A program made the translations under genes and the position numbers. From NCBI GenBank assembly GCA_040901445.1, contig JBBDYQ010000022.1, positions 62,001 through 126,000 on the forward strand: DNA of 64,000 bases. The letters run 5' to 3'. The DNA is from Thermoleophilaceae bacterium (lineage in GTDB: Bacteria > Actinomycetota > Thermoleophilia > Solirubrobacterales > Thermoleophilaceae). This document shows, one piece after another, positions 1-64,000 of this stretch. Each line of letters starts with the position of its first letter. The stretch's first letter is position 1. The notes under the pieces are model-generated. The model did no database searches. It saw nothing but the letters and a program-made list of their open reading frames with translations, and was not told the origin of the DNA.

Positions 1-1
1 C

Positions 2-502
2 GACCCGCTGCGGCTCGTGATCGACGTCCGCGGAAGCGGCGCCACCGGCTACGAGCTCGCCGCGCTCCTGCGGGAGACCGACGACGTGAACATGGAGCTC
101 GTGGGGGAGAACGTGATCGTGGGGGTATTCGGCATGGCCGAGCCGGCGGGAGCGCAGGGCGAGCGCCTCGTCCAGGCACTCGGGCATGCCCTCGAGCGGC
201 TCGGCCCGTTCGCCGACCGCCGCCGGGAGGAGTTCGCGCCACCGCCGCCGTGGGACGAGCTCGCGATGACTCCGCGCGAGGCCTTCCTCGCCCCGCAGGA
301 GGTCGTCGCGTTCGCCGCCGCCGCGGGGCGCGTGGCCGCGGAGTCACTCGCCGCGTACCCGCCCGGCATCCCCAATGTCCTCCCGGGCGAGCGCATCACC
401 CCCACGACGCTCGACTACATCCAGCGCGCCCTCGAGCAGGGTGGCGTGCTGCGCGGGGCCAGCGACCGGCGCGTGCGCACGCTGCGCGTGGTGGCGGAGT
501 GA
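2..502 (+). CDS. Orn/Lys/Arg decarboxylase, C-terminal part (cut by window edge)
   Basis: This is the last 166 residues of a fold-type I PLP-dependent basic amino acid decarboxylase; the N-terminal and catalytic lysine regions lie left of the window. The visible part holds the end of the large domain (SGATGYELAALLRE, then NMELVGENVIVGVFG) and the C-terminal domain with GIPNVLPGERITPTTLDYI, typical of the family. The stop overlaps the start of an agmatinase gene, so arginine is the likely substrate: arginine to agmatine to putrescine. Lysine or ornithine specificity cannot be excluded because the substrate-binding region is missing. The family assignment is firm and the substrate is inferred from context. 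Confidence 0.85.
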   Translation, partial: DPLRLVIDVRGSGATGYELAALLRETDDVNMELVGENVIVGVFGMAEPAGAQGERLVQALGHALERLGPFADRRREEFAPPPPWDELAMTPREAFLAPQEVVAFAAAAGRVAAESLAAYPPGIPNVLPGERITPTTLDYIQRALEQGGVLRGASDRRVRTLRVVAE

Positions 503-1437
503 GCGGGCCGCCGGACGCGTTCAGCGCGCCGCGCTACACGGGCGTCCGCACGTTCGCCCGCTGCCCGCACGAGCGGCCCGGCGCCGGGGTCGACGTGGCC
601 GTGGTGGGCATCCCGTTCGACACCGGCACGAGCTTCCGCCCCGGCGCCCGCTTCGGGCCGGAGGCCATCCGCGCGGCCTCGGTGCTGCTGCGCCCATACC
701 ACCCGCCGCTCGACGTGGACGTCTTCGCGGGCCGCACCGTCGTGGACTGGGGCGACCTCGCGATCACCCCGGGCAACGCCGAGCGCACGGCGGCGCAGAT
801 CGCCGACGGGCTGGGGGAGGTTCTGCGCGCCGGGGCCGTCCCGATCGTGCTCGGTGGCGACCACACGGTGGCGCTGGGGGAGCTGCGCGCCCACGCGGCC
901 GTCCACGGGCCCCTCGCGGTCGTCCTGCTCGACGCCCACGCCGACACCTGGGACGCCTACTACGGCGAGCGCTACTTCCACGGCACCGTCTTCCGCCGCG
1001 CGGTGGAGGAGGGTCTGGTGCTGCCGGAGTGCTCGCTGCTCGCCGGGATGCGCGGGTCGCTGTACGGGCCCGAGGATCTCGACGGCGCCCGCTCGCTCGG
1101 GTTCGAGCTGCTGAGCTGCGACGAGCTGCGGGAGCTCGGAGCGGAGGAGTACGGCGCCCGCGTGCGCGCCCGAGTCGGGGACGCGCCCGTCTTCCTCGGC
1201 TTCGACGTCGATGTGGTGGATCCGGCCTTCGCGCCCGGGACCGGCACGCCCGAGGTGGCGGGTATGGCGCCCCACGAGGCGCTCGCGTGCCTGCGTTCGC
1301 TCGCCGGGATGCGCTTCGCGGGCTTCGACGTGGTGGAGGTGGCGCCGGCCTATGACGGGCCCGGGCAGGTCACCGCCCTGCTCGCGGCCAACGTGGCCTA
1401 CGAGCTGCTCGCGCTGACCGCCGTCACCGGCCGATGA
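499..1437 (+). CDS. speB: Agmatinase / arginase-family ureohydrolase
   Basis: A 312-residue ureohydrolase, predicted to hydrolyse agmatine to putrescine and urea with a binuclear manganese centre. The three metal-binding signatures are intact: GGDHTVALGE, DAHADTWD and FDVDVVDPAFAPGTGTPE. The GTG start at 499 shares bases with the TGA of the decarboxylase, giving a GTGA coupling. Placement directly after the decarboxylase favours agmatinase over arginase or formiminoglutamase; the family fold alone would not separate these. The gene ends in an ATGA overlap with the acylphosphatase gene, so the three form one transcription unit. Confidence 0.88.
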   Translation: MSGPPDAFSAPRYTGVRTFARCPHERPGAGVDVAVVGIPFDTGTSFRPGARFGPEAIRAASVLLRPYHPPLDVDVFAGRTVVDWGDLAITPGNAERTAAQIADGLGEVLRAGAVPIVLGGDHTVALGELRAHAAVHGPLAVVLLDAHADTWDAYYGERYFHGTVFRRAVEEGLVLPECSLLAGMRGSLYGPEDLDGARSLGFELLSCDELRELGAEEYGARVRARVGDAPVFLGFDVDVVDPAFAPGTGTPEVAGMAPHEALACLRSLAGMRFAGFDVVEVAPAYDGPGQVTALLAANVAYELLALTAVTGR

Positions 1438-1703
1438 CGATCCGCCGCCGCGTGGTGGTCCACGGGCGCGTCCAGGGCGTCTTCTTCCGCGACTCCATCC
1501 GCCGCGAGGCGTCTGCCGCCGGCGTGGCGGGCCGGGCGGCCAACCGCCCGGACGGCACCGTGGAGGCGGTGTTCGAGGGCGACCAGGCGGCGGTCGAGCG
1601 GCTCATGGCCTTCTGCCGCCGCGGGCCGCGGCGGGCGGAGGTCTCGCAGGTGGAGGTGACCGAGCAGGAGCCAGAGGGGCTCACGGGCTTCGCCGTTCGC
1701 TGA
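1434..1703 (+). CDS. acyP: Acylphosphatase
   Basis: An 89-residue acylphosphatase, a small cytosolic enzyme that hydrolyses the carboxyl-phosphate bond of acylphosphates. The family signature GRVQGVFFRDSIRREA carries the phosphate-binding loop and catalytic arginine, and the second conserved segment AANRPDGTVE carries the catalytic asparagine. Length is normal for the family. The ATG overlaps the agmatinase stop by four bases, indicating translational coupling, although no metabolic link between the two is evident. Confidence 0.93.
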   Translation: MTIRRRVVVHGRVQGVFFRDSIRREASAAGVAGRAANRPDGTVEAVFEGDQAAVERLMAFCRRGPRRAEVSQVEVTEQEPEGLTGFAVR

Positions 1704-1754
1704 TTCGTTGCAGAGCGAACCCTCCCGTCACACGCCGCCGCGTAGCTTCGCGGC

Positions 1755-2399
1755 ATGGACCTCACCAAGCTCGCGGCGTGGGGGGTGGCGGCCCTCCTGG
1801 CCATCGTGGCGGCCATGCGGCTGCTCGGCGGGCCGGCCGCGCCCGACGCGGTCCCGGTGGCATTGGAGGAGCCCGCGGCGGCAGCGCCGGTGGCGGCTGG
1901 TGCCGGTGAAGCGCCGGATACCGGGGTGCCGGCGGACGGAGCGCCTCCTGGCACCGGGGGGCTCCACGTGCACGTCGCGGGTGCCGTCCGGCGGCCGGGC
2001 GTCCACCGGGTGGCGCCGGGCTCGCGGGTCAGCGCGGCGGTGGATGCCGCGGGCGGGCTGGCACGCCGCGCCGACCCGGCGGGCGTGAACCTTGCGGCGC
2101 CGTTGCGGGACGGGCAGCAGGTGGTGGTGCCCGAGCGAGGGCGCGGGGGAGGCGCGACGGCAGCGGGCGCCGCCGGGGCGACCGGCGCGGGTGGCACGGC
2201 GGGGGGCACGACGATCAGCCTCTCGACGGCCACCGCCGAGGAGCTCGAGACCCTCGACGGCATCGGCCCGGCGCTGGCCGCGCGGATCATCGAGTACCGC
2301 GACGCGCACGGCGGGTTCCGCACGATCGACGAGCTGCAGGAGGTGGACGGAATCGGCGAAAAGCGCTTCGCGGCGCTGCGCGACGCGGTCCAGCCGTGA
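1755..2399 (+). CDS. comEA: ComEA-like DNA-binding competence protein
   Basis: A 214-residue membrane-anchored DNA-binding protein of the DNA uptake machinery. One N-terminal transmembrane helix (about residues 7-24) is followed by an Ala/Pro-rich linker, an SLBB domain (from about residue 72, LHVHVAGAVRRPGVHRV), a Gly/Ala linker, and a C-terminal double helix-hairpin-helix domain with LDGIGPALAARIIEYR and VDGIGEKRFAALRDAV. These HhH motifs bind double-stranded DNA. The box TAGCTT at 1743-1748 lies six bases before the ATG and no Shine-Dalgarno site is present, so the mRNA may be leaderless. The stop overlaps comEC. Confidence 0.93.
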   Translation: MDLTKLAAWGVAALLAIVAAMRLLGGPAAPDAVPVALEEPAAAAPVAAGAGEAPDTGVPADGAPPGTGGLHVHVAGAVRRPGVHRVAPGSRVSAAVDAAGGLARRADPAGVNLAAPLRDGQQVVVPERGRGGGATAAGAAGATGAGGTAGGTTISLSTATAEELETLDGIGPALAARIIEYRDAHGGFRTIDELQEVDGIGEKRFAALRDAVQP

Positions 2400-4870
2400 C
2401 GGGCGCAGCTCGCGATGCGGCCGCCGCCCGCTCGCACCTCCCCAGCCGCTACCCCGCACATATCGCGCTCGCAGCTCTGACCGCCGGGCTCGCCCTGGCG
2501 CCGGTCGGCACCGGCGCGCAGGCCGGGCCCGCCGCGGCCTCGCTTGCCGCCGCCGCGGCGCTCGCCGCCGTGCTGGCATTCGTCCGCGCGCCCCGTCTCG
2601 CGCTCATCGCCGCGGCGCTGCTGCTCGTGGGGGGAGCCATCGGCGACGCCCGCCTGCACGCCCTCGAGGACGGCGAGAGGCGCCTGGCCGCGGCCGGGCC
2701 CACGGCCATCGACACCCGCGCCCACCTGCTCGAGCGCCCACGGCCCTCGGGCTTCGGGACCGCCGCCACGGTCAGGGTGGCCTCCGGTCCGGCGGCCGGG
2801 CTGCGCCTGTACGCGCGCGGGTCCGCCGACGTCCGCTGGCCGCGCGCCGCCGGCCCGGGCGCCGAGCTCCGCATCGCCGGTACCGCCCGCCCGCTCACCG
2901 CCCCCCGCGAGGCCGGCGACGGATTCGACCTCGCCGCCCATCTGCGCCGCCGCGGCGTGGCAGGCGAGCTGTCCGTTCGCCGCGTCAGCGCCACCGGGGG
3001 CCGGCGCGGCGGCCTCTCCGGCATCCTCGACTCCGCCCGCGGGCGCGCCGAGGGCGCGCTCTCGAAAGGCCTGCGCCCGCGCGAGGCGGCGCTCGCACGG
3101 GGGTTCGTGCTCGGCCAGGACGACGCCGTGGACCAGTTGCTGCGCCAGGACTTCCGCGACTCCGGCCTCGCGCACCTCCTGGCCGTCAGCGGGCAGAACG
3201 TGATGCTGCTGTGCGCGCTCGCGCTGCCGCTGCTCGCGCTCGCCGGGGTCGGCATCCGCGGCCGCGTGGGGGCGCTGCTGGCGCTGATCGCCGCCTACGT
3301 GCCGCTGGCCGGCGCCGGGCCGTCGCTGCAGCGCGCGGCCGTGATGGGCGCCGCGGGGCTGGTGGCGCTCGCTGCCGGGCGCGCATCGTCGCGCTGGTAC
3401 GCGCTGCTCCTCGCCGCGGCCGCCACGCTCGCACTCCAGCCCCGCATCTCGGGGGACCCGGGCTGGCAGCTCTCGTTCGCCGCGGTGGCCGGGATCGCCG
3501 TGCTGGCACCCGGCATGCGCCGCGGGCTCCTGCGTGCCGCCGAGCCGCTGCTGCCGCGGGAGGGCGTGGCGCGGCGCCTGGCCCGCCCGCTCGCAGAGGG
3601 CGCGGCCATGACGGTCGCGGCCACGACGGCCACGCTGCCGCTGCTGGCTCTCCACTTCGGGGCCGTCCCAGTCGCCGGCGTCCCGGCCAACCTCGCCGCG
3701 CTCCCCGCGGTGGCGCCGGTCATGTGGATCGGAATGGTGCAGACGGCGCTCGGGCAGCTCGGCCCGCTGCCGCTGCTGGGTGTGGCGGCCGACGGCGCGG
3801 CGCGCATGCTCGCCCTGCCGGCCGGCGCGCTGCTGCGATACATCGCGGGCATCGCCGAGGGCGCAGCCGCGCATGCCGCGCCCGTCTCGCTCGAGCTGCC
3901 GCCGATCGGCGCGGCCACGGCCTATGCGCTGAGCGGGTGCGCGGCGCTGCTCGCCGCGCGCTGGGCGGGCAGGCGCGAAGGCGGGGCCGCCGGGCGCGTT
4001 GCCGCGGCGCTGGTGGCGTGGCGGCGGCTGCCGCGGGCATCGCGCGCCGGGGTCCTCACCGCGGTGCTCCTCGCCGCGGCAGCGCTCGCGGCGCCCGCCG
4101 CCATCGGCCCACGCCCGCCGTCCGCGCTCACCGTCTCGTTCCTCGACGTCGGCCAGGGCGACGCCACGCTCGTCCAGCACCCCGGCGGCGGCGCCATCCT
4201 CTTCGACGGCGGCCCGCCCGAGGCGCGCGTGGTGCGCGTCCTGCGCCGCGCCGGGGTGCGGCGACTCGACGTCCTCGTGGCCACACACGCCTCCCGCGAC
4301 CACCACGGCGGGATCGCCGAGGTGCTCGCGCACATGCCGGTGGGGCTGTTGCTCGACGGCGGCGATGGCAGCACGGACCCGGCCTTTCGCTCGCTGCTGC
4401 GCGACGCTGCCGGGCGGGGCGTCCGCATCCTGCCCGCCCGCGCCGGGCTGACGCTGCGGGCCGGAGGCGTCACGGTCCGGGTGCTGTCCCCGCCGCCCCG
4501 GCCGGCCGGCCCGCCACCCGAGGACCCCAACCCGCGCGCGGTCGTGGCCGTGGTGTCGAGCGGCGGCTTCGACCTCCTGCTCTCGGGCGACGCCGAGAGC
4601 GGCGCACTGCTGCCGCTGGCGCTGCCCGACGTGGACGCCATGAAGGTGCCGCACCACGGCAGCTCCGACGAGGGCCTCCCCGCGGTCCTGCGGCGCGCAC
4701 GGCCCGAGATCGTGGCCATTCCGGTGGGGGACAACGGCTACGGCCACCCGGCGCCCTCGACGCTGACGGCGCTGCGCGCCCACGTGCCGCGCGTCCACCG
4801 CACCGATGAGGACGGCACGATCCGCCTCACGGTGGACGGCGGCGGCGCGGAGATCGAGACCGAGCGCTGA
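2396..4870 (+). CDS. comEC: ComEC/Rec2 DNA uptake channel
   Basis: An 824-residue polytopic protein that is the inner-membrane channel for single-stranded DNA in natural transformation. Order: N-terminal hydrophobic helices, a DUF4131-like region, the Competence domain (from about residue 225, GFVLGQDDAVDQLLRQDF, then HLLAVSGQN) with many membrane segments, and a C-terminal metallo-beta-lactamase-like domain (from about residue 575, SFLDVGQGDATLVQHPGG). The metal motif reads THASRDHHGG and a later histidine is in KVPHHGSSDEG, so the nuclease domain looks intact. The GTG start overlaps the comEA stop. Together with comEA this suggests DNA uptake, although no pilus genes lie in the window. Confidence 0.93.
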   Translation: MTGAARDAAAARSHLPSRYPAHIALAALTAGLALAPVGTGAQAGPAAASLAAAAALAAVLAFVRAPRLALIAAALLLVGGAIGDARLHALEDGERRLAAAGPTAIDTRAHLLERPRPSGFGTAATVRVASGPAAGLRLYARGSADVRWPRAAGPGAELRIAGTARPLTAPREAGDGFDLAAHLRRRGVAGELSVRRVSATGGRRGGLSGILDSARGRAEGALSKGLRPREAALARGFVLGQDDAVDQLLRQDFRDSGLAHLLAVSGQNVMLLCALALPLLALAGVGIRGRVGALLALIAAYVPLAGAGPSLQRAAVMGAAGLVALAAGRASSRWYALLLAAAATLALQPRISGDPGWQLSFAAVAGIAVLAPGMRRGLLRAAEPLLPREGVARRLARPLAEGAAMTVAATTATLPLLALHFGAVPVAGVPANLAALPAVAPVMWIGMVQTALGQLGPLPLLGVAADGAARMLALPAGALLRYIAGIAEGAAAHAAPVSLELPPIGAATAYALSGCAALLAARWAGRREGGAAGRVAAALVAWRRLPRASRAGVLTAVLLAAAALAAPAAIGPRPPSALTVSFLDVGQGDATLVQHPGGGAILFDGGPPEARVVRVLRRAGVRRLDVLVATHASRDHHGGIAEVLAHMPVGLLLDGGDGSTDPAFRSLLRDAAGRGVRILPARAGLTLRAGGVTVRVLSPPPRPAGPPPEDPNPRAVVAVVSSGGFDLLLSGDAESGALLPLALPDVDAMKVPHHGSSDEGLPAVLRRARPEIVAIPVGDNGYGHPAPSTLTALRAHVPRVHRTDEDGTIRLTVDGGGAEIETER

Positions 4871-4887
4871 GCTACCCTGCGCCCGCC

Positions 4888-5853
4888 ATGGCCGACCTCA
4901 AGCCCGCCTACCTCGTCCACGGCGACGACGACGCGAAGATCGACGCCTGGCGGGGGCGCCTGCGCCGCCGCGCCGAGGAGGAGGGAGGCGCCGGAGCGCT
5001 GGAGTCATTCCATGCCTCCACGGCGGCGCCCGGCGCCGTGGCCGGCGCCCTGATGGCGCTCACCTTCGCCACCGGCACCCGCTACCTGATGGCCGATGGG
5101 GTGGAGGCCTGGAAGGCCGGGGACCTCGAGCCGCTGGAGAGCGGGCTCGCGGACATGCCGCCGGACACGGTGCTGCTCCTCATCGCCCGCGGAAAGGCGC
5201 TCGCGCGGCTGGTGAAGGCGGTGGAGAAGGCCGGCGGCGAGGTGCGCGAGTTTGCCGCACCCAAGCCGTGGGAGATGCCCAGGTGGGTCACCGCGCGCGC
5301 CTCCGAGTCCGGCCTGCGGCTCGACTCCGAGGCGGCCAAGGCGCTCGTGGCCGCCGTGGGCGCGGGCCAGCAGCGCCTCGCGCGCGAGATCGAGAAGCTC
5401 ACGATCGCCGCGTATCCCCAGAGCCAGCTCAACGCCGACGAGGTGGACCGGTTCGTCGGCGCAGACACCGCGCCCAAGGTCTACGACCTGGCGGACGCCC
5501 TGGTGGCAGGTGACGTGCAGCGCACGCTCGCCCTGGCGGAGGACCTCGGCCGCACGGGCGAGCGCCCGGGCAGCCTCATGTACCCCGTCGTCCGCCGCCT
5601 GCGCGAGGTCCACCGCGCCTCCGAGCTGCTCGCCCAGGGAACGCCCGAGGGCGACATCGCCAAGCAGATGAAGCTGCCTCCCTGGCTCGCCAAGCGCACC
5701 GTTGCGAGGGCCAAGAAGGCGCACCGCGACGGGCTGGAGCGGGCCATCTGCACGTTCGCCGACCTCGAGGTCGAGCTGCGCGGCGGTGGCGACCTCGGCC
5801 TGGACGAGGACACGGCGTTCTCACGCGCCCTGGCGCGCGCGGCCGCCGGGTAG
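4888..5853 (+). CDS. holA: DNA polymerase III subunit delta
   Basis: A 321-residue clamp-loader delta subunit, which opens the beta sliding clamp. It begins with the typical segment PAYLVHGDDDAKIDAWR and contains the AAA+-like lid region and the C-terminal collar region (REVHRASELLAQGTPEGDIA, then LPPWLAKRTVARAKK). Walker motifs are not expected in delta. TACCCT at 4873-4878 lies nine bases before the ATG without a Shine-Dalgarno site. The holA-rpsT neighbourhood is common in bacteria; here a phosphoesterase gene on the other strand sits between them. Confidence 0.92.
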   Translation: MADLKPAYLVHGDDDAKIDAWRGRLRRRAEEEGGAGALESFHASTAAPGAVAGALMALTFATGTRYLMADGVEAWKAGDLEPLESGLADMPPDTVLLLIARGKALARLVKAVEKAGGEVREFAAPKPWEMPRWVTARASESGLRLDSEAAKALVAAVGAGQQRLAREIEKLTIAAYPQSQLNADEVDRFVGADTAPKVYDLADALVAGDVQRTLALAEDLGRTGERPGSLMYPVVRRLREVHRASELLAQGTPEGDIAKQMKLPPWLAKRTVARAKKAHRDGLERAICTFADLEVELRGGGDLGLDEDTAFSRALARAAAG

Positions 5854-5856
5854 CCG

Positions 5857-7326
5857 CTAGTGCGACGCCCGCAGTGCGCGGCGCACCGAGTCCGGCTTGG
5901 TGAACAGGTCGTGCGGGCGGCTGTCCCCGACTGAGAAGCCCAGGTGCTCCGCGAGGTGGGCCAGGTCGGCCAGGTCGCTCTCGTGGGCCGCGGCGTCCTC
6001 GGGCAGCAGGTTGCCGCCCCCGAGCAGGCACGGCTTGGACACGATGTGGGTGGGATCCGGCAGGTCGGGAGCGTCGAAGTCCGGGTTCTCCCAGTCGAAG
6101 CTCAGACCGATGTTGCGGGCCTCCTGGTGGCGCAGGTTGGGCACACCCGGCGAGAACTCGAGCGTGCCGAGGCCGAAGCGGTGGGAGATGAGCTTGAGGA
6201 TCGACTCGAAGCCGTAGGTGCCGTGGTCCACCCGCGGCGCCGCGCCGGTGTTGCGCGTCCACGGCGACACGCAGATGGACGGGATGCGGAAGCCCATCTG
6301 CCCGAAGTCCTGGAACAGGTCGGGGCTCTGAAGGTTGTCCGGCACGCTCGGTGGCGTGACGTGGTCGAAGAACCCGCCCCACTCGTCGTAGACCACGAAC
6401 AGCGCGCCGCGGCGGTAGCTGGGCGAGTTGACGAAGGCGCGCACGACGTCGGCCATCCACGCCTGGCCGAGGCGCACGTCCCCGTGCGGGTGCTCATCTG
6501 CGGAGTTGCCGTCGAAGCCGCCGCCGTCCCGGAAGGGCGGGTCCACGAACGAGATCGCCGGCAGCGTGCCCAGGGCGCAGTCGAGGTAGTACGCCGGAAG
6601 GGGCAGCGTCCACGTGAGCCCGCGCACGCCCCACACGGCGGAGAACGGAAGGTCGGAGTTGTAGTAGCGGGCGCCCACGCCCTTGGCCACGGCGCGGTCG
6701 AAGATCGTCTCCCACTGGTTGCCGAGCGTCTCGATCGGCGGGTCGTTGCCCATCCGCCCGCCCGACTGCGCCGACCACCCGTAGTAGCGGTTGGGCCAGG
6801 TGGAGGTGAGCGCCGAGCAGAAGAACTGGTCGTAGACCGTGTAGGCCTTGCCCGCCTCGTGGATGAAGCCGAGGTCGCCCTCGTCGAAGTAGGTGAGGGC
6901 GAAGATGTCGTTGCCGCTGCCGTCGGCGAGGAAGCCGTCCTGCAGCTGCGCGCGGCCGGAGTTCCAGCCGTGCCCGGGGTCGGGGTGGCCGCAGCCCTGA
7001 TGGTCGGCCTCGCCGGGCAGCGCGCGGAAGTGGATCGTGTCCACGGCGTTGCCGCCGGGGTCGAGGAAGGTCTGGTCCTGAAGGCCGTCCGCGCCGTCGA
7101 GCCAGCCGAAGTAGTGGTCGAAGGAGCGGTTCTCCATCATCACCACGACGATGTGGTCGAGCTCCATGTTGCGCGGATCCGGCAGCACCGAACCCTGCGC
7201 CCTCGCCGCCTCCGACAGCAGCGTGCCCGCCGGAAGCATCGCCATGCCCGCGAGCCCGGCCGCATACGCCGTCCGCTCGAGGAACTCCCGTCGCCTCAAG
7301 CCGGCATCGCCCGCGTGCTCTCCCAT
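5857..7326 (-). CDS. Tat-exported phosphoesterase (phospholipase C / acid phosphatase family)
   Basis: A 489-residue exported enzyme of the PF04185 phosphoesterase family (phospholipase C and acid phosphatases). A twin-arginine signal is clear near the N-terminus: LRRREFLERTAY, a hydrophobic stretch, and a likely cleavage site after AARAQG near residue 45. The mature part opens with the signature DHIVVVMMENRSFDHYFGWL, whose Glu-Asn pair binds metal. Conserved blocks follow, including DEWGGFFDHVTPP and VDHGTYGFESILKLI. The start was set at the ATG at 7326; a GTG three codons upstream is possible. Substrate (phospholipid or phosphomonoester) cannot be read from the sequence. Its stop lies just after that of holA, on the opposite strand. 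Confidence 0.88.
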   Translation of the reverse strand: MGEHAGDAGLRRREFLERTAYAAGLAGMAMLPAGTLLSEAARAQGSVLPDPRNMELDHIVVVMMENRSFDHYFGWLDGADGLQDQTFLDPGGNAVDTIHFRALPGEADHQGCGHPDPGHGWNSGRAQLQDGFLADGSGNDIFALTYFDEGDLGFIHEAGKAYTVYDQFFCSALTSTWPNRYYGWSAQSGGRMGNDPPIETLGNQWETIFDRAVAKGVGARYYNSDLPFSAVWGVRGLTWTLPLPAYYLDCALGTLPAISFVDPPFRDGGGFDGNSADEHPHGDVRLGQAWMADVVRAFVNSPSYRRGALFVVYDEWGGFFDHVTPPSVPDNLQSPDLFQDFGQMGFRIPSICVSPWTRNTGAAPRVDHGTYGFESILKLISHRFGLGTLEFSPGVPNLRHQEARNIGLSFDWENPDFDAPDLPDPTHIVSKPCLLGGGNLLPEDAAAHESDLADLAHLAEHLGFSVGDSRPHDLFTKPDSVRRALRASH

Positions 7327-7392
7327 TGCCCGCACCCCCAGGTCGCTGCACGCAACCGTACCCTGCCCGGGGAGGCCGGTGTTGCAGAGCGG

Positions 7393-7656
7393 TTACGAGA
7401 GGCCGGCGCGCAGGCGGGCGGCGCGGGACTTCTTGCGCGCGCCGTTGTTCCTGTGCAGCGCGCCGCGCAGGACCGCGCGGTCGACCTGCGACACGAGCTC
7501 GCGATGCTCGCTGTCGGCGGTCTGGGCGTCGCCGGCCTCGACCGCGGCCTCGAGGCGGCGGAAGTAGGTCCTGACGGCGGACGTGTAGCGGCGGTTCTCC
7601 AGCCGCTCCCGCTCCGCCCGGGCGATGCGCTTCTCTTGTGAGGCGATGTTGGCCAT
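7393..7656 (-). CDS. rpsT: 30S ribosomal protein S20
   Basis: An 87-residue, strongly basic ribosomal protein of the S20 family, which binds 16S rRNA in the bottom of the 30S subunit. The N-terminal block MANIASQEKRIARAERERL and the C-terminal LHRNNGARKKSRAARL match the family; the usual SAKKR-type start is partly replaced. The leader contains a 7-bp hairpin (7670-7676 with 7687-7693). The gene faces away from murJ and their -10 elements overlap on opposite strands. Confidence 0.92.
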   Translation of the reverse strand: MANIASQEKRIARAERERLENRRYTSAVRTYFRRLEAAVEAGDAQTADSEHRELVSQVDRAVLRGALHRNNGARKKSRAARLRAGLS

Positions 7657-7669
7657 TTACGTGCACGAG

Positions 7670-7708
7670 CCGCGGGCGAAGGGTCCCCCGCGGCGGCGGC
7701 GTACTATA
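7670..7708. promoter_or_regulatory. Shared bidirectional promoter of murJ and rpsT
   Basis: TACTAT at 7702-7707 reads as the -10 element of murJ, with its GTG nine bases downstream. On the other strand the complement of 7703-7708 reads TATAGT, a good -10 element for rpsT. The two hexamers overlap by five bases. The rpsT leader then contains the hairpin CCGCGGG (7670-7676) / CCCGCGG (7687-7693). Promoter identity is inferred from position and sequence only. Confidence 0.5.
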
Positions 7709-7716
7709 GCGCGCCC

Positions 7717-9294
7717 GTGACGGACCGACCGCGCGGCCGACTGGCCCTGAACACGGCGTTCTTCTCCTTCGCGACGGGCCTCTCGCGGGTTGCGGGGCTC
7801 GTCCGCGAGATCGTCGCCGCGAGCTATTTCGGCGTCACCGGCGCGATGTCGGCGTTCACCGTCGCTTTCCAGGTGCCCAACCTCATCCGTGCGCTGTTCG
7901 CCGACGCCGCGCTGCAGGGCGCGTTCGTCCCGGTGTTCACCGAGCTGCTGGAGAAGGGCGAGCGCAAGGAGGCCTTCCGGGCGGCCTCGGGGCTCTTCTT
8001 CCTCATCACGCTCGTGCTCGGCGCCATCACCGCCCTGTTCGTCCTCGCGGCGCCGGCACTCATCCCGCTGTTCGCGCCGGGCTTCGACTCCGAGCTCACC
8101 GAGCTCACGGTGGGCCTCTCGCGGCTGATGTTCCCGATCGTCGTGCTGCTGGCCATCTCCGGGCTGGTGGTGGGGATGCTCAACTCGTTCGAGCACTTCA
8201 GCGTGCCGGCGCTGGCGCCGCTCGCCTGGAACGTCGTGATCATCGCGGCGCTCGTGGGCCTCACGCCGGTCTTCCCGGAGGAGGACGAGATCTACGCCTA
8301 CGCGGTCGGCGTGCTCGCCGGGACGGTCGTGCAGCTCGTGCTTCCCATGCCGTGGCTGCGGGGGAGGGGCGGCGGGTTCAGCGTCTCGTTCGACTTTCGC
8401 AACCCGCACGTGATCCGCGTCCTGAAGCTGATGCTGCCGGTCACGATCGCGCTGGGCCTCATCAACTTCAGCCTGCTGATCAACTCGCTGTTCGGCACGC
8501 TGGTGCAGGAGGAGGCCCCGGCGGCGATCGACAAGGCCTTCCGCATCTACATGCTCCCTCAGGGCTTGTTCAGCGTCGCGATCGCCACCGTGGTCTTCCC
8601 GACGCTCGCGCGCTTCGCCGCCCGCGGCGCGCGGGACGACCTGCGTCGCACGATGGCCAACGGAGTGCGCCAGATCGCCCTGCTGCTCATCCCGTCCGCG
8701 GTGATCATGGCGGTGCTCGCGGAGCCCATCACACGCCTCGTCTACGAGCGCGGCGAGTTCGGCCCCGAGGCCACCGACCTCGTGGCCGAGGCCATGTTCT
8801 GGTGGGCGTTCTCACTCCCTGCGCAGGGCATCTCACTGCTGTTCTCGCGCACCTACTTCAGCCTCCAGCGGCCATGGGTCACCACCGCGCTTGCCGGCGC
8901 GAACCTGGTGGTGAACGCGCTCGTCGCGCTCGCGCTGTACGAGCCGCTGGGGATCGCCGGGATCGTGATCGGCACCGTCGTGGGCACGGTGGGCATGACC
9001 GCCATGCAGGGCTTCCTGCTGCGGCCCGACCTCGGCGGCATCGAGGGGCGGGCCACGCTCGAGGCCATGGCGCGGATGCTGGCTGCCGCGGCGGCCCTCG
9101 GCGGCGTGGCGTACGGCTCCTGGGCCGGGCTGGACGAGTTGCTCGGGCGCGCCCTCGCCGCGCAGGCGGCGTCGGTCGGGCTGGCCATCCTCGCCGGCTT
9201 CGCCGTCTACGCCGCGGCGGTGTGGCTGCTCGGCGTGCGCGAGGCGCGCCAGATCCGCGACCTCGTGCGCGGCCGCCTCGACGGCGGCGCGTAG
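7717..9294 (+). CDS. murJ: MurJ-type lipid II flippase
   Basis: A 525-residue MOP-superfamily flippase that moves lipid II across the cytoplasmic membrane for peptidoglycan synthesis. About 14 hydrophobic helices are visible. Family segments include SRVAGLVREIVAASYFG and LIRALFADAALQGAFVPVF in the first helices, and YMLPQGLFSVAIATVVFPTL near the middle. Length is normal for MurJ/MviN. No mycobacterial-type kinase-like C-terminal extension is present. The GTG at 7717 follows a TACTAT box by nine bases with no Shine-Dalgarno site. Confidence 0.93.
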   Translation: MTDRPRGRLALNTAFFSFATGLSRVAGLVREIVAASYFGVTGAMSAFTVAFQVPNLIRALFADAALQGAFVPVFTELLEKGERKEAFRAASGLFFLITLVLGAITALFVLAAPALIPLFAPGFDSELTELTVGLSRLMFPIVVLLAISGLVVGMLNSFEHFSVPALAPLAWNVVIIAALVGLTPVFPEEDEIYAYAVGVLAGTVVQLVLPMPWLRGRGGGFSVSFDFRNPHVIRVLKLMLPVTIALGLINFSLLINSLFGTLVQEEAPAAIDKAFRIYMLPQGLFSVAIATVVFPTLARFAARGARDDLRRTMANGVRQIALLLIPSAVIMAVLAEPITRLVYERGEFGPEATDLVAEAMFWWAFSLPAQGISLLFSRTYFSLQRPWVTTALAGANLVVNALVALALYEPLGIAGIVIGTVVGTVGMTAMQGFLLRPDLGGIEGRATLEAMARMLAAAAALGGVAYGSWAGLDELLGRALAAQAASVGLAILAGFAVYAAAVWLLGVREARQIRDLVRGRLDGGA

Positions 9295-9295
9295 G

Positions 9296-9345
9296 CTCGA
9301 ACGTTCCGGGCTACCGCGTATAGCGCTCAGCGCGCAACGTTCGAG
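9296..9345. repeat. 10-bp inverted repeat between murJ and a DMT gene
   Basis: CTCGAACGTT (9296-9305) and AACGTTCGAG (9336-9345) are perfect complements separated by 30 bases. The repeat starts right after the murJ stop and ends nine bases before the TAGCAT box (9354-9359) of the next gene. It could be a rho-independent-type hairpin without a T tract or a protein-binding site over the downstream -35 region. Confidence 0.45.
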
Positions 9346-9367
9346 GCGCTCACTAGCATCGGATGCC

Positions 9368-10288
9368 GTGAGCCGCCCCCCGTCACCCGTGGCCACGGCG
9401 GTGGCGGGCGCGCTCTGCATCGCCTTCTCGGCCATCTTCGTGAGGCTCGCCGAGACCGCACCGTCGACGGCCGCGCTCTTCCGCTGCTTCTGGGCCCTGC
9501 CGGTGCTCGGCCTGCTGGCGTGGCTCGAGCAGCGCCGCCACGGGCCGCGCGGGGGCAGGGAGCGGCTGCTCGCCCTGCTCGCCGGGCTGTTCTTCGCGGC
9601 CGACCTCATCGCGTGGCACCACGCCATCGACGACGTCGGGGCCGGCCTCGCCACCGTGCTCGGCAACCTGCAGGTGGTGTTCGTCGGGCTGATCGCCTGG
9701 GCCGCGCTCGGCGAGCGCCCAGAGGATCGGCTGCTCGTGGCCGTTCCGATCGTGCTCGGCGGGGTGGTGCTGATCTCGGGGGTGATCGGCGCGGGCGCCT
9801 ACGGCGACGACCCGGCGCTCGGCGTGGTGTTCGGCCTGATCACGGCGATCACCTACTCGCTCTTCATCCTGATCCTGCGCCGGGCGGGCAGCGACCTGCG
9901 CCAGCCGGCGGGGCCGCTGTTCGACGCCACCGCGGCGGCCGCGGTGGGGTCGCTGGCAGGCGGCCTCGTGCTGGGCGAGATCGACCTCCTGCCGGGCTGG
10001 GAGGCCACCGGCTGGCTCGTCACGCTGGCCCTGAGCTCGCAGGTGGTGGGCTGGCTGCTGATCTCGATCTCGCTGCCGCGGCTGCCCGCCGCCCTGACGT
10101 CCGTGCTGCTGACGGTCCAGCCGGTGGGGTCGGTGCTCCTGGGCATCGTGCTGCTGTCCGAGGCGCCCTCCCGGGTCCAGCTCACCGGGGTCGCCGTGGT
10201 GCTTGCGGGCATCCTTGTGGCCACGGTGGGCCGCGCCAAGGCGGCTCCGGCGGCAGTAGGTGTGGCGGGATCCGGAGACTCGTTGTAG
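9368..10288 (+). CDS. EamA/DMT-family transporter
   Basis: A 306-residue drug/metabolite transporter-superfamily protein with ten predicted membrane helices in two EamA repeats (about residues 8-145 and 155-290). The first helix region ALCIAFSAIFVRLAE and the repeat end LGGVVLISGVI are typical. The substrate is unknown; the family exports amino acids, nucleobases and similar small molecules. The GTG at 9368 follows TAGCAT (9354-9359) by eight bases, so the transcript may be leaderless. Confidence 0.88.
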   Translation: MSRPPSPVATAVAGALCIAFSAIFVRLAETAPSTAALFRCFWALPVLGLLAWLEQRRHGPRGGRERLLALLAGLFFAADLIAWHHAIDDVGAGLATVLGNLQVVFVGLIAWAALGERPEDRLLVAVPIVLGGVVLISGVIGAGAYGDDPALGVVFGLITAITYSLFILILRRAGSDLRQPAGPLFDATAAAAVGSLAGGLVLGEIDLLPGWEATGWLVTLALSSQVVGWLLISISLPRLPAALTSVLLTVQPVGSVLLGIVLLSEAPSRVQLTGVAVVLAGILVATVGRAKAAPAAVGVAGSGDSL

Positions 10289-10302
10289 GCTGGATTTCAG
10301 CT

Positions 10303-10371
10303 CCGGCCAGGCCCTCCGGCCGGATTCTCAGGACTCGAATTGATGCGCCGTCACGAAGACGGCCGGGAGAA
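10303..10371 (+). promoter_or_regulatory. Structured 5' leader of a 67-residue orphan gene
   Basis: Two hairpins precede the small gene: CCGGCC (10303-10308) with GGCCGG (10318-10323), extended by one T-A pair, and GCCGTC (10347-10352) with GACGGC (10358-10363). The second ends two bases before GGGAGA, the ribosome binding site of the ATG at 10375. This could be a terminator plus leader or a control element. It matches no riboswitch I recognise. Confidence 0.35.
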
Positions 10372-10374
10372 CCT

Positions 10375-10578
10375 ATGGACGCGAGCCTCGTGCAATTCCA
10401 TGTGGTCGAGCCGGGCGTGGACGACGCGCCCACGCTCTTCAAGGTCACGATGTGGGTGCCCGACGACACCCGCTCCAAGATCTCGCACGACGATCCGGTC
10501 GCGTGGCGCGAGGTGCTTCGCAAGGCAAAGCGCCTTGTGGGGGACCATCTCGAGGATCGCCGCGCCGCCCTCGACTGA
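10375..10578 (+). CDS. Orphan 67-residue protein
   Basis: I do not recognise this protein. It is 67 residues long, acidic at the N-terminus (VQFHVVEPGVDDAPTLFKV) and amphipathic-helical at the C-terminus (WREVLRKAKRLVGDHLEDRR), with no signal peptide, membrane helix or cysteine. The alternating hydrophobic N-terminal half suggests a beta hairpin followed by one or two helices. The ATG has GGGAGA upstream. It lies after a DMT transporter gene but is separated from it by about 86 bases that fold into two hairpins, so it may be expressed independently. Codon use resembles its neighbours, which supports a real gene. Confidence 0.65.
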   Translation: MDASLVQFHVVEPGVDDAPTLFKVTMWVPDDTRSKISHDDPVAWREVLRKAKRLVGDHLEDRRAALD

Positions 10579-10639
10579 GCCGAGAGGCGCAGCACGCGTC
10601 GCTCCCTGCGTCCTTGGATAGCTCGGTTCTCGCGCCTCT
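10579..10639. terminator. Probable bidirectional terminator hairpin
   Basis: CGAGAGGCGC (10579-10588) and GCGCCTCTCG (10630-10639) are perfect 10-bp complements with a 41-base loop. They lie between the end of the orphan gene on the plus strand and the end of a TetR gene on the minus strand, where a shared terminator is expected. There is no T tract. Confidence 0.45.
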
Positions 10640-10683
10640 CGCTGCGCGGGCCCGCGTCCTGGCGCTGCCTCGCCCCTCGCGCC

Positions 10684-11283
10684 TCAGGGCGCCGTGAGCA
10701 CTCGATGCATGGCGCGGCGGGCGCGGCCGAGGGCCTTGGGATCGCCGTGGAGCTGGAACGCGGTGCTGGCCCCTGAAGCGAGTGCGTTGAGCTCGAAGGC
10801 TGCGTCAGCAGGATCGACGTCTGGCGCGATCTCGCCCGCGTCGGCGGCCACCTGAAGCTCGCGTTCGAGCAGCGCGAGCCAGCGCCGCATGGTCGCCGCG
10901 ATCGCGTCGCGCACCGGGCCGGGACGGCCGTCGAACTCGACCGACGCCGTGGTCAGGAAACAGCCGCCGGGGAACACCTCGCGGCGGAAGAGGTCGAGCC
11001 AGGCGTCGCACAGCGCAAGCAGCCGGGCGCGGCCGGAGGGCTGTTGCTCGGCGGAGAGCCACACCTCGCGGGTGAACACGTCGACGGCCCGCCCGAGGGT
11101 GGCGAGCTGCAACTCCTCCTTGTTGCCGAAGCGGCCGATCAAGCCGCTCTTGCTCATTCCGAGGTCTCCGGCGAGCCGGCCGATCGTGAGGCCCTCGAGA
11201 CCGCTGCGCGATGCGACGCGCACGGCTCGGTCGAGGGTGGCGGCCCTGCTGCCGGCGACCTGCGTGGCGGAACGACGGGGCAT
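10684..11283 (-). CDS. TetR/AcrR-family repressor
   Basis: A 199-residue TetR-family regulator. The N-terminal DNA-binding domain spans about residues 10-58, with LTIGRLAGDLGMSKSGLIGRF as the helix-turn-helix. The C-terminal ligand domain contains REVFPGGCFLTTASVEFDGRPG, a segment seen in one subgroup of TetR regulators. It is transcribed away from a metallo-beta-lactamase-fold gene, and the 50-70 bases between them hold a palindrome, so it probably controls that gene and itself. The ligand is unknown. The ATG at 11283 lies about eight bases beyond a TATACA box on the minus strand, so the message may be leaderless. Confidence 0.87.
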   Translation of the reverse strand: MPRRSATQVAGSRAATLDRAVRVASRSGLEGLTIGRLAGDLGMSKSGLIGRFGNKEELQLATLGRAVDVFTREVWLSAEQQPSGRARLLALCDAWLDLFRREVFPGGCFLTTASVEFDGRPGPVRDAIAATMRRWLALLERELQVAADAGEIAPDVDPADAAFELNALASGASTAFQLHGDPKALGRARRAMHRVLTAP

Positions 11284-11291
11284 CGACGGAG

Positions 11292-11323
11292 TGTATACGA
11301 AACGAACGATCGTCCGGTATAGT
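11292..11323. promoter_or_regulatory. Divergent promoter with TetR-type operator
   Basis: Between the two divergent genes lie a minus-strand -10 candidate TATACA (complement of 11292-11297), a plus-strand -10 candidate TATAGT (11318-11323), and between them the near-palindrome GAACGATCGTCC (11304-11315), whose core ACGATCGT is perfect. A repressor bound there would block both promoters. Confidence 0.5.
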
Positions 11324-11354
11324 CGTCCGCCCGATGACGAGCAAGGAGCAGACG

Positions 11355-12179
11355 ATGCGGGTGAGATGGCTGGGATGGGCCGGGGTGGAGATCGAGGCGG
11401 GCGGGGCGAGCGTGGTGATCGACCCGCTCGGCGACCCCGCGGCTACATTCGCGGCGTTCGGCGACGCCGCGCGCGACGTCACGCTGCCCACGGTGGTTGC
11501 CCCGAGGGTCAGCGGCGCGGCCGCAGCCGGCCTGGTCACCCACCTCCACCGCGACCACGCCGACGCCGGGGCGCTGGCCGCGGCACTCGCGCCCGGCGCT
11601 CCGCTCGTGGGCCCGCCGCCGGCCGGCGGGGGCGACGTCGAGAACCTCGGCCTGGCCCAGGCGACGGTTGAGCTCGCCGCCGCCGGGCTCGAGCTGCGGG
11701 CCGTGGATCCCTGGGCCAGCGTCGAGGCGGGGCCGTTCAGGCTCACCGCCCTCCCGGCGGCGGACGGCATCGGCGACCCGCAGGTCTCATGGCTCGTGGA
11801 GGCAGATGGCCGGCGGGTGCTGCATCTGGGCGACAGCCTCTTCCACGGCTGGTGGTGGCGGATGGCGCTACGCCACGGTCCGTTCGACGTGGTCTTCGCG
11901 CCGGTGAACGGGGCGCTCGTGGAGTTCCCCCACCGGAGGCCGGCCAGCCCGCTCCCGGCGGTGATGGACCCCGAGCAGGCGGCGCTCGCAGCGGAGCTGC
12001 TGGGTGCCCGCTTGGTCGTGCCCATGCACTACGGCGGCTACGACGTCGATCCGTGGTACCGGCCGGTGAGAGATGCCGAGGAGCGCTTCGCCGAAGCGGC
12101 GGCCGGCCGGCCCTACGAGGCCAATGTGCTCGAGGTCGGGGAGCAGCTGAAGCTGGAGGCCGCCGCCCTGCCCGGCTAG
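11355..12179 (+). CDS. Metallo-beta-lactamase-fold hydrolase (UlaG-like)
   Basis: A 274-residue MBL-fold protein. It starts like UlaG-type family members (MRVRWLGWAGVEIEAGG), has the metal-binding motif THLHRDHADAG, a later aspartate in HLGDSLFHGWWWR, and a C-terminal histidine in VVPMHYGG. The ATG at 11355 was chosen because AAGGAG lies six bases upstream; an ATG at 11334 would add seven residues and would be nearly leaderless from the TATAGT box. The substrate is unknown; related proteins act on lactone-phosphates or are general hydrolases. Divergence from the TetR gene suggests induction by a small molecule. Confidence 0.83.
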   Translation: MRVRWLGWAGVEIEAGGASVVIDPLGDPAATFAAFGDAARDVTLPTVVAPRVSGAAAAGLVTHLHRDHADAGALAAALAPGAPLVGPPPAGGGDVENLGLAQATVELAAAGLELRAVDPWASVEAGPFRLTALPAADGIGDPQVSWLVEADGRRVLHLGDSLFHGWWWRMALRHGPFDVVFAPVNGALVEFPHRRPASPLPAVMDPEQAALAAELLGARLVVPMHYGGYDVDPWYRPVRDAEERFAEAAAGRPYEANVLEVGEQLKLEAAALPG

Positions 12180-12775
12180 GCCCCCGGCGGCGCCAGCGAC
12201 GGCCACACCGCGTCCACCACGCGCTCCGGCCAGTCCTCGTCCGGGCGGCCGCGGTGGAGGTAGTGGGCGAAGAAGGCGCCGACCAGCAGCTGGGTCGCGG
12301 CGTCGGTGTCGAGGTCGGAGCGCAGCTCTCCGCGCTCGATGCCGCGTCGCAGGGTCTCGCCGATCATCGCGAAGCGCGGATGGATCACGCGCTCGCGGAA
12401 CACCTCGAGGAGTGCAGGGTTGGCCTCCTCCTCGGCGAGCAGGCTGCCGGGTATCGCCGGGTCGATCCGTTCCCGGTTGTGCTGGAGATGCACCACCAGC
12501 TCCTCGCGGGCCGAGCCCAGCTCGACGGGGTCCATCTGCGCCAGGAACTCGTTGAGCGCCGCGCTCACCAGATCCACCTTGCCGCTGAAGCGCCGGTAGA
12601 TCGTGGTCTTGGCGACCCCCGCCTCGGCGGCCACGGCCTCGATCGACATGCGCGTGAATCCCTCCTCGGCGAGCAGCTTCATCGCGGCCTCGAGGATGCG
12701 CCGGTCGACGCCGCGGTCCTGGGGCCGGCCGCCGGGCCCGCGCGTGGCGGGGCTCTTGCTCACGCGCCGGATCAT
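12176..12775 (-). CDS. TetR/AcrR-family repressor of the adjacent MFS pump
   Basis: A 199-residue TetR-family regulator. The N-terminal domain (residues about 20-70) has the full signature: ILEAAMKLLAEEGFTRMSIE, then AAEAGVAKTTIYRRFSGK. A TetR_C-type ligand domain follows. It lies 20 bases downstream of an MFS multidrug transporter gene on the same strand, so the two form an operon, and a perfect palindrome precedes the transporter. The usual model is release of this repressor by a pump substrate. Its stop overlaps the end of the MBL gene on the other strand by four bases. Confidence 0.88.
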   Translation of the reverse strand: MIRRVSKSPATRGPGGRPQDRGVDRRILEAAMKLLAEEGFTRMSIEAVAAEAGVAKTTIYRRFSGKVDLVSAALNEFLAQMDPVELGSAREELVVHLQHNRERIDPAIPGSLLAEEEANPALLEVFRERVIHPRFAMIGETLRRGIERGELRSDLDTDAATQLLVGAFFAHYLHRGRPDEDWPERVVDAVWPSLAPPGA

Positions 12776-12794
12776 CCCGGACGGGCCCGTCGGC

Positions 12795-14315
12795 CTACGC
12801 CGCCGCTGCGGCGAGGGCCTCCTCCTCGGGCACGAAGTCGCGCCGGCGCACCAACGCCAACGCCACGGCGGCGCCGGCGAAGCAGATCAGCGCCCCGGCC
12901 AGCATCACCGCGTCGAGGCCGGCGACGAAACCCTGCTCGGCCGCGTTCGCTATCGCCTGCCGCTGGTCCGGGGGCAGCGACGCGAGCGCGCCCTGCGCCT
13001 CGCCGGAGGCAAGCGCGTCGGCCACGCGCTCCCCGCGCGCGCCGCCGAGGACCTGCGCCACCTCGGCGCGCACCGTGTCTTTGAACAGCGTGCCGAGCGC
13101 CGCCACGCCGATCGAGACCCCGGCCAGCCGGAACGTGCTGTTGAGCCCCGAGGCCATCCCCGCCCGCGCGGCGCCCACGACGCCCAGCGCGGCCGAAGCG
13201 ATCGTGGGGTTGAGCATGCCAACCCCGATGCCGGCCACGAGGAAGCCGGCGAGCAGGTCCTGCCAGTCGCCGCCGGGCTGGACCTGTCGCATCATCAGGA
13301 TCCCGGCGCCCGCGATCGCGAGCCCCGCGGCGATCACCGACCGCAGCGGCAGCCGCTCGCCGAGCCGCGCGCCGATCCCCGCCGCGAGGAACGCCGCGAC
13401 CGTGAACGGCAGCAGGCGCAGGCCGGCGCCCAGCGCGTCGTAACCGAGCGTGTTCTGGAGGTAGAGCACCAGGAAGAGCAGCAGCGAGAACACGCCGGCG
13501 CCGAGCGCCAGCACGGCGACCGACGCGCCGGTGGTGGTGGGCTTGCGGAACATCGCGAGGTCGAGCATGGGGTGCGTGCGGCGGCGCTCCACGAGGACGA
13601 ACGCGATGAGCGAGAGCGCAGCTCCGCCGAGGAGCGCCAGCACGATCGGACTGCCCCAGCCCTCCTCACCGGCCTGGTGCAGGCCGTAGGTGAGCCCGCC
13701 GAGCCCGGCGCCGAAGAGCACGAGCCCCGGCACGTCCACCGGCCCGGCGTCGGGATCGCTCGACTCGCTCACGCGGGCGTAGGTGAGCCCCAGCGCGAGC
13801 GCCCCGACCGGCACGTTCACGAAGAAGATCCACTCCCAGCTCGCCGCCGCGATCAGCGCGCCGCCCACGAGCGGGCCGATGGCCACCGACGCGCCGGTGG
13901 TGGCGCCCCACACGGCGAGCGCCACGTTGCGCTCGGGGCCGCGGAAGGCGTCGGCGAGAAGCGCGAGCGAGGTGGCGAACATCGCGGCGCCGCCGAGGCC
14001 CTGCACCGCGCGCGCGGCGATGAGGGACGCGGGGTCGCCGGCCAGGCCGCAGGCCAGCGACGAGAGCGAGAACAGCACGAGGCCGGCCGCGAACAGGCGG
14101 CGGCGGCCGAAGCGGTCGGCCAGTGATCCCGCGGTGAGCAGGACCGCGGCGAGCGCGACCGCGTAGGCGTTGATCACCCACTGCAGGTCGCTGAACGAGG
14201 CGCCGAGATCGCGCTCGATCTCCGGTAGCGCCACGTTCACGATCGTGACGTCGAGCAGGAGCATGAAGGTGGCGATGCAGACGGCGGTGAGGGTCCACCA
14301 CTTCGCTCGGGCCAT
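12795..14315 (-). CDS. DHA2-family MFS multidrug transporter (EmrB/QacA type)
   Basis: A 506-residue drug:proton antiporter with 14 predicted helices. Helix 1 carries the DHA2 sequence LLLDVTIVNVALPEI, the A-like loop LADRFGRRRLF follows helix 2, and the helix 5 motif C region reads GPLVGGALIAAASWEWIFFV. The start has GGAGG five bases before the ATG. The substrate is unknown and could be a drug, dye or fatty acid. The gene is first in an operon with a TetR regulator and is preceded by a 17-bp operator palindrome. Confidence 0.92.
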   Translation of the reverse strand: MARAKWWTLTAVCIATFMLLLDVTIVNVALPEIERDLGASFSDLQWVINAYAVALAAVLLTAGSLADRFGRRRLFAAGLVLFSLSSLACGLAGDPASLIAARAVQGLGGAAMFATSLALLADAFRGPERNVALAVWGATTGASVAIGPLVGGALIAAASWEWIFFVNVPVGALALGLTYARVSESSDPDAGPVDVPGLVLFGAGLGGLTYGLHQAGEEGWGSPIVLALLGGAALSLIAFVLVERRRTHPMLDLAMFRKPTTTGASVAVLALGAGVFSLLLFLVLYLQNTLGYDALGAGLRLLPFTVAAFLAAGIGARLGERLPLRSVIAAGLAIAGAGILMMRQVQPGGDWQDLLAGFLVAGIGVGMLNPTIASAALGVVGAARAGMASGLNSTFRLAGVSIGVAALGTLFKDTVRAEVAQVLGGARGERVADALASGEAQGALASLPPDQRQAIANAAEQGFVAGLDAVMLAGALICFAGAAVALALVRRRDFVPEEEALAAAAA

Positions 14316-14346
14316 GAGGGCCTCCAGACGGTTCGGGAAGTATCGC

Positions 14347-14363
14347 TACGCTACTGTAGCGTA
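14347..14363. promoter_or_regulatory. TetR operator upstream of the MFS pump
   Basis: TACGCTAC (14347-14354) and GTAGCGTA (14356-14363) form a perfect 8-bp inverted repeat around a single central T, a geometry common for TetR dimers. It sits 31 bases before the pump start codon and overlaps the stop codon of the esterase gene upstream. Confidence 0.65.
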
Positions 14364-16570
14364 TCGAAACTCTCGGACCGCCCGCAACCGGTGAGCGTTA
14401 CCTCGACCGGCCCATCGGTCGTCACGTCAAGCTCGGCGTCGCAGCCCACGCGGGCACGATCTGGATTGATCGTCAGCGAGCCGATGTTCTCGGCGCGGAT
14501 CTCCAGCCTGTTGGCGGCGGGAAGCTCCGGGGCGGGGCCCCATTCGCGCGCCTGACTCGCGAACGCGAACAGGTAGGCGCCGCCGGTGAGCAGTCCGCCG
14601 CCGCGCTCGGTGGCTCCGGGCGGCGGGTCGCCCACCCCGAAGCCGGCCGAGCGCACGTCGATGGTGCCGCGCGGCGCCTCGCCGTCGGCCTCGCGCAGCG
14701 CGAGGCCCGACAGCCAGTACGCGTGGTCGGTCGCCACGCCCGCCTCGGGGAAGTCCATCTCCGGGTTGAGGACGTAGGTCACGTGCGCCGGGTCGCGATC
14801 CACCCGCGCGTCCGCCAGGAAGTGCGCGGCGGGGCCGTACTCGTCGTTGGCGGCCAGGGCGAGATGGTCGGCGCTGAAGCTGTCGAGCTCGTAGCGATAG
14901 CCGAGCCGGTCGAGCTCCTCCGCCTGGGCCAGCGTGCCGGTGTAGGGCACGAGATAGTCGGCGACGCCCACCCACATGAGGATCGGGACGTTGCGCAGCG
15001 ACCCGAGCATGTGGACGGTGTTGGACTCCTCCGGCGGCGCGAGCGGCGTGGGGGGCGCCCAGATGCCGAGCCCGGGCGGTCCCACCGTGGGCTGGGCCCG
15101 CGCGAACAGGTCCGGGTAGCGGGTGGCGAGCTTGTAGGTGCCGTAGCCGCCCATGGAGTAGCCGGCGACGACGGTCCGCGCGGGGTCGAGCGTGTAGCGG
15201 GACGCGACGTCGGCCCAGACCTCGAACGTGTCGGCCTCCGCGACGTCGTAGTACCAGCCGTCCGGCCCGCGGCCGGCGGGGGTGATCACGATCGACCCGG
15301 CCCCCGCCTCCCCGAACTGGCGCTGGTTCTGGCTGCCCGCGAACTGGTTGTAGTTGGCCGACAGCGAGTGCAGGAGCAGGTTGAGGCCGAAGCCCTCGGG
15401 CGGCGCGGGGCCCTCCGGCACATAGATCGAATACGGCTGCAGCCGGCCGCCGAGGATCCCGTCGCAGTCGTCGGGAGTCCCACAGCCGGCCTCGTGGTCG
15501 ATGCCCTGGTGCGGCTCGGAGTGGCTCGCGAGGATGCGGTTCATCGGCCCCGAGCTCGGTACGCCCTGCGCCCGGTCGAGCATGTCGTCGTCGACCTCGG
15601 CCTCGAGCTTCGCGAAGTCCACGTCGGCATGGAAGCCCCCGAGGTCGCCGCCGGCAAGGGCGTGTCCCTGCGCCTTGTCGCGCCACCAGGAGGTGTTGAA
15701 GACCTGGTTGCCCAGGTCCGACACCTGCGGCAGCGGCTCGGCGAAGCGGAAGGCGGTGTTGAAGAAGGCCGTGGGCTGCGCGAGCAGGCCGGCGCCTCCG
15801 GGCGCCTCCTCGTCCGCGGCGAACGATGGCACGAGGTAACGGCCGCCATCCGCGTCCCACAGCCCGACGCCGGCGGCCAGACGGACGCTGCGCCGGCCCG
15901 GATCCCAGTCGGCGTGGGGCACGCGCACCTCCACCTGGCGGCGCTCGAGGTCCACGCTCGCGGTGGGGGAGCCGAAGGCCTCGCCCGTCCCGGCGCGGGT
16001 GAGCTCGGCGGACGCCCCGTGAACGGTGAGGAAGAGCTCCGCGGGCGCCAGTGCATTCGCGCCGTGGGGCAGCTCACGCGGCTGCGCCGAGTCCCCGATC
16101 GCGATCGTGAACGCCGTGAGCTCGGGGTCGAGCATCGTGTTGAGCGTCACCCGGAAGGCAGTGGCGTCCTCGAGCGGCTTCACCCGAAGCTCCACGAGAT
16201 CGGCGGCGTTGTGCGCGTATGCCGGGTCGGACGGATAGGTGTATGTCCCGTTGGCACGCGAGAAGACGTCCTCACCGAAGCGCGGGTCGCCCGGGTCGGG
16301 GAACGTCCCATTGGCGCCGTGGTCGTCGTAGAGGTAGTCCTGGTAGAGGAACTCGCCGTCGCGGTAGGCGCTCGTGCCCGACACCAGGATCGGCGTGGCC
16401 TCCCAGACCCCTGCGTTGGTGAGCTGCGGCGCGGTGGCGGGCGGCTCGTACAGGATCGGCGGCCCGGGTCGCGGGGCGGGACCGTCGTAGAGCGACGCGC
16501 CGTGGGCCGGCGCGGCGGCGAACGCGCAGCCGAGCACCCCGATCACAGCGGTGACACGCATCCCTGCCAT
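14351..16570 (-). CDS. Large secreted esterase/alpha-beta hydrolase with N-terminal beta-sandwich module
   Basis: A 739-residue secreted protein. A signal peptide (residues 1-25, ending AAPAHGA) is followed by a region resembling the glucodextranase C-terminal-like (PF09985) beta-sandwich (about residues 60-300). An alpha/beta-hydrolase domain has the nucleophile elbow [17 protein letters not shown] near residue 470 and a candidate histidine in [13 protein letters not shown]-terminal region has paired cysteines ([17 protein letters not shown]). The esterase call rests on the elbow; the substrate may be a polysaccharide ester or lipid. Its stop overlaps the operator of the downstream MFS gene, so readthrough may be regulated. 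Confidence 0.75.
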
Positions 16571-16607
16571 CTCCCGGCACGCACCCTACCCTTGTCCGCG
16601 CTCGCCC

Positions 16608-18428
<1,821 letters not shown>

Positions 18429-18477
18429 CTCTCGCCGTCGGCGGGGGCGAGGGGGGCGGTCTCGTCCGCGCCACCCC

Positions 18478-18499
18478 CGCCGCCGCAGCCGGCGGCGGC
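18478..18499. terminator. GC-rich hairpin between convergent genes
   Basis: CCGCCGCCG (18478-18486), loop CAGC, and CGGCGGCGG (18491-18499) form a perfect 9-bp hairpin between the convergent ends of lepA and a ferritin-like gene. There is no T tract. A bidirectional terminator is the simplest reading of this 118-base gap, which otherwise holds nothing clear. Confidence 0.5.
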
Positions 18500-18546
18500 G
18501 AGGGACTGCGCGACGATGCTGGTGAGTGCCGAGCGCCGGATCGCCG

Positions 18547-19335
18547 TCAGCGCGGGCTGCGGGTGTTCACGCCCTCGGGGTTGGGCGTGCGGCGCGAGAC
18601 CTCGTCGAACTCGTAGAACGCGCCCGGCGTCTTGCCCTCCTCGCCGAACCCGAAGCCGGCCATCTTCAGGTAGTCCACCGCGGTGGTGATCCGCCGGAAG
18701 CCGGCCTTCGGGAAGAACGGGTCGGTCCGGTTCTCCTCGGGCTGCGAGTACTTCATGAACGCACGGTCGTTGCCGAGCACCCCGAGCGACTGAAGCGCGA
18801 GCGCGCGGTGCACCGCCTCGGCGCCCATGAACTCGGCCGCGATGCGCGCCAGCCGCCCGTTGCCGTCGTTGGCGAACGTGGTCGTCCCGATCAGGTAGGC
18901 GTTGATGAAGATCTGGTCGCCCGCCACGAGCGTCTTGAGGAAGCCCTCCCTGCTGGCAAAGACCTCGTCCGGCACCCAGATGCGCTTGGTCAGCTCGCTG
19001 CCGCCGACCCCGCTCGAGGTGAGCACCTCGTAGTGGATGAGCTCCTCGCGCGCCGCGGCCTCCACGTTGGCCTTCGTCGTGGCGTCGAGCTGGATCCTCT
19101 CGTTGCCCACCGTGTTTACGATCGTCGCGAGCACCTCGGCGGTGGCCGCGATGTTGAGCAGTTCCTGCGGATCGACCGAGTGGCTCGCCTTCGCGATCTC
19201 GGGCAGGGCCGAGAGCAGGCCCATGCTGCCGAGCACGCCGGCGGCGCCGGCCACGAGCTGACGGCGCGTGGCCGCCGGCTTGTCCGCGTGCTCGCGGTCG
19301 ATGGTCTCGTAGGCGAGGTTGACTCCGTCCGTCAT
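18547..19335 (-). CDS. Exported ferritin-like domain protein
   Basis: A 262-residue protein of the ferritin-like (PF13668-type) group. The N-terminus has a twin-arginine-like export signal (ATRRQLVAGAAGVLGSMG) ending near residue 50. The four-helix bundle carries E-x-x-H type pairs: REELIHYE and GAEAVHRA, consistent with a diiron or dimanganese site. The start is the ATG at 19335 with AGGGAG before it; the open frame upstream continues but is not conserved-looking. It is divergent from two further ferritin-like genes plus tatA. The activity is unknown; ferroxidase, catalase-like or stress roles are all possible. Confidence 0.8.
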   Translation of the reverse strand: MTDGVNLAYETIDREHADKPAATRRQLVAGAAGVLGSMGLLSALPEIAKASHSVDPQELLNIAATAEVLATIVNTVGNERIQLDATTKANVEAAAREELIHYEVLTSSGVGGSELTKRIWVPDEVFASREGFLKTLVAGDQIFINAYLIGTTTFANDGNGRLARIAAEFMGAEAVHRALALQSLGVLGNDRAFMKYSQPEENRTDPFFPKAGFRRITTAVDYLKMAGFGFGEEGKTPGAFYEFDEVSRRTPNPEGVNTRSPR

Positions 19336-19450
19336 GTGGTTCTCCCTTGCGGTTTGCCGTTCCGCCGGTTCTTCACGTAGCCGGGCGCCGCACGGTTCAC
19401 CCACCAGCGGCAAGTTGGCGCGGGCAGCGGGGTCAGCGCAGCGACAGAAG

Positions 19451-19469
19451 CGGTGATCCGATTTCACCG
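19451..19469. promoter_or_regulatory. Inverted repeat in divergent ferritin-like promoter region
   Basis: CGGTGA (19451-19456) and TCACCG (19464-19469) are complements with a 7-base spacer, within the 178-base region between the divergent ferritin-like genes. The position fits an operator controlling both sides. No Fur-box-like sequence is evident. Confidence 0.35.
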
Positions 19470-19513
19470 GTGGCGCGCAGACCCCACCTGAACCCCGAAA
19501 CAAGGAGCACGAC

Positions 19514-20200
19514 ATGGCTGACGAACGCTCAGCTGTCGAGGTCCCGCAGCGGAGCGCGATGCGCGACCTCGCGGAAGATCCCTCGTCGCGCAAGCGCTTT
19601 CTCAAGATGGTCGGCGGCGCCGGCGCCGTGAGCGCGTTCGGCCTCTTCCTCGCCGCCTGCGGCGACGACGAGGAGGACGATGCGGCGCGGACCGGCACCC
19701 AGACCCAGCAGGAGGGCGGCGGCGATCTGGAGATCGTCAACTACGCCCTGACGCTGGAGTACCTGGAGGCCGACTTCTACCAGCAGGTCCTGGACTCCGG
19801 TGAGATCACCGACCAGGCGCTGGTGGAGACCGCGATGCTGATCGCGGAGAACGAGCAGGAGCACGTCGACGCGTTGATGGCCACGGCACAGCAGCTCGGT
19901 GAGCCTGCGCCCAAGCCCACGACGAACTTCGACGACGTTCTCGCCGGCGGGCGCGACGTGATCCTCGAGACGGCCGCGCAGGTCGAGAACATCGGCGCGG
20001 CGGCCTACCTCGGGCAGGCCGGCAACATCGAGGACAAGGAGATCCTCGCTGCCGCGCTTGCGATCCACACGGTCGAGGGCCGCCACGCGGCGGCGCTCAA
20101 CAACGTCATCGGCGAGTCGATCGTCCCTGATGGCGCGTTCGCCGTGCCCATGTCGATGGATGAGGTGCTGGAAGCCGTCCAGCCCTTCATCGCGTCATAG
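19514..20200 (+). CDS. Tat-type lipoprotein with ferritin-like domain
   Basis: A 228-residue exported ferritin-like protein. The N-terminus has an RK-type twin-arginine motif (SSRKRFLKMVGGAG) followed by a hydrophobic stretch and the lipobox FLAAC with the cysteine at residue 49, so it is probably a Tat lipoprotein. An acidic linker follows, then the four-helix bundle with NYALTLEYLEADFYQQ, ENEQEHVDAL and TVEGRHAAAL, which provide Glu/His metal ligands. AAGGAG precedes the ATG. It is closely related to the next gene (both end LEAVQPFIAS), evidence of a local duplication. Confidence 0.83.
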   Translation: MADERSAVEVPQRSAMRDLAEDPSSRKRFLKMVGGAGAVSAFGLFLAACGDDEEDDAARTGTQTQQEGGGDLEIVNYALTLEYLEADFYQQVLDSGEITDQALVETAMLIAENEQEHVDALMATAQQLGEPAPKPTTNFDDVLAGGRDVILETAAQVENIGAAAYLGQAGNIEDKEILAAALAIHTVEGRHAAALNNVIGESIVPDGAFAVPMSMDEVLEAVQPFIAS

Positions 20201-20213
20201 AAAGGAGCCGACG

Positions 20214-20849
20214 ATGAGCAATCCCAAGTTGGCAGTTCCGGAACTCTCGACGGTGCAGATCGGCGGGCACACGCGGCAGGCGTTCCTGCTGCGCTCCGCG
20301 GTCGCGGCGGGCTCGGTGTACGGGCTCTCCACGGTCGGGCCGTTCGTGAAGCAGGCGATGGCCCAGGAGGGCGGGGATGTGGACATCCTCAACTTCGCCC
20401 TCACCCTCGAGTTCCTCGAGGCGGCCTACTACGAGCAGGGGCTCGAGCAGGTCAGCGGGCTCGCCGGCCCGGTCGAGGAGATCGCCACCACCCTGCGCGA
20501 CAACGAGAACGAGCACGTCGACGCACTCACCCAGGCGATCAACGACCTGGGCGGGACGCCGGTCGAGGCGCCCCCGGTCGACTTCGGCGACGCGTTCTCC
20601 AGCGAGGCCGCGTTCCTCGAGCTCGCCCAGACGTTCGAGGACACCGGGGTGTCCGCCTACAACGGCGCGGCACCCAACATCGAGTCCACGGATGTGCTCG
20701 CCTCCGCCGGCGCGATCGTCCAGGTCGAGGCGCGGCACGCCGCGGCGATCCGGCAGCTGCGCGAGCAGCCGATCACGCCGGGCGCGTTCGACGAGCCGCT
20801 CGAGATGGACGCGGTCCTCGAGGCCGTCCAGCCGTTCATCGCGTCGTAA
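20214..20849 (+). CDS. Exported ferritin-like domain protein, paralogue of upstream gene
   Basis: A 211-residue ferritin-like protein, 13 bases after its paralogue with AAAGGAG as ribosome binding site. The N-terminus has a single arginine and a hydrophobic signal-like stretch (AFLLRSAVAAGSVYGLS) ending AMAQ, without a lipobox. The bundle has NFALTLEFLEAAYYEQ, DNENEHVDAL and VEARHAAAIRQL as Glu/His ligand segments. The shared C-terminus LEAVQPFIAS shows common descent with the upstream gene. A strong hairpin follows, then tatA. Confidence 0.82.
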   Translation: MSNPKLAVPELSTVQIGGHTRQAFLLRSAVAAGSVYGLSTVGPFVKQAMAQEGGDVDILNFALTLEFLEAAYYEQGLEQVSGLAGPVEEIATTLRDNENEHVDALTQAINDLGGTPVEAPPVDFGDAFSSEAAFLELAQTFEDTGVSAYNGAAPNIESTDVLASAGAIVQVEARHAAAIRQLREQPITPGAFDEPLEMDAVLEAVQPFIAS

Positions 20850-20855
20850 TCGGAA

Positions 20856-20883
20856 GGGCGCGGCCGAGCGATCGGCCGCGCCC
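20856..20883 (+). terminator. Strong hairpin between ferritin-like gene and tatA
   Basis: GGGCGCGGCCGA (20856-20867), loop GCGA, and TCGGCCGCGCCC (20872-20883) form a perfect 12-bp stem with a GNRA-type tetraloop. It could terminate or attenuate transcription between the ferritin-like genes and tatA. Confidence 0.65.
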
Positions 20884-20930
20884 CCTCCGTCAGCAGTCGG
20901 CAGTCCACAGACCCCGAACAGGAAGGGACC

Positions 20931-21122
20931 ATGCCCAGCATCGGCCCCATGGAACTCATCGTCGTGCTCGTCATCGCGCTGCTCGTCTTCGGACCGAAGC
21001 GGCTGCCCGAGCTCGGCAAGTCGCTCGGCGGCGGGATGAAGAGCTTCAAGAACTCGCTGGCCGGCAAGGACGAGCAGGAGGAGGAGCCGGCGGAGCGCAC
21101 GCCGGCCGCGATCTCCGGCTGA
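20931..21122 (+). CDS. tatA: TatA/E-type twin-arginine translocase subunit
   Basis: A 63-residue Tat pore subunit. It has the short N-terminal helix (GPMELIVVLVIALLVFGPKR), the conserved FGPKRLPELGKSLG hinge and amphipathic helix, and an acidic tail with EEEPAERT. It lacks the longer TatB tail. AGGAAGGG lies upstream of the ATG. It sits directly after three exported ferritin-like proteins, of which at least two have twin-arginine motifs, which suggests these are its main local cargo. No tatC or tatB is in the window. Confidence 0.92.
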   Translation: MPSIGPMELIVVLVIALLVFGPKRLPELGKSLGGGMKSFKNSLAGKDEQEEEPAERTPAAISG

Positions 21123-21248
21123 GCCGCCCGGATGACCCGATACGCGCAAGAACGCGGCGCGGCCCTACACGGCCGCGTCGCGGGATTGCGCCGGCCGCGA
21201 GCCAGTATTCTCCCCCGCCGCGAAGATCGAGCGAGACCGAGGAGCAGG

Positions 21249-21689
21249 ATGGCCGTCGACACGTCGAAGATCGGGAAGACCTACCCGCCCGCCGAGTACG
21301 AGGTGGGCAGGGAGAAGATCCGCGAGTATGCGAACGCGGTGGGAGAGGAGAACCCCGTCCACCGCGACCGTCCGGCCGCGCAGGAAGCCGGCTTCCGCGA
21401 CGTCGTGGCCCCGCCGATGTTCGCCGTCGTCTACTCAGCGCCGGCCATGGGTCCCGCGATCCTCGACCCCGAGCTCGGCATCAACCTCATGATGATGGTG
21501 CACGGCGGCCAGGAGTTCGCCTGGTCCGAGCCCGTCTGCTCCGGTGACACGATCACGACCGAGGCCAAGGTCAAGGAGCTCTTCGAGAAGGACGGCAAGC
21601 AATTCTACGTCTTCGAGTCCGTGTCCACGAACCAGGACGGCGCCGAGGTGGCGCGCGGGACGTGGACCAACATCGTCCGAGGAGGCTAG
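21249..21689 (+). CDS. MaoC-like hot-dog dehydratase subunit (N-terminal type, HadA-like)
   Basis: A 146-residue hot-dog fold protein of the MaoC N-terminal type (PF13452). Features: [20 protein letters not shown] near the start and the later segment [26 protein letters not shown] precedes the ATG. It lies eight bases before a second hot-dog gene of the catalytic MaoC type, the arrangement of heterodimeric (R)-3-hydroxyacyl dehydratases such as HadAB. The catalytic residues are in the partner. A role in fatty acid or hydroxyacyl-CoA/ACP dehydration is inferred. Confidence 0.82.
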
Positions 21690-21697
21690 GTGCTCCG

Positions 21698-22084
21698 ATG
21701 AAGACCGGCGACCAGATCCCCGAGCTGAAGGTCACCCCCGACCGCTACCTGCCACACCGCTACGCGGGCGCGTCGGGCGACTACAACCCGATCCACGTCG
21801 ACCCCGAGTTCGCCAAGAGCGTCGCGGGCCTGCCCGGCAACATCCTGCACGGTCTCTACACGATGGCCCAGGTCGCCCGCGCCAACACGGCCGCGGCCGG
21901 GGGCGATCCGCGCAAGCTCCGGCGCCTCTCGGTCCAGTTCCGCGGCATGGGCCTCCCCGAGCAGGAGATCACGGTGTCCGGCACGGTCTCCCGCGAGGAG
22001 GACGGCGCCGTGGTGGTGGACACCGTGGCCGAGCAGGACGGCAAGCAGATCATCCGCAACGCCGAAGCCGAGCTGGCCGTCTAG
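21698..22084 (+). CDS. MaoC-like hot-dog dehydratase subunit (catalytic type, HadB-like)
   Basis: A 128-residue MaoC dehydratase subunit. The hydratase-2 catalytic motif is present: [20 protein letters not shown], with the Asp and His of the active site. The C-terminal beta strands include [21 protein letters not shown]. It is predicted to pair with the upstream subunit to hydrate or dehydrate (R)-3-hydroxyacyl thioesters, in fatty acid synthesis or polyhydroxyalkanoate supply. It is followed closely by hrcA, which starts from its own TACCCT box at 22091-22096. Confidence 0.86.
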
Positions 22085-22102
22085 CGCAGCTACCCTCAGG
22101 AC

Positions 22103-23122
22103 GTGAATCTCACGTCGCGACAGGCCTTCGTCCTGCGCAAGCTCGTGCAGGGCTATGTCGAGGCCGGCCAGCCCGTTGGCTCCAAGTGGCTCTCCGCGCA
22201 GACCGACGTGCCCTGGGGCCCCTCCACCATCCGGGCCGAGCTGGCCCGGCTCGAGGAGGTCGGCCTCCTGCAGCACCCGCACACCTCGGCCGGGCGTGTG
22301 CCCACCGACAGCGGTTACCGCTTCTTCGCCGACGAGCTGCTGCACGAGGCGCTGCCGCCCAAGCGCCTCGAGCTGTCGCTCACGCGCGCCGAGGTGGACG
22401 AGGCCATGCGCACCACCACCGAGCAGCTGTCGCAGGTCACCAACATGCTGGCGCTCGTCTCCGCCCCGCCGATCGCCACCACCACGATTCGCCACGTCGA
22501 GGTGCTGCTCCTGCAGCCGCAGGTGGCGATGGTCGTCGTCATCACGTCCACCGGCGGCGTTTCCAAGCGCGTGGTGTCCTACGAGGAGCCCGTCGACCGG
22601 GGCCTCGTCGATTGGGCGGGCAGCTACCTCAACGAGGCGCTCGCCGGCATGGGGCTCGGCCGCCGGATGCTCCACGCCAAGCTCGCCGACCCCGTGCTGT
22701 CGGCGAGCGAGCGCGCGTTCCTGACCACGCTGGCGCCGGCCTTCGTCGAGCTCGAGGACACCGCCGAGGACACGCTGTACGTCGGCGGTGCCGGGCGGCT
22801 GCTGTCGGAGGACCGGATGCAGGAGCTCACCCAGATCAACGACCTGATGGTCATGCTCGAGCGCCGGGTGGCCCTGCTGTCGCTCCTGCGCGGGACGCTC
22901 GACGAGCAGAGCGTGTACCTGCGCATCGGCGCGGAGAACCGGCAGCCCGAGCTGCGATCGCTCACGCTCGTCGGCGCCAACTACGGGCTCGCCAACCGCA
23001 ACCTCGGCTCCGTCAGCGTCATCGGCCCGGTCCGCATGGACTACGCCAACGCCATCCGCTCGGTGCGCGCGGCGGCGGCCGAGCTCTCGCGCTTCGTGGA
23101 AGATCTGTACGCCGTCCGATGA
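22103..23122 (+). CDS. hrcA: Heat-shock repressor HrcA
   Basis: A 339-residue HrcA, the repressor that binds CIRCE elements of chaperone operons and is itself activated by GroEL. The winged helix-turn-helix is at the N-terminus ([58 protein letters not shown]). A GAF-like domain and the C-terminal segment with [20 protein letters not shown] complete it. The GTG start follows TACCCT by six bases. I see no CIRCE (TTAGCACTC-N9-GAGTGCTAA) in front of this gene, so its targets lie elsewhere. It overlaps dnaJ by four bases. Confidence 0.95.
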
Positions 23123-24243
23123 AGCGCGACGTCTACGAGTTGCTCGGGGTCGCGCGCGATGCCGAGGAGAAGGAGATCAAGAAGGCGTTCCGGCGCCTGG
23201 CCCGCGAGCTGCACCCAGACGTCAACCGGCACGACCCCGAGGCCGAGGAGAAGTTCAAGGCGGCCGCGGAGGCGTACGAGATCCTGTCCGACACGGAGCG
23301 CCGCGCGATCTATGACCGCTACGGCCACGAGGGGCTCGACTCGCGCGGCTTCGCCTCCAGCGCGCAGGGCTTCGGCTCGTTCGGTGACATCTTCGACGCG
23401 TTCTTCGGCGGCGGCGATCCGTTCGGCGCCGGCTTCGGCGGCGGCGGCGCGGTGCAGGGCGGCGACGTGGCAGTGGGCGTGGAGATAAGCCTGGAGGAGG
23501 CGGCGCGCGGCGTCACGCGCGAGGTCGAGGTCGAGGCGGTCGAGCGCTGCGAGCACTGCCACGGCAACGGCGCCGAGCCCGGGACGCCGCTGGAGACGTG
23601 CGGGCGCTGCGAGGGCAGCGGGCAGCTGCGGATGGTCTCGCGCACCGCCTTTGGCCAGCTCGTGCGCGCCACCGTCTGCGATGCCTGCGGCGGCGACGGC
23701 AGGATCGCCAAGACGCCCTGCGGCGAGTGCCGCGGCCGCGGCCGCCGCGCAGCCCGCCACAAGCTCGACGTGGACATCCCGGCGGGCATCGCCGACGAGC
23801 AGCGCATCCGCCTGTCCGGCCGCGGCCACGCCGGCGAGCGGGCCGGCCCGGCGGGCGACCTCTACGTGCTCGTGCGCGTCCGCGAGGACGAGCGCTTCCT
23901 GCGCCAGGGCAACGACCTCGTGACGGTCGTGGACCTCCCGGCTCCGGCCGCGGCGCTCGGGGCCAGCGTCACCGTGCCCACGCTCGACGGCGACGAGGAG
24001 CTCGAGATCGAGCCCGGCACCCAGCCCGGCACGGTCATCACCCTGCGCGGGCGCGGCATGCCGTCGCTGCGTCGCGGCCGCCCGGGCGATCAGCAGGTCG
24101 TGGTCAACGTGGTGATCCCCACGCGCCTCTCCGACGAGCAGAGCGAGCGGCTGCGCCGGTTCGCCGACTCGCTCTCGGAGGAGAACCTGCGGCCCCAGGG
24201 CGACGAGTCGCTCTTCGACAAGGTCAAGCGGGCGTTCAGGTGA
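23119..24243 (+). CDS. dnaJ: Chaperone DnaJ
   Basis: A 374-residue type I J-protein, co-chaperone of DnaK. The J domain (residues 1-68) has [20 protein letters not shown] and the HPD motif in [13 protein letters not shown] Gly/Phe-rich region follows ([15 protein letters not shown]), then four zinc-binding repeats: [24 protein letters not shown] and CGECRGRG, and the C-terminal substrate-binding domains. The ATG overlaps the hrcA stop. dnaK and grpE are not nearby. Confidence 0.96.
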
Positions 24244-24247
24244 CACC

Positions 24248-25054
24248 CTGATCCGCCTGGCCATCCGCGCGCGCGCCGAGGATGCCGAGCAGGTGCTCGC
24301 GGGGCTGCTGGAGTTCGCCCCCGGCGGCGTGGAGCAGGTGGACGGCGACGGCTTCGTGGAGTACGCGGTCTACGGGACGCCCGGCGAGCTGCCCTCGCTG
24401 CCGGAGGGCGAGGCGCAGGTGAGCGGCCTCAAGGTCAACGTCTCCGGCCGCGAGGTGCCCGACGACTGGCACGAGCGCTGGAAGCGCTTCCACGAGCCCG
24501 TGCTCGTGGGCGAGCGCCTCTACGTCCGCGCGCCGTGGGAGGAGCGGTCGGGCCGTCCCGGCGTGGAGGAGATCGTCATCGACCCCGGGCGCGCTTTCGG
24601 CACGGGCACCCATCCCACCACCCGCCTCTGCCTCGAGCTCATGGTCGACCTCGAGCCCGGCGGGTCGCTCGCGGACCTCGGCTGTGGCTCGGGCGTGCTT
24701 GCGATCGCGGCCGCCAGGCTCGGCTTCTCGCCGGTCACGGCGCTGGACTCGGATCCCGCCGCGCTCGAGGCGACGCGGGAGAACGCGCGGGCCAACGGGG
24801 TCTCGCTGGACCGCGTCGAGCGCCTGGACCTCGGTATGGCCGCGCCCCCCACCGCGGACAACGTCACGGCAAATCTGATGCTTGCTCTGCTGGTGCGGCT
24901 GCCGGAGCTCTGGCAGAAGCCGCCCGGCGTCCTGGTGGCGTCGGGCCTGCTCGACCGCGAGGCGGACGAGGCGGCGGCCGCCTTCGCCCCCATGGTCGAG
25001 CGCCGCCGGCTCAGCCGGGGTGGCTGGACCGCGTTGCGGCTGACGGCGGGCTAA
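24248..25054 (+). CDS. prmA: Ribosomal protein L11 methyltransferase
   Basis: A SAM-dependent methyltransferase of the PrmA family, which trimethylates ribosomal protein L11. Core motifs: PGRAFGTGTHPTTRLCLELM, SAM-binding DLGCGSGVLAIAAARLG, and NVTANLMLALLVRLP. The family N-terminus IRLAIRARAEDAEQVLAGLL begins before the first ATG/GTG in frame (GTG at 24293). No ATG, GTG or TTG lies upstream in frame within the gene boundary, so I place the start at a CTG at 24248, five bases after the dnaJ stop and with AGGTGA four bases upstream. This gives 268 residues. The 3' end overlaps a convergent gene. Confidence 0.87.
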   Translation: MIRLAIRARAEDAEQVLAGLLEFAPGGVEQVDGDGFVEYAVYGTPGELPSLPEGEAQVSGLKVNVSGREVPDDWHERWKRFHEPVLVGERLYVRAPWEERSGRPGVEEIVIDPGRAFGTGTHPTTRLCLELMVDLEPGGSLADLGCGSGVLAIAAARLGFSPVTALDSDPAALEATRENARANGVSLDRVERLDLGMAAPPTADNVTANLMLALLVRLPELWQKPPGVLVASGLLDREADEAAAAFAPMVERRRLSRGGWTALRLTAG

Positions 25055-26598
25055 GAGACGCCGACCGTCGGCTCACGGGAGCAGCGGACACTCGCGCGAA
25101 GAGTCCGTGGCGCCCGGGCGCTGCGGCTCCACACCAGCCGGCTGCGGGTGCGCGAGCGGGGACAGCTCACGCGCACGGTGGCCTGCCCGCGGGTGCGCGT
25201 CCTCACCGTCAGGCGCCACGAGGAGGAGCCGCGGGGGGAGAGCCGCACCTGCGCGGTGCGCCAGCGCTCCTTCGCGGCGGCGCGGGCGGTGGAGGCGGAG
25301 GTCTTGGCGTCGTGGTAGGCGGTCACCCGCGGCCGGCTCGCGCAGCGGACGCGCTTGCGCAGCGTGCGGGGGATCCGGGTGCGCCGCGACCACACGGTGG
25401 TCGAGCGCGCCCGCCGGCTGGTGCGGCAGGAGACCGACACCACACCGGTGCCGCGCCCCCGCACGCGCGCGGACAGGCTCCAGCGGTTGCGGGCGTAGCG
25501 GCGGGCCTTCAACTGGACCCGTGCGCGGCGGCGCGTGCTGGACGACTGCTCGCCCGAGCCGCTGCCGCCCTCGGCGGGTGGGGGCGGCGGGGGGCTGTAG
25601 CCGGACGGGAGGTTGCAGGATGCGTTCGGGCAGACGAAGCGGTTGAGGTTCACCGTCCACCAGGGCAGCGGCGCGCCGCCCGGCGGGTCCCAGTAGTCGT
25701 CGTTGCCGTAGTCGAACCAGAGCGAGTGGTACTCGCCCCCGGCCCGCTGGGGTGAGCCGGGCAGGCACATCGTGTCCTCGATCGCGTCGGTGCAGTGGCC
25801 GCCGCTGCTGTGCGGGGCGCCCGAGACCACCGCGCCGAGGTTGTGGGCGATCTCATGGCGCACGGAGTTCGCGCCGCAGAAGCTGCTCTCGTCGTCGCGG
25901 AAGACCACCGCCACCTTCCCGCCGAGGTTGTTGTAGTTCTCCTCCGAGCGGCGGTCGTCGTCATAGAGCATCGCCTGGCCGCACGCGCCGGAGGGCCCCG
26001 GGCCGTCGAGCCAGACGATCCAGTTGCGGTTGCGGCTCTGTGCGGTGGCGAAGCTGTCGCCGGACTTGATCACTCCGAAGCCGTTGGAGTCGAGGGCGCG
26101 CGAGACTGCGTCCAGCGTGCCGGTGGCCGAGTTGGCAAGCCCCTGGAGCTGCGCCGTCGTCTCGGCCAGCCGGACCACGGTGATGTCGATGAACTGAGCT
26201 CCGCAGGCCGTTCCCATGTCGTAGCGGATGGCGCGCCCGTAGAGCTGCTCCACCAGGCCGGTGGCGCGCATGGCGTCGGTCTGGATCTGGCCGGACATCT
26301 GCTGCAGCCGGCTGGGGGCGTCCGCCGGGATCGCGTACACCGCGTGGTAGCGGAAGTCGCCGTTGGGCAGCTCGTTGCGGGCCTCGTCGCCGCCGACCTC
26401 CTCACCGCACCAGTTGGTGGGGAGGGTCGTGCTGCCGGAAGCGGCGCGGGCGCGCGCGCCGGGCCGTAGGTCGGGGCCCCGGTCGATGGCGGCCGGGTCG
26501 GCGCCGTGGGTGTCCGGGGCCGGCGGATGGTCGGCCAGGGCGGGCGCCGGGAAGGCGGCGGCGGCGAGGGTGCAAACGGTGAGGACGGTGCGGCGCAT
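25051..26598 (-). CDS. Secreted zinc-metallopeptidase-like protein with Arg/Cys-rich C-terminal repeats
   Basis: A 515-residue exported protein. Residues 1-22 form a signal peptide ending ALAD. The central region (about 85-325) contains HEIAHNLGAVVSGAPH at residue 248, a zincin HExxH motif, plus several cysteines (130-330) likely to form disulfides. The metzincin third ligand position after the glycine is a valine instead of His/Asp. A proline linker (residues 335-341) leads to an extremely arginine-rich tail with two homologous repeats. Peptidase activity is inferred from the motif only; the tail may bind acidic cell-wall polymers or nucleic acid. Confidence 0.7.
   Translation of the reverse strand: MRRTVLTVCTLAAAAFPAPALADHPPAPDTHGADPAAIDRGPDLRPGARARAASGSTTLPTNWCGEEVGGDEARNELPNGDFRYHAVYAIPADAPSRLQQMSGQIQTDAMRATGLVEQLYGRAIRYDMGTACGAQFIDITVVRLAETTAQLQGLANSATGTLDAVSRALDSNGFGVIKSGDSFATAQSRNRNWIVWLDGPGPSGACGQAMLYDDDRRSEENYNNLGGKVAVVFRDDESSFCGANSVRHEIAHNLGAVVSGAPHSSGGHCTDAIEDTMCLPGSPQRAGGEYHSLWFDYGNDDYWDPPGGAPLPWWTVNLNRFVCPNASCNLPSGYSPPPPPPAEGGSGSGEQSSSTRRRARVQLKARRYARNRWSLSARVRGRGTGVVSVSCRTSRRARSTTVWSRRTRIPRTLRKRVRCASRPRVTAYHDAKTSASTARAAAKERWRTAQVRLSPRGSSSWRLTVRTRTRGQATVRVSCPRSRTRSRLVWSRSARAPRTLRASVRCSREPTVGVS
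25069..25485 (-). repeat. Two tandem Arg/Cys-rich protein repeats
   Basis: Residues about 372-423 (25330-25485) and 461-510 (25069-25218) of the secreted peptidase-like protein align closely. Shared signatures are W-x-L, V-x-VSC, VWSR, PRTLR and VRC followed by RP/EP. Each copy keeps two cysteines, and they are separated by an alanine-rich spacer. Confidence 0.7.
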
Positions 26599-26721
26599 CG
26601 CCCGTCAGGCATCGACGGCCCGACCTCGCGCGCACGGGTGTCCAAACCTGGTCTGGACGTCTGTCCGATCGCCTTCCGTACATCCGTCCAGAAGGCGGGC
26701 GCCGCGTAAAGGCGATCGCGC

Positions 26722-28518
26722 TCAGCGCACCGCGCGCTGCGACAGCACGCCCGCCACCTCCTGCCACCATGCGCGCAACTCGTAGCTGCCGGCATCGCGG
26801 ATGCGCCCGGCGCAGTAGCGCGCAAGCTGCCGCGAGCCGCCCACGGCCACGATCCCCTCACCCAGTACGGCGAACCGGCCGTCCTCGAGCTGCACGAGCG
26901 ATCCGGGCGAGCCGCGCCGCGTGCGCATCTGCCGCAGCACCTCCGAGCCGCCCACGCGCTCGGGGTGCTCGGGGTCGCCGTCGTCGGCGCGCCACGGGCG
27001 CACGGTGAAGATCGCCGGCCGGCCGAGCATGGGCGGCGCGGGCGGCTCGGGCTGCCCGATCGGCCCCTCGCGCCAGCGGCCGAACAGGCCCTCGACCTCG
27101 GCGCGGACGGGCTCGCGCATGAGGATGTGCAGGCGGTCGCCCGCGTCGAGGGTCGTGGAACCACGTGGCAGCAGCGCCTCGTCCCCGCGCACGATCACGC
27201 TCACGAGCGCCTCCCGCGGCAGGCCGAGCTCGTTCACCACCCGGCCCACGATCGCGTCGCCCTCGCGCACGGGGTGCTCGACCACCTCCGCCCCGAGGCG
27301 GCGGATGCGGCCGATCTCGATCAGCGGCCGCGGCAGCGCCGGCTCGCTGGTGGTGAGCCCGAGTGCGCGGGCGAGCGGCTCGAAGGTGGCGCCCTGCAGC
27401 AGGGTGGAGGTGAGCACCACGAAGAAGACGATGTTGAAGAGGGTCTCGCCCTCCCTCACCCCCTCGATGATCGGGAAGGTGGCGAACACCACGGGGATGG
27501 CCCCGCGCAGGCCGGCCCACCCCACGAGCAGGGCCTCGCGCGCGCTGAAGCGCCCTATTCGCGTGGCGGCGAACGCCGCGAGCGGCCGGGCCACGAACAT
27601 CAGCACTCCCGCGATCAGCATGCCGTCGAGCGCCACCTCGTCGAGCTGGCTGGGGAAGACGAGCAGGCCGAGGGTGAGGAAGAGCGCGATCTGGCTGACC
27701 CAGGCCACGCCGGCGTGGAAGTCGCCGACGGTGCGTCGCGCGGGAATCCGCGCGCTGCCCAGCGCGAGCCCGGCGAGGTAGACGGCGAGGAAGCCCGAGC
27801 CGTGCAGCACGTCCGCTGCCCCGTACGCCAGCGCCGCGGCGGCGATGGAGGCCACGGGATAGAGCCCGGTCGTGGCCAGGCTCACCCGGCGGAACGCGGT
27901 CACCGCGAGCCAACCCACCAGGAATCCCACGCCGGCGCCGATCGCGAGCTGCTGGGACACCAGCCCGAGCATGTCCACCGTGCCGTAGCCGGGCTGCTGG
28001 ATCCACTCGATGAACCCCAGGACGAGCAGGATCGCCACCGGGTCGTTGAGGCCCGACTCCGCCTCGAGCGTGCGGGCCAGCCGCCGCTTGAGGCTCGATC
28101 CGCGCAGCACGGAGAAGATCGCGGCGCTGTCGGTGGTCGCCACGATCGAGCCGAGCAGCAGCCCTTCGAGGGTGGAGAGGTCGAGCAGCCAGGCTCCGGC
28201 AAGACCCGTGACCCCGGCGGTGATGAGCGTGCCGACGGTGGCCAGCGAGAGCCCGGTGGGCAGGATCGGGCGGATCTCGTCCCAGCCGGCCGCGAGCCCG
28301 CCCTCGAACAGGATGAGGACGATCGCGATGATGCCGATCGTCCGGGCCAGCTCCACGTCGCCGAACTCGATCCAGCCGAGCCCGTCCGAGCCGATGGCCA
28401 TCCCGAGCAGCAGGAACAGGACCAGGCCGGGCACCCGCAGGCGTCCCGCGACCAGCGTCAGGCCGATGCCCAGCGCGAGCAGCGCGCCGGCGACCAGCAT
28501 GAGTCCTCCCTCGGTCAT
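26722..28518 (-). CDS. CPA1-type K+/H+ (or Na+/H+) antiporter with TrkA-C domain
   Basis: A 598-residue antiporter resembling NhaP2/CvrA. About 12-13 membrane helices span residues 5-390, with the conserved FEGGLAA, VATTDSAAIFSVLR, AESGLNDPVAILLVLGFIEW and LRGAIPVVFATFP segments; the LNDP aspartate is the ion site. A TrkA-C-like regulatory domain follows (about residues 410-490, EVVEHPVREGDAIVGRVV). The C-terminal 100 residues form an extra cytoplasmic region like the CorC/HlyC-type tail of NhaP2. It likely exchanges K+ or Na+ for protons in pH or osmotic control. Confidence 0.88.
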   Translation of the reverse strand: MTEGGLMLVAGALLALGIGLTLVAGRLRVPGLVLFLLLGMAIGSDGLGWIEFGDVELARTIGIIAIVLILFEGGLAAGWDEIRPILPTGLSLATVGTLITAGVTGLAGAWLLDLSTLEGLLLGSIVATTDSAAIFSVLRGSSLKRRLARTLEAESGLNDPVAILLVLGFIEWIQQPGYGTVDMLGLVSQQLAIGAGVGFLVGWLAVTAFRRVSLATTGLYPVASIAAAALAYGAADVLHGSGFLAVYLAGLALGSARIPARRTVGDFHAGVAWVSQIALFLTLGLLVFPSQLDEVALDGMLIAGVLMFVARPLAAFAATRIGRFSAREALLVGWAGLRGAIPVVFATFPIIEGVREGETLFNIVFFVVLTSTLLQGATFEPLARALGLTTSEPALPRPLIEIGRIRRLGAEVVEHPVREGDAIVGRVVNELGLPREALVSVIVRGDEALLPRGSTTLDAGDRLHILMREPVRAEVEGLFGRWREGPIGQPEPPAPPMLGRPAIFTVRPWRADDGDPEHPERVGGSEVLRQMRTRRGSPGSLVQLEDGRFAVLGEGIVAVGGSRQLARYCAGRIRDAGSYELRAWWQEVAGVLSQRAVR

Positions 28519-28558
28519 CGGCGCCCGAGTCTATGGGCGCGGGCCCCCGACCCCGGGC

Positions 28559-29227
28559 TCAGGACAGCTCTGCGAGCCCCCAGAGATCCCGCCACTCGAA
28601 GTCGGGCCGCTCCTCGCCTGGGGCGGGCTCCGCGTGGCGGTTGACCCAGGCGGTGCGCATCCCGAGCCGCTGCGCCGGGCCGATGTCGTACTTGAAGCCG
28701 AAGGCCACGTGAAGGATGTGCTCCGGCGCCTCGCCCACGAGCTCGAGCGCCTTGTGGAACACCTGCTCGGCGGGCTTGTACGCGCCCACGTCCTCGGCCG
28801 CCTGAACGTCGTCGAAGGGCACGTCGATCTGGCGCAGGCTGTGCTCGATGATGTCGCGGTCGGTGTTGGAGACGATCACGAGTCGCAGACCGTGCTCGCG
28901 CGCCGCGCGCAGCGCCGGGGCGGTGTCCGGAAACGGCTGCCAGGCCCGCATGGAGTCCGCCAGCGCCTCCCCGTCGTTGGTGTTCCAGCGGTAGCCGCGC
29001 TCGCCGCACCACTCGCGCAGGGCGTCGGTCAGCACCTCCCGGTAGCGGCGGTAGCGGCCCTGGATCAGCTCGAACTGGATCGCCTCCCAGCGCTCGCGCA
29101 GCACGCGCCCGGGCTCGGGGTCCTCGTCGCCGTTGCGGCGGGCCAGGGAGTACAGGAACGTGCCGAGGCCACCCTCCCAGTCGATGAGGGTGCCGTAGCA
29201 GTCGAAGGTGGCGACGCGGATGCCCAT
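28559..29227 (-). CDS. HAD-superfamily hydrolase (haloacid dehalogenase type II)
   Basis: A 222-residue HAD hydrolase. Motif I is VATFDCYGTLIDWEGG with the nucleophile Asp and acid/base position, motif II is VIVSNTDRD, motif III has the lysine in VGAYKPAEQVF, and motif IV includes HVAFGFKYDIGPA. It fits the L-2-haloacid dehalogenase type II subgroup, but many such proteins are phosphatases. AGGAGGGG lies seven bases before the ATG at 29227. It is divergent from yqeY. Confidence 0.86.
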   Translation of the reverse strand: MGIRVATFDCYGTLIDWEGGLGTFLYSLARRNGDEDPEPGRVLRERWEAIQFELIQGRYRRYREVLTDALREWCGERGYRWNTNDGEALADSMRAWQPFPDTAPALRAAREHGLRLVIVSNTDRDIIEHSLRQIDVPFDDVQAAEDVGAYKPAEQVFHKALELVGEAPEHILHVAFGFKYDIGPAQRLGMRTAWVNRHAEPAPGEERPDFEWRDLWGLAELS

Positions 29228-29241
29228 GCGCGGTCCCCTCC

Positions 29242-29247
29242 TAGAAT
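29242..29247 (+). promoter_or_regulatory. -10 element of the yqeY-phoH-ybeY-era unit
   Basis: TAGAAT lies seven bases before the GTG of yqeY, and the intervening TACGCAT contains no ribosome binding site. Transcription would therefore start at or next to the start codon, giving a leaderless message for the first gene of this cluster. Confidence 0.5.
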
Positions 29248-29254
29248 TACGCAT

Positions 29255-29692
29255 GTGGAGCTCATCGAGCGACTCAAGGCCGACACCGGCGTCGCCCTCA
29301 AGGCGGGCGACCGCGAGCGCGTGGGTGCGCTCCGCATGCTCAGCGCCGCTCTCCAGCAGGCGGAGAAGGACTCCAAGGACGGGGCCGATCACGTGGCCGT
29401 GCTCCAGGGCGAGCGCAAGCGCCGCCTGGAGTCGGCGGCGACCTACCGCGACGCCGGCCGGGACGACCTCGCGGAGGGTGAGCGGCGTGAGGCCGAGCTG
29501 ATCGAGGCATACCTCCCGGCCCAGCTCTCCGACGAGGAGCTGCATGCGATCGTTGGCGACGCCGTGGCCGAGCTCGGGACCGGCTCGCCGCGCGACATGG
29601 GCAAGGTGATGTCCGCGGTCATGCCCAAGGTCGGCGGCCGCGCCGACGGCAAGCGCGTGAGCGCCGTGGTCCAGGAGAAGCTGAGCCCCTGA
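29255..29692 (+). CDS. yqeY: GatB/YqeY domain protein
   Basis: A 145-residue protein of the YqeY family, related to the tail domain of GatB, which binds tRNA. Features: VELIERLKADTGVALKAGD, RVGALRMLSAALQQAEKDSK, and GRDDLAEGERREAELIEAYL with the following AQLSDEEL. The exact role is unknown; a link to tRNA-dependent amidation is plausible. Its stop overlaps the likely start of phoH. Confidence 0.9.
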   Translation: MELIERLKADTGVALKAGDRERVGALRMLSAALQQAEKDSKDGADHVAVLQGERKRRLESAATYRDAGRDDLAEGERREAELIEAYLPAQLSDEELHAIVGDAVAELGTGSPRDMGKVMSAVMPKVGGRADGKRVSAVVQEKLSP

Positions 29693-31728
29693 GAACGCAG
29701 CTGGAGCTCCCCGACGACGTGGCCACGGAGCTGGCCGGGGCCAACGACGCGATCATCCGGACGCTCGAAGGCCATCTCGACTGCGACGTCTTCCTGCGCG
29801 GCAACCTGCTCACCCTCGACGGCGGCGAGGGCGAGGTCGAGATGGCGAAGACCGTGGTGCGCGAGATCTCCGACCTCGTGCGCCAGGGCCACGACATCGC
29901 GCCTGGCACGATCGAGGCCATCACCGGCGCGCTGGACGCGGGCGAGAGCCCCAGCGGCATCCTCGAGGACGTCGTCTGGCGCCACCGTAGCCTCAAGGTC
30001 GCGCCCAAGACGGTCAACCAGAAGCGCTACGTGGACGCCATCCGGCGCCAGACAGTCACGGTGGGCATCGGCCCGGCGGGCACCGGCAAGTCCTTCCTTG
30101 CGGTGGCCATGGCGGTCGCCGCACTCGCGCGCCGCGAGGTCAACCGGATCGTGCTCACCCGCCCCGCCGTCGAGGCCGGCGAGCGCCTCGGCTTCCTGCC
30201 CGGGGACCTCATGGCCAAGGTGGACCCCTACCTGCGCCCGCTCTTCGACGCCCTCTACGACATGCTCGACGCCGAGCGCGTGCACCAGCACCTCGAGCGC
30301 GGCGTGATCGAGATCGCGCCGCTGGCTTTCATGCGCGGTCGCGCGCAGCCGCTGGACACCCTGGTGCTCACGCCGGACGGGTTCGAGCCGATCGGCTCTC
30401 TGCGCGTCGGCGATCTGGTGATCGGCTCCAACGGCCGCCCGACGCCGGTGCTCGGCGTCTACCCGCAGGGTCGCAAGGAGGTTTTCCGAGTTCGGAGCCA
30501 GGACGGCGCCGAGACGCTGTGCTGCGGCGAACACCTGTGGTTCGTCAAGACGGCTTCCGACCGTCGGTACGGCAAGCCGGGTCGGGTGATGGAGACGCGG
30601 AAAATGATCGGTTCGCTCCGTTCCCACCACACACGCCGCTACGAGCTTCCCGTCCTGAGCGCTCCGGTCGAGTTCGAGCCGCGCGACGTCCCGATCGATC
30701 CCTACGCGCTCGGCCTCCTGCTGGGCGACGGCTGCATAACGACCAAGACGACGCCGAGCTTCACGACGACGGACCCGGAGCTGGCGGTCGCGCTCGAGGC
30801 GGCGCTTCCGGGGATCGAGTTGCGGCGCAAGACCGAGGTCGACTACATCCTCGGCCACATCGACGGGGGTCGCGGTGGCGTCATCGTCTCCAACCCGGTG
30901 ACCGTCGCCCTGCGCGATCTGGGGCTGGCCGGCGCGCGATCGAGGACGAAGTTCGTCCCTGAGGACTACCTCTACAACTCACCGGACGTGCGCCTCGGGG
31001 TGCTGCAGGGCCTGCTCGACACTGACGGTGGGCCGGTCATGCAGCAGGCACGCACCTGTCGCGTCCAGTACTCCACGTCCTCACTCCAGCTGGCGGACGA
31101 CGTCATCTTCCTCGTGCGCTCGCTCGGCGGTGTCGCGTACTGCCGGAGGCGTGCCGCGGCGGGCCGCCCGCCGGGTCCCGCCAAAGGGCGCCCGATCTAC
31201 CACCGCTCGGACGCGTTCATCGTCGACATCAGGCTCCCAGCCGGGATGGAGCCCTTCCGCCTGTCACGCAAGCGCGAGATCTATCGTCGGCATGGCGGCG
31301 GCCGGCCAATGCGCTTCATCGATGCGATCGAGCCCGCCGGCGACGCGGAGACGGTATGCATCCAGGTGGCCGCACAGCACTCGCTGTACGTGACCGACGA
31401 CTTCCTCGTCACGCACAACACGCTCAATGACGCCTTCATCATCCTCGACGAGGCCCAGAACACCAGCCCCGAGCAGATGAAGATGTTCCTCACGCGGCTC
31501 GGCTTCAACTCGAAGATGGTCGTCACCGGTGACATCACCCAGATCGATCTCGACAAGGGCCAGAAGTCGGGGCTCGTGCAGGTGGGCGGCATCCTCGAGG
31601 GCGTCGAGGGCATCGGCTTCATCCGCTTCGGCGGCGAGGACGTGGTCCGTCACAAGCTCGTCCAGCGGATCGTGGAGGCCTACGACGAGCACTCGCGCCG
31701 TGGTGGAGATCGAAGCTCCGGCGGCTGA
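29689..31728 (+). CDS. phoH: PhoH-like ATPase interrupted by an intein
   Basis: A PhoH-family P-loop ATPase, linked to RNA metabolism and usually adjacent to ybeY. The N-terminal KH-like region begins around [19 protein letters not shown]; Walker A is [17 protein letters not shown] and Walker B is IILDEAQN. Between FMRGR and [13 protein letters not shown] a 359-residue intein is inserted in frame. After splicing the product is about 320 residues, normal for the family. The start is uncertain: GTG at 29719 cuts into the conserved N-terminus, so I used CTG at 29689, which overlaps the yqeY stop and has AGGAGA ten bases upstream. The 3' end overlaps ybeY. Confidence 0.93.
30343..31419 (+). mobile_element. 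Class 3 (WCT) intein with LAGLIDADG homing endonuclease in PhoH
   Basis: A 359-residue in-frame intein. It starts with Ala ([18 protein letters not shown]), not Cys or Ser, and ends VTHN before a Thr +1 extein residue. Block B has CCGEHLW (His64, Trp66). Block F has VCIQV with Cys339 where Asp is usual, and Thr357 precedes the terminal His-Asn. Trp, Cys and Thr at these places define class 3 inteins, in which the block F Cys attacks the N-terminal junction. Two LAGLIDADG motifs are present: [11 protein letters not shown] and [13 protein letters not shown], so the homing endonuclease may be active. It sits ten residues before Walker B, a conserved site in the ATPase. Confidence 0.93.
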
Positions 31729-32065
31729 TCTGCGCGACGCCGCCGAGGCGGCGCTCGCGGCGGCCGGGGTGATGGACGGCCACCTGGCGATCGCGCTCGT
31801 GGGCGCGGACGAGATCCGCGTGCTCAACCGCGAGCACCGTGGCCGCGACCGCCCCACCGACGTGCTCTCGTTCCCCATGGACGAGTCCGGGCCCTCGGCG
31901 GGCCCGCGCGAGCTCGGCGACGTGGTCATCTGTCCCGAGCACACCGAGGACCTCGTGGAGGCCGCCGTGCACGGCGTGCTGCACCTCTGCGGCTACGACC
32001 ACGAGGCCGACGGGGGCGAGATGCTGGCGCTGCAGGACCGCGTGGTGGCAAGCCTCCATGCGTAG
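31700..32065 (+). CDS. ybeY: Endoribonuclease YbeY
   Basis: A 121-residue rRNA maturation factor. The zinc motif [14 protein letters not shown] holds the three histidines, preceded by the conserved [19 protein letters not shown]. The family average is about 150 residues, so this is short but complete. The GTG at 31700 (another GTG follows directly) lies within the end of phoH, a 29-base overlap that implies coupling. YbeY and PhoH are commonly neighbours and probably act together on rRNA or RNA quality control. Confidence 0.92.
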
Positions 32066-32936
32066 CGGCTTCGTAGCCCTGGCCGGCCGCCCGAACGCCG
32101 GCAAGTCCACGCTGCTCAACCGGATCGTGGGCGGCAAGGTCGCGATCGTCTCCGACAAGCCCCAGACCACCCGCCGCGCCGTGCGCGGCATCGCGACCAC
32201 CGCCGAGTGGCAGCTCGTGATCGTGGACCTGCCGGGGGTCCAGCGCCCGCGCGACGTGCTCACCGAGCGGATGCAGCGGCGCGTGGAGCGTGAGCTGGCG
32301 GACGCCGACGGCGTGCTGTTCGTGCTCAACGGGGAGCAGCGGATCGGCCCCGGGGACCGCTTCATCGCGGAGGCGATCAAGCGCGTGGGCCTGCCCGCCG
32401 TCACCGCGCTCAACAAGCTCGACCGGCTGGATCGCCCGCGCACCGTGGAGGGCCTGTCGAGCGCGGCCGGGCTCGAGGTTCAGGGCGAGCTGTTCCCGGT
32501 GAGCGCCCGTACCGGCGATGGCGTGCCGGAGCTGGTGGACGCGCTCGTCGCGTTGCTGCCGGAGGGCCCCCGCCTCTACCCGCCCGAGGACGTCACGGAC
32601 CTGCCCGAGCTCGTGCGCCTGGCCGAGCTCGTGCGCGAGCAGGTGCTGTTGCGCACGCGCGAGGAGCTGCCGCACGCGGTGGAGGTGGAGGTGGCCGAGC
32701 TCGAGGAGCGCGACGACGGCCTGCTGGTGGTGCGGGCCCATGTCTGGACCGAGACCGAGTCGCAGAAGGGCATCGTGATCGGCCAGGGCGGCCGCATGGT
32801 GCGCGCCGTGGGCACGGCGGCGCGCAAGGAGATCGAGGCCGCGCTCGAGCGGCGCGTGCACCTCGACCTCAGCGTCCGCGTGCGCCGCGGCTGGCGCAAG
32901 GACGAGGGTCTGCTCGACCGCCTGGGGATCGAGTGA
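32058..32936 (+). CDS. era: GTPase Era
   Basis: A 292-residue ribosome-assembly GTPase that binds the 3' end of 16S rRNA. G1 is [17 protein letters not shown], the Era-specific switch reads [15 protein letters not shown]3 is DLPGVQ, G4 is NKLD, and the C-terminal KH domain contains [20 protein letters not shown]. The ATG overlaps the ybeY stop by eight bases. It completes the yqeY-phoH-ybeY-era unit of ribosome-maturation genes; a toxin-antitoxin pair follows with its own promoter. Confidence 0.95.
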
Positions 32937-32940
32937 GTAG

Positions 32941-32975
32941 CTCATCGTATGAGTGCGTTATACTCATAGGATGAG
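32941..32975 (+). promoter_or_regulatory. vapBC promoter with tandem palindromic operators
   Basis: Two copies of CTCAT-NNN-ATGAG occur at 32941-32953 and 32963-32975, with centres 22 bp apart, about two helical turns. TTATAC at 32958-32963, a -10 candidate, lies between them. The second copy covers the antitoxin ATG at 32971, and the seven-base gap from the -10 to the ATG suggests a leaderless start. The pattern is that of autoregulation by the VapB-VapC complex. Confidence 0.7.
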
Positions 32976-33216
32976 TAAGAGGCTCCAGGTCGTCCTGGAC
33001 GAAGCGGAGTTGCGAGAGATCCGGCGCACGGCGCGAGGGCGCGGTGTCACCGTGTCCGAGTGGGTGCGTTCGGCTCTGCGCGAGGCTCGGCGGGGCGAGC
33101 CCTCGGCAGACGTGGCCACCAAGCTCGAGAGCATTCGCGCCGCCGCCCGCCACGATCTCCCCACGGCGGACATCGACCAGATGCTCGAGGAGATCGAGCG
33201 CGGATATCGCGGGTGA
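32971..33216 (+). CDS. vapB: VapB-type ribbon-helix-helix antitoxin
   Basis: An 81-residue antitoxin. The N-terminal ribbon-helix-helix DNA-binding segment is [20 protein letters not shown] followed by [18 protein letters not shown], and the C-terminal half ([20 protein letters not shown]) is the toxin-neutralising helix. It neutralises the PIN toxin encoded next and represses the shared promoter through two palindromes overlapping its start. The stop overlaps the toxin start in a GTGA. The pair is inserted between era and hisIE, two otherwise unrelated housekeeping genes. Confidence 0.87.
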
Positions 33217-33632
33217 CGGCGGGCGCAATGGCGGCGGTTGTCTTCGTCGACTCCAACGTGCCGATGTATCTCGTCGGCGCACCTCACCCCAACAAGTCGG
33301 ACGCCCAGCGGCTGCTCGAGCAGGCGGTTTCCGCCCGTGAGCGTCTCGTCACCGATGCCGAGGTCCTTCAGGAGATCTGTCATCGCTACGCGGCCATCGG
33401 CCGGCGCGACGCCATCCAACCGGCGTTCGACGCGGTCTTACGCGTCGTCGACGAGGTGCTGCCGGTCACGCGGGAGGACGTCGAGTCGGCGAAGGACGTG
33501 CTGCTCGGCACCCGGGAGTTGTCGGCGAGGGACGCGCTGCACGTCGCGGTGATGTCCCGCCACGGGATCGGCCGCATCATGACCTTCGATCGCGGCTTCG
33601 ACGTCCAGCCCGGCATCGAGCGCATCTCCTAG
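33213..33632 (+). CDS. vapC: VapC-type PIN-domain RNase toxin
   Basis: A 139-residue PIN-domain ribonuclease. The acidic magnesium-binding residues are visible: [12 protein letters not shown] (first Asp), the Glu in [24 protein letters not shown], and TFDRGFDVQ at the C-terminus. The GTG at 33213 overlaps the antitoxin stop; ATG at 33228 is an alternative start. The family cleaves tRNA or rRNA when freed from the antitoxin; the target here is unknown. Confidence 0.88.
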
Positions 33633-33664
33633 GCGTGCGCGCACGGCCGCGTAACCTCTCCTCG

Positions 33665-34244
33665 ATGGACGCGATCGCCTTCGACGAGCGCGGCCTCGTC
33701 CCGTGCGTGGTTCAGGACTGGCGCACGGGCGAGGTCCTCACCCTCGCTTACATGAACGAGGAGTCCCTTGCGCGCACGCGCGAGTCCGGCGAGGCCTGGT
33801 TCTGGAGCCGCTCGCGCGGCGAGCTCTGGCACAAGGGCGCCACGTCGGGCAACGTGCAGCGCGTGAGAGGGCTGCGCTACGACTGCGACGAGGACGCCCT
33901 GGTCCTGCTGGTGGACCCGGCCGGCCCCGCCTGCCACACGGGCGAGCGGAGCTGCTTCTACCGGGGCGACATGGAGCCCGCCCCGCACGAGGCGCTGCCC
34001 GCCCTCGCGCGCACCATCGAGCAGCGCCGCGGCGCGGACGCGGGCGAGAGCTACACCGCGCGCCTGCTGGCCGATCCCGCCCACATCGGCGAGAAGGTGC
34101 GAGAGGAGGCGGAGGAGGTGGCCCGCGCGGCGGGGGAGGAGTCCGACGAGCGCGTGCGCGAGGAGGCCGCCGACGTGCTCTACCACCTCGCCGTGCTGCT
34201 GGCCGCGCGCGGGCTCGCCTTCGAGGACGCCTTCGAGGTGCTCA

Positions 34245-34261
<17 letters not shown>
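33665..34261 (+). CDS. hisIE: Bifunctional HisIE (PR-AMP cyclohydrolase / PR-ATP pyrophosphatase)
   Basis: A 198-residue fusion catalysing steps 2 and 3 of histidine synthesis. The HisI domain (1-105) has [37 protein letters not shown] and [12 protein letters not shown], with its zinc and magnesium ligands. The HisE domain (about 110-198) has [11 protein letters not shown] and [14 protein letters not shown], the typical pyrophosphohydrolase helices. TAACCT at 33652-33657 lies seven bases before the ATG with no Shine-Dalgarno site. Its end overlaps trpE by 17 bases, linking histidine and tryptophan synthesis in one unit. Confidence 0.93.
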
Positions 34262-36285
<2,024 letters not shown>

Positions 36286-36286
<1 letters not shown>

Positions 36287-37314
36287 TGGCCAACCCGGTC
36301 CTCACACGCGCCATCGACACGGTCGCCTCCGGCCGCCACCTCGGCTCGGACGAGGCCGCCGCGGTCCTGCGAGAGATCATGGAGGGCAACGCTTCCGAGT
36401 CCGAGACGGCAGGCTTCCTCGTGGGCCTGCGCACGAAGGGCGAGACGGTCGCGGAGATCGTGGGCCTGGCGCGCACGATGCGCGAGCTGGCCCGCCGGGT
36501 GGAGCCCGCCCGCGACGGCCTGCTCGACACCGCGGGCACCGGTGGCGGCGCGCTCACCTTCAACGTGTCCACCACCGCCGCGCTCGTCGCGGCCGGGGCG
36601 GGGTGCCCCGTGGCCAAGCACGGCAACCGCTCCAGCACCAGCCAGTGCGGCTCCGCCGACGTGATCGAGGCGCTCGGGGCCCGTATCGACCTCGAGCCCG
36701 GCGCCGTGGCCGCCTGCATCGACGAGCTGGGCTTCGGCTTCATGTTCGCCCCGCTGCACCACCCGGCGATGAAGCACGTCGTGCCGGTTCGCAAGGCGCT
36801 CGCGGTGCGCACGATCTTCAACTTCCTCGGCCCGCTCACCAACCCCGCGGGCGCGGCCCACCAGGTGATCGGCGTCTCCGACCCCGCCTACGTCGAGGTG
36901 GTTGCGGCGGCGCTCGGAGAGCTCGGCGGCGCCAGTGCGCTGGTAGTGTCGAGCGAGGATGGGCTGGACGAGATCAGCGTCTCCGCGCCGACCCGCGTGG
37001 TCGAGGTGAGGGACGGCCGCATGGAGAGCTTCAGCGTGTCCCCCGAGGCGCTGGGCGTGGAGCCCGCGCCGCTCGACGAGCTCGGCGCCGGCACGCCCGA
37101 CCAGAACGCCGCCATCACCCGTGCGGTGCTCGACGGCGAGCCCGGTGGTCCACGCGCCGTCACGCTCATGAACGCCGGCGCGGCCATCTACGCGGCCGGC
37201 CGCGCGGACACCATGGCCGAAGGCGCGGCCGCGGCCGCGGCGGCCATCGACTCGGGCGCGGCCCGCGAGCTGCTGGAGCGCTTCGTGGCCCGCACCCGGG
37301 AGCTGGCCGCGTGA
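36286..37314 (+). CDS. trpD: Anthranilate phosphoribosyltransferase
   Basis: A 342-residue enzyme transferring phosphoribose from PRPP to anthranilate. PRPP-binding GTGGGALTFNVSTTAA replaces the more usual GTGGD, a variation that keeps the glycine-rich loop. KHGNRSSTSQCGSADVIEAL, HHPAMKHVVPVRKAL and RTIFNFLGPLTNPAG are all present. The ATG shares a base with the trpG stop, and the stop overlaps the trpC start. Confidence 0.95.
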
Positions 37315-38108
37315 CCGTGCGGCTGGACGACCTCGTCGGCGCCACCCGCCGGCGCCTCGAGGCGCGCAAGCGGGAGGTCCCGCTCCCCGAGCTCGAGCGC
37401 CGCATCGGCGAGGGCGGCCTCGCCCGCCCCTTCCGCGAGGCGCTGTCGCACCCCGGCACGTCCCTGATCGCCGAGCACAAGCGGCGCTCTCCGTCGGCGG
37501 GCACCATCCGCGAGGGCGCCACCGTCGTCGACATCGTCCGCGCCTATGAGCGCGGCGGCGCGGCGGCGCTGTCGATCCTCACGGAGGAGGCGCACTTCGG
37601 CGGCTCGCTGGCGGACCTCGACGAGGCCCGCGCCGCCTGCGACCTCCCGATCCTGCGCAAGGACTTCACGGTGGACCCCTACCAGCTGTACGAGGCCAAG
37701 GCGGCGGGCGCGGACGCGATCCTGCTGGTGGTGGGCAGCCTGCGTTCCGACGACCTCGCCTCCCTCTACGCGGAGACCCGGCGGCTGGACCTCGACGCGA
37801 TCGTGGAGATCCACGACGAGGCGGAGCTGGAGGCCGCGCTCGAGATCGACGCCGACGTGATCGGCATCAACAACCGCAACCTCGAGGACTTCTCGGTGGA
37901 CATCGGCCGCACCTTCGAGCTGCTGGCCGACGTGCCGGCCGGCAAGACCGTCGTCTCCGAGTCCGGCATCGCCTCGCGCGTCCAGGTGGACGAGCTCGAG
38001 GCGGTGGGCGTGGACGCGATCCTGGTGGGGGAGACCGTCATGCGCGCACCGGACCCCGAGGCCGCGGTGCGCGAGCTCAGCAGGTTCGAAGAGCCCACGC
38101 AGGCCTGA
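37311..38108 (+). CDS. trpC: Indole-3-glycerol phosphate synthase
   Basis: A 265-residue TIM-barrel enzyme converting CdRP to indole-3-glycerol phosphate. Key motifs: LIAEHKRRSPSAG with the catalytic lysine, LSILTEEAHFGGSLADL, LRKDFTVDPYQLYEAKAAGA, IGINNRNLEDFSVD and VVSESGI. The GTG overlaps the trpD stop. The next trp gene (trpF) lies 5.8 kb downstream, after a cell-envelope module. Confidence 0.95.
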   Translation: MTVRLDDLVGATRRRLEARKREVPLPELERRIGEGGLARPFREALSHPGTSLIAEHKRRSPSAGTIREGATVVDIVRAYERGGAAALSILTEEAHFGGSLADLDEARAACDLPILRKDFTVDPYQLYEAKAAGADAILLVVGSLRSDDLASLYAETRRLDLDAIVEIHDEAELEAALEIDADVIGINNRNLEDFSVDIGRTFELLADVPAGKTVVSESGIASRVQVDELEAVGVDAILVGETVMRAPDPEAAVRELSRFEEPTQA

Positions 38109-38152
38109 CGAACGTGATCCGCGGGGTTGCGGGTCTGCGTAACCTAGGGTCG

Positions 38153-39103
38153 ATGGCCACTGCGCCCGAGCTCGACCCGCCCGCCGTCGCCGCGCTCGGT
38201 CAGCGCATCGCACGGAACGTCGCGAGCGCGGTGAAGGTCCGGCGCGAGACCATGCGCCACGTGGTCGTCGCGCTGCTGGCCGACGGCCATGTCCTGGTCG
38301 AGGACTACCCGGGCGTGGGCAAGACCGCGCTGGCGCGCGCGCTCGCCCGCTCCGTGGACGCCGAGTGGGCCCGCATCCAGTGCACGGCGGACCTGCTCCC
38401 CTCGGACGTCGTGGGCACCAACGTCTTCAACCAGCGCGAGAACCGCTTCGAGTTCCGCCCCGGTCCCGTGTTCGCCAACGTCGTGCTCGTGGACGAGATC
38501 AACCGCGCGTCACCCAAGACCCAGTCGGGCCTGCTCGAGTGCATGCAGGAGCGCCACGTGACCGTGGACAAGCACACGCACGAGCTGGCCCGGCCCTTCG
38601 TGGTGCTCGCCACCCAGAACCCGGTGGAGTACGAGGGCACGTACCCGCTGCCCGAGGCCCAGCTGGACCGCTTCATGGTGCGCGTCTCACTGGGCTATCC
38701 GAGCGCCGACGACGAGGCCGAGATGCTCGCGGAGCACGCCGACCACGACCGCGTGCTCGACCTCGATCCCGTCACGGAGCTCTCCGAGGTCGTGGCCGCC
38801 CAGCAGGCCGTCGCCGCCGTGCACGCCAGCGACGCGCTCCGCCGCTACGTGGTCGCCATCCTCGACGCCACCCGGGGCGATCCGCGCGTGGAGCTCGGCG
38901 CCAGCCCGCGCGCGGGGCTGATGCTGCTCAAGGCGGCCAAGGGAAACGCGGCATTGGACACGCGCGACCACGCGTTGCCGGACGACGTCCAGGCCATGGC
39001 GGGCGCGGTGCTCACCCACCGCCTGCTCCTCGCCCCCGAGGCCGCGGATCGCGAGCGGGCCAACGTCGTGCGCGACGCCCTCGACCGCGTCCCGGCGCTC
39101 TAG
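38153..39103 (+). CDS. MoxR-family AAA+ ATPase
   Basis: A 316-residue MoxR chaperone-like ATPase. Walker A is [16 protein letters not shown], Walker B is [17 protein letters not shown], sensor 1 is [11 protein letters not shown], and the lid contains [23 protein letters not shown] at 38140-38145 lies seven bases before the ATG. It is the first gene of the conserved MoxR-DUF58-transglutaminase set, thought to aid assembly or maturation of a membrane complex; the exact substrate is unknown. Confidence 0.92.
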
Positions 39104-39110
39104 AGCGGCG

Positions 39111-40205
39111 GTGTCCCGCAGCCTCGGAGCCGCGGCCCTCGGGTTGGGGCTCGTGCTCTGCGGCGCCGCCTTCGACTCGCCGTCGCTGCACGTTCCCGGG
39201 GTGGTCCTGCTCCTTCTCGGCGGCGCGGCAGCCGCCTGGGTGTGGCTGGCCGACCGTGGAGCGCGCGTGCAGCGCGAGCTGGGCCCGCACGCGGTGCAGG
39301 AGGAGGAGCCCTACCCGGTGCGGCTGCGCTTCTCCGCCGGCGTCCTCCGGCCGCCCGGCGGCGAGCTCGTGGAGCCGCTGCTGGCCGAGCCGATCCCGGT
39401 CGGGCTCATACGCTCGCGCAGGGTGAGGGTGGAGGTTCGCTTCGGCCGCCGGGGACGGCGACCGATCGTGCCGGCCCGGCTGGTGGTCCGCGACCCACTG
39501 TCCCTGGCCGTGCGCGAGCGGCCGGTGGGACAGGCCGGCGAGGTCATCGTGCTGCCGCGCATCGAGCCGGTCCTGGCGCTGGACGGCGGCGGGTCGGGCG
39601 ACACGCTCGGCGAGCTCGGCGTGCCGCTCGCCTCGGCGGCCAGCGAGCTGGAGCTCGACAGCCTGAGGCCGTACCGTCCCGGCGCGCCGGCATCGCGCAT
39701 CCACTGGCCCACGGTGGCCCGCACGGGCGAGCTGATGGAGCGCAGGCTGGTGGGCGATCAGGACGCCCGGCCCGTCGTGGTGCTCGATCCCCGCCGCCCG
39801 CACTCGGAGGAGGCACTGGACATGGCCGTCCGCGCGGCGGCCTCCATCGCGCTCCGCGTGGCGCGCGAGAGCGGCTGCTCGCTGCTGCTGCCCGGCGACC
39901 GCAGGCCGGTGGAGATCGAGCCGGACCTGCGGGGCTGGCCGGCGCTGCACGTGCGCCTGGCGCTCGTGGCCGAGACCGCCGAGCCGCCCGCAGCCGCCCG
40001 GCTCCAACGCGCCGGCACGATCTTCTGGGTCAGCCCTGCAAGCGGCGACCGGCTGCCCGCCGGGCTCGAGCGCGCCGGGGCGTCGGTGCGCTACCTCGTG
40101 GCACCCGGCGATGCCGCGGGTGCCGGCACGCCCGCCTTCAGCGTGGCGGGCTGCACGGGCTGCAGGCTCGGCCGTGGCCGGGGCCGGGGGCGGGTGGCGG
40201 CGTGA
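39111..40205 (+). CDS. DUF58-family membrane protein
   Basis: A 364-residue protein with one or two N-terminal membrane helices (about residues 4-45), a beta-rich middle, and the DUF58 core LDSLRPYRPGAPASRIHWPT followed by VARTGELMERRL. A von Willebrand-like fold follows (RPVVVLDPRRPHSEEALDMA). The C-terminus is a run of Arg/Gly. It sits eight bases after moxR and shares a GTGA with the transglutaminase gene, the usual three-gene arrangement. Confidence 0.87.
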   Translation: MSRSLGAAALGLGLVLCGAAFDSPSLHVPGVVLLLLGGAAAAWVWLADRGARVQRELGPHAVQEEEPYPVRLRFSAGVLRPPGGELVEPLLAEPIPVGLIRSRRVRVEVRFGRRGRRPIVPARLVVRDPLSLAVRERPVGQAGEVIVLPRIEPVLALDGGGSGDTLGELGVPLASAASELELDSLRPYRPGAPASRIHWPTVARTGELMERRLVGDQDARPVVVLDPRRPHSEEALDMAVRAAASIALRVARESGCSLLLPGDRRPVEIEPDLRGWPALHVRLALVAETAEPPAAARLQRAGTIFWVSPASGDRLPAGLERAGASVRYLVAPGDAAGAGTPAFSVAGCTGCRLGRGRGRGRVAA

Positions 40206-42535
40206 GCGGTGTCGCCACGCGGCCGCGCGCCGGGGCCAGGTCTTGCACTGCACCAGGGGCCTTCGGCCCGAGTTCTGTTGCAGTGCAAGACCTGGCCCCG
40301 GTCGGCCGGCTGGGCATCAGGCTCGTTGCCTTTGGAGCGTTGAGCATCTACGTCGTCGGTCATTGGGGCGGGCTCGTCGAGGCGGCGCCGACGTCGCGGC
40401 TGGCCGCCGTGGCCGCCATCGCCACGGGCGCGGGCGCGCTGCTGGTGGCGACCGCGCGTCTGGGCGGGGTGCGCGGCACGGTCGCCCGGGCGGCCGTGGC
40501 GGTGGCCGCGCTGGCGGCGGGCCTGGCGGTCGTCGGGCTGGATGCGCGGCTGCTGCTGCCGGGCAACTGGGACGAGCTGGGGGAGGGCCTCGACCAGGGG
40601 CTGGCCGGCCTGCGCACCGTCGACTGGCCATACGGCGGCTCGGACGAGTGGGTGCGCCAGGTGCTGCTGCTCGGCGCGCCCGCGCTCGCCGTCACGGCGG
40701 GGCTGCTGGCGTTCTGGCCCGCGCGCCGGGGCGCGGGCCTCCTGCGCGCACTCGGACTCGTGCTGCTGCTCGTGGTCTACGGCGTGGCCGTCACCGAGCG
40801 CGACTTCGGCGCCGAGCTGCTGCGCGGCGCGGGCCTCGCCCTGCTGGTGGGCCTCTGGCTCTGGGCGCCGCACTCCCGCGGCCGCGAGGCGGGGGCCGTG
40901 GCCCTGGTGGTGGCCTCGGCCACGCTGTTCGCGGTCCCCGTGGCCTCCAGCCTCGACCGCGAGGCACCCTGGCTCGACTATCGCCAGTGGAACTGGTTCG
41001 GCACCATCGGCGGCACCGCCTTCGACTGGAGCCACTCCTACGGGCCCATCGACTGGTCGCGCGACGGCACCACGGTCCTGCGCGTCAAGGCGGAGCGGGC
41101 GCTCTACTGGAAGGTGGAGGTGCAGGACCGCTTCGACGGCTTCCGCTGGGTCCGCTCGGGCGCGGGTGCCGAGACGCCGCCCGGCGTCGAGCTCCCGCAG
41201 GAGCTCAACCCGGCCTGGGAGGAGTCGGCCGAGTTCACGGTCCGCGAGCTGCGCAGCGATCTCGCCGTGGTCACCGGCACGCCCCTGCGGGTGGAGGGGC
41301 TGGGCGCCACCGACACGGCGGTGGACGGCACCACCAGCTCGCGCGAGGGCCAGCTTCGCGAGGGCGAGAGCTACAGCGTGTCGGCCTACGTGCCCAATCC
41401 GAGCAGGCGGCAGCTGCGCGCCACGCCGGAGCACTGGAGCGACTACTTCCGCCGCTACCTGCGCATCGACCTGCCGCCCGAGGGCGTCACCAACCTCGAG
41501 GGCACCGGCCGTGCGGGCGACGCAGCCCGCTCTGCCGTCGCACCCGCAGCCACCGTGGCCATGCCCTTCCGAGGCGACGTGCGCCCGCCCGAGACGGCCG
41601 CGACCGAGCTACTCCTGCTCGACTCCCCGTACCGGCGCACCTTCGGGCTCGCGCAGCGGCTCACGGCGGGCGCGCCCACGACCTACGACGCCGTGAAGGC
41701 CATCGAGAGCCACCTGCTGGAGAACTTCCGCTACAGCGAGCGCCCGCCGTCCCAGGAGTACCCGCTCGAGGCGTTCCTGTTCGAGGACCGGGCGGGCTAC
41801 TGCCAGCAGTTCTCCGGCGCCATGGCGCTCATGCTGCGGATGGTGGGCATCCCGGCGCGCGTCGTCGGGGGCTTCGCGCCCGGCTCGTTCAACCGCGACG
41901 AGGACGAGTTCCGGGTCCGCGACCTCGACGCCCACTCCTGGGTGGAGGTCCACTTCAGCGGCCTCGGCTGGATCCAGTTCGACCCCACGCCGTCGGGGGC
42001 GCCCGCGGGGTCGCGGGCAGAGCCACGCGAGGCCGCCAGCTCGGCAACGGGCAGCACCGACCCGGGCCGCGGCGAGGGCGTTGCGGCGGAGCGCGAAAGC
42101 GACACCGGCGGAGGCGCCGGCGCGACCGGCGGCGACGGCGATGCGCTGCCGTTCTGGGCCGTGCCGGCCATGCTCGGTGGGCTGGTGGCCGCCGGCATCC
42201 TGGCCGCCTGGCTGCTCGCGGCGATCCAGCGGCGGCGCGACAGCGCCGGGGCCGAGGGGCCGCTGCGGGAGCTCACGCGGGCGCTGGGGCGGCTGGGCTA
42301 TCCGCTGCCGGCGCATACCACCCTGCTCGCCCTCGAACGGCGCCTGGCCCGGGCGGTCGGGCCGTGCTCGGCCGCGTACGTGCGCGCGCTGCGCGACGTC
42401 CGCTACGGGGGCAACGGGGCCGTGCTTCCCGGCCCGGCGCAACGGCGCGCGCTGCGCGGCGAGCTCGCACGCCGGCGCGGGCTGCTGGGGAGGCTGCGCG
42501 GCTGGGCCGCGCTGCCCCCATTTAGACGGAGTTAA
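40202..42535 (+). CDS. Membrane-anchored transglutaminase-like protein
   Basis: A 777-residue protein with an N-terminal cluster of six or seven membrane helices (about residues 37-240, DUF3488-like), an extracytoplasmic region, and a transglutaminase-like core with the Cys-His-Asp triad: GYCQQFSGAMALMLRMVGI near residue 533, DAHSWVEVHF near 577 and QFDPTPSG near 592. A further membrane helix near residue 650 and a DUF4129-like tail follow. The GTG at 40202 overlaps the DUF58 stop, but residues 10-34 are encoded by a perfect palindrome; GTG at 40283, inside the palindrome, is an alternative start. Function is probably in envelope protein processing. Confidence 0.85.
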   Translation: MSGVATRPRAGARSCTAPGAFGPSSVAVQDLAPVGRLGIRLVAFGALSIYVVGHWGGLVEAAPTSRLAAVAAIATGAGALLVATARLGGVRGTVARAAVAVAALAAGLAVVGLDARLLLPGNWDELGEGLDQGLAGLRTVDWPYGGSDEWVRQVLLLGAPALAVTAGLLAFWPARRGAGLLRALGLVLLLVVYGVAVTERDFGAELLRGAGLALLVGLWLWAPHSRGREAGAVALVVASATLFAVPVASSLDREAPWLDYRQWNWFGTIGGTAFDWSHSYGPIDWSRDGTTVLRVKAERALYWKVEVQDRFDGFRWVRSGAGAETPPGVELPQELNPAWEESAEFTVRELRSDLAVVTGTPLRVEGLGATDTAVDGTTSSREGQLREGESYSVSAYVPNPSRRQLRATPEHWSDYFRRYLRIDLPPEGVTNLEGTGRAGDAARSAVAPAATVAMPFRGDVRPPETAATELLLLDSPYRRTFGLAQRLTAGAPTTYDAVKAIESHLLENFRYSERPPSQEYPLEAFLFEDRAGYCQQFSGAMALMLRMVGIPARVVGGFAPGSFNRDEDEFRVRDLDAHSWVEVHFSGLGWIQFDPTPSGAPAGSRAEPREAASSATGSTDPGRGEGVAAERESDTGGGAGATGGDGDALPFWAVPAMLGGLVAAGILAAWLLAAIQRRRDSAGAEGPLRELTRALGRLGYPLPAHTTLLALERRLARAVGPCSAAYVRALRDVRYGGNGAVLPGPAQRRALRGELARRRGLLGRLRGWAALPPFRRS
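40230..40301. repeat. Perfect 23-bp inverted repeat (REP/MITE-like palindrome)
   Basis: Arms at 40230-40252 (beginning CCGGGGCCAGGTCTTGCA) and 40279-40301 (ending GACCTGGCCCCGG) are exact complements over 23 bp. The 26-base loop contains a second hairpin, GGGCC (40257-40261) and GGCCC (40265-40269). The arm sequence resembles palindromes I associate with REP-type transposases, but no transposase is present. It lies in frame at the start of the transglutaminase gene. Confidence 0.85.
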
Positions 42536-42562
42536 GCTCGACCGCCTAGAACTCCGGGGCAT

Positions 42563-43801
42563 ATGAACCGCCTCCGAATCCCGAACTTCCTCTCCGGCGT
42601 CCTCGGCGGCCTCGTGGTCCTCGTCGCGGGCGCCGTCCTCATCGCCACCGACGTCATCGACACGGGCGACACCGTGAACGAGGTCGTCCAGTCGCCGATC
42701 ACCGAGCCCGCCGCCGACCGCGGCGACGGCGAGGGCCTCACAGTGAGCGAGATCTACGACCGCGACGGCCCGGGCGTCGTCTTCATCGAGGCCCGGGGCG
42801 TAAGCGGTGACTCCCCGTTCGGGACCCCGAACGAGGGCCGGGCCACCGGGTCGGGCTTCGTGCTCGAGGACGAGGGCTTCATCCTGACCAACGCCCACGT
42901 GGTGGAGGGCGCCGACGACATCGGCATACGCTTCGGGGAAGGCAGCACGGTCGAAGCCGAGCTGGTCGGCACCGACCCGTCCACCGACCTGGCGGTGCTG
43001 AAGGTCGACCCCGACGAGGCGGAGCTGCGCCCGCTGCGTCTCGGCGACTCGAGCGAGGTCGACGTCGGCGATCCGACGATCGCCATCGGCAACCCCTTCG
43101 GGCTCGACCGCACCGTGACCACCGGAATCGTGTCCGCGATCCAGCGCACGATCGAGGCCCCCAACGGCTTCTCGATCGACAATGCGATCCAGACCGACGC
43201 CTCGATCAACCCCGGCAACTCGGGTGGCCCGCTCCTGGACGCCACGGGGCGGGTGATCGGCATCAACTCCCAGATCGCCACGGGCGGCGGCGGTGGGTCG
43301 GTGGGCATCGGCTTCGCGGTCCCGATCAACACCGCCAAGGCCGTCATCCCGCAGCTGAAGGAGGACGGCGAGGTGCAGCGCGCCTACCTCGGCGTGAGCA
43401 CGCTCACCGTGGACGAGCGCACCGCCGAGGACCTCAACCTGCCGGCGCAGGCGGGCGCGCTGGTCCAGCGGGTGTTCGACGGCGGCCCGGCGGACGAGGC
43501 CGGCCTGCGCGCCGGGCGCACGCCCACCGCGGACGGCGTCACGGCGGGCGGCGACCTGATCGTGAAGGTCGACGGCGTGGAGATCGGCGAGTCGAGCGAC
43601 GTTGCCGCGGCCATCGCCGACAACAAGCCGGGTGACGAGATCGAGATCGAGTTCTTCCGCGGCGACGACCGCGAGAAGGTGACGGTGGAGCTCGGGGAGC
43701 GACCCGAGGAGACGCCGTCGCAGGGCGGCCCGGACGGCGGTCGACCCTCCCCGCCCGACGAGCCGGACGACCAGGGACCGGAGCTGTTCCCATTCCCCTA
43801 G
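42563..43801 (+). CDS. HtrA/DegP-like membrane-anchored serine protease
   Basis: A 412-residue S1C protease. An N-terminal membrane helix (about residues 10-29) anchors it outside the membrane. The catalytic triad is complete: His in TNAHVVEGAD, Asp in STDLAVLKV, Ser in INPGNSGGPLLDATG. One PDZ domain follows (about residues 270-375), then a proline/acid-rich tail (PSQGGPDGGRPSPPDEPDDQ). It handles misfolded or envelope proteins. It lies 27 bases after the transglutaminase gene and is closed by a strong terminator. Confidence 0.92.
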   Translation: MNRLRIPNFLSGVLGGLVVLVAGAVLIATDVIDTGDTVNEVVQSPITEPAADRGDGEGLTVSEIYDRDGPGVVFIEARGVSGDSPFGTPNEGRATGSGFVLEDEGFILTNAHVVEGADDIGIRFGEGSTVEAELVGTDPSTDLAVLKVDPDEAELRPLRLGDSSEVDVGDPTIAIGNPFGLDRTVTTGIVSAIQRTIEAPNGFSIDNAIQTDASINPGNSGGPLLDATGRVIGINSQIATGGGGGSVGIGFAVPINTAKAVIPQLKEDGEVQRAYLGVSTLTVDERTAEDLNLPAQAGALVQRVFDGGPADEAGLRAGRTPTADGVTAGGDLIVKVDGVEIGESSDVAAAIADNKPGDEIEIEFFRGDDREKVTVELGERPEETPSQGGPDGGRPSPPDEPDDQGPELFPFP

Positions 43802-43828
43802 CCGCCCGGTAGGACCGCACCCCCAAGG

Positions 43829-43863
43829 CACGAAGCCCCCGGCTCCCCGCCGGGGGCTTCGTG
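43829..43863 (+). terminator. Strong terminator hairpin after htrA
   Basis: CACGAAGCCCCCGGC (43829-43843) and GCCGGGGGCTTCGTG (43849-43863) form a perfect 15-bp stem with a five-base loop, 28 bases after the htrA stop. No T tract follows, as is usual at high GC. It separates the envelope module from trpFBA. Confidence 0.8.
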
Positions 43864-43883
43864 TGCCTGCCACCATTGAACCG

Positions 43884-44528
43884 ATGACCAGCATCAAGAT
43901 CTGCGGCATCAGCCGTTCCGAGGACGCCCGACTGGCGGTCGAGTGCGGCGCCTGGGCCATCGGCCTGGTCTTCTGGCCTCACAGCCCGCGCCGCTGCGAG
44001 CTCGACGCGGCGCAGGAGATCGCGGCCGAGCTGCGGCGGGAGGTGGAGATCGTGGGCGTGTTCAGCGACGCCACGCTGGACGACGTGACCGCTGTCGCCG
44101 AGGTCGTGCCGCTGTCGATCCTCCAGCTCCACGGGCACGAGGGCCCCGCCTACTGCCGTGAGGCCGCTCGTCGCACCGGCGCGAAGGTGATGAAGGCCGC
44201 GCGCGTGCGCGATCAGGCCGGCATACGCGCGCTAGAGCCCTTCCACACCGAGCTCCACCTGCTCGACGCCCACTCGCCGCACGCCCCCGGCGGCACGGGC
44301 GAGCAGTTCGACTGGGGGCTCGCCGCCCATCATCCGCGCAACGTGCCGGTTGTGCTCTCCGGCGGGCTCACCCCCGAGAGCGTGGGGGAGGGAATCGCGG
44401 CCGTGCGCCCGTTCGCGGTGGACACGGCCAGCGGCACCGAGGCAGAGCCAGGCCGCAAGGACGAGGCGAAGGTGCGGGCCTTCTTCCGGGCGGTCGCCGC
44501 CGCCGACGAGAAGGCCGCGGCCGCATGA
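43884..44528 (+). CDS. trpF: Phosphoribosylanthranilate isomerase
   Basis: A 214-residue TIM-barrel isomerase. Typical motifs are [20 protein letters not shown] with the catalytic cysteine, [52 protein letters not shown] and [20 protein letters not shown], and the aspartate in VDTASGTE. It restarts the trp pathway after the moxR-htrA module and overlaps trpB by four bases. Its own promoter is not obvious because the preceding 80 bases are mostly terminator. Confidence 0.94.
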
Positions 44529-45685
44529 CCGTCGGAGTCGAGGAGCGCTTCGGCCCCTACGGGGGCCGCTACGTGCCCGAGACCCTGATCCCGGCGCTCG
44601 ACGAGCTGGCACGGGCATGGGTCGAGGCCAAGGCGGACCCCGGCTACCGGGCCGAGCTCGAGGGCCTCGCGCGCGACTACGTGGGCCGCCCCACGCCGCT
44701 GTACCTCGCCGAGCGCCTGTCCGAGGCGGCCGGTCGCACGACCTATCTCAAGCGAGAGGACCTCAACCACACCGGCTCGCACAAGATCAACAACGCCGTT
44801 GGCCAGGTGCTGCTCGCCCGCCGCATGGGCAAGCGCCGCATCATCGCCGAGACGGGCGCGGGCCAGCACGGCGTGGCCACCGCCACGGCCTGTGCGCTCT
44901 TCGACACCGAGTGCGTCGTGTACATGGGCACCGAGGACATGCGCCGGCAGAAGCCCAACGTCGAGCGCATGCGCCTGCTCGGCGCCGAGGTTTCCGGGGT
45001 GGATGCCGGGGCGCGCACGCTCAAGGAGGCGGTGAGCGCCGCGATCCGCGACTGGGTGGCCAACGTGGGCGACACCCATTACGTGATCGGCTCGGCCGTG
45101 GGCCCCGCGCCCTATCCCGCGCTCGTGCGCGACCTTCAGCGCACCATCGGAGACGAGACGCGCGCGCAGGTGCTCGAGGCTGAGGGGCGCCTTCCGGACC
45201 GGGTGCTGGCCTGCGTGGGCGGCGGCTCCAACTCGATCGGCATGTTCGCGGGCTTCACCGCCGACGAGGGCGTGGAGCTGATCGGCGTCGAGGCGGCGGG
45301 GGAGGGGCTGGAGTCGGGCCGCCACAGCGCCCCGCTCACCACCGGCGCGCGCGGCATCCTCCACGGCGCACTGTCCGCCGTGTTGCAGGACGACGAGGGC
45401 CAGATCCTCGAGGCGCACTCCATCTCGGCCGGCCTCGACTATCCGGGCTCCGGCCCCGAGCACGCCTTCCTGCGCGACACGCGGAGGGCCCGCTACGTGG
45501 CGGTGGAGGACTCGGAAGCGGTGGCGGCGTTCAAGCGGCTGTCGGTGCTCGAGGGCATCATCCCCGCGCTCGAGCCGGCGCATGCGATCGCATGGGCGCT
45601 CGCCAACCCAGGCGGCGAGCTCGACGTCATCACCCTCTCGGGACGCGGGGACAAGGACCTGGCCGAGGTGCTGGGCCTTGAGTGA
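44525..45685 (+). CDS. trpB: Tryptophan synthase beta chain
   Basis: A 386-residue PLP enzyme condensing indole with serine. Motifs: [40 protein letters not shown] with the PLP lysine, [29 protein letters not shown] for phosphate binding, and [17 protein letters not shown]. It is the TrpB1 type, consistent with the adjacent trpA. Its end overlaps the trpA start. Confidence 0.96.
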
Positions 45686-46448
45686 GCGCATCGCCGCGGC
45701 CTTCTCGGACAACGGGAAGGCCGCCGCGCTCATGCCGTACCTTATGGGCGGCTACCCGGACATGGAGGCATCGCGCGCCGTGGGCGAGGCCTGCGCCGAT
45801 GCCGGAGCGGACCTGATCGAGCTGGGCGTCCCGTACTCGGATCCACTCGCCGACGGGCCGGTGATCCACGCGGCCGCCACCGACGCGCTCGCCGCGGGCG
45901 CCACGGTCGAGGGCGTGATCGGAGTGTGCGAGGCGCTCGCGGCTCGGCTCCCCGTCGTGCTCATGGTCTACGCCAATGTCGTCCTCGCGGGCGGCGCCGA
46001 GGCGTTCGCGGGGCGGGCCGCCGACGCCGGCGCGTCCGGGCTCATCGTCCCGGACCTGCCCCATGACGAGGCCGGCGAGCTGCGCGCGGCCTGCGACGCC
46101 CGCGGGCTGGCGCTCGTCCCGCTCGTGGCGCCCACCAGCACGGGCGAGCGGCTCGCGGCCATCGGCGCGGACGCCCGCGGCTTCGTCTACACGGTCTCGG
46201 TCACCGGCACCACCGGCGAGCGGGGGGAGCTGCCCGAGGGCCTCGAGCACACGGTGGAGCGGGTGCGCGGCACCACCGAGCTGCCGGTGGCCGTAGGCTT
46301 CGGCATCTCCACCGGCGAGCAGGCCCGGCGCGTGGCGGCGGTGGCCGACGGCGTGATCGTGGGCAGCCGCATCGTGCGCGCCGCGGGGGAGGAGGGCGCC
46401 GCCGGCGTCCGCTCGGTGGTCGAGGAGCTGGCGCTCGCGCTGCGCTGA
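45678..46448 (+). CDS. trpA: Tryptophan synthase alpha chain
   Basis: A 256-residue TIM-barrel subunit cleaving indole-3-glycerol phosphate. It has [20 protein letters not shown], catalytic Glu in [18 protein letters not shown], Asp in [15 protein letters not shown], the loop [18 protein letters not shown], and [20 protein letters not shown]. The only suitable start is TTG at 45678, eight bases inside trpB, giving a normal N-terminus [20 protein letters not shown]. It ends the tryptophan pathway. Confidence 0.95.
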
Positions 46449-46464
46449 TGGTTCAATCGGGCGC

Positions 46465-47790
46465 ATGCCCGGACTCGCACGCCGCGCGGCCCTGACGGCC
46501 GTCCTCGCACTTATCCACGCCCCGGCCGCTGTCGCCGCCGCCGGCGGCGGCTCGTCGTCGTTCGGCGGGGGCGGGGGCTCCTCCGGGGGCGGCTCCTCGG
46601 GCGGGGGTGGCGGCGGCAGCGGCGACTTCGGGCTCTTCGACGCCGTGCTGTTCGGCCTGATCGCCCTGGGCGTCGTGGCCATCTTCATCGCCGCCGGCGT
46701 GGCCTCGATCCGCTACGCGCGCCGCCGCCGCGCCCGCGCGGCGGCGGTCGGGCGCGTCTCGCTGGCGGCGGCCGAGGACGACTCCGCCTTCCACCCCGAC
46801 ATGGTGCGGCGCTGGGCCGATTACCTCTTCCGCGAGGCCCAGGCGGCCTGGGACGCCCGCGACCACGCGCGCCTGGCCGCGATCGTGGGAGCCGACCTGC
46901 TGGTCGAGTGGACCCGCCGGCTCGACGACTTCGAGGCCAAGGGCTGGCACAACCGCGTGGAGCTGCCCGGCCCGGTGGAGGTCGAGTACCTCGGCCTCGT
47001 CAACCGGGCCGACGACGGCGACGACCGTGCGGTGGTCCGCATCGAGGCCAGGCTGCGCGACTACGTCGTGGATCGCAACGGGGCCGTCATCAAGGCGGAC
47101 GGCGCCACGTCGACCGAGCGCACCCTGCAGGAGTGGTGGACGCTCGGCAAGCGCGACAGCCGCTGGATCGTGTTCTCGATCGAGCAGGAGGCCGAGGGCC
47201 GCCACAACCTCGACGGCCGGCTCGTGGCCACGCCCGCCGACGACGCGGAGCGGCTCGGCGACGCGGTCCTGGTCGACCTGGCCGCCCAGGACAAGGTGGC
47301 TCCCGGCTTCACGGTCGCCGACGTCGCGGACCTCGACTTCGACGGCGACGCCCGCGCCGCCGCCCTCGACCTCTCGCTCGCCGACGCGCGCTTCGCCCCC
47401 GACCTGCTCGAGGCCGCGGCCCGCCGCGTGGTCTCCGCGTGGGCCGAGGCGGTCGACGGCGACGACGCGCCGCTCGAGGCCGTGGCTTCGCCGGAGGCGG
47501 TGCGCAGAATGCTCCATCCCAGCGGAGACGGCACCCGGCTCGTGGTGCGCGGGCCGGTCGTGCGGAGGGTCCACATCGCCAGGCTCGACGCCGCGACGCA
47601 GCCGCCCGTGATGAGCATCGAGGTGGAGGTGAGCGGCCGGCGCTACGTGGAGGACCGCGACACGGCCGCGGTCGTGTCCGGCAGCCGCTCCGCCGAGGCG
47701 CGCTTCACGGAGCGCTGGACGCTGGCGCTCGACGGGCCCGACGCGGCGCCGTGGCGCATCGTGGACGCCGCGGCGGAGGCGGTCCGGTAG
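46465..47790 (+). CDS. Tim44-like domain membrane protein
   Basis: A 441-residue protein. A signal-like N-terminus (ending AAVAAAGGG) is followed by a Ser/Gly-rich segment, a membrane helix (about residues 57-82, LFGLIALGVVAIFIAAG) with an Arg-rich cytoplasmic boundary, and two NTF2-like Tim44 domains (about 100-235 and 250-440). The first has WADYLFREAQAAWDARDHARLA, the second ADLDFDGDARAAALDLS. The function of bacterial Tim44-like proteins is unclear. TTCAAT lies seven bases before the ATG. Confidence 0.8.
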   Translation: MPGLARRAALTAVLALIHAPAAVAAAGGGSSSFGGGGGSSGGGSSGGGGGGSGDFGLFDAVLFGLIALGVVAIFIAAGVASIRYARRRRARAAAVGRVSLAAAEDDSAFHPDMVRRWADYLFREAQAAWDARDHARLAAIVGADLLVEWTRRLDDFEAKGWHNRVELPGPVEVEYLGLVNRADDGDDRAVVRIEARLRDYVVDRNGAVIKADGATSTERTLQEWWTLGKRDSRWIVFSIEQEAEGRHNLDGRLVATPADDAERLGDAVLVDLAAQDKVAPGFTVADVADLDFDGDARAAALDLSLADARFAPDLLEAAARRVVSAWAEAVDGDDAPLEAVASPEAVRRMLHPSGDGTRLVVRGPVVRRVHIARLDAATQPPVMSIEVEVSGRRYVEDRDTAAVVSGSRSAEARFTERWTLALDGPDAAPWRIVDAAAEAVR

Positions 47791-47801
47791 CGTCGCCGGC
47801 G

Positions 47802-48284
47802 ATGGCCACGGCCGCCGACGTCGCCCGCAGCTACTTCGAGTCCGTCTCGGCGCGCGATCCCGAGGCCATGGCCTCCCACTGGAGCGCCGACGGCGTGGAC
47901 GACCTCGTGCCGATCGGGATCCTGCGCGGGCCCGGGGAGGTGCGCGACTTCTTCCGCGGCCTGTTCGCCGCCATCCCGGACGCCGAGATGACCGTGGACC
48001 GCATCAGCGCGGACGAACGCACGGCCGCGGTCCAGTGGCGCCTGGTCGGAACATTCGACGGCGCCCCCTTCCAGGGCATCGACCCCACCGGGAAGCGGAT
48101 GGAGCTGCGGGGCTGCGACTGCCTGGAGGTCGAGGGCGGGAAGGTCGTCCGCAACACCGCGTACTACGACGGGATGGCGTTCGCCCGGGCGGTGGGGATG
48201 ATGCCGCCGCTGGACTCACCCGCCGAGCGGGCCATGAAGACCGCGTTCAACGGCCTCACGAAGCTCCGCGGAGCGCTCCGCTAG
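47802..48284 (+). CDS. SnoaL-like polyketide-cyclase-type (NTF2-fold) protein
   Basis: A 160-residue protein with a SnoaL-like fold (about residues 5-125): ARSYFESVSARDPEAMASHW, FFRGLFAAIPDAEMTVDRI, FQGIDPTGKRMELRGCDCLE. Such folds serve as small hydrolases, isomerases or binding proteins; this one cannot be assigned further. TAGCGT at 47788-47793 lies eight bases before the ATG without a ribosome binding site. It is next to another NTF2-fold (Tim44-like) gene. Confidence 0.8.
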   Translation: MATAADVARSYFESVSARDPEAMASHWSADGVDDLVPIGILRGPGEVRDFFRGLFAAIPDAEMTVDRISADERTAAVQWRLVGTFDGAPFQGIDPTGKRMELRGCDCLEVEGGKVVRNTAYYDGMAFARAVGMMPPLDSPAERAMKTAFNGLTKLRGALR

Positions 48285-48297
48285 ACTGCCGCGCCGC

Positions 48298-48468
48298 ATG
48301 CAGGTCCTCGTCGTCACCATGGTCGGGCTGGTCTGGTGGATCTGCGCCTGGGCCTTCGGCGTCAAGTCGTTCGACGCCTTCATGCTCACCGTCGGCATGG
48401 TGGTCGTCTCGGCGTCGGTCTACATCTTCAAGCCGTACGTCGACCGCCTGCTCGGCCGCCGTAGCTAG
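48298..48468 (+). CDS. Small two-helix membrane protein
   Basis: A 56-residue protein with two predicted membrane helices: VVTMVGLVWWICAWAFG (about 5-21) and MLTVGMVVVSASVYIF (about 29-44), ending in a short basic tail (RLLGRRS). I do not recognise it. TAGACT at 48282-48287 lies ten bases before the ATG. The end overlaps the convergent phosphofructokinase gene by four bases. Codon use is biased to G/C in third positions across the frame, supporting it as a gene. Confidence 0.65.
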   Translation: MQVLVVTMVGLVWWICAWAFGVKSFDAFMLTVGMVVVSASVYIFKPYVDRLLGRRS

Positions 48469-49493
48469 CCGAAGAACGCCGCGGCCGCCTCGTACTCCTC
48501 GGGCGGCACGGTGCGCAGCGCCGCCACCACCTCGGCCAGCGGCACGAGCTCGATGTGGGTTCCGCGCAACGCGGGCATCGTGCCCCACCTGCTCTCGTTC
48601 GCGGCGTCGATCGCCGCGAGGCCGAGGCGCGTGGCCAGCACGCGGTCGAAGGCCGTGGGGGTGCCGCCGCGCTGCACGTGGCCGAGCACGGTCGCGCGCG
48701 TCTCGAAACCGGTGCGCCCCTCGATCTCGCGCTCGAGCAGCTGGCCGATGCCGCCCAGGCGCTCGTGCCCGAACTCGTCCTTCTCACCCGACACGACCTT
48801 CAGCGTGCCCTCCTTCGGCACCGCGCCCTCGGCCACGACCACGATCGAGAAGTAGCGCCCGCGGGCGTGGCGCCGGCGGATCAGGCGGCAGACCTCGTCG
48901 ATGTCGAAGGGCGTCTCGGGGATGAGGATCACGTCGGCGCCGCCGGCGAGCCCGGAGTGCAGCGCGATCCAGCCCGCGTGGCGTCCCATCACCTCCACCA
49001 CGAGCACGCGATTGTGGCTCTCGGCGGTGGTGTGCAGCCGGTCGATGGCGTCGGTCGCGACCTGGACCGCCGTGTCGAAGCCGAAGGTCATGTCGGTGCC
49101 GCCGAGGTCGTTGTCGATCGTCTTCGGCACCCCCAGCACGGGCAGGCCGGCCTCGTGCAGCCGGTTGGCGGCACCGAGGGTGTCCTCGCCGCCGATGGCG
49201 ATCAGGCCGTCGACGTGCAGGCTGTCGAGCGTCTCGCGGATCCGGTCCAGGCCGCCCTCGTGCTTGAAGGGGTTCGTGCGCGAGGAGCCGAGGATCGTGC
49301 CGCCTCGGGGGAGGATCCCGCGCGTGGACTCGATCGTGAGCTCGGTGTAGGCGGACTCGATCGGGCCGCGCCAGCCGTCGCGGAAGCCGACGATCGCGTG
49401 GCCATAGTGGTCCACGCCCTTGCGCACGACCGCCCGGATGACCGCGTTCAGCCCCGGGCAGTCGCCGCCGCCGGTCAGCACTCCGATGCGCAT
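48465..49493 (-). CDS. pfp: 6-phosphofructokinase, predicted pyrophosphate-dependent
   Basis: A 342-residue PfkA-superfamily enzyme phosphorylating fructose 6-phosphate. It has the GGGDCPGLNAVIRA start, IAIGGEDTLGAANRL and GVPKTIDNDLGGTD with the catalytic Asp127. At the two positions that set donor use, residue 104 is Asp and residue 124 is Lys. In this superfamily Asp104/Lys124 is typical of pyrophosphate-dependent enzymes, whereas ATP enzymes have Gly104. Other motifs (VEVMGRHAGWIAL, LGHVQRGGTPTAFDR) are intact. The reaction would then be reversible, serving glycolysis and gluconeogenesis. Confidence 0.9.
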   Translation of the reverse strand: MRIGVLTGGGDCPGLNAVIRAVVRKGVDHYGHAIVGFRDGWRGPIESAYTELTIESTRGILPRGGTILGSSRTNPFKHEGGLDRIRETLDSLHVDGLIAIGGEDTLGAANRLHEAGLPVLGVPKTIDNDLGGTDMTFGFDTAVQVATDAIDRLHTTAESHNRVLVVEVMGRHAGWIALHSGLAGGADVILIPETPFDIDEVCRLIRRRHARGRYFSIVVVAEGAVPKEGTLKVVSGEKDEFGHERLGGIGQLLEREIEGRTGFETRATVLGHVQRGGTPTAFDRVLATRLGLAAIDAANESRWGTMPALRGTHIELVPLAEVVAALRTVPPEEYEAAAAFFG

Positions 49494-49527
49494 CGGCCGC
49501 GAGGCTAGCGTTCCTAGACTGCCCGCC

Positions 49528-50445
49528 GTGGTCCGCCGCCCCGCCATCGGCTACGCCCTCGCCCTCGCCGCCGCCACCATGTGGTCGCTGAACGGGAGCA
49601 TCGCCCGCGAGCTCCTCGACGACGGCGTGAGCGCCGTCAGGTTGTCCGAGCTGCGCTCCTTCGGCTCCTGGGCCATCCTCGTCGCCGTCCTCGCGGTGGC
49701 GCGCCGCGACCTGCTGCGGGTGGACAGGCGCGAGATCCCCGCGCTCGCGTTCCTCGGCATCGCCGGGCTCGCGCTCGTGCACGCGACGTACTTCATCGCG
49801 ATCGACCGGCTGCAGATCGGGGTGGCCCTCACGATCCAGTACCTCGCGCCGCTGCTCATCCTCGTCTGGCTGCGCGTCGTGCACGGGCGCCGGGTGGCGC
49901 CGAGCCTGTGGGGCGCGGTCGCCCTGTCGGTTGCGGGCTGCTTCCTGGTGGTGCGGGCCTTCGACGCCGACGGGCTCGACGGGCTGGGCGTGGCCGCCGC
50001 CCTCGCGGCGGCGGTCACCTTCGCGATCTACGTGGTCGGCGCCGAGCGCGCCGGCCACAAGCACCAGCCCGTCACGACGCTCGTGTGGTCGTTCGGGTTC
50101 GCGAGCCTGTTCTGGGCGGTCACGGCCCCCTGGTGGAGCTTTCCGTTCGCCGAGTTCGGCTCGGCCGGCGCCGTCGCGCTCGGCCTCGGCGTGGTCGTGA
50201 TCGGCACGCTGCTGCCGTTCATCTGCATGGTCGCGGCCCTGCGCCACATCCCCGGTCCGCGGGCGGCCATCGTCTCGACGCTCGAGCCGGTGCTCGCCGC
50301 GCTGTTCGCCTGGGTCATCCACGACGAGGCGCTGGCCGCCGTGCAGATCGCCGGCGGGGCCCTCGTCCTGGGGGCCGTGGTGTGGGTGCAGTCGCATCGC
50401 CCCGACCTCGAGGCGGAGTCCGCCCCGCTGCGCGAGGCGCGCTAG
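49528..50445 (+). CDS. EamA/DMT-family transporter
   Basis: A 305-residue DMT-superfamily exporter with ten membrane helices in two EamA halves. The first helix has YALALAAATMWSLNGSIARE, helix 4 YLAPLLILVWLR, and the second half includes GPRAAIVSTLEPVLAALFAW. The substrate is unknown. The GTG follows TAGACT (49515-49520) by seven bases. It is divergent from the phosphofructokinase and overlaps a small membrane protein gene on the other strand at its end. Confidence 0.88.
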   Translation: MVRRPAIGYALALAAATMWSLNGSIARELLDDGVSAVRLSELRSFGSWAILVAVLAVARRDLLRVDRREIPALAFLGIAGLALVHATYFIAIDRLQIGVALTIQYLAPLLILVWLRVVHGRRVAPSLWGAVALSVAGCFLVVRAFDADGLDGLGVAAALAAAVTFAIYVVGAERAGHKHQPVTTLVWSFGFASLFWAVTAPWWSFPFAEFGSAGAVALGLGVVVIGTLLPFICMVAALRHIPGPRAAIVSTLEPVLAALFAWVIHDEALAAVQIAGGALVLGAVVWVQSHRPDLEAESAPLREAR

Positions 50446-50630
50446 CCCTGGCGGCGGAGCAGGCGGCTGAGCGCCTGCACGCCCGTCTCGACGACGAGCG
50501 CGAGCGCGGCGAGGATGACGAACCAGACGAGCACCACGGCGAGGATGATGACCATGTCGGCGCCGCCCATCGCGAGCAGGACGAGCGCGACCAAGGCCGC
50601 GAGGAGGATGGTGACGATCAAGCCCGGCAT
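50442..50630 (-). CDS. Small two-helix membrane protein
   Basis: A 62-residue hydrophobic protein with two predicted membrane helices: LIVTILLAALVALVLLAMGG (about 4-23) and IILAVVLVWFVILAALALVV (about 28-47), and a basic end (SRLLRRQG). I do not recognise a family. It starts with ATG at 50630, divergent from livK by about 115 bases, and its stop overlaps the convergent DMT gene by four bases. A role is unknown. Confidence 0.6.
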   Translation of the reverse strand: MPGLIVTILLAALVALVLLAMGGADMVIILAVVLVWFVILAALALVVETGVQALSRLLRRQG

Positions 50631-50700
50631 CCGCCGCGAAGACTAGACGAAGCCCCGGTTAAGCCGGGCACCCCGTTTGCGCGTTCTCCGACCCCGGGTT

Positions 50701-50742
50701 TAGGATGCCGCCCAGTTCGCCTTTTCCTACTAGGAGGGATTT
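50701..50742 (+). promoter_or_regulatory. Promoter and ribosome binding site of livK
   Basis: TAGGAT at 50701-50706 is a -10 candidate. The leader then contains AGGAGGG (50733-50739) six bases before the TTG at 50746. This full Shine-Dalgarno site decides the TTG start and contrasts with the many start codons in the window that lack one. Confidence 0.55.
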
Positions 50743-50745
50743 CTC

Positions 50746-52005
50746 TTGCGAGCACGTTGGTTGGCAGTTCTCAGCTGCCTCTTCGCTGCTCTCGCGCTCG
50801 GGGTCGCCGCTTGTGGCGACGACGACGACGACGAGGGTGGCCAGGGCGGCGACGGGGGCGGATCGGTAACGGTCTACTCCAGCCTGCCGCTCCAGGGCGC
50901 TTCACGCCCGCAGACGACGGCGATGGTCCAGGGCATCGAGCTCGCCCTGCAGCAGGCCAACAACCAGGCCGGCGACGTCACCGTCAACTATGAGTCGCTC
51001 GACGACTCCACCGCGCAGGCTGGTACCTGGACGCCGGAGGCCACGTCGGCCAACGCGCGCAGGGCTGCCCAGGACGAGTCGGCGGTGGCCTACATCGGCG
51101 AGTTCAACTCGGGGGCGAGTGCAGTCTCGATCCCGATCCTGAACGAAGCCGGCCTCGCCCAGGTCAGCCCGGCGAACACCGCCGTGGGCCTGACCACGGA
51201 CGAGCCGGGCGCCGACGAGGGCGAGCCGGACAAGTACTACCCGACGGGCGAGCGCCACTACGCGCGCATCGTCCCGAAGGACACGATCCAGGGCGCCGCA
51301 CTCGCGACCGTCATGAAGGAGGACGGCTGCACGTCCATCGGCATCCTCCACGACAAGGAGGTCTACGGCGCGGGTCTCGCTCGCAACATCGCGGGCAGCG
51401 CCGAGGAGCAGGACCTGGAGGTGGCGGTCAACACGGGCATCGACCCGAAGGCGGCCAACTTCCGTTCCGTGGCGGCCGACCTCCGCAGCGGGGGCGTCGA
51501 CTGCTTCGTGTTCAGCGGCATCACCGCCAACGGCGCGGTGCAGCTGTACAAGGACGTCGAGGCCGCGCTGCCGGACGCGCAGCTCTACGGCCCCGACGGC
51601 GTGGCCGAGTCGGGCTTCGCCGACCCGGAGGAGGGCGGCATCCCGGCCGACGTCGCGGAGAAGGTGAAGGTCTCGGTGGCCACGCTGTCGCCGGACGAGT
51701 ACCCGCCGGAGGGCCAGGAGTTCTTCTCGACGTTCGAGGAGGAGTACGGCGAGCCCAACCCGGATCCGTACGCCATCTACGGCTACGAGGCGATGACCCT
51801 GGTCCTCGACGTGCTGGAGCGCGCCGAGGATCCGACCGATCGCGCGTCCGTCATCGAGGCCCTGTTCAGCACGCAGGGCCGCGAGTCGGTGCTAGGCACC
51901 TACGACATCGACGAGAACGGTGACACGACGCTCACGGACTACGGCATCTACACGATCGCGGACGGCGAGCTCGTCTTCGATCAGACGATTCAGGCCGCGG
52001 GCTAG
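50746..52005 (+). CDS. livK: Branched-chain amino acid ABC transporter, substrate-binding lipoprotein
   Basis: A 419-residue periplasmic-type binding protein of the LIV family, anchored as a lipoprotein: signal peptide with lipobox LGVAAC (Cys23), then a poly-Asp and Gly linker. The ligand-binding fold has VTVYSSLPLQGASRPQTTAM, AYIGEFNSGASAVSIPILNE and GYEAMTLVLDVLERA. It starts with TTG at 50746 behind AGGAGGG. It heads the livKHMGF cluster, which would import leucine, isoleucine, valine or related amides; the ligand is inferred from family and context. Confidence 0.93.
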   Translation: MRARWLAVLSCLFAALALGVAACGDDDDDEGGQGGDGGGSVTVYSSLPLQGASRPQTTAMVQGIELALQQANNQAGDVTVNYESLDDSTAQAGTWTPEATSANARRAAQDESAVAYIGEFNSGASAVSIPILNEAGLAQVSPANTAVGLTTDEPGADEGEPDKYYPTGERHYARIVPKDTIQGAALATVMKEDGCTSIGILHDKEVYGAGLARNIAGSAEEQDLEVAVNTGIDPKAANFRSVAADLRSGGVDCFVFSGITANGAVQLYKDVEAALPDAQLYGPDGVAESGFADPEEGGIPADVAEKVKVSVATLSPDEYPPEGQEFFSTFEEEYGEPNPDPYAIYGYEAMTLVLDVLERAEDPTDRASVIEALFSTQGRESVLGTYDIDENGDTTLTDYGIYTIADGELVFDQTIQAAG

Positions 52006-52027
52006 GGCCCAACGCCCGATTCCGACC

Positions 52028-52057
52028 ATGGGCGGGCTGCTTCGGCAGCCCGCCCAT
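52028..52057 (+). terminator. UUCG hairpin between livK and livH
   Basis: ATGGGCGGGCTGC (52028-52040), loop TTCG, and GCAGCCCGCCCAT (52045-52057) form a perfect 13-bp stem capped by a very stable UUCG tetraloop, just after livK. It probably terminates part of the transcription or protects the livK message so that binding protein exceeds permease. Confidence 0.75.
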
Positions 52058-52069
52058 AGGTCTGATTCA

Positions 52070-52102
52070 ATGACCACGCTTCTCGGAGGAAGTGCCGCCT
52101 AG
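52070..52102 (+). CDS. Possible 10-residue leader ORF abutting livH
   Basis: ATG at 52070 opens a ten-codon frame (MTTLLGGSAA) whose TAG is directly followed by the livH TTG start. GGAGGA, the only good ribosome binding sequence for livH, lies inside this frame. It may couple translation of livH to that of the leader, or be chance. Confidence 0.25.
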   Translation: MTTLLGGSAA

Positions 52103-53170
52103 TTGGAAGCTGCCACCACCACTGCCGCCAAGCCCGCGGCGCCGGCCCCCGTGGCCGTCGCCCGTGACTTTCTCGCAAAGTACGGGCTGATCATCTTCCT
52201 CCTTGCGATGCCGATCGCCTTCGGCATCCGGGACCTCAGCGCCGAGGGGGACCTGTCGCGTCTCGGCAACAACCTCGTCGACGGGGTCTCCAACGGGGCG
52301 ATCTGGGCGCTCGTGGCGCTCGGCTACACGCTCGTCTACGGGATCATCGAGCTGATCAACTTCGCTCACGGCGACGTGTTCATGCTCGGCTCGTTCGTCT
52401 CCGTCGGCCTCTGGGGCACCTTCGCGCTCACCGTGGCCACCGGCGCGCTCGGCCTTGTCGTGGGCCTCGTCGTCACGCTGTTCGTGGCCATGATCGCCAC
52501 CGGCGCGCTCAACGTGATGATCGAGCGGGTCGCATATCGGCCCCTGCGCAACGCGCCCAAGCTCGCCCCGCTCATCACCGCCGTCGGCTTCTCCTTCATC
52601 CTGCAGAACGTCGGCCTGCTCTGGCTCGGCGGCTCGCCGGAAGGCGTCACGGACCTGATCGAGTCACAGGACCGGTTCTTCGAGGTCGGCGGGGTGGTCA
52701 TCACCAACGGCGACGCGCTGGCCTTCACCGCCACCATCCCGCTCGTGCTCGGCCTGACCACGTTCATCGCCCGCAGCCGCATCGGCAAGGCGATGCGGGC
52801 CACCGCGCAGGATCCCGAGGCGGCGCGCCTGATGGGCATCAACGTGGACACCACGATCTCGTTCACGTTCCTGCTCGGCGGCCTGATGGCCGGCGCCGCG
52901 GGGCTGATCTACGCCCTCTACCAGACCACCGTCTGGTACTTCCAGGGCTTCCAGGCGGGCCTGATCGCGTTCACCGCCGCGGTGATGGGGGGCATCGGCA
53001 ACCTGCGCGGGGCCGTGCTCGGCGGCCTGATCATCGGCTGCATCCAGCAGATGTCGGACAACCGCATCGGCGGCCAGTGGACCAACGCCGTCGTGTTCGG
53101 CTACCTGGTGATCATCATGGTCTTCCGGCCTCAGGGGCTCCTCGGCGAGGAGACACGGGAAGCCGGATGA
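52103..53170 (+). CDS. livH: Branched-chain amino acid ABC transporter permease LivH
   Basis: A 355-residue permease. An Ala/Pro-rich N-terminal extension precedes the first helix (YGLIIFLLAMPIAFG). The LivH core follows with NLVDGVSNGAIWALVALGYT, YGIIELINFAHGDVFMLGSF, MIERVAYRPLRNAPKLAPLI, and the EAA-like loop RATAQDPEAARLMGINVD. The TTG at 52103 is the upstream start with GGAGGA 13 bases away; a GTG in the extension is possible. It overlaps livM. Confidence 0.92.
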   Translation: MEAATTTAAKPAAPAPVAVARDFLAKYGLIIFLLAMPIAFGIRDLSAEGDLSRLGNNLVDGVSNGAIWALVALGYTLVYGIIELINFAHGDVFMLGSFVSVGLWGTFALTVATGALGLVVGLVVTLFVAMIATGALNVMIERVAYRPLRNAPKLAPLITAVGFSFILQNVGLLWLGGSPEGVTDLIESQDRFFEVGGVVITNGDALAFTATIPLVLGLTTFIARSRIGKAMRATAQDPEAARLMGINVDTTISFTFLLGGLMAGAAGLIYALYQTTVWYFQGFQAGLIAFTAAVMGGIGNLRGAVLGGLIIGCIQQMSDNRIGGQWTNAVVFGYLVIIMVFRPQGLLGEETREAG

Positions 53171-54426
53171 GCGCCGTAGCCGGCCGTCTGCGTGCGGTCC
53201 CGCACGCTCAGAAGCTCCTCGCCACGGCCGCGATCCTCGTGGCCGTCCTGGTCCCGTTCTACTTCGGGAAGGGCTCCCCGCAGATCGACGACGCCACGCT
53301 CGCCATGGCCTACATCGGCATGGCGCTGGGGCTCAACCTCATCGTCGGCTTCGCGGGGCTGCTGGACCTGGGCTACGTGGCGTTCTTCGCCATCGGGGCG
53401 TTCACCATGGGCTGGCTCGGCTCGGGCTTCTTCTCCCAGGCCGGGGGCGAGGGCGTGCACGTCCTGGTCTCGGAGCCGGCGTCCAACCTGCCCGGCATCC
53501 ACATGAACTTCCTGGTGGTGATCGTGTTCGCGATCATCTTCACCACGATCGCGGGCATGCTGATCGGGTTGCCCACGCTGCGCCTGCGGGGCGACTACAT
53601 CGCGATCGTCACGCTGGCCTTCGGCGAGATCATCGGCCGGGTGGCCATCAACGGCGACGAGCTGCGCATCGGCGGGATCTGGGACGCCACCATCGCCAAG
53701 CTGCCGTTCTTCGAGCCGATCGGCTCGGCGGCCACGCTCACCGGAGGGCGGCGCGGCATCACGCCCGTCGACAAGGTGGACCTGCCGTTCGTCGAGCGCT
53801 TCGTGGCGCTCGACCTGCGCCCTTGGTACTTCCTGGCGCTGGCCATCGTGCTCATCGCCCTGTTCGTCAACTTCCGGCTGCGCGACTCGCGCCTGGGCCG
53901 TGCCTGGATCGCGCTGCGCGAGGACGAGGTGGCGGCGGCCAGCATGGGCGTGCCGCTGGTCAAGACCAAGCTCCTGGCCTACGGCACGGGTGCGGCGTTC
54001 GGCGGCGCATCCGGCGCGTTCCTGGCCTCGTACCTCAACACGGTGAACGCCGACCAGTTCCAGTTCTCGTTCTCCATCTTCATCCTGGGCATGGTCATCC
54101 TCGGCGGCCTCGGCTCGATCTGGGGCGTCGTCGTGGGCGCCATCGCGCTGTCACTGCTCAACAACTACTTCATCCCCGACGTCTTCAACACCTGGCCGGA
54201 GAAGGTCGGGCTCGACTTCGACCTCAGCCAGCTCAGCTTCGGCATCTTCGGGTTCCTGCTCGTGATCATGATGGTGCTGCGGCCCGAGGGCCTGATACCC
54301 GAGCGAAGGCGTCAGCTCGAGCTGGAGGAGGGCATCGGCGCGGGCGCCACCGCGGGGGCCGGGCCGACGCTCGAGGGCGGCACCGGCAAGCACGGCGAGG
54401 ACGTGTACGAGACGCGGCGTGACTGA
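53167..54426 (+). CDS. livM: Branched-chain amino acid ABC transporter permease LivM
   Basis: A 419-residue permease with about ten helices. LivM features: YIGMALGLNLIVGFAGLLDL, GYVAFFAIGAFTMGWL, LPTLRLRGDYIAIVTLAFGE, and the ATPase-contact loop DSRLGRAWIALREDEVAAAS. The C-terminus is a hydrophilic Gly/Ala-rich tail of about 45 residues. It forms the membrane pore with LivH. ATG overlaps the livH stop, and its end overlaps livG by eight bases. Confidence 0.93.
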   Translation: MSAVAGRLRAVPHAQKLLATAAILVAVLVPFYFGKGSPQIDDATLAMAYIGMALGLNLIVGFAGLLDLGYVAFFAIGAFTMGWLGSGFFSQAGGEGVHVLVSEPASNLPGIHMNFLVVIVFAIIFTTIAGMLIGLPTLRLRGDYIAIVTLAFGEIIGRVAINGDELRIGGIWDATIAKLPFFEPIGSAATLTGGRRGITPVDKVDLPFVERFVALDLRPWYFLALAIVLIALFVNFRLRDSRLGRAWIALREDEVAAASMGVPLVKTKLLAYGTGAAFGGASGAFLASYLNTVNADQFQFSFSIFILGMVILGGLGSIWGVVVGAIALSLLNNYFIPDVFNTWPEKVGLDFDLSQLSFGIFGFLLVIMMVLRPEGLIPERRRQLELEEGIGAGATAGAGPTLEGGTGKHGEDVYETRRD

Positions 54427-55269
54427 CGTGGCCGACACCTCGCCGGACGTCCCGGCCGATCCCGGCGGCAACGGGCAACCGGCGATCCTGAGGGCCCAGG
54501 GGGTGCAGAAGGTCTTCGGCGGGCTCGTGGCCGTGGAGGAGGTGGACTTCGCGATCCCCGAGCGCTCTATCGTCTCGATCATCGGGCCCAACGGCGCGGG
54601 CAAGACCACTTTCTTCAACATGCTCACGGGCCTCTACAGGCCCACGCGCGGACGGGTCCATTTCCGCGAGCGCGACATCACCGCCAGGCGCCCGGACAAG
54701 ATCATGAAGCTGGGCGTGGCGCGCACGTTCCAGAACATCCGCCTGTTCGCCACGATGTCGGCCACCGAGAATGTGATGATCGGCCAGCACACCCGCATGC
54801 GCGCCGGGCTGTTCGGCTCGATCCTGCGGCCGCCGTGGGTGGTCGCGGAGGAGCGCGAGGTGCGCGAGAAGGCGCGCGAGACGCTGGCCTACGTGGGGCT
54901 GCAGTCCGCGTCCTTCGACCAGATGGCGGCCAACCTCTCCTACGGCGACCAGCGCCGGGTGGAGATCGCCCGCGCCCTGGCGTCGGACCCCGAGCTGCTC
55001 CTGCTCGACGAGCCCACGGCCGGCATGAACCCGCAGGAGTCGGCCGCGCTCACGGACTTCATGCGCCGGCTGTGCGACGAGCGCGGCCTCACGATCCTGC
55101 TGATCGAACACGACATGAAGGTGGTCATGGGGGTATCGGAGCGCATCACCGTGTTCGACCATGGCGTGAAGATCGCCGAGGGCAGCCCGCAGGAGGTGCG
55201 CCAGGACCCCAAGGTCGTGGAGGCCTACCTCGGCACCCAGAGCGGCGAGCACGACGAGGAGGGCTCCTG

Positions 55270-55270
<1 letters not shown>
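54419..55270 (+). CDS. livG: Branched-chain amino acid ABC transporter ATPase LivG
   Basis: A 283-residue ABC ATPase. Walker A is IGPNGAGKTTFFNMLTG, the Q-loop is in GVARTFQNIRLF, the ABC signature is the variant LSYGDQRRVEIARAL, typical of LivG, Walker B is LLLLDEPTAGMNP, and the switch is LIEHDMKVVMG. The GTG at 54419 lies inside livM. It works with LivF to drive import. Confidence 0.95.
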
Positions 55271-55973
<703 letters not shown>

Positions 55974-55977
<4 letters not shown>

Positions 55978-56249
55978 CCGTCATCGCCCTCATCGGCTCC
56001 AACGCCCTGTTGCTCACGTACGCGTGGCTGCTGTCGGCGATCGTGGCCTCCTATCTGTCCAACCGGAAGGGATATGGGGAGCGCTGGGGCCTGGCGGCCG
56101 GCATGCTGCTCACCGTGGCCGGCGTGCTCATCTGGCTCGTGGTACCCGCTCGGCGCGACTCGCGCTGGAAGCTCCAGGGCCCGCTGCCATGGCAGAAGGG
56201 CACCGGCAAGACGGTGGCCGAGGCGCGCGCCGAGCACGACCCGGAATAG
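55974..56249 (+). CDS. Small membrane protein linked to the liv operon
   Basis: A 91-residue protein with two predicted membrane helices (about residues 8-28, ALLLTYAWLLSAIVASYL, and 38-58, LAAGMLLTVAGVLIWLVVPA) and a charged cytoplasmic tail (RRDSRWKLQGPLPWQKGTGK). I do not recognise a family. The ATG overlaps the livF stop by four bases, so it is translated with the transporter and might be an accessory subunit. Confidence 0.7.
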
Positions 56250-57164
56250 CTACGAGCCGGTGGCCGCCCGCAGCGCCTCTTCGAGGTCCGGCCGGCGGAA
56301 CTCGTAGCCCAGCTCGGTCAGTCGCCTGGGCACCATGCGCACGCCCGTGGTCACGATCAGGGCCATCTCGCCGTAGAGCAGCTTCAGCGCCAGCGCGGGG
56401 ACGGGCGCCACGGCGGGCCGGCCCAGCACCCGGCCGAGCGCCTTGGACAGCTCGCGGTTCGTGACGGGCTCGGGCGCCGCCACGTTCACCGGGCCGGAGG
56501 CGGCGGCCGTGTCGAGGCAGAGCAGCTGCGCGCCCGCCACGTCGTCGGCGTGCGCCCACGGGACGTACTGGCGCCCGCCCGCCACCGGCCCGCCCACGCC
56601 CAGCTTGAACGGGGGCAGCATCTTCTCGAGCGCGCCGCCGCCCTCCGACAGCACCACGCCGGTGCGGGTGGTGACCACGCGCAGGCCGAGCTCCTCCGCC
56701 TTGCGGGCCTCGGCCTCCCAGTCCTCGACCACGGCGGCGAGGAAATCGTCCCCGGCGGGCCCCGACTCGTCCACGGGCTCGTCGCCGCGGGCCCCGTAGT
56801 AGCCGCTCCCCGATTGGGACACGAGCACTCGCGGGCGTGGCTGCGCCGCCCGCAGGCCGGCCACGAGGTTGCGCGTGCCCGCCACCCGCGACTCGCGGAT
56901 CTCGCGCCGGGCGCGCTCGGTCCAGCGCTGGGCCACGGTCTCGCCTAGCAGGTGCACCACGCCGTCGGCGCCCGACAGCGCCTCGGCGGGCGCCGGCTCG
57001 TCGCTCGGCGCGCGCCACTCGGCAGTCTCCACGCCATCGGGCAGCGCGGCGCCTGCCCGCTCGGCGTCGCGCGACAGCGCCACCACCTCGTCTCCCCGGT
57101 CCAGCAGCTCGGCCACCAGCGCGCGGCCGAGCATCCCGGTCGCTCCCGTGACGGCGACCCTCAC
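56250..57164 (-). CDS. TIGR01777-family NAD(P)-dependent epimerase/dehydratase
   Basis: A 304-residue Rossmann-fold protein of the TIGR01777 (YfcH/SDR39U1-like) group. It has the VTGATGMLGRALVAELLDRG nucleotide site, VHLLGETVAQRWTERARREI, SRVAGTRNLVAGLR, SQSGSGYYGARGDEPVDE and a DUF1731-like C-terminus (MVPRRLTELGYEFRRPDLEE). The biochemical role of the group is unknown, although homologues are linked to cell division or sugar-nucleotide metabolism. The GTG at 57164 gives the expected N-terminus. Confidence 0.88.
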   Translation of the reverse strand: MRVAVTGATGMLGRALVAELLDRGDEVVALSRDAERAGAALPDGVETAEWRAPSDEPAPAEALSGADGVVHLLGETVAQRWTERARREIRESRVAGTRNLVAGLRAAQPRPRVLVSQSGSGYYGARGDEPVDESGPAGDDFLAAVVEDWEAEARKAEELGLRVVTTRTGVVLSEGGGALEKMLPPFKLGVGGPVAGGRQYVPWAHADDVAGAQLLCLDTAAASGPVNVAAPEPVTNRELSKALGRVLGRPAVAPVPALALKLLYGEMALIVTTGVRMVPRRLTELGYEFRRPDLEEALRAATGS

Positions 57165-57178
57165 GCCGGGGGCCGCCT

Positions 57179-58627
<1,449 letters not shown>

Positions 58628-58662
58628 GCGGGGCGCAGATCATAGGGCCGGCGCCGCCTCAC

Positions 58663-58668
58663 TACGAT
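58663..58668 (+). promoter_or_regulatory. -10 element of polA
   Basis: TACGAT lies seven bases before the polA GTG with no Shine-Dalgarno sequence between them, one of the clearest examples of the leaderless arrangement in this window. Confidence 0.45.
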
Positions 58669-58675
58669 CCGCCCG

Positions 58676-61279
58676 GTGAGCCGCGAGATCTTCCTCATCG
58701 ACGGGAACAGCCTGGCCTACCGCGCGTTCTTCGCCCTGCCGGAGACGATTGCCACCTCGGGCGGGTTCCCGACCAACGCGATCTTCGGCTTCGCCTCGAT
58801 GCTCGTGAAGATCCTCACCGAGTACGGGCCCAAGCCCACGCTCGTGTGCTGGGACGCCGGGATGTCGGGGCGCGAGGTGGAGTACAAGGAGTACAAGGCC
58901 GGCCGCCGCGAGAAGCCCGACCTGCTGCGCGAGCAGTGGCCGCACCTGCATCCGCTCGTGGACGCCTTCGGCTACACGAACGTGAAGGTGGACGGCTACG
59001 AGGCCGACGACGTGATCGCCACGCTCGCGCGCCAGGCGCGGGACAAGGGCCACGAGGTGATGATCGTCACCGGCGACCGCGACACGTTCCAGCTCGTGGA
59101 GGACGGCGTGCGCGTGATGGCCACCAGCCGCGGCATCACCGAGACCAAGATCTACGATCGCCAGTCGGTCATCGACCGCTACGGCATCCCGCCCGAGCTC
59201 ATCCCCGACTTCTACGGGCTCAAGGGCGACACCTCGGACAACATCCCCGGCGTCCCCGGCATAGGCGACAAGACCGCGGCGCAGCTGCTCCAGCAGTACG
59301 GCGACCTCGAGACCATCCTCGCCAGCGTCGACGAGATCTCGGGTGCCAAGCGCAAGGAGAACCTCACCGTCCACGCCGGCGACGCCCGCGTGTCCAAGCA
59401 GCTGGCCACCGCGCAGCGGAGCGTGGAGGTGGACGTGGACATCGAAGCCTGCGTGGCGCGCGAGCCCGATCGCTCGCGCCTGCGGGAGGTGTTTCGCGAG
59501 TTCGAGCTGCGCGACCCGCTGCGGCGCCTCGAGGAGGCGCTTGGCGACGAGGAGCAGGCGGCGCCGCGCGAGCGCCCCGCGGAGGACGTGTCGCTGCGCG
59601 CGCGTGAGGTGGCGCCCGCGGAGCTCGGCTCGCTCGACGGCGAGCTCGCCGTCCTGGCCGCCGGCCGCGCGGTGCCTGACGCGCAGGACGGCGAGCAGCT
59701 CGAGCTGGCGCCCGCCGCCGAGGAGCCGCCGCTGCGCTTCGCCGCCTACGCCGGCGCCGACGAGGTGCTCGTGGGGGAGGCCGAGACGCTCGCGGCGATC
59801 CTGCTGGGCTGGGGCGATCGCCCGGTTGTGGCCCACGACTGGAAGTCGATCGCCGCGGCCGACGACGAGTGCCCGGCGCCGCCGCTCGAGCACGACACGA
59901 TGGTCGCCGCGTACCTCATCGACCCGGCGCGCCGCGGCTATGCCCTCGCCGAGCTGGCCGAGGGGGAGGGCATCGGAGCCACGATCGACGGTGCCGACGG
60001 CCTCGCGCGGAGCGCCGCGATCACGCGCGTGCTGGCCCAGCGCCAGGTCGCGCGGCTCGCCGAGGACGGCCTCACCCGGCTGTTCCAGGAGGTGGAGCTG
60101 CCGCTGGTGGACGTGCTCGCGCAGGTGCAGCGGGTGGGCGTCAAGCTCGACACCCGGCGCCTCGCCGAGATCCGCGAGCAGGTCGTTGGGCGCACGCTCG
60201 AGCTCGAGCGCGAGATTCACGAGCTGGCGGAGGAGGAGTTCACGATCGGCTCCCCCCAGCAACTGGCCCACATCCTGTTCGAGAAGCTCGGGCTGTCGCG
60301 CAAGCGCCGCGGCAAGACGGGCTTCTCCACCGATGCGCGGGTGCTCCAGGCAATCCGCTCGGAGCACGAGATCATCCCCAGGATCGAGACCTGGAGGGAG
60401 CTCTCCAAGCTCACGAGCACCTACCTCGACGCGCTGCCGGTGCTCGTCGACGAGGGCAGCCGCCTGCACACCACCTTCAGCCAGACGGGCGCCGTCACCG
60501 GGCGGCTGTCCTCCACCAACCCCAACCTGCAGAACATCCCGATCCGCACCGAGCTCGGGCGCGAGATCCGCTCCTGCTTCGTGGCGGAGGAGGGCTGCGC
60601 GCTCATCTCCGCCGACTACTCCCAGGTGGAGCTGCGCGTGCTCGCCCACATCGCCGGGGAGGAGGTGCTCAAGGAGATCTTCCGGCGCGGCGAGGACGTG
60701 CACACCGCCACCGCCGAGCAGATCCTCGGCGGCAAGCCGGATCCCGGCACGCGCTCGAAGGCGAAGATGGTCAACTACGGGATCGTCTACGGGCTGTCGG
60801 CCTACGGCCTGGCCGACCGCCTCCAGATCCCGCAGGAGGAGGCGCAGGAGTTCATCGACCGCTACCTCGAGCGCTTCCCGGAGGTCAAGCAGTTCATCGA
60901 CGACACGATCGCGTTCGCGCGCGACGAGGGCCACGTCACCACGCTCTTCGGGCGGCTGCGGCGGATCCCCGAGCTGCGCGCGCGCCAGTTCCAGACGCGC
61001 TCGCTCGGGGAGCGGCTTGCCGTGAACACCGTCATCCAGGGCACGGCCGCGGACATCATCAAGGTGGCGATGGTCCGCTGCCACGCCGCGCTCGCCGATG
61101 CCGGGCTGGGCACACGCGTCGTGCTCCAGATCCACGACGAGCTGCTGTTCGAGGGTCCCGAGTCCGAGGTCGAGCAGGCGTCGGAGATCATCCGGCGCGA
61201 GATGGTGGGCGCCTACGACCTCGACCCGCCGCTCGAGGTGGACCTCGGCGCGGGGCCCAACTGGCTGGCCGCGAAGTGA
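58676..61279 (+). CDS. polA: DNA polymerase I
   Basis: An 867-residue family A polymerase. The 5'-3' exonuclease domain (about 1-290) begins EIFLIDGNSLAYRAFFALPE and has GYEADDVIATLARQA, VTGDRDTFQLV and GDTSDNIPGVPGIGDKTA. The 3'-5' exonuclease-like domain (about 330-480) lacks the Asp-x-Glu pair, so proofreading is probably absent. The polymerase domain has motif A SADYSQVELRVLAHIAG, the O-helix RSKAKMVNYGIVYGLSAYG with Tyr at the dNTP-selecting position, and motif C LQIHDELLFE. Used in Okazaki fragment processing and repair. Confidence 0.96.
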   Translation: MSREIFLIDGNSLAYRAFFALPETIATSGGFPTNAIFGFASMLVKILTEYGPKPTLVCWDAGMSGREVEYKEYKAGRREKPDLLREQWPHLHPLVDAFGYTNVKVDGYEADDVIATLARQARDKGHEVMIVTGDRDTFQLVEDGVRVMATSRGITETKIYDRQSVIDRYGIPPELIPDFYGLKGDTSDNIPGVPGIGDKTAAQLLQQYGDLETILASVDEISGAKRKENLTVHAGDARVSKQLATAQRSVEVDVDIEACVAREPDRSRLREVFREFELRDPLRRLEEALGDEEQAAPRERPAEDVSLRAREVAPAELGSLDGELAVLAAGRAVPDAQDGEQLELAPAAEEPPLRFAAYAGADEVLVGEAETLAAILLGWGDRPVVAHDWKSIAAADDECPAPPLEHDTMVAAYLIDPARRGYALAELAEGEGIGATIDGADGLARSAAITRVLAQRQVARLAEDGLTRLFQEVELPLVDVLAQVQRVGVKLDTRRLAEIREQVVGRTLELEREIHELAEEEFTIGSPQQLAHILFEKLGLSRKRRGKTGFSTDARVLQAIRSEHEIIPRIETWRELSKLTSTYLDALPVLVDEGSRLHTTFSQTGAVTGRLSSTNPNLQNIPIRTELGREIRSCFVAEEGCALISADYSQVELRVLAHIAGEEVLKEIFRRGEDVHTATAEQILGGKPDPGTRSKAKMVNYGIVYGLSAYGLADRLQIPQEEAQEFIDRYLERFPEVKQFIDDTIAFARDEGHVTTLFGRLRRIPELRARQFQTRSLGERLAVNTVIQGTAADIIKVAMVRCHAALADAGLGTRVVLQIHDELLFEGPESEVEQASEIIRREMVGAYDLDPPLEVDLGAGPNWLAAK

Positions 61280-61295
61280 GGGCGGCTGCGGGCTG

Positions 61296-61739
61296 ATGGA
61301 TCGGGTCGGACTCGCGGCGCTGGCCGTGGTGGCCGCCGGAGGGCTCGTGGGCCTGCAGGCGCCGCTCAACGCCGGGCTCGGCCGCGCGATCGGCTCCGTT
61401 CCCGCGGCCGCGGTCAACTTCATCGTGGGCCTCGCGGCCCTGGTGGTGCTGCTGGCGGTGATGGGCCAGCTCGGCAACGTCGGCGACGCCCCGCGCGAGC
61501 CCTGGTACTACCTCGTGGGCGGCCTGATGGGCGCCGTCTACGTCTTCACGGCGCTGTCAGCGGTCGGGACGCTCGGCGCCGGCGGCATCACGGCGGCCAC
61601 GGTGGCCGGCCAGCTCACCGCCTCGGTCCTCATCGACCGCGCCGGCATCCTCGGCCTCACCGAGCGCCCGATCACCCCCACCCGCCTGCTGGGCATAGCG
61701 CTGTTGGTGGCCGGCGTGTACCTGGTGGTGCGCGAGTAG
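61296..61739 (+). CDS. YdcZ/DUF606-like DMT membrane protein
   Basis: A 147-residue protein with five membrane helices, resembling the DUF606 (YdcZ) half-size DMT family: GLVGLQAPLNAGLGRAIGSV, AAVNFIVGLAALVVLLAV, YYLVGGLMGAVYVFTALSAV, and ITAATVAGQLTASVLIDRAG. Half-size members work as dimers. The substrate is unknown. It follows polA by 16 bases and could be co-transcribed. Confidence 0.83.
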   Translation: MDRVGLAALAVVAAGGLVGLQAPLNAGLGRAIGSVPAAAVNFIVGLAALVVLLAVMGQLGNVGDAPREPWYYLVGGLMGAVYVFTALSAVGTLGAGGITAATVAGQLTASVLIDRAGILGLTERPITPTRLLGIALLVAGVYLVVRE

Positions 61740-61781
61740 GCGGTGCGACGTGAGCCCTGGCCGCGTCCCGATCGCGCAGCT

Positions 61782-61814
61782 CGACGTTTGTCGGAATAGT
61801 TCCTACAAACGTCG
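61782..61814. repeat. AT-rich long palindrome after the DMT gene
   Basis: CGACGTTTGT (61782-61791) pairs with ACAAACGTCG (61805-61814), and after one C/T mismatch GGAA (61793-61796) pairs with TTCC (61800-61803), leaving a TAG loop. This 33-base hairpin is much less GC-rich than its surroundings. The rest of the 200-base gap up to 61939 shows only the promoter of the next small gene. Confidence 0.65.
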
Positions 61815-61939
61815 GCCGACGCCGGCTCGCGCGCCTCCCGATCGCGATCCGGGCGCGTGTCGGGCGTTGCCGGCGCATCGTCTCCTTCCTTGCCCGGCGC
61901 GGTAGGATCCGTGCGGAAGCGCACGAGGAGGGAGAGTCA

Positions 61940-62083
61940 ATGTCGACCCTGCGCCTGCCGCGCTTGCAGCACCACCGCCACGGCTCTGGGCATCCGCGGC
62001 TGCGGACGCTGTCCCGGCTCTTCTGGGCCGGCGCCGTCTCCTTGATCCTTCTGTTCGCGTTCTTCGCCGCGGAGGCGTTCTGA
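61940..62083 (+). CDS. 47-residue membrane peptide with strong ribosome binding site
   Basis: A 47-residue peptide: a basic His/Arg-rich N-terminus (MSTLRLPRLQHHRHGSGHPR) and one C-terminal membrane helix (LFWAGAVSLILLFAFFAAEA). GAGGAGGGAG lies before the ATG at 61940, and TAGGAT at 61903-61908 is a likely -10 element. A hairpin terminator follows. Having its own promoter, ribosome site and terminator makes it a convincing independent gene, though I know no family for it. Confidence 0.7.
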   Translation: MSTLRLPRLQHHRHGSGHPRLRTLSRLFWAGAVSLILLFAFFAAEAF

Positions 62084-62092
62084 GGTTCCGTT

Positions 62093-62130
62093 CCACCCGG
62101 GGCCGGTACGCACGGCCCGCCCCCGGGTGG
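62093..62130 (+). terminator. Terminator hairpin of the 47-residue gene
   Basis: CCACCCGGGG (62093-62102) and CCCCGGGTGG (62121-62130) are perfect complements; the 18-base loop has a further small GCCG/CGGC pairing. It lies ten bases after the stop of the small gene. Confidence 0.65.
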
Positions 62131-62186
62131 GAAAGACGGACGGTTGCCCCTGGAAACACTCACGAGCCCCGCGTTAGGGTCCGTAG

Positions 62187-62540
62187 GTGGCAGGGGTTCG
62201 CACGCGCGTGCGGCGCTTCGGTGTCGTACTCGCCGCCGCGGTTGTGTCGTCCGCTTCGGCGGCGGCGCCCGCGGCGGCCGTGCGCGACTGCCCTCAGGCG
62301 CAGTCGCCGCGGGTGATCGCCGCCGGCCTCGACGGCATGACCATCGACGCCGCCGGGCGCGTGTACGTCACCGCCGACGCCGCCGGCGAGTTGTGGCGCG
62401 TGGGCACCGACCGCTCGATCTGCGCGCTCGCTCGGGGCCGGCGCCAGCCCAGCGCGGTTGCGCTGCGCGACGGCAGCGCCATCGTGGTGGGCTTCGACGG
62501 GCGCATCCTCGAGCTGCCCGGCGCGTTGCCCGCCGGGTGA
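62187..62540 (+). CDS. Small secreted protein with beta-propeller-like segment
   Basis: A 117-residue protein with a signal peptide (about residues 1-30, VVLAAAVVSSASAAAPAAA) and a mature part resembling two blades of an SMP-30/NHL-type beta-propeller (VIAAGLDGMTIDAAGRVYVT, then QPSAVALRDGSAIVVGFDGR). It is far too short for a full propeller, so it may oligomerise or be a truncated relic. The GTG follows TAGGGT by six bases. Its stop overlaps the next gene. Confidence 0.6.
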   Translation: MAGVRTRVRRFGVVLAAAVVSSASAAAPAAAVRDCPQAQSPRVIAAGLDGMTIDAAGRVYVTADAAGELWRVGTDRSICALARGRRQPSAVALRDGSAIVVGFDGRILELPGALPAG

Positions 62541-62890
62541 TCCTCGGCTCTCTCGCCGCGGCTGCGGCCACGGCGGTCACATGGGCGCTGTTCGCGGTCA
62601 CGATGCTCGGCCCCTGCGGTGGTGACGGCGGCGAGCCGCAAGCCGACCCGGACTCCTCGCAGGGCGACGTCTGCCGCCTGCTGGACCCGACCTGGCCGGA
62701 GCGGATGCTGGGTGGAGAGCCCGTGACCGTCCGGACATGGGTGATCCTGCTGCTGCCGGGAGCGATCATCCTGGTCGCCACGCTGGTGGGACGGTTGCGC
62801 GGCCAGGCCCGCATCGGGCTGGGCGTCGGCATCGCCCTCGCCTTCCTCGCCCTGCTCGTGCCCGTGATCGCCGTGGCGGCGATCCCGTAG
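62537..62890 (+). CDS. Small membrane protein with extracytoplasmic loop
   Basis: A 117-residue protein with an N-terminal helix (GSLAAAAATAVTWALFAVTM), an external loop with two cysteines (GPCGGDGG and GDVCRLLDPTW) that could form a disulfide, and two C-terminal helices (VILLLPGAIILVATLVG and LGVGIALAFLALLVPVIAV). I do not recognise it. The GTG overlaps the stop of the small secreted protein gene, suggesting the two act together. Confidence 0.62.
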   Translation: MILGSLAAAAATAVTWALFAVTMLGPCGGDGGEPQADPDSSQGDVCRLLDPTWPERMLGGEPVTVRTWVILLLPGAIILVATLVGRLRGQARIGLGVGIALAFLALLVPVIAVAAIP

Positions 62891-62897
62891 GCGGGAG

Positions 62898-64000
62898 CTA
62901 CGCGGCCGCGGGCACGTCCGCCCGCTGCGCCGGCCGCGGGGCGGGGCCGGCCGTGAACGACGGCGGCGCGATGCCGAGGTAGTGGTTGAAGGACCAGTCC
63001 ACGAACCGCTGGGCGCCCATGGCCCGGATCAGCGGGCCCAGCAGCCGCGGCGGCACGCGCGGAACCAGTCGCTGAGTGCGCAGCATCCAGCGGAACTTCC
63101 ACTCGTGCTCGGCGCTGAAGTCGTGGTAGCGCCGCAGCGCCTCCTCGCGGGTGGCGCGGCCCTCCACCACGGCGCGCAGCTCACGGCCGCATGCGAGCCC
63201 GAAGTAGAAGGCGGTGCGGATTCCCTCGGCGGTGAGCGGGAGGCAGTGGCCCGCCGAGTCGCCCACGAAGAAGACGCCGTCCGCGGTTGCGTCGCGCAGC
63301 TCGTGCGGAATCCAGTTGCCCTGGTAGCGCACTGCGTCGCGCTCGAGGTCGTCGGCGAGGAGCACCGTGGTGTCCTTCACGTGGAAGCGCGGGTCGAAGG
63401 AGCCCACTCCGACGCGCACCTCGTCCCGCGCGGGGAAGCTCCACCCGTAGCCCGCCGGCACGTAGCGGCGGTCGATCCAGATCTCGAGCTCGTCGCCGGC
63501 GCCGTGCGGGTGCACCTCGAGTCCGCGCGAGAGCGGGGCGTCCGGCGGCTGGTAGCCCTGCTCGGCGAGCACGCGGCGCCAGCCAAGGCCGTCCACGATC
63601 AGCGGGGCGGTGAGGTCGCCGCGGTCGGTGTGCACGACGTCTCCGGTGCGCCCGTTCACCTTCGCCGTCTCGAACTCCGCGTCGTTCTGGTCGTCGAGCA
63701 GCGAGCACAGGAGCGGGTAGTCGAAGGTCGAGAACTTCCACGGCAGCCGGAAACGCGAGCTTCCGTGCGGCGTGTGGACCACGAGCTCCTCGAAGGTCTG
63801 CCGGATGGAGTCCTCTACGCCGAGGTTCACCAGCCAGTCGGTGGGGGCGGCGCAGGCCGAGGTCTGGCGCTCGCCGATCTCGTAGCGGTCGAGCATCAAA
63901 ACGCGCGCCCCGGAGCCCGCGAGCTCGCGGGCGACCGCGAGGCCTGCGAAGCTCGCGCCACAGATCAGGACATCCGCGTCAGCGCTCAGGGGCGTGCGGG
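62898..64000 (-). CDS. Geranylgeranyl-reductase-like FAD-dependent oxidoreductase (cut by window edge)
   Basis: About 367 residues of a flavoprotein of the geranylgeranyl reductase family; the frame stays open to the right edge, so the N-terminus may lie outside. The FAD-binding start is visible as VLICGASFAGLAVARELA, a variant of GxGxxG, then VLMLDRYEIGER. The second FAD motif is FFVGDSAGHCLPLTAEGIRT. Mid-protein GYGWSFPARDEVRVGVG matches the GGR pattern GYGWIFP. Such enzymes saturate isoprenoid chains of quinones or lipids; the substrate is unknown. Confidence 0.82.
   Translation of the reverse strand, partial: RTPLSADADVLICGASFAGLAVARELAGSGARVLMLDRYEIGERQTSACAAPTDWLVNLGVEDSIRQTFEELVVHTPHGSSRFRLPWKFSTFDYPLLCSLLDDQNDAEFETAKVNGRTGDVVHTDRGDLTAPLIVDGLGWRRVLAEQGYQPPDAPLSRGLEVHPHGAGDELEIWIDRRYVPAGYGWSFPARDEVRVGVGSFDPRFHVKDTTVLLADDLERDAVRYQGNWIPHELRDATADGVFFVGDSAGHCLPLTAEGIRTAFYFGLACGRELRAVVEGRATREEALRRYHDFSAEHEWKFRWMLRTQRLVPRVPPRLLGPLIRAMGAQRFVDWSFNHYLGIAPPSFTAGPAPRPAQRADVPAAA

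Follow-up and report, generated by a model that had tools for sequence, protein, structure and literature searches.

The palindrome near the start of a transglutaminase-like gene is best explained, with a probability of roughly 0.84, as a non-autonomous mobile dimer of TIRYT-type ends that was amplified in trans and is tolerated in frame. The gene lies in the window, the whole 64,000-nucleotide stretch of DNA that was analysed, which belongs to a 3.54 Mb genome assembled in 25 contigs; all window features described here are on the forward (+) strand. The element would be made of two terminal inverted repeats of a TIRYT-type (HUH, Y1) transposon arranged head to head and would resemble a MITE or a REPIN. 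We infer that a Y1 transposase of the GGGGWSAS/TIRYT group acted in trans and amplified about 25 dimers in the lineage, presumably by recognising their folded single-stranded ends. Its gene is absent from the 25-contig assembly, where it may have been lost or left unassembled, and mobilisation in this genome is put forward as a proposal. One copy would have entered the transglutaminase gene in the variable N-terminal leader that precedes the first conserved domain. Since the insert keeps the reading frame and contains no stop codon, the protein would gain about 24 residues and the insertion would be tolerated, probably with a neutral or nearly neutral effect. Such an event is of a mostly known type; the orphan state of the family and its possible spread by overwriting are the surprising part, not the position of this copy.

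The palindrome and its host gene

Two exact reverse-complement arms of 23 bp, CCGGGGCCAGGTCTTGCACTGCA (left, 40230-40252) and TGCAGTGCAAGACCTGGCCCCGG (right, 40279-40301), enclose a loop of 26 nt that contains an inner hairpin, GGGCC-TTC-GGCCC (40257-40269). Arms, loop and second hairpin had all been described in the sequence-only reading and were reproduced. The palindrome at 40230-40301 is the strongest among the short-range inverted repeats of the window. Folded alone, the element reaches -63.8 kcal/mol as RNA (z -10.8) and -38.5 kcal/mol as DNA (z -10.8), about 11 SD below shuffled sequences in both cases, and none of 200 shuffles was as stable. The repeated unit is the 68 nt running from GGGG to CCCC at 40232-40299 (GGGGCCAGGTCTTGC...GCAAGACCTGGCCCC), a putative solo TIR dimer that, this one included, is present as 25 full copies genome-wide; the outer CC/GG is absent from the other copies.

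The upstream gene encodes a DUF58 protein (39111-40205; Pfam match slightly under the cut-off), and its stop codon TGA (40203-40205) is overlapped by the GTG of the transglutaminase gene (40202-40204), forming GTGA. As had been claimed, the frame opened by this GTG passes through the element and into the transglutaminase-like protein (40202-42535 including the element; TgpA_N and Transglut_core by Pfam) with no stop. Example peptides encoded upstream of and within the left arm are VATRPR and SCTAPGAFGPSSVAVQDLAPVGR, and the first Pfam domain begins at residue 51, downstream of the element. The two genes form part of a series of MoxR, DUF58, transglutaminase and HtrA-like genes at 35726-45685, located between trp-biosynthesis-like frames; in this neighbourhood Pfam was run on MoxR, DUF58 and transglutaminase, and the other genes were named by eye from their translations.

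Nearly all family relatives that have the DUF58-transglutaminase junction keep an overlapping [A/G]TGA start, and on this comparison GTG 40202 is the native start because the relatives share the same stop-start overlap. In the relatives, a leader of mostly 9-37 residues (91 in one) is encoded ahead of the conserved LVAFGAL segment; in the window the leader measures 40 residues with the element included. At the junction family relatives lack the palindrome, and no perfect inverted repeat near their start exceeds 11 bp, versus 23 bp here; this comparison covers family-level relatives, with no second species of the same genus among them. Across 232 genomes of the order, the exact 15-nt end occurs in three, including the window's own, and is absent from 229. 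The palindrome is not native to the operon. Perfect symmetry and high stability would also be expected of a conserved regulatory hairpin belonging to the operon, an explanation whose chance is nevertheless next to negligible: full copies occupy 25 unrelated sites, the relatives' junction is without the palindrome, and Rfam yields animal microRNA hairpins only, which were rejected as chance matches on their sub-threshold scores. The sequence-only reading had called the palindrome mobile rather than native, which agrees with 25 copies in place of a single copy conserved at this site.

The same reading had placed the landing site exactly at the gene junction and had proposed that the palindrome either created a new N-terminus or buried the start codon, and these parts did not hold. 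About 30 nt of coding sequence precede the element, and relatives keep the native start codon. An in-frame GTG does lie inside the right arm (40283-40285), as had been noted, and deletion of exactly 68 nt would put an upstream GTG at 40209 in frame with the gene body. Even so, it is very unlikely that the palindrome makes a new start, through use of GTG 40283 or through displacement of the start by insertion: the overlapping [A/G]TGA start is kept in relatives, and GTG 40283 is judged an implausible start, since in the opening-energy model about 46 kcal/mol would be needed to free it from the stem. By eye, no clear Shine-Dalgarno sequence precedes it. Models of the start region, run once on the sequence that includes the element and once on the sequence lacking it, gave no consistent sign that GTG 40202 is occluded: the energy of opening this region shifts by a few kcal/mol in either direction depending on the folding window used. 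The element thus does not appear to create a start codon, nor does it clearly bury the native one.

A mobile palindrome may also have become regulatory, its 23-bp RNA stem now lowering transglutaminase output. The stem is perfect and very stable and sits in an operon tightly coupled by the GTGA overlap, and a duplex of about 23 bp is long enough for RNase III. Regulation of this kind is nonetheless unlikely, and the routes proposed for it, slowed early elongation or an RNase III-like cut between the DUF58 and transglutaminase cistrons, are similarly improbable. The initiation footprint ends before about 28 nt downstream of a start codon, and the stem begins about 28 nt past GTG 40202; the energy of opening the start region changes inconsistently; no T-tract of the terminator type was found after the main stem; and most of the other copies lie between genes, among which no shared function was noticed. 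Read most simply, the element is an insertion of about 72 nt that keeps the frame of a variable leader and is tolerated there; the transglutaminase probably becomes about 24 amino acids longer without harm. Apparent N-terminal extensions can thus be the footprints of mobile elements.

Genomic copies and Y1 transposases

The exact end 15-mer, GGGGTCAGGTCTTGC, occurs 38 times in the window's genome versus 0 for a reversed-pattern control, and with up to two mismatches the counts are 66 and 12. The 25 full palindromes are 41-74 nt long with ends GGGGTCAGGTC[T/A/G]TGC, a copy number that marks a mobile family, and about 11 single arms occur beside them. Over the first 20 arm positions, 97% are paired within copies versus a mean of 85% (maximum 89%) after arms are shuffled among copies; therefore, the two arms change together. 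The window copy shares its type of loop with about 10 other copies of the genome, and none of the 82 palindromes taken from elsewhere has it; this local distribution points to amplification of the palindrome in this lineage.

Most copies are intergenic and about 5 of the 25 are intragenic, the gene calls around copies being approximate. Besides the window copy, four full palindromes are in frame: one in the middle of a DUF455 protein (L046:1497-1551; C6:18926 onward), where two relatives have an unrelated linker, one each at the C-terminus of a CofH-like protein and of an MFS transporter, and one in a membrane-protein-like ORF. The insert lengths modulo 3 (68 nt here, 55 nt at L046) fit no single constant insertion rule, and some events would therefore have involved deletion or replacement.

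In a full-palindrome scan of GTDB contigs, at least 120 contigs spread over many phyla proved to have the same inverted-paired ends, and 34 of 41 genomes having such palindromes carry a Y1_Tnp gene. Arms of the 82 palindromes from elsewhere are 79% paired versus at most 54% when shuffled. In five of the genomes (L205, L208, L212, L213 and L214) a Y1/HTH gene lies between inverted copies of these ends, which are about 930-970 bp apart. The flanked Y1 proteins are approximately 275-300 aa long, with a conserved NHYHL and a C-terminal GxHYxxxSR helix-turn-helix (alignment A1), and they match REP_Tyr_transpos (NF047646), one above the cut-off and the other below it. Viral contigs yielded one matching palindrome, which leaves phages unsupported as carriers, and the exact end 15-mer was not found in the literature searched.

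The sequence-only reading had likened the arms to REP-type palindromes moved by RAYT transposases. Its broader part stands, in that the element is of a multi-copy, Y1-associated kind; the ends, however, are of the TIRYT/TIRtron type (GGGGWSAS) and are not GTAG REPs. A classical GTAG-REP or REPIN moved by an E. coli- or Pseudomonas-type RAYT would share the inverted doublet forming one hairpin, the many and mostly intergenic copies and the association with Y1 genes elsewhere. It is exceedingly unlikely here, as the ends are without the GTAG tag, single arms form no GTAG-tagged hairpin of their own, and the flanked transposases have a C-terminal HTH and TIRs GGGGTCAG that assign them to TIRYT/subclass 2.1 (PMC3733652, PMC6006769).

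A Y1 or RAYT transposase was also sought in the window's genome. PF01797 gave no candidate, and a six-protein TIRYT alignment (A1) gave weak HTH-like segments only (E >= 0.007) and no Y1; in 30 family relatives PF01797 had no match. Because no Y1 gene is detectable, the genome's copies would be orphan, non-autonomous TIR dimers, unless the 25-contig assembly lost a repeated transposon. At the level of the order, Y1 transposases occur in two genomes (L246, L247 and L252), and at L246 GTCAGACCCC repeats lie on both sides, an end motif that is related but not the same. The family is a clear case of orphan transposon ends, near-identical across many phyla and amplified in one lineage; no transposase is left visible, and proteins tolerate in-frame copies of the ends.

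Single arms in conserved genes

Two single arms lie within conserved genes and are made up of rare codons. In HemL, 25 of 26 nt match the arm at the conserved AGSGLATQ motif (L014:1490-1515; C1:180861-180875), and the alignment of this region with 15 relatives is gap-free. In a methyltransferase gene the match is 27 of 27 nt (L045:1496-1522; C25:556955 onward), and the region is gap-free against most of the relatives shown, with one extra residue in two. The joint synonymous probability is about 2e-7 for HemL and about 2e-6 for the methyltransferase, before correction for the sites searched. These two clear cases suggest that single arms overwrote codons instead of inserting. A more general mode of spread, in which short arm tracts of the TIR ends are also copied into partly similar coding sequence with length unchanged, is a tentative and unlikely extension of this, and ectopic conversion or template switching as the copying route is likewise improbable. 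The window copy and the DUF455 copy, which apparently replaces a linker, may be partly of overwriting origin. Should the gap-free single arms in conserved genes be confirmed, it would become possible to test how such palindromes spread.

Other single arms were seen. A DNA-ligase gene carries a TIR arm of 26 of 28 nt (L051:1482-1509) that is not alignable to solved structures. An arm in a glycine-oxidase-like gene (L057) was set aside: it coincides with a native KGQVL motif and matches at 18 of 20 positions only, and chance may account for it. A further arm lies at the end of contig C5 (L006:1497-1639) and is followed by a short gene start; this frame was checked at the contig end as a possible transposase start and is not TIRYT-like.

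Comparison with known systems

Palindromes read in frame within unrelated protein genes are also known from the Rickettsia palindromic elements, which are about 150 bp long and lie mostly within ORFs (PMC10969869). The present elements differ in their length of 41-74 bp, in that about 5 of 25 are intragenic, and in their unrelated sequence. REPINs and GTAG REPs provide a second parallel, with an inverted doublet forming one hairpin, compensatory changes between arms and a mostly intergenic location; REPs inside genes are also known (PMC3116915, PMC2817692). In contrast to GTAG REP/RAYT systems, there is no GTAG at the hairpin foot, and the ends are GGGG/CCCC with unrelated flanks. In contrast to REPIN/RAYT systems, individual REP hairpins are missing, the transposase is of another subgroup, and it is absent from this genome.

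Di Nocera et al. (2013, PMC3733652) introduced the name TIRYT for Y1 genes bordered by TIRs; these TIRs have the motif GGGGWSAS in common and also occur as dispersed dimers. An HTH is present at the C-terminus of TIRYTs (PMC3733652; PMC6006769), and a 2018 survey of HuH proteins assigned the majority to subclass 2.1, with HTH domains in the C-terminal position (PMC6006769). The window's genome differs from a complete TIRtron in having dimers with no detectable transposase. The window copy also ends in GGGGCCAG in both arms, where C replaces W at position 5 of GGGGWSAS, and is alone among the genome's copies in having C/G at this position in both arms. Further differences are the loop type, local to the lineage among the samples examined, and the in-frame intragenic copies. 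By their sequence, the ends are nevertheless those of the TIRYT/TIRtron group and not of the GTAG-REP/RAYT group: the family ends GGGGTCAG fit the TIR motif GGGGWSAS, in other genomes inverted ends enclose a Y1 HUH transposase that has an HTH at its C-terminus, and the TIR dimers are dispersed as a repeat family, here of 25 full palindromes.
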